A stretch of DNA of 38,748 bases from Colwelliaceae bacterium (GTDB lineage Bacteria > Pseudomonadota > Gammaproteobacteria > Enterobacterales > Alteromonadaceae), in contig JAGSHH010000007.1 of assembly GCA_023954655.1 (NCBI GenBank), positions 1 to 38,748 of the forward strand. The letters are read 5' to 3'. Made by a program: the position numbers and the translations under genes. Below the pieces are notes generated by a model. That model was not told where the DNA came from and did no database searches. It saw only the letters and a list, made by a program, of their open reading frames with translations. Each line of letters begins with the position of its first letter. Within the stretch, counting starts at the first letter, position 1. Below are positions 1 through 38,748 of this stretch, piece after piece.

Positions 1-247
1 AAAAGCTTCCATTTAATGTAGTAATCAGAGAGAGAGAGATAGATAGAGAGAAAGAGAGAGAGAGAGAGGAAGAGCTCTGAATACTGTTAACATGTACAAA
101 AATGTAAATGTAATTGTAGATTGAAAAGATCGAACATTTTGCCTCATTTGTGCCAAACACCAACCCACAAAAACAGAGAAAAAATGACGAACGCAAAAGC
201 TCCCGCTCGAACGTCCTCGCGAACGCCCAAACCGACGATGAAAACGA
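1..247. other. Probable foreign or chimeric segment at the window start, with AG/GATA microsatellite
   Basis: Positions 27-70 are an almost uninterrupted AG/GA dinucleotide tract broken by GATA units. From about 247 down to 1 no frame on the minus strand continues the ParE protein that is perfectly recognisable up to 248; I translated all three frames and none gives the expected next ParE residues. Dinucleotide microsatellites of this kind are common in eukaryotic genomes and rare in AT-rich gammaproteobacterial housekeeping genes. The likeliest explanation is a chimeric contig end or contaminating DNA; a real insertion or rearrangement is less likely. I see no credible gene here: the short open frames encode low-complexity Ser/Leu repeats. 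Confidence 0.6.
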
Positions 248-889
248 ATACCATTGATATTTATTATCTTCATTTTTATCATGAAACTTTATCGTTAAAC
301 CTGGGCACAATACTGCTTTGGCTTTAAGCAAATGAACTAAACGACGTGCTGAGAATTTTGATGAATCAAAATAGCTTTCATCGGGCCAAAATTTAACACG
401 AGTACCTGTATTTCTTCGCCCTACGGTTCCTGTTTCATGTAACTCTTCAACTTTTTCACCGTTCTCAAATGCCATTTCATGCATTTTCCCATCACGGCGA
501 ACAGCTACATCAACCCGTTTAGATAAAGCATTCACAACGGATATACCAACACCGTGCAAACCACCTGAGAATTGATAATTTTTATTAGAAAATTTACCAC
601 CCGCATGAAGCTTACAAAAAATTAATTCAACCCCAGACACACCCTCTTCTTTATGGATATCAATAGGCATACCTCGACCATCGTCAATCACTTCTAAAGA
701 CTGATCTTTATCTAATATTACTGTGATATTTTGGGCATGCCCAGCGAGGGCTTCATCAACAGAGTTGTCGATAACTTCTTGACCAAGGTGATTAGGACGA
801 GCAGTATCTGTATACATTCCGGGACGATGACGCACGGGATCCAAACCGCTAAGCACTTCAATGGATTCTGAATTATATTGTTCGCTCAT
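248..889 (-). CDS. parE: DNA topoisomerase IV subunit B (ParE), N-terminal fragment
   Basis: ParE is the ATPase subunit of topoisomerase IV, which decatenates daughter chromosomes with ParC. About 214 residues are recognisable, from the ATG at 889 (opening MSEQYNSESIEVLSGLDPVR) through the GHKL ATP-binding motifs: RPGMYTDT, the Asn/Asp-containing EVIDNSVDEALAGHA, DDGRGMPID and the ATP-lid motif GGLHGVGISVVNALS. Similarity to E. coli ParE is strong up to the stretch ending KYQWY near 248, then stops. The frame stays open to base 1 but encodes unrelated sequence. The transducer and TOPRIM regions are therefore absent. The gene lies 40 bases after yqiA, as in E. coli. The Shine-Dalgarno is weak (AGAG). 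Identification is secure; the cause of the truncation is not. Confidence 0.93.
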
Positions 890-929
890 AACTCTATTCT
901 GATAATTTTTATAATGTGAGTGGTTTTAT

Positions 930-1517
930 TTATTGCAGATCTAAAAATTCCATCATTGCTGGCAACATATCTTCATAATTTATAAAACTATGATCACCGC
1001 CTTGTTGAACAATTAATTGGCAATTTTGATATTTTTCTACTGCTTGTTGATAATCTAACACTTCATCACCTGTTTGTACCATCACCATATAATGTTTTTT
1101 AGCAATTTTTTCTTCTAACAAACATTCTAAATCAATCATATGTTGTTCAGTAACGTGATAAACCTCTTCAGTATATGGATTTTTCTGTATTCCTAAATAA
1201 TCCACAAATAATTCATAAGGTTTAACTGCAGGATTTATTAACACTGCTTTCAATTGATATTTTTCTGATAAGTATGTAGCAAAATAACCACCTAAAGATG
1301 AGCCGATAATACACCACTGTTGGTTGGGTGCTGAAGCTATAATATTTTCCAATTGGGCAATTGCAGTTTTGGGGCTCGAGAGTATTTGAGGACAATGAAA
1401 TTGAATATCGACATTATGTTCAATCAAATATTGCTTTGTTAATTGTGACTTCATCGATAAAGGCGATGAATTAAACCCATGAATATATAACAGGTTTTTT
1501 TGTTTCATAGTTTCCAT
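930..1517 (-). CDS. yqiA: YqiA-type esterase (alpha/beta hydrolase)
   Basis: A 195-residue alpha/beta hydrolase of the YqiA/UPF0227 family, close in length to the E. coli protein. It has the N-terminal LLYIHGFNSSP signature, the nucleophile elbow GSSLGG (Ser at about 74), the conserved block QTGDEVLDY with the likely catalytic Asp, and GGDHSF with the likely catalytic His near the C-terminus. E. coli YqiA has esterase activity on short acyl substrates; its physiological substrate is not established. It sits between cpdA and parE, the classical order. The ATG at 1517 is one choice; an internal ATG at 1508 (starting MKQKN) is equally plausible because neither has a strong ribosome-binding site. 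Confidence 0.93.
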   Translation of the reverse strand: METMKQKNLLYIHGFNSSPLSMKSQLTKQYLIEHNVDIQFHCPQILSSPKTAIAQLENIIASAPNQQWCIIGSSLGGYFATYLSEKYQLKAVLINPAVKPYELFVDYLGIQKNPYTEEVYHVTEQHMIDLECLLEEKIAKKHYMVMVQTGDEVLDYQQAVEKYQNCQLIVQQGGDHSFINYEDMLPAMMEFLDLQ

Positions 1518-1546
1518 TTATTTTTAACAACTTTCCTAAAACTAAC

Positions 1547-2311
1547 TTAAATAAAAATAGCTTTGCTTTTAATTATACCGTTTTTTCCTAGCATAAAAGC
1601 TCGATAGCCTGCTGGTTTACCTGAGTTTTCAAGTGATGAGCTCTTCTTAAACTGAATAGATGTTGCAGGACAAGTAAATAACGGCATATTTTTATTATTA
1701 ATATTTAAAGACAATTCAATCGCATTATGAACGTGACCACACGACACACCTCGAAATCCCTTTATTTTATCAAGTGTTTGATAAAACGTTTGCTGATTTT
1801 GCAAACCATGTTTGTCAATAAAGTAGTCGACATTCATTGGGTGGTGATGCATCAATAACAATTGATTTTTTGTATCATCTAATGACTTAAGTAAGTATTC
1901 ACTTTCACATGAAGATACAAAACCAGAAGGAGTTTCACTTTTACTATTAACTAAAATTAATTGCCAATAGGGTAACTCAATAATTTTTTCTTGAATAAAA
2001 GGAGCATGTTTTAAGTATTTATTGAGTAACTCCGGTTCATCATGATTACCTGCTAAAAAATATATGGGGATATTAGTTTTTGTAACTTTTACGGCATCAA
2101 TAAAATTCTGATAAGACTGTTCACTGTGATCTTGAGTTAAATCACCGGTAAAAATAATAAAGTCAGCTATGTTTTCCTCTTTTATATGAGTAAGCACATG
2201 ACAAAGATTATCAAAAACATTCACACCGTAATGAAGGGCTTTTTTCTCTTCATATAAATGGCAATCTGATATTTGAGCAAAATGATGAATGTAAGACGTT
2301 TTATTATTCAA
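1547..2311 (-). CDS. cpdA: 3',5'-cyclic-AMP phosphodiesterase CpdA
   Basis: A 254-residue class III cyclic-nucleotide phosphodiesterase that hydrolyses cAMP to AMP and so tempers CRP signalling. All calcineurin-like metallophosphoesterase motifs are visible in order: ISDCHL (metal-binding Asp16 and His18), FTGDLTQD (56-61), LAGNHDE (Asn89, His90), LLMHHHP and SCGHVHN. The start is a TTG at 2311, which overlaps the last codons of yqiB by 8 bases; no ATG lies upstream of the first metal motif. An AAGG about 10 bases upstream supports this start and suggests translational coupling. Neighbours yqiB and yqiA match the E. coli order. Confidence 0.93.
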   Translation of the reverse strand: MNNKTSYIHHFAQISDCHLYEEKKALHYGVNVFDNLCHVLTHIKEENIADFIIFTGDLTQDHSEQSYQNFIDAVKVTKTNIPIYFLAGNHDEPELLNKYLKHAPFIQEKIIELPYWQLILVNSKSETPSGFVSSCESEYLLKSLDDTKNQLLLMHHHPMNVDYFIDKHGLQNQQTFYQTLDKIKGFRGVSCGHVHNAIELSLNINNKNMPLFTCPATSIQFKKSSSLENSGKPAGYRAFMLGKNGIIKSKAIFI

Positions 2312-2765
2312 CAGCAGTTAACCTTGTCTGTCCAAGTTGCAAGCTTAGTTGCAACCATTCTTTTAAAAATAAATTAATTTGCTGCTTTTCATCGGGAAGG
2401 TGCATCGCATTATTTGGGTAATCATAACGAGGTTTAACTTGTCTAACATCTTGATTACTTATAACTTCAGCCATTCTAGCGTCATGATATAAGCGTATAA
2501 CCATTTTTGGTCGAAGAAAATCCGCTAAGTGTTTTCCATTAATCGTGGCATCTTGAGTCATAGTGACTAATGACGTGTAGCGAGTAACTTCATTAACAAC
2601 AATACTATAAGAAAGAAAATCTGAAATAAAAAAACACCGTTTTTCACCAACCGTTTCTTTATCTGCTAATAATCGCAGTAACATCATATAATTAACATCA
2701 CACAGATTCATCAAATTTGATAAATTTGGCCGATAATATGTTGATTTATTTAATTGTGTAGTCAC
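2304..2765 (-). CDS. yqiB: DUF1249 family protein YqiB
   Basis: A 153-residue protein of the DUF1249/YqiB family, whose biochemical function is unknown. Family hallmarks are TRYTSLVT, a central MVIRLYHDARMAEV, RYDYPN, and the C-terminal DEKQQINLFLKEWL. It is soluble with no signal peptide. The start is a GTG at 2765 preceded by GAGGG a few bases upstream. Its stop overlaps the TTG start of cpdA, so the two are probably translated in a coupled way. Its constant position between nudF and cpdA in gammaproteobacteria suggests co-expression rather than a known role. Confidence 0.9.
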   Translation of the reverse strand: MTTQLNKSTYYRPNLSNLMNLCDVNYMMLLRLLADKETVGEKRCFFISDFLSYSIVVNEVTRYTSLVTMTQDATINGKHLADFLRPKMVIRLYHDARMAEVISNQDVRQVKPRYDYPNNAMHLPDEKQQINLFLKEWLQLSLQLGQTRLTAVE

Positions 2766-2826
2766 AAGCCCTCACAATAAATCAATTACCTTTAGCTAAA
2801 TTAGCTTAGTAAATTGATCTATGATG

Positions 2827-3468
2827 TTATTTAATTTCTTGCTTAATATTTTGGTAATTTAGTGCTAACCATTGTAACCCAATTATGGTTGCTGCATTTG
2901 CAATTTTTCCTTGTGACAATAATATCATTGCATCATCTCTTTTCACCACATGCACTAATATATCTTCGCCTTCTTCTGGTAAGCCATAAATACCTCCAAC
3001 ATTTTGACTGTCAATTGTAGCAAAATAAAGATAAATAGCCTCACTCATACCTCCTGGACTTGAAAGGTATTTCATTATTTTAGTGACATTATTTGAATCA
3101 ATATCAAGATTAGCTTCTTCTTTTGCTTCTCTTATTGCCACTTCAACAGGCTGTTCACCTTCTTTAAACATGCCTGCAATAAATTCTAGCATCCATGGAG
3201 TATCTCCCGCTCGAATAGCTCCTGGACGAAACTGCTCAATTAATATCACTTGATCCAAAACAGGATCATAAGGAATTAGCACTACGGCATCACCGCGCTC
3301 AAAAATTTCTCTGCTAATATTATCGCTGACCCCCCCAGAATATAGTTTATGTTGTATGACATATTGGTCGAGGTTAAAAAAGCCTTCATATTTTCTAACC
3401 TTTTCTTTTAATTCAATATCCTGGTGATTGAATTGTAATAGAGCAGTTTTATTTATATTTTCGTTCAT
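2827..3468 (-). CDS. nudF: ADP-ribose pyrophosphatase (Nudix hydrolase) NudF
   Basis: A 213-residue Nudix hydrolase expected to cleave ADP-ribose to AMP and ribose 5-phosphate. The Nudix box spans about residues 99-121: it begins GMFKEGEQP and contains the REAKEE core with metal-binding glutamates, though the usual Gly after EE is replaced (EEANL). The upstream IEQFRPGA block is typical of ADP-ribose pyrophosphatases. ATG start at 3468. It is the first gene of the nudF-yqiB-cpdA-yqiA-parE run, divergent from tolC across 372 bases, the arrangement also seen in E. coli. Confidence 0.93.
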   Translation of the reverse strand: MNENINKTALLQFNHQDIELKEKVRKYEGFFNLDQYVIQHKLYSGGVSDNISREIFERGDAVVLIPYDPVLDQVILIEQFRPGAIRAGDTPWMLEFIAGMFKEGEQPVEVAIREAKEEANLDIDSNNVTKIMKYLSSPGGMSEAIYLYFATIDSQNVGGIYGLPEEGEDILVHVVKRDDAMILLSQGKIANAATIIGLQWLALNYQNIKQEIK

Positions 3469-3840
3469 TTTTGGTCAAATCTGATAGAAAAAAGGGAAGT
3501 TCACTATGACAAACCATTAGCATTAAATATTTTGTTACACTAGAATGGTTTAGCAACTAACTATACTATTTAGCTTAAACACTAAAACTAGTAGAATATA
3601 CCACCGATTAACAATAAAAAATATTAGCTAGATTCAAGTTATTCAGCCACCTAGACTCAATTAAGTTGGCAAAATACGTTTGGTAAGAGTTGATGGTTAA
3701 TTTTTATCATTAAGTCCAAATAATGAAATTTGGCAGGGTAATTGCTTTTTACTACTTAGTAGTATGATTAAATGGCATGTTTTAAATAATACCCACACAT
3801 AATAACAAGTTTAGAAAACGAATAAAGGAATTGCTCTCAC
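3469..3840. promoter_or_regulatory. Divergent nudF/tolC intergenic region with a 13-bp palindrome near the tolC promoter
   Basis: This 372-base non-coding region separates nudF (minus) from tolC (plus). A perfect palindrome, ACTACT-T-AGTAGT, lies at 3751-3763. Its end abuts a -10-like TATGAT at 3763-3768, and a weak -35-like TTGCTT lies at 3742-3747, so the palindrome fills the promoter spacer, where a repressor or MerR-type activator could act. The tolC ribosome-binding site (AAAGGAA) is about 10 bases before its ATG. I see no other gene or structured RNA here. The promoter assignment is by eye only. Confidence 0.4.
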
Positions 3841-5163
3841 ATGAAAAAAAATATTACCTCGCTTATTATAGGTATAGCTTGTGCAGCAACAAGCACATTA
3901 ACATTAGCAGAAGACTTACTATCAGTTTATGAACAAGCTAAAGCAAACGACCCTGTTGTATTAAAAGCTCAAGCCCAATTTAAAGCTTCAAAGGAAGGGA
4001 TCACCCAAGCAAGATCGGTCTTACTCCCAAACTTAAGAGCTACTGCTAATTATAGCAACAATGAAACTGAGTTAAGAAATGGCGGGATCATTTCAGATAG
4101 CGAGGGCACCACCTTTAGTGCAAGTTTAAATATGCAACTTTATCATCACGATACTTGGTTACGTCTTGATAGCGCTAAAAAATCAGCACATCGTAGCGAC
4201 ATCAGCTTTCAAGCAGCTAAACAAGATTTAATCGTAAGAGTAACTGAAGCTTATTTTAACGTATTGAGTGCAAAAGATGATTTAGAGTTTGCCGAAGCAG
4301 AAAAAGCAGCAATCGAACGTCAACTTGAGCAAACAAAGCAACGATATTCTGTTGGTTTAACTGCTGTTACCGCTGTTCATGAAGCACAAGCTCAATATGA
4401 TAATGCCGTTACCGAAGTAATTAGAGCAAAAAATAGAGTTTTTAATTCTGAAGAAGCCTTACGTGTGATAACTAATGTTTATCCTCGTGATTTAAACACT
4501 TTAAACAAAGAACGCTTTAGTGCATCACGCCCAACACCTGATAGTGCAAATGAATGGCAACAAACCGCTGAAGCTAAAAATTTAGATTTAATAGCCCAAA
4601 AAATCACTGTTGATATTGCCAAAGAAAATATTAACATTGCACAATCTGGCCACTATCCAACCTTAGACCTAAACGGAAGTATTTCTCGTTCTGATAATGA
4701 TGATTTAATAGATAACTTAACAACCAAAACTCAGGGACAGTCGTTTGGTATTACTTTAAGTGTTCCTATTTATTCTGGTGGTGCAACAACAAGTGCTGTT
4801 CGCCAAGCACAAAGTAATTATGTTGCTGCTAGCCAAGATTTAGCACAAACACACCGTAATGCAGTACGAAATGCACGAAACTCATATAACACAGTAATTG
4901 CTGCCGTTTCAGGTATTAAAGCTTTACAACAGTCTGTAATTTCTGCTGAAAGTGCTTTAAAAGCGACTGAAGCTGGTTTCGAAGTTGGTACTCGTACTAT
5001 TGTTGATGTATTAGATAGCACAAGAAATTTATATAACGCAAAGCGTAATTTGTCATCAACTCGCTACAGTTATATTCAATCAGTCCTTGCATTGAAACGT
5101 GCAGGTGGAACTATTTCTGAACAAGACATTAGTGATATTAATAAGGGACTATCAGCTCCTTAA
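3841..5163 (+). CDS. tolC: TolC-type outer-membrane efflux channel
   Basis: A 440-residue outer-membrane efflux protein. It forms the trimeric channel that couples inner-membrane transporters and periplasmic adaptors to the exterior for drug efflux and type I secretion. A signal peptide of about 23 residues ends at TLA before EDLL. The mature protein starts with the family-typical DLLSVYEQAKANDP and contains two repeats of the OEP fold with long Ala/Gln-rich helices (LPNLRATANY in the first, SGHYPTLDLNGS and SVPIYSGG in the second). The C-terminus lacks the long tail of E. coli TolC (about 490 aa), as in many marine homologues. It is monocistronic: a strong hairpin follows immediately. Confidence 0.95.
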   Translation: MKKNITSLIIGIACAATSTLTLAEDLLSVYEQAKANDPVVLKAQAQFKASKEGITQARSVLLPNLRATANYSNNETELRNGGIISDSEGTTFSASLNMQLYHHDTWLRLDSAKKSAHRSDISFQAAKQDLIVRVTEAYFNVLSAKDDLEFAEAEKAAIERQLEQTKQRYSVGLTAVTAVHEAQAQYDNAVTEVIRAKNRVFNSEEALRVITNVYPRDLNTLNKERFSASRPTPDSANEWQQTAEAKNLDLIAQKITVDIAKENINIAQSGHYPTLDLNGSISRSDNDDLIDNLTTKTQGQSFGITLSVPIYSGGATTSAVRQAQSNYVAASQDLAQTHRNAVRNARNSYNTVIAAVSGIKALQQSVISAESALKATEAGFEVGTRTIVDVLDSTRNLYNAKRNLSSTRYSYIQSVLALKRAGGTISEQDISDINKGLSAP

Positions 5164-5180
5164 TCACTAAATTAATACTA

Positions 5181-5216
5181 AAAAGGGTGTCAGTATGCTG
5201 ACACCCTTTTTTTATT
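5181..5216. terminator. Bidirectional rho-independent terminator between tolC and hldE
   Basis: A perfect 13-bp stem (AAAAGGGTGTCAG at 5181-5193 pairing with 5198-5210) with a TATG loop is followed by a T run on the plus strand and flanked by an A run on the left, so it can terminate tolC on the plus strand and hldE on the minus strand. Confidence 0.9.
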
Positions 5217-5245
5217 TTGTAAGTCTTGTATGGGAAAAGAATCAA

Positions 5246-6673
5246 TTAATCTTCTAATCGAATAGTATTAATTATTTCAGTTGTGGAAATACCATCTTCA
5301 AAATTAAGAACCTGAACACTTCCCCCTGCCGCTATGACCTCTTCCCCACCTGCTATTTCAGAAACTTGATAATCCCCACCTTTCACTAACGTATTAGGTA
5401 ATATATTAGCGATCAAACGTTGTGGTGTATCTTCAGAAAAATTAACTACCCAATCAACCGCGCCTAATCCAGATAGTACAGCCATGCGACGATCTACCGG
5501 GTTTACCGGACGTCCAAGACCTTTTAATCGAGTAACTGATTTATCGTCATTGACAGCAACGATAAGTCTTGTGCCTAATTCAGCTGCGTTAGCAAGATAA
5601 GAAACATGTCCTGCATGTAAAATATCAAAACAGCCATTGGTCATTACAATCTTTTCACCACGTGATTTGGCCATATCAACAGCAATTTTTAATTGATCTT
5701 CAGTAACAACCCCGAAGCCACTTTCTTGACCTGTAGAAATTGCATTATGTAATTCAGTTTCACTTACTGTTGATGTACCTAGTTTCCCAACTACAATACC
5801 TGCGGCAATATTAGCTAAGGCACTTGCTTGAGGATAATCTGCATTTGCAGCCACAGCTAAAGCAAGTGTAGCAATAACGGTATCTCCAGCCCCAGTCACA
5901 TCATAAACTTCTTTAGCTTGAGTAGGTAAATGGAATTCTTCATGATCTCTTCGAATTAGAGTCATACCTTGTTCACTTCTAGTCACAAGCATCGCTTGAA
6001 GATCTAGCTCTTTAAGTAAGTTGAGCCCTTTAGTGACAATTTCAGCTTCATCTTTACATGTACCAACTACCGCCTCAAATTCAGACATATTTGGCGTAAT
6101 AATTGTTGCACCTTGATAACGAGAAAAATCATTCCCTTTAGGATCGACTAATACAGGAACATTAAACTTAATAGCCGCTTTTATCAGGGATTGAACATCT
6201 GATAAGGTCCCTTTATCGTAATCTGATAGCAGGAGAACATCATGCTTAGAAACTATTTCCTCAACTTTATTATTCAATAAAGACTTGTTAACTTGAGCTA
6301 TTGACTCTTCAAAATCTAAACGAATGAGTTGCTGATTACGACTCATTACTCGTAGTTTAGTTATCGTTGGTATTTCATTTTTACGATCAAATTGACAAGA
6401 AATATTCATTGCTTGTAGATGAGTCTCTAATGTTAGAGCTGCTTCATCATCGCCAGTAATTCCCGTTAGTGTTACTTTTCCGCCCATTGAGGCAATATTT
6501 AATGCAACATTTGCTGCACCTCCGGGTCTATCTTCATCTTGATTAATTTTAACAACAGGTACAGGGGCTTCAGGAGAAATACGTTGTGTAGGCCCATACC
6601 AATAGCGATCTAACATAATATCGCCAACTACTAGAACGCTTGCTTGATTAAAAGCTGGAATATCTACTTTCAT
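5246..6673 (-). CDS. hldE: Bifunctional heptose 7-phosphate kinase / heptose 1-phosphate adenylyltransferase HldE
   Basis: A 475-residue enzyme (E. coli HldE is 477 aa) making ADP-heptose for the LPS inner core: the N-terminal domain phosphorylates D-glycero-beta-D-manno-heptose 7-phosphate and the C-terminal domain adenylylates the 1-phosphate. Residues 1 to about 318 are a PfkB/ribokinase domain with [12 protein letters not shown] (about 48-59) and the catalytic GAGDT (261-265). Residues about 343-475 are a nucleotidyltransferase with [12 protein letters not shown] (HxGH at 353-356) and a KGGDY motif. ATG start at 6673 with an AAGAGA upstream. Both domains appear intact. It is convergent with tolC and divergent from the lpxL-like gene, so two lipid A/core genes lie side by side. 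Confidence 0.96.
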
Positions 6674-6742
6674 CTTATGTCTCTTAACAGATATAATACT
6701 CGATAGTGTATCACATGAAATTCAATGAGTTGACATCATCCC

Positions 6743-7681
6743 GTGAGTAAAAATAAAGTTTTACAGCCTGATTTTAAAGTATCTTTCCTATTGCCTAAAT
6801 ATTGGCTTACTTGGCTTGGGGTTTTTATTTTATATTCTATTTCTTGGTTACCTTATAAAGTACAACTTTCACTTGGTCGATTTATTGGTCGTTTGTTACT
6901 TAGAATTGGCTCAAGCCGAAAAAAAGTTGCCTTAAGAAATTTAGAGTTATGCTTTCCAGAAATGTCAAATAATGAACGCCAACGAATACTTAAAGAAAAT
7001 TTTGAGAACACAGGGATCGCATTATTTGAAACAGGCATGGGGTGGTGGTGGCCCGACTGGCGCATTAAACGAAAATTTAAAGTAATAGGCGTTGAACATA
7101 TAGAGAAAGCAAAAGAAGAAGGCAAAGGTGTTCTTCTATTAGCAATGCATTATTTAAGTGCTGAAATTATTGGTCGAGGATTTGGGCATGTTCATCCTTT
7201 AGTGATTTTTTATCGTCCACATAACAATCAATTAATGGAGTTTTTTCAATTTAGGGGCCGTGGGCGATCTAATAAATATATGCTAGGGAAACGAGACGTT
7301 AAAGGGCTAATCAAAGCACTTCGAGATAAAGAGTCTTGTTTGTATTTACCTGATCAAGATTATGGTAGAAATCGCAGCCTGTTTGTTCCATTATTCGCGG
7401 TAAAAGATGCAGCAACAACGACCGGAACGTTAATTTTTGCTCGTCAAAAAGAAACACAAACAATGATGATGATTCCAAAAAGGAATGAGGATGGTAGCGG
7501 TTATACCATTGAGATCACTCCAACTTTAGACAATTTCCCAACAGATAATGACGAAAATGATGTGATAAGAATTAATCAGGAAGTAGAAAAAGCCATACTA
7601 CGTAAACCTGAACAATATATGTGGCTTCATCGTCGTTTTAAAACACGACCAAACATAGAAGATCCATCCCTTTATAACTAA
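6743..7681 (+). CDS. lpxL: Lipid A biosynthesis lauroyl/secondary acyltransferase (LpxL/LpxP type)
   Basis: A 312-residue inner-membrane acyltransferase that adds a secondary acyl chain to the lipid A precursor. The N-terminus has one hydrophobic anchor (about 20-38), followed by RNLELCFPEM, ETGMGWWWPD, the catalytic HX4E motif in AMHYLSAE (His136, Glu141), a YRPHNN block, LPDQDYG and a C-terminal YMWLHRRFKTRP, all closely matching E. coli LpxL/LpxP rather than LpxM. The start is GTG at 6743; the ribosome-binding site is weak. The acyl chain used (laurate, palmitoleate or another) cannot be read from the sequence. The intergenic gap to divergent hldE is 69 bases. Confidence 0.9.
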   Translation: MSKNKVLQPDFKVSFLLPKYWLTWLGVFILYSISWLPYKVQLSLGRFIGRLLLRIGSSRKKVALRNLELCFPEMSNNERQRILKENFENTGIALFETGMGWWWPDWRIKRKFKVIGVEHIEKAKEEGKGVLLLAMHYLSAEIIGRGFGHVHPLVIFYRPHNNQLMEFFQFRGRGRSNKYMLGKRDVKGLIKALRDKESCLYLPDQDYGRNRSLFVPLFAVKDAATTTGTLIFARQKETQTMMMIPKRNEDGSGYTIEITPTLDNFPTDNDENDVIRINQEVEKAILRKPEQYMWLHRRFKTRPNIEDPSLYN

Positions 7682-7688
7682 TTGTATA

Positions 7689-7717
7689 AGTCACAAGTTT
7701 TCAGTATGGTATATAAT
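7689..7717 (+). promoter_or_regulatory. Candidate sigma-70 promoter upstream of the TcpQ-like gene
   Basis: A consensus -10 TATAAT at 7712-7717 is preceded, 16 bases earlier, by GTCACA at 7690-7695 (four of six matches to TTGACA). It lies in the 72-base gap after lpxL, so the downstream gene may be transcribed separately. By-eye match only. Confidence 0.4.
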
Positions 7718-7753
7718 AATATTATATTTATCGTTTTATCAGAAGTTTAGCCT

Positions 7754-8413
7754 ATGCTTTTTTGGATAAAGAATGCTGTTTTTTTAATAATTCTCGCAAT
7801 TCTCGCTTATTTTTTAATTGCGAATCAAGAAGCGTTGTTTTCAGAAAAAACGGAAGAACCAATTTCAACTGAACAACAAGAAATCGAGGCAGCAGAAAAA
7901 GCTAAGCCCGTAACTAAAGAAAAATCTAATGCCGCAGCTGATGGCTTATCACGTTTTTATGCCAATTTACACGGTACTGACGATGATGATGGTCCCAAAA
8001 TTCGTAATAATATTGTCTATTTACCAGAGCCTAAGGGTGATTTAGTCGAACTATTAGAAGCTCGACGTTTAGTCACAAGGCCTTTACGAAAGAACTGGAG
8101 TGGCACTGTCGATAATAGGCCCTTTAGAAAAGGGCAAACCTTATATCAAAAACTAGTTGAATATGCCGAAAAAGATGGTTTAGAAGTTATATGGTGGTTA
8201 AACAGAGACTTTATTGTTAAAGACGCTTTCCGGATTAATACAAATATAATCAATACAGCTTATAGAGTCGGAAATGCAGTTACAGGACATTTTCAAGAAG
8301 GTATATCAACTTACTTCTGTTATCAGCAACGTACTTTAGTGCTTGCTGATATTGAATCATCTTATTTAGATGAAGAGTGCATATTACTTCCGCAAAAAAA
8401 GCGTAATCGTTAA
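7754..8413 (+). CDS. Membrane-anchored TcpQ-like (toxin co-regulated pilus Q C-terminal domain) protein
   Basis: A 219-residue protein with one N-terminal transmembrane segment (about 5-24), an acidic/Ala/Glu-rich linker (25-70), and a C-terminal domain from about 105. That domain resembles the TcpQ C-terminal fold: a Trp at the start (NWSGTVDNRPFRKGQTLYQKL), EYAEKDGLEVIWWLNRDFIV, then a short domain containing GNAVTGHFQEG and ending in Tyr/Cys-rich strands. Family members outside pilus loci have no assigned role; many are envelope proteins. No pilus genes are nearby, so a role in pili is not supported by context. Its function is unknown to me. It follows lpxL by 72 bases and converges on glnE. 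Confidence 0.6.
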   Translation: MLFWIKNAVFLIILAILAYFLIANQEALFSEKTEEPISTEQQEIEAAEKAKPVTKEKSNAAADGLSRFYANLHGTDDDDGPKIRNNIVYLPEPKGDLVELLEARRLVTRPLRKNWSGTVDNRPFRKGQTLYQKLVEYAEKDGLEVIWWLNRDFIVKDAFRINTNIINTAYRVGNAVTGHFQEGISTYFCYQQRTLVLADIESSYLDEECILLPQKKRNR

Positions 8414-8464
8414 TCCTCTTTTCAATTAAGTATTTTTAATGAAGCTGTTTCTTAGAAGTAACAT

Positions 8465-11347
8465 TTATTCTAAAAACTGCTGAACAATTGTCGTTACTTC
8501 ATCAGCAAAAGGCAAAAATTGCTCACAATTCATCATTGCCGACTCATTTTGTAAACTTGTTTTATGGCCATAATCTCTTAATTGGCAATAATGATTAATA
8601 AGCACATCTTTTTGTTTATCGGTTAATATTCCAAATTCCGCAAATGTTATAAATAATCGATAGTTATCTGAGTATTTACATACGTCATGGTGTTTGGAAC
8701 TATAATTTAACACTAAATATTGCGTTAAAAATTCAATATCTACTAGCCCTCCTTTACCTTGTTTAATATCACAAAGTTCACTTGTTGATTTATCCAAATG
8801 GCCTCGCATTTTATTTCGCATATCAATCACTTCTTGACGTAACAATGCTTCATCTCGATTTTGAATTAAAATATCATGACGGATCTCATTATACTGCTCA
8901 ATAATTTGTTTTTGACCATATACAGCTCTAGCTCGAACTAATGCTTGATGCTCCCATGTCCATGCTTCTTCATTTTGATATTGTTTAAAGGTTTCAATAT
9001 TAACTACTAAAACACCAGAGTTTCCTGACGGGCGTAAACGCATATCCAACTCATACAAGATGCCATTATTCATGCGGGTATTAAAAATATGCATAATACG
9101 TTGCGCTAATTTGACATAAAACTGACTAGCCACAACAGGCTTTTTACCATTGGTTATATCGTCAATTTTACAGTTATGAATAAAAACTAAATCAAGATCT
9201 GAAGAATAACCAAGTTCACACCCTCCTGTTTTGCCGTAACCTATAACAGCAAAACCTTTATCGTCTGTCTCAGCCAAACTTGTTGGAATACCAAATCGCT
9301 CACTAACCTGTTGCCACGCCATATTAACAACTTCACCAACAATCGCTTCAGCTAAAGCAGTAAGATGATCGCTAACTTTTGTTACGGGTAACACACCAAC
9401 AATGTCACCTGCGGCAATACGTAATTGCTGTGCTTGTTTAAATTGTCGCAGCATATCCATTTGTGCTTCTAAATCTTCTTCAGGAATGCGTAATAAAACT
9501 TGCCTTAATTCAGCCGAATAACTTGACAATTCGGGGGGGTTATTGAGCAATTTAGGATCAATAAGTTCATCTAATAAAATAGGATACTTAGCAATGTGCT
9601 CAGCAAGCCAACTGCTTGCTTGGCAAAGCTTTACTAAATGTTTTAAAGCACCTTCGTTTTCATACAAAAGTTCTAAATAAGCCGTTCTCGTGACAATTTT
9701 TTCAAGCAACCAAGTTGTACGTTCTAACGTCACTTCATTACCATTGATATTTGCAATATGGCTAATTATTAATGGCACAAGTTTAGTTAATATTTGTCGG
9801 CCCCTATTACCAATAGAACGTTGTTTAAAATCACGTTTTAAGTCAATAAGTAACTGCCAAGTTTTTTCAGCGTTCCAGTCAGGTTGGTGAGCTAAAATCC
9901 ACTCAATAGATTCTTCATCTTGCCAATCACTTTCCCACAAAGTCATCCAGTGTTCGTCTTCCATCTTATGATTTGGACTTTCTTCACCTATAAGTACAAT
10001 AAACTCTTGATGTACACCACTCGTTAGTCGTTGTAAATAGTCTAAAAAATGCTGCCAAGTAGGAAACGTTTCATCACCCAATACATGTAAAATTCTTGCC
10101 TGGTCTAAAGGATTATCAGGAAGTGTTTGAGTTTGCTTGTCATCTATGGCTTGAATAATATTTTCTACACGTCTTAAAAAACGGTACGCTTTTTCCAAAA
10201 CTTGTTGACTATGTGCTGTTATTTCTTGATGTCTCACTAAAATAGGTAAGACTGTTAATAAGCTTCTTTGTTGTAAGTCTTTAATCCGTCCACCACGAAT
10301 AAGCTGAAATACTTGCACGATAAATTCAACTTCACGAATACCACCTGCACCAAGTTTTATATTACCTATTAATTTTTTACGGCGTACTTCTTGAGAAATC
10401 ATCATCTTCATGCGTCGTAAACTATCAATCACACTAAAATCAATGTATCGACGATAAACAAAAGGTCTCAATAAAGAAGAAAGCTGACCATGATATGCTC
10501 CTTGACCGATTAAACGTGCTTTAAGCATGGCATAGCGTTCCCAGTCGCGGCCTTGCTCTTGGTAATAATCCTCTATTGCGTTAAACGTTAAGACTAATGG
10601 ACCACTTTCACCAAAAGGACGTAATCGCATATCTACACGATAAACAAAGCCATCTTCTGTTTTTTGGTGCAAAGCCGTGATCAACTTTTGTCCTAAACGA
10701 GTAAAAAACTGTTGATTATCAAGAGTACGTCTTGTACCCGTGGTTTCTCCTGATTCGGGATAGACAAAAATCAAATCTATATCAGAAGAAAAGTTAAGTT
10801 CTTTTCCTCCTAATTTTCCCATACCATATACCAATAAAGGTTGTGTCTCGCCTTGACTGTTAGTAGGTATACCCCATTTTTTGTAGCAAAATTCACTTAA
10901 CCATGCCAATGCTTCTAAAATTAGCGCATCGGCTAATTCTGATAATCGTTTTAATGATTCATCTAAAGCAATATTTAGAACAAGATCGGCTATTGCGATA
11001 CTCACCATATGTTCTAATCTAAAAAGCCGAAGTTCACGATGTAATTCATCTTCAGAAATACAACTTTTTAAACGTTCTTTAAGTAAACTTTGGTAGTGAG
11101 GAGACTCATGTTGGTATACGTTTTCTGTTACAAATAAATTAATGACTATTTCAGGTGCTTGTAGTGCACTTCGTAAAACAAACTCACTTAGCGTAATGAT
11201 ATGTTTAAAATCAGCAAAAGCTTGACTTGTTGCGGTTTCCTTGAGGTGTTTCGAACACTCAGGGTATTGATAGCAAAACTGCTGCCAGCTATTTTCTTGA
11301 TGTTTAGCTAAACAGGGGAGAAATGTTTTACGAAATAAAGTTGTCAC
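8465..11347 (-). CDS. glnE: Bifunctional glutamine synthetase adenylyltransferase / deadenylase GlnE
   Basis: A 960-residue enzyme (E. coli 946) that adenylylates glutamine synthetase to inactivate it under nitrogen excess and removes the AMP under limitation, controlled by PII and glutamine. Two nucleotidyltransferase domains are visible: the N-terminal deadenylase with GMGKLGGKELNFSSDIDL (about 175-195), and the C-terminal adenylylase with GYGKTGGCELGYSSDLDL (about 700-720), each keeping the SSDxDL metal-binding aspartates. Conserved RLRPFGESGPL and RLRPSGNSGVLV blocks follow each. The GTG start at 11347 has a good GAGGT about 5 bases upstream and gives the expected N-terminus. It is encoded alone, convergent with the TcpQ-like gene. 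Confidence 0.97.
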   Translation of the reverse strand: MTTLFRKTFLPCLAKHQENSWQQFCYQYPECSKHLKETATSQAFADFKHIITLSEFVLRSALQAPEIVINLFVTENVYQHESPHYQSLLKERLKSCISEDELHRELRLFRLEHMVSIAIADLVLNIALDESLKRLSELADALILEALAWLSEFCYKKWGIPTNSQGETQPLLVYGMGKLGGKELNFSSDIDLIFVYPESGETTGTRRTLDNQQFFTRLGQKLITALHQKTEDGFVYRVDMRLRPFGESGPLVLTFNAIEDYYQEQGRDWERYAMLKARLIGQGAYHGQLSSLLRPFVYRRYIDFSVIDSLRRMKMMISQEVRRKKLIGNIKLGAGGIREVEFIVQVFQLIRGGRIKDLQQRSLLTVLPILVRHQEITAHSQQVLEKAYRFLRRVENIIQAIDDKQTQTLPDNPLDQARILHVLGDETFPTWQHFLDYLQRLTSGVHQEFIVLIGEESPNHKMEDEHWMTLWESDWQDEESIEWILAHQPDWNAEKTWQLLIDLKRDFKQRSIGNRGRQILTKLVPLIISHIANINGNEVTLERTTWLLEKIVTRTAYLELLYENEGALKHLVKLCQASSWLAEHIAKYPILLDELIDPKLLNNPPELSSYSAELRQVLLRIPEEDLEAQMDMLRQFKQAQQLRIAAGDIVGVLPVTKVSDHLTALAEAIVGEVVNMAWQQVSERFGIPTSLAETDDKGFAVIGYGKTGGCELGYSSDLDLVFIHNCKIDDITNGKKPVVASQFYVKLAQRIMHIFNTRMNNGILYELDMRLRPSGNSGVLVVNIETFKQYQNEEAWTWEHQALVRARAVYGQKQIIEQYNEIRHDILIQNRDEALLRQEVIDMRNKMRGHLDKSTSELCDIKQGKGGLVDIEFLTQYLVLNYSSKHHDVCKYSDNYRLFITFAEFGILTDKQKDVLINHYCQLRDYGHKTSLQNESAMMNCEQFLPFADEVTTIVQQFLE

Positions 11348-11564
11348 TAAAACCTCAACTGGTAAATTTTTTACTAAGATAAGTAGTTAAAAGATAATAC
11401 TTAACGTTACAAAGAATTAACAAATCATTAGACATATTATGTCAACGATGTTATTAGTATATAAATCGATAAGAAATTGAATTCTTTAACCGTTTTTAGC
11501 TTAGCTATTTGGTGCTTTAAATTCAATTACCTTTAACTTTCACCATAGCATTTTTGAGGGAACT
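11348..11564 (+). promoter_or_regulatory. Promoter region of accessory unit 1 with a GACATATTATGTC operator
   Basis: The perfect palindrome GACATA-T-TATGTC sits at 11431-11443. The same 13-mer recurs at 15276 and, inverted, at 15311, upstream of the second half of the same gene cluster. Here it overlaps a -35-like TAGACA at 11429-11434; a -10-like TATTAG follows at 11452-11457 (spacer 17), with the AT-rich TATATAAA just after. An operator on the -35 box suggests repression, though activation is not excluded. The remainder of the gap holds nothing else I can recognise. Confidence 0.7.
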
Positions 11565-12542
11565 ATGGCAGAAATGCAATATTATAAATACTTGTTATTT
11601 AGTCTTTTATTGATCTTAGTCGGATGTTCTGATCCTGTAAAAGAACAAATTACTCAGCAAATGCCAATTACCGAACAAAGAATCATACAACTTGGTAAGG
11701 CGCTTGACGAAGGTCAAGTAAGAAACGCTAATCTAATTAAACAGTATGCGAGTAAATTAAGAACAGCTAAACCAGAGTTATCAACTTTGGTTAATGAATT
11801 TGCTAAAGATGCAACTCAGCAAAGTCCAATGTATTTAGCATTAGTTGATCGTTTAAACACAGTTCAAACTCAGCCCAACATGTTTGCCAATAACCGAGCT
11901 GTTTTTGACGAATTATTAAATATTTATCAAGCTGCAGACCCTGTATTGTTTTCTGACGCTTTGAGTGATCCTTTAAATGTTTTAGCGGATATGTCTGATG
12001 GACTTTTACCTCGCGTAAATTCTTTATCAAAAGCTCAAAGCCTTCAAGCTAACAATGCACAAGACTTTGGTGTTGGAGAACAACTCATTGGTAACCCTAG
12101 TTATGGACAATGGACCACAGGAAGTAATGGCATGTCATTTTGGGCATGGTATGGCATGTATTCAATGATGGGGGACATTTTTGGTTCACGTAGAGTTAAT
12201 TATGGTAGTTGGGGTAGCAGAAGAAACTATAGTTATTATAATGACTATGGAAGAACGCGTTATAGCTCGCCTTCTCAATTACGTAAGCAGACACAATTAG
12301 ATACTCGTACAAAAAAATCATTTCAAAGTCGTGGGCAAAAATACACCAGCGCCTACAGTAAAAGTAGGACCGGCTCCTCGAGTTTATCAGGACAAAGCAA
12401 AACAGCACAAACCAGTGCAAAACGTTTTAGTAGTAACACTGCGAAAAAAAGCTCTTATGCAAAAAAATCTTCAACATCCAAAAATGCTAGTTTTCGCAAC
12501 AGTTCAAGTACCACTTCTCGTAGCTTTAGACGTGGCAAATAA
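11565..12542 (+). CDS. Predicted lipoprotein with Arg/Ser/Lys-rich C-terminal tail (unrecognised)
   Basis: A 325-residue protein I cannot assign to a named family. It starts at an ATG with GAGGG four bases upstream. A lipoprotein signal (hydrophobic stretch 9-20, lipobox LVGC with Cys21) predicts a periplasm-facing lipid anchor. Residues about 22-165 look helical. A short aromatic/Gly/Met block at about 175-205 (FWAWYGMYSMMGDIFG) is followed by a strikingly basic low-complexity tail (about 206-325) dominated by Ser, Arg, Lys, Tyr and Thr, ending FRRGK. It is the first gene of unit 1, 23 bases ahead of the DUF350 gene, so it probably works with it. By position it could be the counterpart of YjfM in the E. 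coli yjf operon, but I do not see convincing similarity. Confidence 0.75.
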   Translation: MAEMQYYKYLLFSLLLILVGCSDPVKEQITQQMPITEQRIIQLGKALDEGQVRNANLIKQYASKLRTAKPELSTLVNEFAKDATQQSPMYLALVDRLNTVQTQPNMFANNRAVFDELLNIYQAADPVLFSDALSDPLNVLADMSDGLLPRVNSLSKAQSLQANNAQDFGVGEQLIGNPSYGQWTTGSNGMSFWAWYGMYSMMGDIFGSRRVNYGSWGSRRNYSYYNDYGRTRYSSPSQLRKQTQLDTRTKKSFQSRGQKYTSAYSKSRTGSSSLSGQSKTAQTSAKRFSSNTAKKSSYAKKSSTSKNASFRNSSSTTSRSFRRGK

Positions 12543-12565
12543 CGAGAAGAGATCAAGGAAATAAT

Positions 12566-13468
12566 ATGAATACATTGTTTGAAATAACAGGCTTAAATCA
12601 AGACTTAGCTATTTACTTAGCTATTGATATTTCTATCGCTATTTTATTACTCGGAGCGATGAAATTTATCTCGGGATTGTCTGCTCAGGTAAATGCCACA
12701 GATGAATTATCAAAAGAAGATAACTTTGCTTTTGGTGTTAGTGTTGCGGGAAGTATTGCAGCTTTAGGTATTGTACTAACAGGTGCAATTACTGGAGAAA
12801 ATGCGCCAAGTTATCAAATGGAAATTATCGGTATGCTTTCGTACGGCATATTGGGTTTGATTTTAATTAAAGTTGGCCGCGTAATACATGATCGTTTAGC
12901 ACTTAATCAAATAGATAAAACTGCACAAATTAAAAATCGTAATATAACAGTTGGCTTAGTTGATGCTGCAGGCGTTATTGCTACAGCCATCGTTATTCGT
13001 GCTGTACTATTATGGGTAAATGGCATAAACGTAAATACCTTTATTGCGATTATCGCAGGTTTTATCGTTTCTCAAGCAATGTTAGTTTTAGTGACTCGAA
13101 TTAAAGAGCGCCAATATGCAAATAATAATCAAAATGATTCTCTTCAAGAAGCTTTTGCTAATGGCCAAGTAGCGCTAGCTATTCGTTATGCAGGACAAGT
13201 GATAAGTACGGCATTAGCAGTAACAGCAGCTAGTCATTTCCTTGAATACAATCCTGAAACGCTTGTTTCTACATTAACAGCTTGGTTAGTTTTCAGTGTT
13301 GTAATGACTGTATTAGTGGCTTTGCTTACCACTATCGCAAAAAGTATTGTTTTATGGGGTATCAATTTAGTTGAAGAAGTCGATCAACAGCACAATATAG
13401 GTGTCGCCAGTGTTGAAATGGCAATCAGTATTTCTATTGCATTGATTCTAACAGCGTTGATGGCATAA
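12566..13468 (+). CDS. Tandem-DUF350 integral membrane protein (YjfL-like)
   Basis: A 300-residue polytopic protein with about eight hydrophobic helices (roughly 15-35, 56-77, 86-108, 126-149, 157-176, 201-222, 233-258, 277-298). It is an internal duplication of DUF350. The first copy has DNFAFGVSVAGSIAALGIVL and KNRNITVGLVDAAGVIATAI; the second has GQVALAIRYAGQVISTALAV and QHNIGVASVEMAISISIALI. E. coli YjfL, a single-unit DUF350 protein, is about 132 aa, so this is close to twice the length. Function is unknown; DUF350 proteins recur beside PspA-like and polyamine-related genes. AAGGA lies 8 bases before the ATG. It is co-transcribed with the lipoprotein and with the spermidine-synthase-like gene 28 bases downstream. 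Confidence 0.85.
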   Translation: MNTLFEITGLNQDLAIYLAIDISIAILLLGAMKFISGLSAQVNATDELSKEDNFAFGVSVAGSIAALGIVLTGAITGENAPSYQMEIIGMLSYGILGLILIKVGRVIHDRLALNQIDKTAQIKNRNITVGLVDAAGVIATAIVIRAVLLWVNGINVNTFIAIIAGFIVSQAMLVLVTRIKERQYANNNQNDSLQEAFANGQVALAIRYAGQVISTALAVTAASHFLEYNPETLVSTLTAWLVFSVVMTVLVALLTTIAKSIVLWGINLVEEVDQQHNIGVASVEMAISISIALILTALMA

Positions 13469-13496
13469 AGAGTAAGCAACAAATACGAATAATCTT

Positions 13497-15224
13497 GTGA
13501 ACCTACCGAATAAGCAGCATGTAACTCGTCAAAGCTTAATATGGCATGACATGCTGCTCATCATTACCATGGCCGTATTGGCTGGCTGTGGTCTTATTTA
13601 CGAATATTTACTTTCACATTACGCCGGTAGGGTATTAGGTGTGATGGAAAGTGCAATTTATACCATGATTGGTCTGATGATCGTCTCCATGGGTCTTGGT
13701 GCTTTTGCCGCAAGAAAAATCTCCTGTGCATTCAATGGCTTTGTTTGGCTTGAATTGATTATTGCCTTTTTAGGTACAACCGCAATTATAATCATTGCCA
13801 GTTTAATTGCCGTTACTCAGCTACTTCCACAAATAATTGCTGATACATTTTCGCTGCCTCCTGACGCCCTTCCACGTGGCGGTTTTTTTAAACAGCTAAG
13901 CTTTTTAGCATTTAATAGCCCTTATTTTTTTGGATTGTTACTCGGTTTTTTTATTGGTATGGAAATCCCCTTAATCGCAAAAATTAGAGAACAAATCCAT
14001 CAAAAACACCTCGCAAATAATTTAGGTACAATTTATGGCGCTGATTATATTGGTGCCGGTATTGGTGCTGCTATTTGGGTATTATTTCTTTTAACTATTG
14101 ATATTAGTAAAGCCAGTGCATTAACTGCAGCATTAAATTTAGTAGCAGGGTTTGCTTTTATATTTTTCTATTGGCATCAATTAAATTGGCGTAAGTTATT
14201 AGTTTGCCTTCATGCATTATTGCTCGTAGCAATAATAATCATTTATCAACAAGGAAATAGCTGGTTAAATCAATTAAGCAACTTACTTTATTTAGATAAA
14301 GTGGTTTACACAGATAAAACTCGTTATCAGCAACTCACTTTTACTGAACGTCAAATGGGACTTGAGCAACAACCAATTATTAACTTCTACCTAAATGGTC
14401 GATTACAATTTTCATCAAGCGATGAACATATATACCATAACTATCTTGTAGCTCCAGCTCTAGCAGGTTCGGCTCGACAACAAAATATTTTGATTATTGG
14501 TGGAGGTGACGGACTAGCATTAAGAGATGTTTTAGCTTGGGAGCCTGAAAAAGTAACTTTGATCGATTTAGATAAAGAATTAATTGAGCTATTTAATCAT
14601 CCTCAAGAAAAGCTTCCTGCTTCGTTAGCAAAAAAGATTAGTCGCCAAAATCAAAGTAGTCTTTCTCAAGGAAACGTAGAGTTAATATATAGTGATGCAT
14701 TTATTGCCATTGATGAATTATTAAAGCAGCATAAATCATTCGATAGCATTATTGTTGACCTTCCAGATCCAAGTCATCCTGATTTGAATAAGCTTTATTC
14801 AGTAAACTTTTATGCTCGATTAAAGCAACTTCTTTCAGGTGATGGTTTAATAGCAGTGCAATCAACAAGCCCGTATCATGCTAAAGATGCTTTTATTTCT
14901 ATAGGTAAAACAATGAAAGCTGCTGAATTTGCACATGTTCAACAATATCATGACAATGTGCCAAGCTTTGGTGAATGGGGTTGGACTATTGCTGCAAAGC
15001 ATGGAGAAAGCCCATTATCACGCTTATCAAACCTTGATGATTTCCAAGTAAAGCAACAGTGGTTGACTCTACCTATGTTGATTGGTGCTTTTGAATTTTC
15101 AGAAAACTTTTATCAAAACAAAAAAGAAATCCCAATTAATTACTTAGGAAATCATACTATTTATCAATTGCACCAAAAAGCTTGGCGTAACCAGCAAGGG
15201 CTTGAAAATTCTTATGCACAATAA
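13497..15224 (+). CDS. Membrane-embedded spermidine synthase-like (polyamine aminopropyltransferase) protein
   Basis: A 575-residue fusion. Residues about 15-255 form roughly seven transmembrane helices (for example 17-37, 48-70, 82-108, 141-160, 178-201). Residues about 280-550 are a spermidine-synthase-type Rossmann methyltransferase-fold domain with HNYLVAPAL, the nucleotide-binding GGGDG (335-339), an acidic strand end LIDLDKEL, and the catalytic-loop VDLPDPSHP (Asp421, Asp424). Classical SpeE is soluble and lacks the membrane part. The substrate is unknown; transfer of an aminopropyl group to a membrane-proximal acceptor is an inference. The chosen start is GTG at 13497 with no clear ribosome-binding site; an ATG about 17 codons later (MLLIITMAV) is an alternative. 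It is the last gene of unit 1. Confidence 0.85.
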   Translation: MNLPNKQHVTRQSLIWHDMLLIITMAVLAGCGLIYEYLLSHYAGRVLGVMESAIYTMIGLMIVSMGLGAFAARKISCAFNGFVWLELIIAFLGTTAIIIIASLIAVTQLLPQIIADTFSLPPDALPRGGFFKQLSFLAFNSPYFFGLLLGFFIGMEIPLIAKIREQIHQKHLANNLGTIYGADYIGAGIGAAIWVLFLLTIDISKASALTAALNLVAGFAFIFFYWHQLNWRKLLVCLHALLLVAIIIIYQQGNSWLNQLSNLLYLDKVVYTDKTRYQQLTFTERQMGLEQQPIINFYLNGRLQFSSSDEHIYHNYLVAPALAGSARQQNILIIGGGDGLALRDVLAWEPEKVTLIDLDKELIELFNHPQEKLPASLAKKISRQNQSSLSQGNVELIYSDAFIAIDELLKQHKSFDSIIVDLPDPSHPDLNKLYSVNFYARLKQLLSGDGLIAVQSTSPYHAKDAFISIGKTMKAAEFAHVQQYHDNVPSFGEWGWTIAAKHGESPLSRLSNLDDFQVKQQWLTLPMLIGAFEFSENFYQNKKEIPINYLGNHTIYQLHQKAWRNQQGLENSYAQ

Positions 15225-15270
15225 TATTTTGAGTAGGAAATAAAAATTAAATAAAGAAAATTAAAATCAG

Positions 15271-15324
15271 TACTTGACATATTATGTCACAGTGCTAAAT
15301 TTACCACATCGACATAATATGTCG
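15271..15324 (+). promoter_or_regulatory. Promoter of accessory unit 2 flanked by two copies of the 13-bp palindrome
   Basis: Palindrome copy A, GACATATTATGTC, is at 15276-15288, extending to a 7+1+7 match TGACATATTATGTCA. Copy B is its exact reverse complement, GACATAATATGTC, at 15311-15323, also 7+1+7 with flanking C/G. Copy A overlaps a perfect -35 TTGACA (15274-15279); a -10-like TAAATT lies at 15296-15301 (spacer 16), and copy B is just downstream of it near the likely start site. Centres are 35 bases apart. Bracketing of a promoter by two operators is the layout of a repressed or autoregulated operon. Confidence 0.75.
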
Positions 15325-15376
15325 TCGGGTTATTTAAGAGAAACCAATGACCCTTTGATAAAACATGAGGAACCAC

Positions 15377-15790
15377 ATGAATATTCACAAAATTGCGAAC
15401 CACTTGAATACATTAGCAGATAATTCTGAAACCGGGATGGTTTTCGATTGCCAACCAATTTCAGGCGAAGTTGATGTATTACAAATTACCGTTATCGGAC
15501 GTGAAGAATTACCTGTTTTTGTTTCAGTGACAGATGATCAGATTCTTTGTATCACTTATCTATGGGGATCAGAGGAAGTTAAACCTGAGTGTTTAGCTGA
15601 AATGCATGAGAGTATGTTAGAAATGAATATTCCAATGCCACTCTCTTCATTTTCAAAAATTGGCGATAAATATGTGATTTTTGGCGCATTAGCTATTAGC
15701 TCAACTTTTGATGACATTGAACATGAACTCGCTGTTTTGAACAATAACGCCATCGAAGTTATCGATGATATGAGTGATTATTTAGTTTAA
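15377..15790 (+). CDS. yjfI: DUF2170 family protein (YjfI-like)
   Basis: A 137-residue soluble acidic protein related to E. coli YjfI (DUF2170, about 133 aa), function unknown. I chose the ATG at 15377 because GAGGAA lies 6 bases upstream; an in-frame ATG at 15365 would place that ribosome-binding site inside the gene. Visible features are the N-terminal NIHKIANHLN, a central ITYLWGSEEVKPE, and a C-terminal segment rich in Asp/Glu/Ile. It is the first gene of unit 2, 26 bases before the PspA-like gene, the same order as yjfI-yjfJ-yjfK in E. coli. Confidence 0.8.
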   Translation: MNIHKIANHLNTLADNSETGMVFDCQPISGEVDVLQITVIGREELPVFVSVTDDQILCITYLWGSEEVKPECLAEMHESMLEMNIPMPLSSFSKIGDKYVIFGALAISSTFDDIEHELAVLNNNAIEVIDDMSDYLV

Positions 15791-15816
15791 GCAACCACCC
15801 TGTTAGGAGTATTATT

Positions 15817-16506
15817 ATGAGCATTTTTAAAAAAATTATGACCGCTATCCGTGGTGGTGCAACTGAAGTAGGTGAATCAATTGTTGATTCTAATGCCACC
15901 CGAATTTTTGAACAAGAAATTCGTGATGCAGAAAATCATCTAACCAAAGCAAAACGTGACTTAACTGGTGTAATGGCACAACAAATGGCTTCAAGCCGGG
16001 AAGTTGATCGCATTAAGCGCGAAGTGGTTGAGCACGAAGGTTATGCAGTACAAGCGCTAGAAAAAGGCGATGAAACATTAGCACTTGCCGTTGCTGAAAA
16101 AATATCAAATTTAGAAAGTGAATTATCTTCACAGCAACAATCTCTTGATAGTTTTGAAGGTAGTGCAAATCGATTAAAAGAATTAGTGAAAAAGAGTGAA
16201 CGACAAGTACAAGAACATAAACGTCAACTTTCAATGGTAAAAACCACAGAAAGTGTACAAAAAGCGACATCAGCAATTACTGATAATTTTTCATCAAGTA
16301 ACTCGAAACTACTTAGTGCTAAAGATTCATTAGAGCGCATCAAAGCTAAACAACAAAAATTTGATGATCAAATGAAAGCAGCTGAAATGTTAGAATCGGA
16401 AAACTCTGATAATTCACTTGAAGCACAGCTTAAAGAAGCGGGAATTGGCGCAACAGACAATAATGCAAATTCAGTATTAGAACGTCTTAAAGCCAAACAA
16501 AAGTAA
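15817..16506 (+). CDS. yjfJ: PspA/IM30 family protein (YjfJ-like)
   Basis: A 229-residue PspA/IM30 (ESCRT-III-like) protein expected to bind stressed inner membrane. It opens with the amphipathic helix MSIFKKIMTAIRGGATEVGE, followed by a coiled coil over about 30-195 with no transmembrane segment. The C-terminal part (EAQLKEAGIGATDNNANSVLERLKAK) matches the YjfJ branch rather than classical PspA: it lacks the regulatory context of pspF-pspBC, and none of those genes is nearby. An AGGAG is ideally placed before the ATG. It is central to unit 2; PspA proteins of this branch recur with DUF2170, DUF2491 and DUF350 partners. Confidence 0.93.
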   Translation: MSIFKKIMTAIRGGATEVGESIVDSNATRIFEQEIRDAENHLTKAKRDLTGVMAQQMASSREVDRIKREVVEHEGYAVQALEKGDETLALAVAEKISNLESELSSQQQSLDSFEGSANRLKELVKKSERQVQEHKRQLSMVKTTESVQKATSAITDNFSSSNSKLLSAKDSLERIKAKQQKFDDQMKAAEMLESENSDNSLEAQLKEAGIGATDNNANSVLERLKAKQK

Positions 16507-16525
16507 CGTTAATTCATTCATAGAT

Positions 16526-16563
16526 AACCGTTTATTAGCTTAATCGTTAATAGACGGTTTTAT
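16526..16563 (+). terminator. Hairpin between the PspA-like gene and yjfK-like gene (possible attenuator)
   Basis: A 12-bp stem (AACCGTTTATTA at 16526-16537 with 16548-16559, one G-U pair, 10-base loop) is followed by only a short T stretch. It ends about 10 bases before the next start codon. It may protect the 3' end of the PspA mRNA or partly terminate, lowering expression of the downstream genes. Confidence 0.45.
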
Positions 16564-16572
16564 GGGATAAAA

Positions 16573-17211
16573 ATGAGCTTTTTAAAACGAATATTTAAAA
16601 AAGAAGAAAATGCCCGTCAAGTTAATAAACCTAATGACTTGCTCAAAGGCGATATCATTGTTTTAACCGACAGTTTTGCTCTTCCTGAAACACTACGAAC
16701 TCAACAATTTCAAGTCACTGCAATCAACAGTTATGAGTATGAACATCGAGTTGATACTGAATGGGTATTAACAGGAAATGATGATACAGAGTTGTATTTA
16801 ACTTTAGATATAGATGATAAAACCTACCTTAAATTCTCATTAAAAATTCAACACCAAGATGTAGAAAGCTTATTTGATCTTGATGACTTCTCTACAATTT
16901 TTGATGAACCAGGAGAAGCCTTTCTAACTCGACAATCTGACAATGCTTTCACAAGCGGTTGGACAAGTGAGCAATATCAACAAACAATTTTCTCTAATGT
17001 TGGCTTTTTTCATCGCAAAGATCATCGTAGCGAAAACTTATCGGCTTATGAAGGTGAAGATTCTGGTGAACAATTTGAGCTTTATCAATTATTAGATAAA
17101 GAACAGTCTAAAGGTATTGAATTAGAAGTTTGGCACGATGGTGATACCGATATTTTTTTAACTTTATATCGACCAACAACAGACATTATTGATATGTTCC
17201 CGGGAAGTTAA
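16573..17211 (+). CDS. yjfK: DUF2491 family protein (YjfK-like)
   Basis: A 212-residue soluble protein related to E. coli YjfK (DUF2491, about 219 aa), function unknown. The basic N-terminus MSFLKRIFKKEE resembles a short membrane-contacting helix like that of the PspA partner upstream. The body is acidic and beta-rich, with EYEHRVDTEWVLTG, DLDDFSTIFDEPGE and a C-terminal ELEVWHDGDTDIFLTLYRP. It follows the PspA-like gene by 66 bases containing a hairpin and is separated by 2 bases from the next gene, so they are translationally linked. Assignment rests on sequence pattern plus the yjfI-J-K order. Confidence 0.82.
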   Translation: MSFLKRIFKKEENARQVNKPNDLLKGDIIVLTDSFALPETLRTQQFQVTAINSYEYEHRVDTEWVLTGNDDTELYLTLDIDDKTYLKFSLKIQHQDVESLFDLDDFSTIFDEPGEAFLTRQSDNAFTSGWTSEQYQQTIFSNVGFFHRKDHRSENLSAYEGEDSGEQFELYQLLDKEQSKGIELEVWHDGDTDIFLTLYRPTTDIIDMFPGS

Positions 17212-17213
17212 TT

Positions 17214-17537
17214 GTGAGTAGAAAATTACCTGAAAAATGGCAATCATCAATAAAGGCGGCCAAAGCAACACAAGTCGCTTTTGATATGGATGAAAAAATT
17301 CAATTAGAAATCCGAAAAGAAGCCGTTGAAGCGGGTTTAAGTCCTTCCGATAAAATAAGAGATATTCTTGGCTTACCTGTCAATAAAAGGCCGAAACGAC
17401 CAAGGTTGACGGTGAGTTTATCAACTGATGACTACATTGCTTTAGCTGAAAAATATCAATTAGATCCTGAACAACAACTAGAAATTAAAAAGAAATTGAT
17501 GGATGATTTGGTTCATCATGTATCAATGAAAGATTAA
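17214..17537 (+). CDS. Small protein with two ribbon-helix-helix-like units (candidate regulator)
   Basis: A 107-residue protein I do not recognise as a named family. Two similar units are visible. Residues about 19-54 read as a strand (TQVAFDM), a helix (EKIQLEIRKEAVEAG) and a second helix after LSPSDK, which is the ribbon-helix-helix pattern. Residues about 63-100 repeat it: RLTVSLS, then DDYIALAEKYQ, LDPEQQ and a final helix. A basic KRPKRPR joins them. The start is GTG at 17214, 2 bases after yjfK. If DNA-binding, it is the only such protein in the cluster and a natural candidate to bind the 13-bp palindromes. This is inference; a protein-protein adaptor role is also possible. Confidence 0.7.
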   Translation: MSRKLPEKWQSSIKAAKATQVAFDMDEKIQLEIRKEAVEAGLSPSDKIRDILGLPVNKRPKRPRLTVSLSTDDYIALAEKYQLDPEQQLEIKKKLMDDLVHHVSMKD

Positions 17538-17547
17538 GTGCTTCCCT

Positions 17548-18009
17548 ATGAATAAATCATTAAAAGCTTACTCAATTGACGAGTTTGGTGTTAAAAATTA
17601 TAATTCCTTTTATTTGTTACTCATTACAATAATTGTACTTTATGCAGTAATTGCCCTACTTTCTTTTCCTTTATTTCACTTTGAAATGACAGCAGAACAC
17701 AGCAATATAAAATCTTACCGTGATGCATTTTGGACCTTACAAATGAGTGCAAGCACTATCGGCTTTGGTGATTTCTACCCTGTCACGGCACAAGGACGAA
17801 TTATTGTAGCAGCAATGTTTTATATTGGCGTAGGAATGGTTGGTTTTGTTGGCGCACAATTTGTTGATAAATTTGTCGGTTTTTCAGATACTAATGTCAA
17901 GAATAGAGAATTAAGAAAACAAAATAAAGAATTGCTTGAGCACAATAAACAGTTAGAGAAAAAGATTGATTTATTAGTAGAAAAAGTTGAGAAATTCATT
18001 AACAAATAA
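17548..18009 (+). CDS. Two-TM potassium-channel-like protein with C-terminal coiled coil
   Basis: A 153-residue inner-membrane protein of the Ion_trans_2 type. TM1 is at about 21-45, the pore helix at 57-69 (AFWTLQMSAS), the selectivity filter TIGFGD at 70-75 followed by FYPVT, and TM2 at 84-108. A filter of TIGFGD is a common variant of TVGYGD, so K+ selectivity is likely but untested. There is no RCK domain; instead residues about 117-150 form a short charged coiled coil suited to tetramer assembly or partner binding. It is the last gene of unit 2, 10 bases after the RHH-like gene, suggesting ion flux is part of this membrane-stress response. Confidence 0.88.
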   Translation: MNKSLKAYSIDEFGVKNYNSFYLLLITIIVLYAVIALLSFPLFHFEMTAEHSNIKSYRDAFWTLQMSASTIGFGDFYPVTAQGRIIVAAMFYIGVGMVGFVGAQFVDKFVGFSDTNVKNRELRKQNKELLEHNKQLEKKIDLLVEKVEKFINK

Positions 18010-18108
18010 AAATCCTTTATTGTATTACATATCTTAACGTATAAAATGTATGCCATACTGTTGAATATTAAGCCAAATTTAATGACTAAAAAGAATAAAG
18101 GAAAATTT

Positions 18109-18348
18109 ATGTTAATTAAAAGCCTGTTTACTATAACTCTTGTCGCATTAGCTACTGGCTGTGCAAGCTCTGATAGCTTAGACCAACAAGTCAGCACCCT
18201 TTCAAATAAGGTCGATAAACTAACAATGGAAATATCAAAGCTTAAAGCACAGCAAGATAAAAACACAACAGCTATTGATACATTGAAAGCCTCAAGTGAA
18301 AAAACGAATCAACGTATTAATAACGTAGCAAAAAGTTATAAAAAATAG
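18109..18348 (+). CDS. lpp: Braun-type murein lipoprotein (Lpp-like)
   Basis: A 79-residue lipoprotein (E. coli Lpp is 78). The ATG at 18109 has AAAGGAA 5 bases upstream; an upstream in-frame ATG at 18046 would destroy the signal peptide and is rejected. The lipobox is LATGC (Cys18; Ala at -3 is slightly unusual). The mature part is a single coiled coil with heptad hydrophobics (LDQQVSTLSNKVDKLTMEI and so on) ending NQRINNVAKSYKK, like the E. coli ending with a terminal Lys. Lpp is covalently joined through that Lys to peptidoglycan by L,D-transpeptidases; such an enzyme is encoded convergently next door. A TATAAA at 18040-18045 may be its -10. Confidence 0.88.
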   Translation: MLIKSLFTITLVALATGCASSDSLDQQVSTLSNKVDKLTMEISKLKAQQDKNTTAIDTLKASSEKTNQRINNVAKSYKK

Positions 18349-18476
18349 GCCGTGTATTGTTTTTACACTGCATAAATTCACTGCAATATATAAAAATATC
18401 GTTGAGATAATTGCTTTTGAAGACTAATCAAAGCTAATCCCAACTAAAAAGTAGATAACTTTTAAAGCAGTTATTA

Positions 18477-19373
18477 TCAGTGAACTATAGATTCAACTAG
18501 ACCATTTGGTTTTTGTAATCTTTGGTTGATAAAATGAAGAGTATTTATATTGTTACCAACAAATGCTTCAACTGCTGGAGTAATGAAATTTATATCTAGA
18601 TTTTCTGTTAAAGGCTTATGAATTTCAATGAGCTTTTCACCATTAGGTTCGTATGACATTTTGATCGGTTGGTCAACAATACGTACTTGTGTGCCAACTA
18701 TTACATTATTAAATAACCATTCAATATCATTAGCATACATACGAATACATCCAGAACTTGCTCGCATCCCTATGCCCATCCTTTTATTCGTACCATGAAT
18801 TAGATATTCACTGCTAGCCAATCTAAGTGCATATTTTCCGAAAGGATTATTCGGCCCTGCAGGAATAACTTTTGCTAACTCTTTCCCATGTTCTTTTTTA
18901 TACCTATCCCGCATTTCTTGTGGAGGTGTCCATGTTGGATTCTTCCGTTTATCTCCAATATAACTAATCACTCTTGGTGTAGATAAACCTTGTCGACCAA
19001 TTCCCACAGGAAAAACATAAACAAGTTGCTCGTTTGGAGGAAAGTAATAAAGCCTTAATTCAGCTAAGTTTACGACAATACCTTTTCGTTCAGCATACGG
19101 CAGTAGCATTTGTTTAGGGATTTCAAGTATTGTTCCTTTCTCAGGAAGAAAAGGATCAATAGTAGGGTTTGCCGAAATTAATGCCAAAAGACCAACATTA
19201 TGATATTCACTTAATTCCTGAAAAAAGTCTCCCTTCTCTACTTCATATTGAACTGGCTCTCCTAATAATTTAGAGTTTATTTTAGGTAAATTATAGATAC
19301 TCGCAAAACATGCTATCGGCAATATATAGACAAGAATAAAGTAAAGAATATAAATTTTCAGCTTGCTTATCAT
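18477..19373 (-). CDS. LysM / YkuD-type L,D-transpeptidase
   Basis: A 298-residue periplasmic enzyme similar to the E. coli ErfK/YbiS group that anchors Lpp to peptidoglycan or makes 3-3 crosslinks. A signal peptide runs to about 24 (ACFA). A LysM-like domain spans about 43-90 (VEKGDFFQELSEYHNVGLLALI, PTIDPFLPEKG). The YkuD catalytic domain (about 98-232) has HGTN (His193) and SSGCIRM (catalytic Cys209, Arg211). I place the start at the ATG at 19373, just 2 bases past the ygiF stop and 5 bases after AGAG; a longer start at 19421 would put extra residues ahead of the signal peptide. It is co-transcribed with ygiF and converges on lpp. Confidence 0.9.
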   Translation of the reverse strand: MISKLKIYILYFILVYILPIACFASIYNLPKINSKLLGEPVQYEVEKGDFFQELSEYHNVGLLALISANPTIDPFLPEKGTILEIPKQMLLPYAERKGIVVNLAELRLYYFPPNEQLVYVFPVGIGRQGLSTPRVISYIGDKRKNPTWTPPQEMRDRYKKEHGKELAKVIPAGPNNPFGKYALRLASSEYLIHGTNKRMGIGMRASSGCIRMYANDIEWLFNNVIVGTQVRIVDQPIKMSYEPNGEKLIEIHKPLTENLDINFITPAVEAFVGNNINTLHFINQRLQKPNGLVESIVH

Positions 19374-19375
19374 TT

Positions 19376-20890
19376 TTACTCTAACCAATAGGCTGGTAAT
19401 GATATCGCTGAATCTTTGCAATGAGCTAAAGCAAGTAATAAGTTTTCTACTTTACTTTCTTGCCAGTCAACAACTTTTTTATTGCTTGATTCATTAACTA
19501 ATTCAACTTTTTCAAGTTGCTGCTTAATTATCCATAAACTTTGCAGCTCTCTTAAGCCTATTTGCATATCTTGCCATGGCAATCGAAAATCAATGCGTTT
19601 ATTATCATCAAAAAATCCGCCAAACCAGTGTCCGGTTAATAAACTCCTATGTAATATTTTTCGTTGTGCTAACCATTGCTCGGCATCAGATGAGGAAAAT
19701 GAAGACATCGCGTGAGTTAATGATGCTAAACTTTGTGAAAGTTTCTTTTTGGCAAATGGCACTATGGCTTCTTCATTCGAGTCAATAAAGTAGTGTTCGT
19801 TTTTATTGCTAGTAATTAGCTTTAATAACGATAATTGTAATAAATTAAAACGTTCACTATGTAACAACTCAGCGATCATTTCTTTATCCGGAAAACGCCT
19901 TTTTTCTAATCTTAGTTGCTCAATTAATTGCTTACTGTAATCTAGTTTCTTTCGATAATTTCCTGTTTTTGTCATCAATTCTTGTAAGTAAATTGCATTA
20001 TCTACCCAAGCAAATAACTGAATAAAAAAGCTTAATTCATTTCTAATCTTTAAACTATTCTCAGTTAAATTATCTTCAAATAACCAAAAACCTTGTCTTA
20101 ACAAGGCAAGGACATCAACGAATGCATCAAGTTTTTTGAACGTTTGAAAGTGTAAATATTGCTCAATCGACATTTGCATTTGTTGTAAACAGGAACTTAT
20201 CCCTTCAACAAAACAACTTTTTATATTTTTTGAATCATTGTTTATTTCCAATAAAACATCAGAATCTTCAATTTCTTCTTTTTTAAAATATAATCGATAA
20301 CCACGAGCAGCTTTACTTTGCATGCCTGGACGTAATGATAAATCATGAGACAAAAGTTGAGCTAAAGAAAACAATGCATCCTTATCACCTGAAACTAATT
20401 CCAGTTCTAACTCACAAATATCAAAACTTCGTCCATCTGAGCTAATTTCACCTCTATCAAAAGCTAATTCTATTTCAGCTCCTTCAATAGATACTAACCA
20501 AATCTCTCGAGTAAAATCAGTATTAAAAAGTGGGATCAATTGTGTTTGCAATTTTTCAATATTCAAGTCATTTGACCAAACATCTTGAGGAAATAAAGTA
20601 AGTTGAGGAAAAGAAGTATCAAGATCAACATTATATTCAGGCCTTTGATGTAAGCCACCAATAACGACTCCAGCAGTCTTTATTGTTTGCTCAATATGCC
20701 CATCACAAATTCTGATCCTAAGTCCCATATCTAAATGGCGTAAAGCAAGTTCAGCCGTATCATAATAACAATTTGATAAATGTTTTATTTGATGTGTAAA
20801 AGCCAATTCTTTAGCTTTTAACAGGTTAAAAACTTTTATTGAAACATCTTCACTTAACGTTAAAAACTTAAGCTCGACTTCTGTACTCAT
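19376..20890 (-). CDS. ygiF: CYTH-CHAD domain inorganic triphosphatase (YgiF-like)
   Basis: A 504-residue cytoplasmic protein. Its N-terminal CYTH domain (1 to about 200) carries the hallmark EVELKF (ExExK) at residues 4-9 and acidic/basic pairs lining the triphosphate tunnel (ELAFDRGEI, ICELELELV, SKAARGYRLYF). The C-terminal CHAD domain (about 215-500) is helical with conserved Arg/Lys. The E. coli homologue hydrolyses tripolyphosphate; the CHAD domain may bind polyphosphate. In E. coli it lies between glnE and ygiM; here the glnE link is broken by the accessory cluster, while ygiM remains adjacent on the other strand. Confidence 0.92.
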   Translation of the reverse strand: MSTEVELKFLTLSEDVSIKVFNLLKAKELAFTHQIKHLSNCYYDTAELALRHLDMGLRIRICDGHIEQTIKTAGVVIGGLHQRPEYNVDLDTSFPQLTLFPQDVWSNDLNIEKLQTQLIPLFNTDFTREIWLVSIEGAEIELAFDRGEISSDGRSFDICELELELVSGDKDALFSLAQLLSHDLSLRPGMQSKAARGYRLYFKKEEIEDSDVLLEINNDSKNIKSCFVEGISSCLQQMQMSIEQYLHFQTFKKLDAFVDVLALLRQGFWLFEDNLTENSLKIRNELSFFIQLFAWVDNAIYLQELMTKTGNYRKKLDYSKQLIEQLRLEKRRFPDKEMIAELLHSERFNLLQLSLLKLITSNKNEHYFIDSNEEAIVPFAKKKLSQSLASLTHAMSSFSSSDAEQWLAQRKILHRSLLTGHWFGGFFDDNKRIDFRLPWQDMQIGLRELQSLWIIKQQLEKVELVNESSNKKVVDWQESKVENLLLALAHCKDSAISLPAYWLE

Positions 20891-21040
20891 ACCTACCTTT
20901 ATCGTGTTTTATTACACAAAAATGTTTTAAGAGTTCAACCTTACAAAAGCTGTTTGAATGAAGCAATATTTTTCGCTTGCTATCGTCGCAACAAAGCCCT
21001 AATATTTTCCCATAGAATATAGATATTTTTTGGTAACTAA

Positions 21041-21655
21041 ATGAAAATAATAAAATGTTTGCTCATAAGTCTTCTCTTTATTTCAAGTTTTCTCATTCAA
21101 GCTGAAGAAGAAACCACGCAAACAGTTGATGATAATCATATAGCAGCATATATTTCTGACGACTTATTTATTTATATGCATGCAGGTCCTGGTAACAATT
21201 ACAGAATCCTCGGTAGCATAAATGCTGGTGACGAAGTGAAGATGACTGGTGAAGTTGAAAATGGTTATACACAAATCACTGACAATAAAAAAAGGGTCAC
21301 TTGGGTTGAAACTAAATATGTAAGTACAAACCCAGGGCTTCGAGCGGCAATAGCAGAACTGAATAGCAAACTTGCTAACAATGAAAATAACAATCAGCAA
21401 ATCTCAATTGACTTAGAACAGGCAAATACTGATATTGCTCAATATAATGAAAGAAACACTATACTGACCAATGAGATAACAGAACTTAAACAAAAGTTAA
21501 CTCAAACAGAATCTCAACTTTCTAATCAAGATCTAGATTTAAAGAAAGAATATTTTTTTAATGGGGCAATTGTTTTAGTTATAGGTTTAATTCTTGGCTT
21601 AGTTTTACCAAGGTTATCCGTTCGGAAAAAAGGGTCAATGGAAAGTTGGAAATAA
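21041..21655 (+). CDS. ygiM: SH3-domain protein YgiM (TIGR04211 family)
   Basis: A 204-residue envelope protein. A signal peptide covers about 1-21 (LIQA). A bacterial SH3 domain spans about 33-98 (YISDDLFIYMHAGPGNNYRI, GSINAGDEV, WVETKYVS). A coiled coil follows over about 105-165, then a C-terminal transmembrane helix (about 172-193) and a basic tail, the standard YgiM layout (E. coli 206 aa). Its function is not established; bacterial SH3 domains often contact peptidoglycan. It is divergent from ygiF across 150 bases. The ribosome-binding site is weak. Confidence 0.9.
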   Translation: MKIIKCLLISLLFISSFLIQAEEETTQTVDDNHIAAYISDDLFIYMHAGPGNNYRILGSINAGDEVKMTGEVENGYTQITDNKKRVTWVETKYVSTNPGLRAAIAELNSKLANNENNNQQISIDLEQANTDIAQYNERNTILTNEITELKQKLTQTESQLSNQDLDLKKEYFFNGAIVLVIGLILGLVLPRLSVRKKGSMESWK

Positions 21656-21668
21656 AAAATCTAACGCT

Positions 21669-21696
21669 TTCATAGCAATACTAGCTAAAGTATAAT
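21669..21696 (+). promoter_or_regulatory. Candidate promoter of the glycerol-phosphate glycan operon
   Basis: A consensus -10 TATAAT lies at 21691-21696, with a partial -35 TTCATA at 21669-21674 (four of six, spacer 16), 32 bases before the Wzi-like gene. No terminator is obvious after ygiM, so read-through is also possible. Confidence 0.4.
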
Positions 21697-21728
21697 TTGC
21701 ACAGTTTCTTTGTTATACAGTTGTTTTT

Positions 21729-23153
21729 GTGTTTAAAAAAAATTTAATTTATATTTTATTCTTCTTATTTTTAGATCAGGCTAATGCAAATGGTGTTAGT
21801 CCTTATCTTCCTCTTAAATCAGACCCATTAATTGAATTACAAATTGAGCGATTAGCTTCAATTACTCAAATGCCGATACTCAGTAAGCCGTATCACATTG
21901 TAACTGTTGTTAAATATTTAGAGAAAATAAAAACTTCTCATCCAATGCTATATTCTCGATTAAACAACTACATTAAACGCTATAAACAGCAAATGGCCCT
22001 CACTCACTTTTCTAGTGAAATAGGACATTCTAATAAAAAGAACACTTCGATCGATAATAATAGAGGTATTGATAAAAATAGAGTAACTCAAGCAAAAATT
22101 TCTGCATTTTATCAAATGAACAAATATGTAATCGCAAATATAGGTGGAGCTTTTGTAGACAGGGATAAACTAATTCCCTACAACACATATTTATCATTTG
22201 GTTATGAGTATTTACAATTTGATTTGGGTTATCGTGAACATTGGTTATCTCCTCTGCAAGAGAGCGCTTTAGCTCTTTCAACAAACGCACAACCAGCTCC
22301 TTCAATAACATTAAGCAATGTGAAACCAATTACAAGCTGGAATGTAAAATATGAGATGTCTCTAGGTATCTTAGAAGAAATGAATGGCATTCACTTTGAC
22401 GATTCAACATCTTCGGGTCAACCAGGTTTTTTAACCATGCATTTAAGCTTTCAGCCATTTGATTGGTGGACAATTGGCGGCGTTAGAACGTTCATGTTTG
22501 CCGGTGGTGAAAGAAAGTTAGATTTAAGCACTGTGTGGAAAGCGATAATAGATCCAATTAGTGGAGATAATTGTGGTGGCGAATCAGAACTACAAGATTG
22601 TGATCTTGAATCAGGTAATCAAATAGCCTCTATAACATCAAAATTTGATTTTTCATTTAACAATTATCCCATAAGTATTTTATTAGAATATGCTGGCGAG
22701 GACGCTAAAGACTATGAATATTCATTAGGTAACATTGCTAGAACATTTGGGATTTTTCTTCCTTTTATTACCGAGGAAACTTCTTTTTATGCTGAGTACA
22801 CTCAATTTCATCAACGTTGGTATGTTCACCACCTTTATGATGAGGGTTACAGAAATGATAATACGGTGATGGGTCATTGGTGGGGGAACAATAAAGCGTT
22901 AGATGACATATCTTCAGGTAATGCAGCAACGATAAGATTTAATTGGGATATCCAAGATAATTATCATTTACAGTTAAAATTAAAATCTGCATACATTGAT
23001 CCTTCATTGAATTATCAATACAAAAGAACAAATGATTTTGAAATGAAACTCAAGCAAGTTTATAAGAAAGGTTTTTTAAATTATTCCATAAACCTAGGAA
23101 AAGACATAAACAACGACTCTTACTACAGAGTCTCATTTGGTTATAACTGGTAA
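21729..23153 (+). CDS. Capsule-assembly Wzi-like outer-membrane protein
   Basis: A 474-residue predicted outer-membrane beta-barrel of the Wzi capsule-assembly family. The signal peptide (1 to about 20, ending ANA) is followed by SPYLPLKSDPLIELQIERLA, the N-terminal element typical of this family. The rest alternates aromatic-rich strands (FLTMHLSFQPFDWWTIGG, YAEYTQFHQRWYVHHLYDEG, NDNTVMGHWWGNN) and ends with an aromatic residue after a last strand (YYRVSFGYNW). In E. coli K30, Wzi is a lectin that anchors group 1 capsule. The start is GTG at 21729 with no evident ribosome-binding site, needed to keep the signal peptide. It heads an operon with three glycerol-phosphate polymer genes, so it may present that polymer. 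Confidence 0.82.
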   Translation: MFKKNLIYILFFLFLDQANANGVSPYLPLKSDPLIELQIERLASITQMPILSKPYHIVTVVKYLEKIKTSHPMLYSRLNNYIKRYKQQMALTHFSSEIGHSNKKNTSIDNNRGIDKNRVTQAKISAFYQMNKYVIANIGGAFVDRDKLIPYNTYLSFGYEYLQFDLGYREHWLSPLQESALALSTNAQPAPSITLSNVKPITSWNVKYEMSLGILEEMNGIHFDDSTSSGQPGFLTMHLSFQPFDWWTIGGVRTFMFAGGERKLDLSTVWKAIIDPISGDNCGGESELQDCDLESGNQIASITSKFDFSFNNYPISILLEYAGEDAKDYEYSLGNIARTFGIFLPFITEETSFYAEYTQFHQRWYVHHLYDEGYRNDNTVMGHWWGNNKALDDISSGNAATIRFNWDIQDNYHLQLKLKSAYIDPSLNYQYKRTNDFEMKLKQVYKKGFLNYSINLGKDINNDSYYRVSFGYNW

Positions 23154-23158
23154 TTTAA

Positions 23159-24229
23159 ATGAAAGTTATTTTTGATATAAAGCACCTTTATTATTTGCCA
23201 CAATACTTACCGGTAATAGAAGCTTTAAATCAATTAAACATCAAATGTAATTGTCTAATTCATCATCAAGAACTTCCAATAGAAGCATATAAACCATACT
23301 TAACAAAAAACAAACTAAGTTATTCTTTTATCCAAAACGACGATGAAGCAAGAAAATATTATTTATCAGAAAAGCCTGATTGGATCATATTTGGTAATAG
23401 TTTTGATGAGCTTAATGAAATAAACAAATATTCAAAAACCGTATTAATGCAACATGGTATTGGGCCAAAGTCGTGTTATTACGAAGTTTCAAAATCCGAC
23501 ATAACATATAGATTTGTTGAAGGAGAGCATAGGTTAGAAAGACTTAAAAAAATGTTTCCCAATAAATCTTTTATTAATACCGGTTACGCAAAATTAGATC
23601 CTATTATAAATAAGACAGTCGATGAAATTAATTTAGACAGCTTAGGTTTAGACTCTTCAAAACCAAGTATCCTTTATGCTCCTACATTTTATCCAAGCAG
23701 CATAGAATGTTTATCTAAAGATTTTCCTTCATTGTTTGCTAACTATAACTTGCTTATTAAACCTCATTTTTTTTCATTCATTAAAAAGCGCTATGCTAAG
23801 CAAAGAAAAATGATTGAACATTGGAAAAGTTATGAAAATGTTCATGTTGTCGATATTACCAATATATCTATTATTCCATATCTAAATATTGCTGATTTAT
23901 TGATCAGCGATGCTTCATCAACCTTATTTGAATTCACAGCTTTAGATAAACCCGCAATATGGTGTGATTTCTATCATGTAAGATGGTCTTATAGAGGTAT
24001 TTTTAAATGGCGTCTAAAGAAAAGACTCGATGATGATTTGAAATACTTTGCTAAAGTTGCTCAAAGAGTTTCAAACGAAATAGAGTTGATTGAACAAGCT
24101 AATAAGCATTGCTTATCCCCTGATTTAAAACAACGAGAACGAAATGAAATGACTGAACTTTTAACGGGTAAAATTGATGGAAAGTGTAGCCAACGTATTG
24201 TTCAATTCATTACAAAGGGAGAAATCTAA
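23159..24229 (+). CDS. CDP-glycerol glycerophosphotransferase-like protein 1 (TagF/TagB family)
   Basis: A 356-residue GT-B-like enzyme of the CDP-glycerol poly(glycerophosphate) glycerophosphotransferase family, which in Gram-positives adds glycerol phosphate to teichoic acid. It shows a Gly/His loop (LMQHGIGPK), SILYAPTFYPSS, LIKPHFFSF, and the diagnostic C-terminal ADLLISDASSTLFEFTALDK with the nucleotide-binding Ser/Asp, then a C-terminal basic segment. It lacks a transmembrane helix and the extra N-terminal domain of Gram-positive TagF. It lies 5 bases after the Wzi-like gene, and its TAA overlaps the ATG of the TagD-like gene by one base, so they are coupled. The acceptor glycan is unknown. 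Confidence 0.85.
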   Translation: MKVIFDIKHLYYLPQYLPVIEALNQLNIKCNCLIHHQELPIEAYKPYLTKNKLSYSFIQNDDEARKYYLSEKPDWIIFGNSFDELNEINKYSKTVLMQHGIGPKSCYYEVSKSDITYRFVEGEHRLERLKKMFPNKSFINTGYAKLDPIINKTVDEINLDSLGLDSSKPSILYAPTFYPSSIECLSKDFPSLFANYNLLIKPHFFSFIKKRYAKQRKMIEHWKSYENVHVVDITNISIIPYLNIADLLISDASSTLFEFTALDKPAIWCDFYHVRWSYRGIFKWRLKKRLDDDLKYFAKVAQRVSNEIELIEQANKHCLSPDLKQRERNEMTELLTGKIDGKCSQRIVQFITKGEI

Positions 24230-24621
24230 TGCGTATCATTACTTTTGGAACATTTGATGTTTTTCATGTTGGGCATGTAAATATTTTAGAAAGAGCAAAA
24301 CTTCATGGAAGTCATCTGATTGTTGGAGTATCTTCGGACGAGTTAAATATGTCTAAAAAACAACGATATCCAATATATTCTCAAGAAGATCGTCTTCACA
24401 TTATTAGGTCTTTAAGCTGTGTAGATGAAGTTTTCGTCGAAGAATCACTTGAATTAAAAGGTGAGTATATTAAATATTATAATGCTGATGTTTTAGTAAT
24501 GGGTGATGACTGGCAAGGTAAATTTGATCATTTAGACAGTATTTGCAAAGTCGTATATTTGCCTCGAACACCTTCGGTTTCAACAACTGAAATAATAGAA
24601 ATAGTTAAAACCAAAAGGTAG
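24229..24621 (+). CDS. tagD: Glycerol-3-phosphate cytidylyltransferase (TagD-like)
   Basis: A 130-residue cytidylyltransferase predicted to make CDP-glycerol from CTP and glycerol 3-phosphate. The full family signature is present: TFGTFDVFHVGHVNIL with HxGH at 13-16, a GVSSDELN loop, GDDWQGKFD (about 92-100), and RTPSVSTTEII at 113-123, the variant of RTxGISTT found in TagD-type enzymes. Length matches B. subtilis TagD (129 aa). It lies between two transferases that would use its product, strong contextual support for CDP-glycerol rather than another CDP-alcohol. Confidence 0.92.
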   Translation: MRIITFGTFDVFHVGHVNILERAKLHGSHLIVGVSSDELNMSKKQRYPIYSQEDRLHIIRSLSCVDEVFVEESLELKGEYIKYYNADVLVMGDDWQGKFDHLDSICKVVYLPRTPSVSTTEIIEIVKTKR

Positions 24622-24626
24622 TAATT

Positions 24627-25655
24627 GTGTCAGCTAAAAAATACCTTTTTTATATATCACAAAATTATTCTTTTGAAATTTTACGCCCATTACAAAGCCA
24701 AATAAAAGTGTCAGGTGGAGAAGCGGTGTGGTTCGCATCAGGAAATGATGTAAACCTAACAAACTTTAATTCAGATGAAGTTGTATTGAAGACTATAAAA
24801 GAAGCTGTCAATTTTAAAGCCGATGCTTGTTTTGTACCAGGAAACGTCATTCCTAATTTTATCCCTGGTTTAAAAGTACAAGTATTTCATGGGCTCGAAT
24901 GGAAGAAAAAAGGTCATTTTGTTATACGTGAATGTTTTGATCTATATTGTACCCATGGTCATGCAACCACACATCGATTTAATGAGTTAGCTAATCAGCA
25001 TCAGTTTTTTGATGTGGTTGAAACAGGTTGGCCTAAACTAGACCAACTGTTCTCAACTTCACCTATCGTATATTTTGAAAATAACAAACCAACCATTCTT
25101 TATGCGCCAACATTTTCTCCTTCACTTACTTCAGCACCACATTTAATTGAGCAAATTAAAACGCTCTTAAATGAAAAAAAATATAATTGGCTCGTTAAGT
25201 TTCACCCTAAAATGGATATAAACTGGATAAATCAATTTGAGAAGCTTGGATCAGAGCATTTCAAAATTATCGAAACGGCGAATATAAATGAATTATTACA
25301 ATCTGCTGACATAATGATTTCTGATACCTCATCTGTCATTGGTGAATTTTCATTATTAGCTAAGCCAGTTGTTTCTTTTAACAATAGTGAACCCGGCGAT
25401 TATCTGATCAATATTAAACAAGCAAATGAACTTCCACAAGCAATCGAACTTGCATTATCCCCTTCACCGGAGTTACTTAAAGCTATCGATAAATACGCAA
25501 ATGACTTACATCCTTATAAAGATGGGAATTCATCAGCTCGGATACTCGAATCAGTTGAAAACATGATAAAAAACGGTAAACGAGCTAACAAACCTTTACC
25601 ACCAAATATCTTTAGAAATATAAAACAACGTATAAATCTAAAGTATTGGGGGTAA
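24627..25655 (+). CDS. CDP-glycerol glycerophosphotransferase-like protein 2
   Basis: A 342-residue second member of the CDP-glycerol glycerophosphotransferase family, only distantly similar to the first. Motifs include QVFHGLEWKKKGHF, TGWPKLDQLF, TILYAPTFSPSL, WLVKFHPKMD, and the C-terminal ADIMISDTSSVIGEFSLL. The GTG start at 24627 has AAGG overlapping the tagD stop. Two divergent copies next to one tagD resemble teichoic-acid systems with a priming and a polymerising transferase. Which is which cannot be told here; a single glycerol-phosphate decoration is the alternative. Confidence 0.82.
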   Translation: MSAKKYLFYISQNYSFEILRPLQSQIKVSGGEAVWFASGNDVNLTNFNSDEVVLKTIKEAVNFKADACFVPGNVIPNFIPGLKVQVFHGLEWKKKGHFVIRECFDLYCTHGHATTHRFNELANQHQFFDVVETGWPKLDQLFSTSPIVYFENNKPTILYAPTFSPSLTSAPHLIEQIKTLLNEKKYNWLVKFHPKMDINWINQFEKLGSEHFKIIETANINELLQSADIMISDTSSVIGEFSLLAKPVVSFNNSEPGDYLINIKQANELPQAIELALSPSPELLKAIDKYANDLHPYKDGNSSARILESVENMIKNGKRANKPLPPNIFRNIKQRINLKYWG

Positions 25656-25819
25656 TATCCTCACGTTTTTTATGGTACTTATTCACAAATCGCTTTTAGT
25701 TAGATGTTTAAAGTATTAATAATAATTTGACAAAAACTGAGTAAATACGTTATTAATAGATCATTAACTACTTTCATAAGCTGATTAGGCTTATTTTAAT
25801 AAAAGAAAAGTTAAAAAAT

Positions 25820-25882
25820 ATGTTTGATTTATTTAACACAATTCGTATCAACCTCCTCCTCGTATCATCGATGCGCGGATAA
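25820..25882 (+). CDS. leuL: leu operon leader peptide (LeuL)
   Basis: A 20-codon ORF (ATG at 25820, TAA at 25880) encoding MFDLFNTIRI, then NLLLVSSMRG. It contains three consecutive CTC leucine codons at residues 12-14 plus a TTA at residue 4. CTC is uncommon in this AT-rich genome, where TTA dominates, so ribosome stalling would respond to scarce charged tRNA-Leu. It parallels E. coli LeuL, which has four consecutive Leu codons. Role: transcription attenuation of leuABCD. The upstream purine run AAAAGAAAAG is a weak ribosome-binding site. Confidence 0.88.
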   Translation: MFDLFNTIRINLLLVSSMRG

Positions 25883-25945
25883 GTTTTTTATTGATTAAAT
25901 AAATAGAAACAACTAAAACCCGCGCCAATTATCGCGGGTTTTTTT
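25871..25945 (+). terminator. leu attenuator: antiterminator/terminator switch
   Basis: The terminator stem AAAACCCGCG (25915-25924) pairs with CGCGGGTTTT (25933-25942) around an 8-base loop and runs into T residues to 25945. The last codons of the leader contain GCGCGG at 25873-25878, which can pair instead with CCGCGC at 25920-25925, breaking the terminator. A ribosome stalled at the CTC codons (25853-25861) would leave GCGCGG free and so favour read-through when leucine is scarce. Confidence 0.85.
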
Positions 25946-26007
25946 ATGCCCGTAATATATATTTTTTTTGGCATAAACTAGTTATTAATATTATTAAGGA
26001 AGCAAAT

Positions 26008-27552
26008 ATGGACAACCAAGTCGTTATTTTTGACACTACATTACGAGATGGAGAACAAGCGTTAAACGCAAGTCTGTCTGTACATGAAAAACTTCAAATT
26101 GCTTTAGCAATTGAACGTTTAGGTGTTGATGTAATGGAGGTAGGCTTCCCTGTATCTTCACCTGGTGATTTCGAATCAGTTCAAAAAATAGCTCAAACAG
26201 TTAAAAACTCTCGTGTTTGTGCATTAGCCAGAGCAGTAGAAGGTGATATTCAAGCATGCGCTGATGCACTAAAAGTTGCAGATCAATTTAGGATTCACAC
26301 TTTTATTTCTACTTCAGATGTTCATGTTCAGCAAAAGCTTAAAAAGGATTTTTCTGATGTAGAAGCAATGGCTATACATGCGGTTAAATTTGCTCGAAAA
26401 TTTACTGATGATGTCGAATTTTCTTGTGAGGACGCTGGCCGTACTCCTATTGATAACTTGTGCCGTATGGTAGAAAACGCCATCAAAGCTGGAGCAACAA
26501 CAGTGAACATTCCAGATACTGTTGGATATACATTACCAAATGAGTTTGGTGGCATAATTACGAATTTATTCAATCGTGTTCCTAATATAGATCAAGCTAT
26601 AATTTCAGTACATTGTCATAACGATTTAGGTTTAGCTGTTGCTAACTCAATGTCTGCAGTACAAGCTGGTGCTCGACAAATTGAATGTACAATAAATGGT
26701 ATTGGTGAGCGAGCCGGTAATTGCTCGTTAGAAGAAGTCGCTATGATCATGAAAACTCGCCATGAGTTTTTAGGTGTTCAAACTAGAATTAATCACCAAG
26801 AAATAGCTCGTACATCAAAGCTTGTCAGTGATTTATGTAATATGCCAGTGCAATTAAACAAAGCGATTGTTGGTGGAAATGCTTTTAGCCATTCATCAGG
26901 AATTCATCAAGATGGTATGTTAAAAGCCAGCAATACCTACGAAATTATGACACCTGAAAGCGTAGGTATAGCTAAAACAAAACTAAATTTAACATCTCGT
27001 AGCGGTCGCCATGTTATTAAGCACCGCATGGAAAGTTTAGGTTATCAAGAAAGTGAATTCGATTTAGAAGAATTATATGCTGACTTTCTAGAATTGGCCG
27101 ACAAAAAAGGCCAAGTTTTTGATGATGATTTAGAAGCATTGCATTTTAATATTCAACAACAAGACGATAAAGACTTTTATCATTTAGATACTTTAAACGT
27201 TCAGTGTGGGGGTGGAGAATTTTCAACCGCTAGTATCAAATTACTGTCAGGAGATAAAAGTCAGATAGTTTCAGAAACAGGTAACGGACCCGTCGACTGT
27301 TTATATCGTGCAATTAAAAAAGCTGTTGATATTGATTTTGAAGTTGCCGATTACAAAATATCGAATAAAGGTGAAGGTGAAGACGGTTTAGGTAAAGCGG
27401 ATATTGTTGTTTCTTGGCAAGGTAGGCGCTTCCATGGTTACGGTTTAGCAACTGACGTTATTGAAGCATCCGGACAAGCATTAATTCACACTTTAAATAG
27501 CATTCATCGTGCTCAAACAATTGCCGCGATAAAAGAAGACAATAAAAAATAA
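26008..27552 (+). CDS. leuA: 2-isopropylmalate synthase LeuA
   Basis: A 514-residue enzyme (E. coli 523) that condenses acetyl-CoA with 2-oxoisovalerate, the first committed step of leucine synthesis. It has [15 protein letters not shown] (metal and catalytic Arg/Asp) at 8-22, the metal-binding HCHNDLGLA near 204, [14 protein letters not shown], and the C-terminal LeuA allosteric domain for leucine feedback inhibition (about 390-505). A good AAGGA precedes the ATG. It is the first gene of leuABCD, behind the attenuator. Confidence 0.97.
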
Positions 27553-27621
27553 TAAATGGCACAAGTATAAATTGAGTGCAAAACACATTTTTATAAATTT
27601 GAAAATCAAAAGGTTTTATAG

Positions 27622-28728
<1,107 letters not shown>

Positions 28729-28730
28729 AA

Positions 28731-30140
28731 ATGGCTAGCACTTTATATGAAAAATTATGGCAACAACATTTAGTTGAAGAAAAAGCCGGTGAAACTCCAT
28801 TACTTTATGTTGATCGTCATTTAATTCATGAAGTAACTTCACCTCAAGCATTTGCAAATTTAAAGTTTCATAATCGACCTGTACGTCATCCAGAACGTAC
28901 TATTGCAACAATGGATCACAATATTTCAACTCGTTCCATTGAAATTGATGCTGCCGGTGAAGGTGCAGCAAATCAATTACGTACTTTAGAAAAAAATTGT
29001 AAAGAGTTTGGCATAAAATTATTTGGGATGGGCCATAAAAACCAAGGTATTGTTCATGTCATGGGGCCAGAGTTAGGCTTGACACTACCCGGCACTATTA
29101 TTGTTTGTGGTGACTCTCATACAGCAACTCATGGTGCGTTTGGTGCACTAGCCTTTGGTATTGGCACTTCAGAAGTAGAGCATGTATTTGCTACACAAAC
29201 ATTACGTCAAACCAAAGCTAAAACAATGAAAATTGAAGTCAATGGTCAAGTTGGCGAAGGCATTAGTGCAAAAGATATAATTCTAGCGATTATCGGAAAA
29301 ACAGGTAGCGCGGGTGCAACAGGTTATGTAGTTGAATACTGTGGTAGTGCTATTGAAGCATTAAGCATGGAAGAACGCATGACCGTTTGTAACATGAGCA
29401 TTGAGTTTGGCGCAAAAGCAGGCTTAATAGCTCCGGATCAAACAACTTTTGATTATTTGGAAGGTAAAGAATACGCACCAAAAGAGGATGTATGGCAACA
29501 AGCAATTACTGATTGGACGGCTTTAAAAACTGATGATGGTGCTGAATTTGATACCACATTAACGTTAAAAGCTGAAGATATTAAAGCTCAAATTACTTGG
29601 GGAACAACACCAGGCCAAGTAACATCGGTTGAAGGTGTAGTGCCCTCTCCAGATGATTTTACAGACCCTGTTGAAAAAGACTCATGTAGCGCTGCTTTAG
29701 CGTATATGGGGTTAGAAGCCGGAACAAAGATTACTGACATTTCGATTAATAAAGTATTTATTGGTTCATGTACAAACTCCCGGATAGAAGATCTACGTGC
29801 AGCCGCTAATACAGTTAAGCGCTTTACGGCTAATGGCGCTAAAGTATCTGATAATGTTGATGCCATTGTAGTCCCTGGTTCTTATCGAGTTAAGGAGCAA
29901 GCAGAAGCTGAAGGTTTATCACAAATATTTATTGATGCAGGCTTTGAGTGGCGCTTACCGGGCTGTTCAATGTGTTTGGGTATGAACGATGACGTTTTAA
30001 CTGAAGGTGACCGTTGTGCGTCTACCAGTAACCGTAATTTTGAAGGTCGACAAGGGCGTGGAAGTCGAACTCACTTAGTAAGCCCTGAACTTGCTGCTGC
30101 ATCAGCTATTACTGGTCATTTTGTTGATTTAAATGCTTAA
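28731..30140 (+). CDS. leuC: 3-isopropylmalate dehydratase large subunit LeuC
   Basis: A 469-residue aconitase-family subunit that with LeuD isomerises 2- to 3-isopropylmalate. The three [4Fe-4S] ligands are visible: Cys347 in GSCTNSR and Cys412/Cys415 in GCSMCLG. The start is the ATG at 28731, 7 bases after AGGAG and 2 bases past the leuB stop; a longer frame beginning at 28689 overlaps leuB and is rejected. Other hallmarks: [22 protein letters not shown], and the C-terminal [15 protein letters not shown]. Confidence 0.97.
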
Positions 30141-30152
30141 GGAGCAATAACA

Positions 30153-30749
30153 ATGGAAAAATTTACAAAACATAAAGGTTTAGTTGCTCCTTTAGATGCA
30201 TCTAATGTGGATACTGATCAAATTATACCAAAGCAGTTTTTACAAAAAACTGAGCGAGTAGGGTTTGGTAAACACTTATTTCATGATTGGCGTTATTTGG
30301 ACGCATCTGGTAACCAAGATAACCCTGACTTCATTTTAAATGCCCCACAGTATAAAGGCGCGAGTATTTTATTAACACGTGAAAACTTTGGTTGTGGTTC
30401 AAGCCGTGAACATGCCCCTTGGGCACTTGAAGAGTATGGTTTTAAAGTGATCATAGCACCTAGCTTTGCCGATATATTTTATGGTAACTGTATCAACATT
30501 GGCCTTTTACCCATTAAATTATCAGATGATGAAATTAATGAGTTGTTTGCAGACAGTGAAAATGGGCAATTAAACTTATCAATTGATTTAGCTAATAATC
30601 AGATTTCAGGTGCGAGTAAAACTTATAATTTTACGTTAGATAAATTCCATCAGTATTGTTTAGAGCAAGGTGTTGACAGTGTTGGTTGGACTTTGAAGAA
30701 GCTTGAAAAAATAGAAGCATTTGAAAAACAAATGCCTGCTTGGCAATAA
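30153..30749 (+). CDS. leuD: 3-isopropylmalate dehydratase small subunit LeuD
   Basis: A 198-residue small subunit (E. coli 201) carrying the mobile swivel domain. It has [12 protein letters not shown], the active-site [32 protein letters not shown] and a C-terminal helix. AGGAG precedes the ATG and the gap after leuC is 12 bases, so the two subunits are made together. A stem-loop follows, ending the operon. Confidence 0.96.
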
Positions 30750-30765
30750 TTAGCACTTAATAACC

Positions 30766-30800
30766 TGCCCCGATCTTCTATATCGGGGCAATCAACTTTT
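30766..30800 (+). terminator. Stem-loop terminator after leuD
   Basis: A perfect 9-bp GC-rich stem (TGCCCCGAT at 30766-30774 with ATCGGGGCA at 30782-30790, 7-base loop) is followed by a moderately T-rich stretch. It ends the leu operon. The rest of the 194-base gap to the next gene is AT-rich with nothing else clear. Confidence 0.75.
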
Positions 30801-30943
30801 AACTCTTTTCATCAACTATTCGTCATTTTTGCTCTATAATTTAAGAATTAAAGTGCTAGTCAACAAAATTAACCTTCATTATATAGAGTTATTGTTTTCT
30901 AGCCCATTCACTTTGTCATCGTCCTTTATAGTTAAACAATATT

Positions 30944-32179
30944 ATGCCCAACAAAAACAACGATATAACACAAGATACTCAGAGCATAACAATAGACCAA
31001 TTGAAAGCAGGTATGTATGTAAAGTCATTTTCTGATGCCGAGAATAACACTATTAAATCAGAAGGTTACATTTCCTGCCAAGAAAGTATCACACAATTAC
31101 GTAAAGCTAATATTACCACTTTAGTAATAGTACCCAATAGGCAAAAACAAGCCGTAAATTTAGACAAAGTGTTCTCTGAAATTAAGTCGACTAAAGCTAT
31201 AATTAAAGCCTCTCCAAATAGAGTATCTACAATATCTCTTGATGGAGAATTAAAAAAAGCAGGCAAATTATATAAAAATGCTAAATCTCTACAAAGCAAA
31301 ATACTTGAACAAATAAAACAAGAAAAATCATTACCTGCTGATGATATTCAAAGCACCACAGATTCAATGGTTGACTCTATATTTAGAAACCAAGATGCGC
31401 TTACCTGCATGTCTCGATTACAAACTAAAGACTCATACCTTATCGAGCATTCCTTGAATGTTTCAATTTTAACCTCTGTTTTTGCAAAACACCTTGGCTT
31501 CGATAAACGCATCATTCAAGAATTAACTTTAGGCGCTTTCTTACATGACATTGGAAAGGTATTGATCCCGAAAGAAATTTTAAATAAAAGAACGGCATTA
31601 ACACAGAAAGAACATAAGATAATGCATAGTCATGTAGCTTTGGGGTTAAAGCTGTTAGAAGAGACTCCTAGTATTTCTCATATCGCAATACAAATGGTGA
31701 AGGAACACCATGAAAGACTTGATGGAACTGGCTACCCTAAACAGCTAAAAGGTAAAGAAATATCCATTTATGGTCGAATGATTGCAATAATTGATAGCTA
31801 CGATGCAATGACTTGTGAACGTCCATACAAAAAAAGTGTCCACCCAATCAATGCATTTAAAGCATTAATCTCTGAATCACCAGCATTATATGATGAAGAG
31901 TTAGTAGAAAAATTTATTCAATGTTTAGGTGTTTACCCTGTAGGTACTTTAGTTAAATTAAATAGTGGGAAGTTAGGTTTAATTAGTAAGCTTAATAAGA
32001 AAAAACCTCTTCACCCATATGTTCGTGTTTTTTATAATACCAGAATGAATCAAGCAATTCCGATCAAAGAAATAAACTTAAGTGAGTCCAAATACAAAGA
32101 TCAAATCGATTGCTGTATCAAACCAGAAGAATTTAATATTAATCTGCTAGGTTTTTTTAAAGCTGCATTTATTGATTAA
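30944..32179 (+). CDS. HD-GYP domain protein, probable cyclic-di-GMP phosphodiesterase
   Basis: A 411-residue cytoplasmic protein. An N-terminal DUF3391-like domain (about 15-130, starting SITIDQLKAGMYV) precedes the HD-GYP domain (about 160-345), with the metal-binding HDIGK (His201, Asp202), HHERLDGTGYP (GYP at 263-265) and downstream IAIIDSYDAMT. All catalytic elements are present, so c-di-GMP hydrolysis is likely. The C-terminus is a short beta-rich region. It has its own transcript after the leu terminator and converges on the gspA-gspB-like gene. Confidence 0.92.
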   Translation: MPNKNNDITQDTQSITIDQLKAGMYVKSFSDAENNTIKSEGYISCQESITQLRKANITTLVIVPNRQKQAVNLDKVFSEIKSTKAIIKASPNRVSTISLDGELKKAGKLYKNAKSLQSKILEQIKQEKSLPADDIQSTTDSMVDSIFRNQDALTCMSRLQTKDSYLIEHSLNVSILTSVFAKHLGFDKRIIQELTLGAFLHDIGKVLIPKEILNKRTALTQKEHKIMHSHVALGLKLLEETPSISHIAIQMVKEHHERLDGTGYPKQLKGKEISIYGRMIAIIDSYDAMTCERPYKKSVHPINAFKALISESPALYDEELVEKFIQCLGVYPVGTLVKLNSGKLGLISKLNKKKPLHPYVRVFYNTRMNQAIPIKEINLSESKYKDQIDCCIKPEEFNINLLGFFKAAFID

Positions 32180-32214
32180 GTTTTTGACATCAGCCGTTTT
32201 TTTTAATATTTCAA

Positions 32215-33792
32215 TTACCAACTTGATAATGCAGGCATAGTGAATTGTTTTTGTTGATAAGTCAGTAATACTTTCTGAGGGAGTATTTGAGTTAAAACAA
32301 CGCCGTTAGCTATTTGTTCTCCTTCTCGTCGGTCTTCACCATTCACCCGCACCCAACCTTGCCCTTCAGTTGCGTATATATGCATCTCAAATTGCAGTGT
32401 AGGAATTGTGTTTTGTATCTCCACAGGCATTTGATGAATTGCCATATATGTCTGTACTTCTTCACTGCTTTTGTCGTTATCAATATCATCAGTGTTAGAT
32501 AAATCACTATTATTTAATTTGGTTTCGTTTACTGCCTCCTTAAATCTAGTTAGTAAATCTTCAGAAACTCCAGGTTCTGCAACTATTTCAATAGTGTCAT
32601 CATCTAATGATTTGTTTTCTAAAGCAGATATCACTTTCTCTGGCTGATACCCTAAAACCCTGGGTTTTTGATCTTCTTCCTTATCTTTTATCATTAAAGC
32701 TTTATTTATTAAATTCTTATTTGAAACGTCTGGATTAGCTTTTGTTAAATCTGATTGCTTTTCACCTTCAATTGGTTGAGTGAGTGATGGTTTTTCATCT
32801 TCTATAACATTAGGTTTAGTTGTTCCTACTGGATTTTCAGCATGGCTATTGACTGGTATTTTATTTTCAAAGCCAAAATGATAACCCGCAAAAATACCTA
32901 GAGAAATTAAAATACTGACAAAAGCAAACTTGAAAGGAGCTTGTTGCCAGAAGTTATCATTAACTTCCTGCTCACCTAAAGCTTCAATGGCTGCTTGATG
33001 GATAATTTTTTTACCAATAACGGTATCGTTTTTTCCATAAGCGATAATCAATGCACGATCACAAAGTAAATTTACAACCCGAGGAATACCTTTCGATATT
33101 TTATGAAGGGCAGATATGGCCGCTTTATTAAATATTTGGCGGGTACATTGAGCAACAGATAAACGATGTTGAATATACTGTGTAAGTTCTAGTTTTGTTA
33201 AAGGTAATAAATGATAACGAGCTGTAATTCGCTGTGCTAATTGCCGTAGATCTCTACGCTGTAATAATTGTTGCAGCTCAGGTTGGCCAATCAAAATAAC
33301 TTGCAATAATTTTTTGGTATTAGTTTCTAAATTAGTCAATAATCTTAACTGTTCTAATACTTCAGGCTTTAAATGCTGAGCTTCATCAATAATTAATAAA
33401 GTATTAATATTGTCATTATGATTTTTTAATAATTTGTTTTGTATTTTATCTGTCAGATATTTAAGTGTGGCTCCTGTTTTTTTATAACGTATTTTTAAAT
33501 TATCACAAATACAGGCAAGTAATTCCTCACAAGATAATGTTGGATTTAAAATAAAAGAGGCTTGAGTATTTTCAGGAAGCTTTTCCATTACCGTACGACT
33601 GATTGTTGTTTTACCCGTGCCCACTTCTCCCGTTAATAATACAAAGCCTCCGCTACTCTCAAAACTAGAACCACCTAAGCCATAACTTAAATGTGCTAAT
33701 GCTTCACGATGACGATCACTCATAAAAAGATAAGCAGGATCAGGTGCAATAGTAAACGGTGCTTCACTTAGGCCAAAATAAGCTGTGTACAT
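32215..33792 (-). CDS. GspA-GspB-like fusion: AAA ATPase, one TM helix and T2SSB domain
   Basis: A 525-residue inner-membrane protein. Residues 1-275 are an ExeA/GspA-type AAA ATPase: FGLSEAPFTIAPDP, Walker A GEVGTGKTT (55-63), Walker B LLIIDEAQ (Asp136, Glu137), and sensor/arginine-finger region RRDLRQLAQRI. A single TM lies at about 287-306, then an acidic disordered linker (310-460). The last 60 residues (EMHIYATEGQ, GWVRVNGEDRREGE, VVLTQILPQKVLL) resemble the GspB C-terminal (T2SSB) domain. The peptidoglycan-binding domain that ends Aeromonas ExeA is missing. GspAB complexes help type II secretin pass and assemble in peptidoglycan. A GAAGG precedes the ATG. No other T2SS gene is nearby. 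Confidence 0.82.
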   Translation of the reverse strand: MYTAYFGLSEAPFTIAPDPAYLFMSDRHREALAHLSYGLGGSSFESSGGFVLLTGEVGTGKTTISRTVMEKLPENTQASFILNPTLSCEELLACICDNLKIRYKKTGATLKYLTDKIQNKLLKNHNDNINTLLIIDEAQHLKPEVLEQLRLLTNLETNTKKLLQVILIGQPELQQLLQRRDLRQLAQRITARYHLLPLTKLELTQYIQHRLSVAQCTRQIFNKAAISALHKISKGIPRVVNLLCDRALIIAYGKNDTVIGKKIIHQAAIEALGEQEVNDNFWQQAPFKFAFVSILISLGIFAGYHFGFENKIPVNSHAENPVGTTKPNVIEDEKPSLTQPIEGEKQSDLTKANPDVSNKNLINKALMIKDKEEDQKPRVLGYQPEKVISALENKSLDDDTIEIVAEPGVSEDLLTRFKEAVNETKLNNSDLSNTDDIDNDKSSEEVQTYMAIHQMPVEIQNTIPTLQFEMHIYATEGQGWVRVNGEDRREGEQIANGVVLTQILPQKVLLTYQQKQFTMPALSSW

Positions 33793-33922
33793 AAACCTTC
33801 AAAATAATAAAAAAATACCCCCAAGAAAGTACCTTGTCGTATTACAGATGTCAAAAACCAAATGTTACTATGATAGACTTCTCTTAACTTTTATTCTCAT
33901 AAACCAAGAATAGCTAACAATA

Positions 33923-35179
33923 ATGTCCAATTTAAAAGCAATCCAGTCACTTAAACACTATTTAGTTGGTGGCGCAGTGCGTGACAAGTTACTTAACCGT
34001 GATGTTTATGATCGTGACTGGGTTGTCATTGAATCAACGCCAAAAGAAATGCTTTCTTTAGGTTTCTCACAAGTAGGAAAAGATTTTCCAGTCTTTCTCC
34101 ACCCTGAAACAAAAGAAGAATATGCATTAGCACGAACAGAACGAAAACAAGGTGAAGGCTATACTGGCTTTATTTGCAATGCAGATCCTAGTGTTAGCTT
34201 AGAAGAAGACTTAATACGTAGAGACCTTACGATAAACGCTATGGCGATGGATGATTCAGGAAAAATCATCGATCCATATAATGGCCAAAATGACTTAAAT
34301 AATAGAGTATTACGCCATGTTTCAGATGCGTTTATTGAAGATCCTCTTCGTGTATTAAGAGTAGCAAGATTTGCAGCAAGATTTCATGAGTATAATTTTA
34401 CTATTGCTGATGAAACATTATTGATCATGCAAAAAATTAGTAATAGTGGCGAACTAGCAACGCTTTCAGGTGAACGAATTTGGCAAGAAATGTCACGTAG
34501 CTTAGAAGAAAAGCACCCAGAAGTTTTTTTTCAAACACTTAGAGAATGTCATGCTTTAGAAAAAATATGGCCGGAACTAAATGCATTATGGAATATTCCG
34601 AACCCAGCACTGCACCACCCTGAAGTGTGCTCAGGAGTCCATACTATGATGGTCTTGCAACAGAGCGTTAAATTATCTTCAAAAATAAGTATTCGTTTCG
34701 CGGCATTATGCCATGACTTGGGGAAAACATTATCGCCCAAAGAAACGCTCCCTAAGCATTACGGTCATGAAAAGTCTGGATTACCTTTAGTAGAAAAAAT
34801 TTGTAATACATTAAAAGTACCAAATCAAATCAAATCATTAGCATTAAAAGTTTGTCAGTTTCATTTGCATTGTCATCGAGCTTTAGAGTTAAAACCTCAA
34901 ACAATACTGACATTATTTAATAATCTTGATGTTTGGCGAAAACCTGATGAATTTGAAGACTTTTTAATTGCTTGTGAAGCAGATGCAAAAGGTAGAATGG
35001 GCTTTGAAAATATTGATTATCCACAAGCAAAATATCTGAAAAAATTATATATCCAAGCAAGTAAAGTACAAGCACAATCCTTTGTTGAACAAGGTTTAAA
35101 AGGCATTGAAATAAAAACAGCAATAAACAATGAAAAATTAGAGGCTATAGAAAAATTAAGCATAGAGCTTAAGCATTAA
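33923..35179 (+). CDS. cca: CCA-adding tRNA nucleotidyltransferase Cca
   Basis: A 418-residue class II nucleotidyltransferase (E. coli 412) that adds or repairs the tRNA 3' CCA end without a template. It has LVGGAVRDKLL (15-25), the metal-binding DRD (30-32), the RRDLTINAMA flexible-loop motif, EDPLRVLRVARFAARF, and the C-terminal HD domain typical of gammaproteobacterial Cca (LCHDLGKTLSP, HEKSG), which gives phosphohydrolase activity. ATG start at 33923. Closely linked to ygiM in E. coli; here 12 kb separate them. Confidence 0.95.
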   Translation: MSNLKAIQSLKHYLVGGAVRDKLLNRDVYDRDWVVIESTPKEMLSLGFSQVGKDFPVFLHPETKEEYALARTERKQGEGYTGFICNADPSVSLEEDLIRRDLTINAMAMDDSGKIIDPYNGQNDLNNRVLRHVSDAFIEDPLRVLRVARFAARFHEYNFTIADETLLIMQKISNSGELATLSGERIWQEMSRSLEEKHPEVFFQTLRECHALEKIWPELNALWNIPNPALHHPEVCSGVHTMMVLQQSVKLSSKISIRFAALCHDLGKTLSPKETLPKHYGHEKSGLPLVEKICNTLKVPNQIKSLALKVCQFHLHCHRALELKPQTILTLFNNLDVWRKPDEFEDFLIACEADAKGRMGFENIDYPQAKYLKKLYIQASKVQAQSFVEQGLKGIEIKTAINNEKLEAIEKLSIELKH

Positions 35180-35211
35180 CCTCCATCTCACAACACTTAT
35201 ACAAAACATAA

Positions 35212-35240
35212 AAAAACCACGCTATAGCGTGGTTTTTAAT
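35212..35240. terminator. Bidirectional terminator between cca and the TonB-dependent receptor gene
   Basis: A perfect 11-bp stem (AAAAACCACGC at 35212-35222 with GCGTGGTTTTT at 35227-35237) closes on TATA. A runs on the left and T runs on the right let it terminate both convergent genes. Confidence 0.9.
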
Positions 35241-35264
35241 TTGTGTTATCTCTTTAACTATTTA

Positions 35265-37814
35265 TTAAAAGCTATAAGTTGCTTTCACGTAGTAGTAACC
35301 ACCACTATAATCAAATGGACCACTTTCGTAGTAAATAGCACCACTCCATGAGCTACCTTCTGGGACTTTCTCAGCTTCTTGGTCAAAAATATTCATTGCA
35401 CCAGCAGAGAATGTTAATGAATCATTGTAGAAATAACTTACTTCAGCATCAAAAGTGAATGCTGAACTAGCTGTTTCTGATCCATCAGATGAAGTATCAT
35501 CTGCGTGTGTTGCATAATATTCGCCGAAGTAGTTAGCACGTATGAACATGCTCACATCTTCCCATGATTGAGCCATGGTTAAGGTGCCACGATGACCCGG
35601 AATACCATCTTCTAAACGTTCGACTTTACCTAGATTAGTTGTTGCAGGATTAAATGAATCAACTTTAGTATCTGTCCAGTTATACGCTAAACTAAATTGC
35701 GTATCACCATCAAATAAATCCATTGAATAATTTGCTACAACATCAACACCTTGAGTAGTTGTATCAAAATCATTTGCAAAATAAGTAACCGCAGAAATTA
35801 ATTCTGGATTAGTAACTCCTGCAGCTTCTAATGCAGCGTAATCATCAGGTTCAACATTAATTTGACTAGATTGAGCTATACGATCAGTCACTTCAATATT
35901 ATAGTAATCCGCAGTCATAAAGAAATCACCATTGGTATAAACCAAACCAAGTGCATAACTTACTGACTCTTCAGGATCTAACTCTTTACCACCATAAAAT
36001 GCAGCAAGAGGGTTTGTTGGTGGAGCAGTGAAACTTTGAATTAACTCACCATCAACCAAAGAAGTAGCCGTATTTACTACATTTGCTTGACCAACAGTTG
36101 GAGCACGGAAACCAGTACTATGAGATGCACGTAATGAAACTTCATCAGATACAACTAATTGAGCAGTCAACTTATAATTTAACGTACTACCAAACGAGGT
36201 AAAGTCTTCGTAACGTAATGCACTACCTAATAACAACGCTTCAGTAACTTGCGCTTCTATATCAGCATATAATGCAAAGCTACGACGAGTATTAATACCT
36301 TGTGCTTCAGGACCAAACCCTTTAAATCCGTGTGAGCCAATGTTAAAACCTTGAGCGGCATAAGGACCCGCTTTCCATGAAGATTCTTCACCAGCAGTTA
36401 TCTCAAAGCTTTCTTCACGCCATTCGGTACCAAGCGCAACATTAACCGGCTCATCAAAACCACCTTCAAACTCTTTAACTATATCAAAGTTAAAGCTTTT
36501 TTCTAGTTGAGTATAACCACCAGTTTTAAAATCAACAGGAGTATCTAAACCTAATGAAGGGTTTAAAGTGTTCTTTAAGATAAATGTTGAAGCGCTACGA
36601 CCTACAGTACCGCTTAAGTCGTAAAACCAACCTTCTAAGAAACCTGATTTTGCTTCACCTTTAGTACCAATAGCTAATGAGGTATCTGTAATATTACCGC
36701 CAAATCGAGGTGTGTAACCACCTGGCATTATTTGGTTCATTGAGAAACAATTAGGATCAGCAACCATTGCTTGGTAGTCATCAGTAGCTAATACGTTAGG
36801 TACATCAGCAGAAACAACTCCACAAGTACGTTCAGCACCCATAGATTGAGCAACATCACCAACTAAAAGAGTATCGCCACCATCATTAGAGAAAACGTTA
36901 CTACGATTGTGTGGGTTACGATAATAGAAACCACCTTCTGCATCACGTTCAGAATAGTTACCAAACATGTAGAATTCTTTATCATCACCTAAATCAAGAC
37001 CAACATTAGCAAATAATGTAATGTCATCTTTGATTTCAGGGCTACCCCAAATCATTGCTGGGTCCGGTACATTATTATTTCCTGCCGCTTGAAGTGCAGC
37101 AGCATCTGGACGTTGAACACTTCGGCTAGTCGCATCAGCATTCTTCAACTGAAAACTTAAGTTAACAAAACCATCTTTAGTAAAAGGTAAACCAATATTA
37201 CCATCAACTATTGTACTTGTACCGTCGCCTTCATAGTATTCACCATGTTTAACTGACAACGAACCACCGTCTGAATCATCTTTTAAAACAAAGTTCATTA
37301 CACCCGCAATTGCATCAGAACCATATTGTGCTGCAGCACCATCACGTAATACTTCAACTTGCTTTAAAGCAACACTTGGAATAACTGAGATGTCAGGGCC
37401 TTGAGCACCATCATTTACACCGCCACCTTGGAAAGCAATAACTGATGCACGATGACGACGCTTACCATTTAATAATATAAGCGTACTGTCTGAAGACAAG
37501 CCACGTAAGTTAACTGGGCGTATTAATGTAGCAGCATCACTGATTGGTTGTTGACGAGCACTAAATGATGGAACAGCACCTTGAAGCATTTCAAGCATAT
37601 CACTTGAAGCACTTCTTCCTAATTCATCACCACCAACAATATCAACAGGTACCGGTGATTCGGCAACAGAACGAGGAGCCGCACGCGAGCCAACAACAGC
37701 AATACGTTCAACTTCTTGTTCAGCGCCTTGATTTTCTTCAGCAAATGAGGGGGCAGTACCTAACGCTAGACCCACAGATAGAGCTAACGTGCCAGCACGA
37801 AATTTAATAGACAT
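35265..37814 (-). CDS. TonB-dependent outer-membrane receptor
   Basis: An 849-residue receptor that imports a large substrate across the outer membrane using TonB energy. A signal peptide of about 25 residues (PSFA) is followed by a TonB-box-like ERIAVVG, then the plug domain (about 55-180) with VNLRGLSSDSTLILLNGKRR, VEVLRDGAAAQYGSDAIAGV and NFVLK. A 22-stranded-type barrel ends in YYYVKATYSF, the BAM-recognition aromatic terminus. Members with this plug sequence are common in marine Alteromonadales; the ligand (siderophore, glycan or peptide) cannot be read from the sequence and no Fur-like box is evident. GGAAGGAA lies before the ATG. Neighbour is a LysR-type regulator. Confidence 0.93.
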   Translation of the reverse strand: MSIKFRAGTLALSVGLALGTAPSFAEENQGAEQEVERIAVVGSRAAPRSVAESPVPVDIVGGDELGRSASSDMLEMLQGAVPSFSARQQPISDAATLIRPVNLRGLSSDSTLILLNGKRRHRASVIAFQGGGVNDGAQGPDISVIPSVALKQVEVLRDGAAAQYGSDAIAGVMNFVLKDDSDGGSLSVKHGEYYEGDGTSTIVDGNIGLPFTKDGFVNLSFQLKNADATSRSVQRPDAAALQAAGNNNVPDPAMIWGSPEIKDDITLFANVGLDLGDDKEFYMFGNYSERDAEGGFYYRNPHNRSNVFSNDGGDTLLVGDVAQSMGAERTCGVVSADVPNVLATDDYQAMVADPNCFSMNQIMPGGYTPRFGGNITDTSLAIGTKGEAKSGFLEGWFYDLSGTVGRSASTFILKNTLNPSLGLDTPVDFKTGGYTQLEKSFNFDIVKEFEGGFDEPVNVALGTEWREESFEITAGEESSWKAGPYAAQGFNIGSHGFKGFGPEAQGINTRRSFALYADIEAQVTEALLLGSALRYEDFTSFGSTLNYKLTAQLVVSDEVSLRASHSTGFRAPTVGQANVVNTATSLVDGELIQSFTAPPTNPLAAFYGGKELDPEESVSYALGLVYTNGDFFMTADYYNIEVTDRIAQSSQINVEPDDYAALEAAGVTNPELISAVTYFANDFDTTTQGVDVVANYSMDLFDGDTQFSLAYNWTDTKVDSFNPATTNLGKVERLEDGIPGHRGTLTMAQSWEDVSMFIRANYFGEYYATHADDTSSDGSETASSAFTFDAEVSYFYNDSLTFSAGAMNIFDQEAEKVPEGSSWSGAIYYESGPFDYSGGYYYVKATYSF

Positions 37815-38339
37815 TTTATTTCCTTCCTAGATGTATAGGTATAATTATTAATTTTTATTATTGCTTAGATAAATCCTTTAATGCAGATCTAAGCTGAATA
37901 AGTTATAAAACAGTAAGATATTCTTTACAAGGGGTGAATCAACTAAAAAATGAGCCCCTACTCGAAAGTTTACTAAGAATATTTCAAGCTTACGAAATAC
38001 TAAAGAAGTTGAATATTCACTTAAGGTTCCAAGCAAGCCAGATAAACTATATTCTCTAGCTTTATTGAATTATTATTACAATCCGAAAAACTTCGTATTA
38101 CCTTTAAATGTCACATAACAAAAACAACTAAAAAGTTAATTTTATATTCAAAAAAAAGATAAAAAACATAAGAATTAAAAAGGAAACACAAACACTGAAA
38201 ACAAAAAAAATACAAAATATTAACTAAAATTTAACAGTGTATACTTTATATTGTTAGTTTATCGCTTAAATAGAGCAACTTACCGCAAAGCGAGGTTGAA
38301 ATTTGTACAATAGAAAGTTAATTTTTAAGAATATTTATT
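37815..38339. promoter_or_regulatory. 525-base non-coding region upstream of the TonB receptor, with an inverted repeat
   Basis: No gene is visible in this very AT-rich stretch. A perfect 8-bp inverted repeat, GCTTAGAT (37863-37870) and ATCTAAGC (37887-37894), lies 49-80 bases upstream of the receptor start and would form a hairpin in its 5' UTR or an operator. The part near 38150-38270 is dense in A/T runs with possible promoter motifs. Nothing else can be supported. Confidence 0.45.
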
Positions 38340-38748
38340 CTATTTCATCTGAGTTGCAATTGTATTTAAAGACAAGCCCAGTATTGATTGTTTCCCTGCA
38401 CTTAAACAAATGATCACTTCTGCTATCGGTAAGTCAGGTAGACAATCTATAGATCTCAATCCAATCAAGTCATGAGGCACTGACGCAGCAGGAACAACGG
38501 TCACAAGGTTTTCATGGCGAACTAATGAAATTAACAATTGAGTTTGACTCGCATCACACAACAAATTGTAATCAATTTGACCTTTTTCTAATCCATCAAT
38601 AACAGTACTATGAAATATACAATTAGGTTCGAATAAAGCTAATGGCAAGGGTCTTTGGTTAAAACTAGCTTTATTTTTTGCAAGCCACATTCCATAGGAT
38701 TGAGAAATAAGTACACCTTCATGACTTTGTGGCAAACGGCTAAGTATG
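38340..38748 (-). CDS. LysR-type transcriptional regulator, C-terminal part (cut by window end)
   Basis: The open frame runs from the stop at 38340 to the last base; the N-terminal helix-turn-helix lies outside. The visible 136 residues are the second half of a LysR effector-binding domain: RLPQSHEGVLISQSYGMWLA, LFEPNCIFHSTVID, an IDYNLLCDASQTQLLISLV helix, then ENLVTVVPAASV and the closing PIAEVIICLSAG. An apparent TTG start at 38735 is not real: the homology continues upstream of it. It may regulate the TonB receptor across the 525-base gap, but both are on the minus strand, so this is only a suggestion. Confidence 0.8.
   Translation of the reverse strand, partial: ILSRLPQSHEGVLISQSYGMWLAKNKASFNQRPLPLALFEPNCIFHSTVIDGLEKGQIDYNLLCDASQTQLLISLVRHENLVTVVPAASVPHDLIGLRSIDCLPDLPIAEVIICLSAGKQSILGLSLNTIATQMK

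Follow-up and report, generated by a model that had tools for sequence, protein, structure and literature searches.

PspA systems protect bacterial membranes, and little is known of their control outside a few models. Known types of PSP control include those run by PspF, LiaRS and ClgR, with PspF and sigma-54 regulating the classical pspA gene under envelope stress. In the window (the whole 38,748 nt stretch of DNA that was analysed), a pspA-like gene lies in a cluster at positions 11565–18009 that includes, near its 3′ end, a gene for a ribbon-helix-helix (RHH)-like protein, and the question raised by this locus is how such a cluster is controlled.

The initial annotation described an eight-gene module here, and all eight ORFs were found in that place and order, all on the forward strand, using the ORF list and Pfam and NCBIfam profile searches. 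The ORF caller was a simple one, such that starts may be wrong and genes are missed in GC-rich loci (e.g. the G078 and G485 stretches). The first gene (11565..12542) encodes a lipoprotein-like secreted protein with no Pfam family and, by eye, a lipobox-like LVGC, and has relatives at all of the 80 named relatives' loci, which are the best 80 of 313 chosen by RHH similarity. It is followed by genes for a double-DUF350 (YjfL-type) membrane protein (12566..13468; two stretches matching PF03994, E 8.8e-34) and a membrane protein with a C-terminal spermidine-synthase-like domain (13497..15224). In the latter, PF01564 (E 1.4e-29) covers residues 310–504 of 575 and NF002956 (592 bits, cut-off 472) covers residues 6–566, and in an alignment of 85 rows the GGGDG, DLD, DA and D-PDP residues are each conserved in 97 % or more. 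The second half begins with an adjacent pair encoding a DUF2170 protein of the YjfI/BacA family (15365..15790; PF09938, E 8.7e-38) and a YjfJ-like PspA/IM30 protein (15817..16506; PF04012, E 3.4e-40). The next product (16573..17211) is DUF4178-like; its own match is not significant (E 0.56), and six of the 16 family members scanned, this one not among them, match PF13785 at E <= 0.01 (best 1.5e-5). The proposed regulator, the RHH-like protein (17214..17537), has no significant Pfam or NCBIfam family and is recognised by its predicted fold. The last gene (17548..18009) encodes an Ion_trans_2 ion-channel protein (PF07885, E 1.1e-8), in agreement with the added pore protein proposed initially, and is recognisable at 39 of the best 80 loci (of 313). 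A ninth gene, for a small Lpp-like lipoprotein (18046..18348, forward strand; PF04728, E 3.9e-9), often follows the operon (recognisable at 42 of these 80). No known RNA element reached its gathering threshold between 11000 and 18600.

The core had been likened to yjfIJK of Escherichia coli, and this stands for the DUF2170 (YjfI) and PspA parts. It fails for YjfK: the gene after pspA is DUF4178-like, and none of the 16 family members, the window's included, matches DUF2491 at E <= 0.01. The E. coli yjfIJKL genes form a proposed heat-tolerance operon, as far as the available part of that report goes (PMC12492005). They resemble the module in having neighbouring DUF2170 and PspA-like genes, a DUF350 protein and a membrane-stress setting, but differ in that YjfK (DUF2491) is absent from the window, where the DUF350 protein is double. 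To our knowledge, the yjf operon has no RHH gene. Among the nine window proteins scanned against Pfam and NCBIfam, none is a glutathionylspermidine-synthetase-like ATP-grasp partner; the notion that the E. coli partners have been replaced is nevertheless overstated, as the module belongs to an operon class already in print (Ravi et al. 2024, PMC11237479). In the available part of that paper, the DUF2170–PspA pair is found with a 7TM-spermidine-synthase, an 8TM DUF350 protein, a lipoprotein and DUF4178, and some members end in an RHH gene. The window shares the pair, the synthase-like protein, DUF350 and RHH, and has a lipoprotein-like and a DUF4178-like protein as likely counterparts of the other two. 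The window also has the transmembrane region fused to the synthase domain (NF002956, PF01564) and the DUF350 protein with two stretches; a possible counterpart of their Ctha_1186-type lipoprotein is the lipoprotein-like protein recognised by eye, with no Pfam match. This class is their second major CesT/Tir–PspA operon group, with AAN56744–AAN56747 as named examples; the potassium channel they assign to their third group, whereas in the window a channel gene comes directly after that for the RHH protein (PMC11237479, same part). DUF2170 has a CesT/Tir-like chaperone fold according to the accessible portions of both PMC10948618 and PMC11237479. The bacABCDEF operon of Pseudomonas aeruginosa likewise includes DUF2170 (BacA) and PspA (BacB), and loss of bacA leads to a build-up of the remaining Bac proteins, from which the authors infer negative control by BacA; it differs in that a sigma-54 site is proposed and that the authors find no spermidine synthase nearby (PMC10948618).

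Shared operators had also been claimed for the two operons, and these are real. The perfect 13 bp palindrome GACATAWTATGTC occurs at 11431, 15276 and 15311: one copy, GACATATTATGTC at 11431..11443, precedes the lipoprotein–DUF350–synthase operon, and two copies (operator 1, 15276..15288, conserved in relatives; operator 2, 15311..15323, 35 bp further on) precede the DUF2170 operon. With two mismatches allowed, the window has four matches, a number equalled by 4 of 100 shuffles; hence, it is the perfect copies and the evidence in relatives that carry the case. There are eight perfect copies in the 3.0 Mb assembly and none of the reversed pattern (12 versus 1 with one mismatch allowed). Of the best 80 loci (of 313), all conserve the operator, 76 have three perfect copies, and 75 have a perfect site by the start of the lipoprotein gene. 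Both halves of the module are together at 77 of the 80, the synthase ORF being uncalled in the remaining three, which agrees with the proposal that the two operons form one system and not with the contrary case of halves that never co-occur. Among stretches in which all four core genes (DUF2170, PspA, DUF4178 and RHH) were called, the first half is absent beside the second in five from family f11 and one from f12 (families are numbered within our sample of 247 genomes from the order of the source organism), and the second half can therefore stand alone.

The palindrome is also found far from the module. Distal sites were surveyed at 110 loci in 35 of the 74 genomes with sites; four of the 35 (G083, G239, G204 and G111) lack the RHH gene, and their six loci are counted in the 110, including the lipoprotein-promoter locus of G111 (L246) and excluding its own-operon stretch (L248). 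Distal palindromes precede htpX, nhaA, NfeD/band-7 genes, yqiJ–yqiK and a second pspA and, in the source genome, also a gene for a YidC-like insertase. A gene that had been sought is the first gene at 55 of the 110 loci, judged by protein matches rather than called ORFs and with the G111 lipoprotein promoter as one of the 55. First-gene tallies are 19 genomes in six families for htpX, 14 in four for NfeD/band-7, 13 in three for nhaA and six in four for yqiJ–yqiK. In G122 and G017, yqiJ and yqiK directly follow the RHH gene on the same strand. About 45 of the 110 loci do not precede a listed gene after ten band-7 and pspA loci were added by hand. ORFs of at least 100 aa cover 83 % of these stretches, though 88 of the 110 loci touch none; of the 22 that do, six lie inside one, and several of the ORFs have starts that look too early or lie opposite htpX.

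The reading proposed initially was that PspA-type protection is linked both to polyamine chemistry and to ion flux, and that the synthase produces spermidine at the membrane. The AdoMet-type motifs kept by the synthase domain and the presence of the ion channel are in keeping with it, a polyamine link is proposed by Ravi et al. in the part of PMC11237479 available, and the source genome encodes a PF02675 AdoMet decarboxylase. That family, the only one sought, is present in seven of the 14 genomes seen with the synthase and missing from the other seven, and the first half of the module is missing from the f11 and f12 stretches noted above. The distal targets that recur encode a protease, scaffolds and an antiporter, and no polyamine gene was recognised among those distal-target proteins that were annotated, which were a part of the whole. 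The polyamine component of this reading is thus weak, and the model overall appears doubtful, if possible.

How the sites might act is suggested by the promoter of the DUF2170 operon. A scan found fewer promoter-like sites overall than in shuffles; the match at 15274..15301 (forward strand; TTGACA-16-TAAATT, with TG before the −10) scores 10 of 12, and its −35 overlaps operator 1. At all of the best 80 loci (of 313), TTGACA is at this position and overlapped by operator 1, operator 2 lies beyond the −10, and the two operators start 34–39 bp apart. At htpX, a CTTGA[AT] motif begins exactly 19 bp before 16 of 17 sites, and the operator lies about where the −10 is expected. Across 69 distal target promoters, sequence downstream of the operator has no stronger −10 signal than shuffled sequence (109 of 1000 shuffles reach it), so the idea that distal operators are generally followed by a −10 element was dropped as not significant, and the full TTGACA is at the operator in only 23. 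The geometry expected of a repressor is therefore supported by the promoter of the module itself and by htpX. That the RHH protein is instead an activator, or acts in both ways, would fit the varying position of the site relative to the gene start and the lack of a significant distal −10 signal, but operators placed on the −35 and past the −10 in every one of the 80 loci, and at about the −10 of htpX, would block RNA polymerase, and we regard this alternative as unlikely.

Of the nine proteins scanned, only the RHH protein, the sole one modelled structurally, shows signs of a DNA-binding fold. Its 107 residues are predicted to fold as a single-chain double (tandem) ribbon-helix-helix: the AF2 model (pLDDT 75.5, pTM 0.65) has two strand-helix-helix units in one chain, with strands only two residues long by DSSP. 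The eight best rows of the structural comparison have a VIA Z of 5.1–6.7 (next row 3.3), a Z below 8 being one that may mean merely a common arrangement, and are chains of the F relaxosome protein, which we take to be TraY, single-chain Arc, AvtR and DndE. With Foldseek by itself nothing matched at E <= 0.001, and a PDB profile search for solved relatives by sequence found none (best E 0.72). The likeness to the F relaxosome protein, permuted single-chain Arc and AvtR is thus one of two RHH units per chain by predicted fold, with no detectable relation in sequence.

In the genome sequences, the palindrome marks both module promoters and other membrane-maintenance promoters, and its occurrence tracks that of the RHH gene. 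All 60 genomes with the RHH gene outside f11 have it (283 sites), versus 13 of 170 without the gene (17 sites); over all 247 genomes, f11 included, Fisher's p is 8e-30, uncorrected for kinship, and since the genomes are related the counts are not independent. The contrast holds within f1, f6 (one genome without the gene), f7 (one with it) and f25. When reversed, the motif gives another palindrome of the same composition, and this control has three forward matches in the 247 genomes versus 301 for the motif itself. Neither DUF2170 nor PspA can be the factor that brings the operator, as 26 of 29 genomes with DUF2170 and without the RHH gene have no site (one of the three with a site, G111, has a contig end just after pspA). 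The first-half genes are ruled out as its carriers: the four f12 genomes have 8–10 sites, yet that half is lacking from the single f12 stretch that was read. In f11, all 17 genomes carry a variant, GACATTWAATGTC, at the corresponding promoter, no more than 50 bp from the DUF2170 match, and an alignment of the predicted DNA-facing RHH residues revealed no obvious matching change. The f25 genomes have a perfect site only at htpX; at the module's own operon there is, by eye, a site with one mismatch. In G023, the synthase-bearing operon has no site and a lone pspA elsewhere has a tandem pair. Outside the order, all eight newly found genomes with the RHH gene and DUF2170 in view have a copy of the site before DUF2170, perfect in five and a near version in the other three.

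It could be argued that some other regulator, with its gene elsewhere in the genome, acts at the palindrome and that the RHH protein, antitoxin-like or structural for example, merely travels with the module; the 17 sites in 13 genomes that lack the RHH gene would then be explained, among them one in G083 that precedes ppk, as does one in G152, which has the gene. However, the 60 of 60 against 3 of 29 contrast, the finding that within f7 the sole genome with the RHH gene (G122) has two sites and the 17 others none, and the DNA-binding-fold signs of the RHH protein make this very unlikely. Still less credible is an ordinary published PSP operon with palindromes that only autoregulate it and distal sites that are chance or local noise, which has on its side the operon class in print (available part of PMC11237479), the f11 variant being at its own operon in 17 of 19 places, and nine of 11 f2 genomes having no more than two sites (in G001, the one f2 genome whose sites were read, the own operon holds both), and against it the reversed-pattern control, the recurrence of orthologues as targets across families and the 88 of 110 loci that touch no ORF of at least 100 aa.

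We return to the RHH protein as the candidate regulator. What is new is the proposed control circuit (palindrome, RHH gene and dispersed targets), the module itself having been published. An RHH gene accompanied by its palindrome at membrane-maintenance genes points to one undescribed membrane-stress control circuit, in which a PspA/DUF2170 module probably has its own RHH regulator, a putative autorepressor that would also control a dispersed membrane-quality regulon. The RHH protein would bind the palindrome, perhaps with one chain per GACAT half-site, and would keep its own operon repressed by sitting over both the −35 and the start region. It would likewise repress the lipoprotein–DUF350–synthase operon and the distal htpX, nhaA, NfeD/band-7, yqiJ–yqiK and second pspA–pspC operon, with the YidC-like insertase gene in the source genome. 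Envelope stress would lift repression, and the PspA, DUF350, lipoprotein and channel proteins would then be made together with a membrane protease and flotillin-like scaffolds. As to sensing, one guess is that the RHH protein is captured or let go by PspA and the chaperone-like DUF2170 protein.

The RHH protein does not replace PspF, which scores over the family cut-off in 22 of the 24 genomes tested, including the source genome, where the PspF match adjoins a pspA without the palindrome. Both concern control of pspA, but PspF is a separate protein and the RHH circuit lies beside it. No description of the operator or regulon was found in the titles and abstract openings listed from open-licence PMC papers, the operator letters as a query returned no bacterial-regulation paper by title, and the words 'operator' and 'HtpX' do not occur in the main text of PMC11237479. 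If the circuit is as proposed, an RHH-run type would be added to PspF, LiaRS and ClgR, and the uncharacterised DUF2170, DUF350, DUF4178 and membrane synthase would gain a shared context, in one regulon with HtpX, band-7/NfeD proteins and NhaA. A bolder extension, which we hold tentatively and expect is rather more apt to fail than to hold, is that in many gammaproteobacterial families a single-chain RHH repressor acts as master switch for a PspF-separate membrane-quality regulon, with PspA and DUF2170 at the membrane gating its departure from the DNA. It would join two PspA–chaperone operon types published as separate (synthase/DUF350 and flotillin/YqiJ) to the protease, antiporter and insertase that maintain the inner membrane.

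Among the 247 genomes of the order that were sampled, 77 carry the gene for the predicted single-chain tandem ribbon-helix-helix (RHH) protein (17214-17537 (+) in the window) and 74 contain the perfect 13-bp palindrome GACATAWTATGTC. Outside family f11, the palindrome is present in all 60 genomes with the RHH gene (at least two copies in 56; 283 sites in total). At least one copy was found in 13 of the 170 genomes lacking the gene, and of these 17 sites, four belong to G111, a genome in which the contig ends directly after pspA. The reversed pattern, used as a control, produced 3 forward matches over all 247 genomes. Within individual families, a site is found in 8/8 genomes with the RHH gene versus 1/11 without it (f1), the sole RHH-positive genome has two sites and the other 17 none (f7), four RHH-positive genomes have one site each and the other 13 none (f25), and sites are present in 17/17 RHH-positive genomes and absent from the single genome without the gene (f6). 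DUF2170 was detected in 106 genomes, namely all 77 with the RHH gene and 29 without it, and as only 3 of these 29 include a site, the operator accompanies the RHH gene rather than DUF2170.

The window includes three mismatch-free copies, at 11431, 15276 and 15311. Among the best 80 of 313 loci by RHH similarity, nearly all from Colwellia, Thalassotalea and their kin (one Shewanella, one Parashewanella), the palindrome is found in 80/80 and three perfect copies in 76/80. The pair preceding DUF2170 has a start-to-start spacing of 34-39 bp (36 in 52 loci, 35 in 22). In all 80 loci, the first of these two operators shares bases with a -35 hexamer, TTGACA; a consensus -10, TAAATT, lies 16 bp further on (exact in 42/80 by best match) and the second operator is located past it. 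We infer that this layout is that of a repressor. In G023, the module is split over three places (L283, L284 and L148), with tandem operators at a lone second pspA and none at the synthase operon.

The genome that includes the window (3.0 Mb, 220 contigs, 80.6 % complete) contains five further perfect sites. One lies before nhaA, which diverges from an Lrp-type gene, one before an NfeD-band-7 pair, and one before a pspA-pspC operon headed by the gene for a small protein; the last two precede a YidC-like insertase gene and that of an unknown protein of 160 aa. Genes of the pspA type are found in at least three places: one (L010, contig C209) with the operator and pspC, one (L282, contig C55) beside a PspF hit and without the palindrome, and that at 15817-16506 in the window. 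Away from the module's own stretches, 110 loci from 35 genomes were collected. Though ORFs of at least 100 aa make up 83 % of these stretches, 88 sites touch none; 22 touch one, and six are internal to one with a margin of 30 bp. The first gene belongs to the set sought in 55/110 loci, being htpX in 19 genomes (6 families), NfeD/band-7 in 14 (4 families), nhaA in 13 (3 families) and yqiJ-yqiK in 6 (4 families), with single loci for YidC, pspA and, in G111, the module's own lipoprotein gene. Assigned by hand, six more f1 loci have the site followed by a small protein and pspA, which in L077 has its own site as well, and four additional loci precede other band-7 genes. The remainder include AIM24, SulP, M16 and M17 peptidases, and unknown proteins. 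In G122 and G017, yqiJ and yqiK directly follow the RHH gene on the same strand, and hence what is a distal target in some families adjoins the module elsewhere. In 16/17 sites at htpX, exactly 19 bp separate the operator from where a CTTGA[AT] motif starts, as though it overlay a heat-shock promoter; CTTGAA resembles a heat-shock -35. This register is seen in, for example, L044, L046, L089, L105 and L117. The palindrome also precedes polyphosphate kinase-ppx in two different families (L130 in G083, without the RHH gene, and L115 in G152, with it).

Most likely, the RHH protein would keep both the module and the distal targets repressed as long as the membrane is not under stress. Against this, the -10 signal at distal promoters was non-significant and TTGACA was found at only 23/69 of them, the altered operator of f11 has no obvious counterpart among the predicted DNA-facing residues, the synthase operon of the split G023 module has no site, and in f25 the sole perfect site is that at htpX. 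By analogy with PspA-PspF and with bacA, PspA and DUF2170 would be candidate stress sensors. In the text of PMC10948618, a bacA (DUF2170) mutant of P. aeruginosa accumulates its operon partners.

The RHH protein has no significant family in Pfam or NCBIfam, and its closest named relative among the best 80 of 313 is from a Thalassotalea MAG (89 % identity), by which the window would derive from a Colwellia/Thalassotalea-like bacterium. AlphaFold2 predicted two strand-helix-helix units per chain with two-residue strands (pLDDT 75.5, pTM 0.65). Foldseek alone returned no significant match for the model; the eight top VIA rows (Z 5.1-6.7, the next being 3.3) were F relaxosome chains (TraY), single-chain Arc, AvtR and DndE. 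Residues A18, Q20, A22, R62 and R64 are invariant over 20 diverse members, and this alternation is what would be expected if the strands face DNA. As the two strands are not alike, a single chain could recognise one asymmetric half, GACAT, with two chains per palindrome.

In f11, GACATTWAATGTC is found in 17/17 RHH-positive genomes, always within 50 bp of a DUF2170 match, with only two additional copies elsewhere, and all six stretches read have a further, imperfect site that overlaps with the -35. Outside f11, GACATTWAATGTC occurs in 39/230 genomes, a background level similar to that of its reversed control. Across 321 genomes of the class, the RHH gene was found in 12, ten of them new. DUF2170 is in view in eight of these ten, with perfect sites in five and, by eye, CCCATAWTATGTC in two and a one-mismatch site in one; neither DUF2170 nor a site was found in G478 and G528. 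The called DUF2170 start in G485 and G442, with which the sites overlap, is probably too early.

ORFs at 11565-18009 bear out the eight genes and their order in the initial annotation. The placing of YjfK after pspA did not stand, as the protein encoded there in the window matches no family significantly, and DUF2491 was detected in 0/16 and DUF4178 in 6/16 scanned members. The module is already in print, the text of Ravi et al. 2024 (PMC11237479) describing the operon class with every component but the channel, mentioning an RHH transcription factor as the final gene in some cases, and proposing that PspA-chaperone systems monitor polyamines or aminopropylation. Expression of the E. coli yjfIJKL operon is raised in heat-adapted laboratory strains, according to the text of PMC12492005. 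No description of the operator, the RHH link or the regulon was found in searches of open-licence PMC papers without their supplements. The polyamine reading is weak, because the AdoMet decarboxylase PF02675 was present in 7/14 genomes in which the synthase was seen. In the remaining seven (G134, G147, G234, G005, G071, G016 and G152), where no PF02675 was found, the synthase substrate may therefore differ from decarboxylated AdoMet.

At the contig end (1-889), a GyrB/ParE-like ORF on the - strand passes into unrelated sequence that bears a (GA)n run at about 30-70; this end looks chimeric or contaminated. In several families (L132-L137, L142, L146 and L147), the module sits between a gene of approximately 950 aa, by its look GlnE, and a CYTH-like gene of approximately 500 aa, and genes of matching size border it in the window (8465-11347 and 19376-20890).
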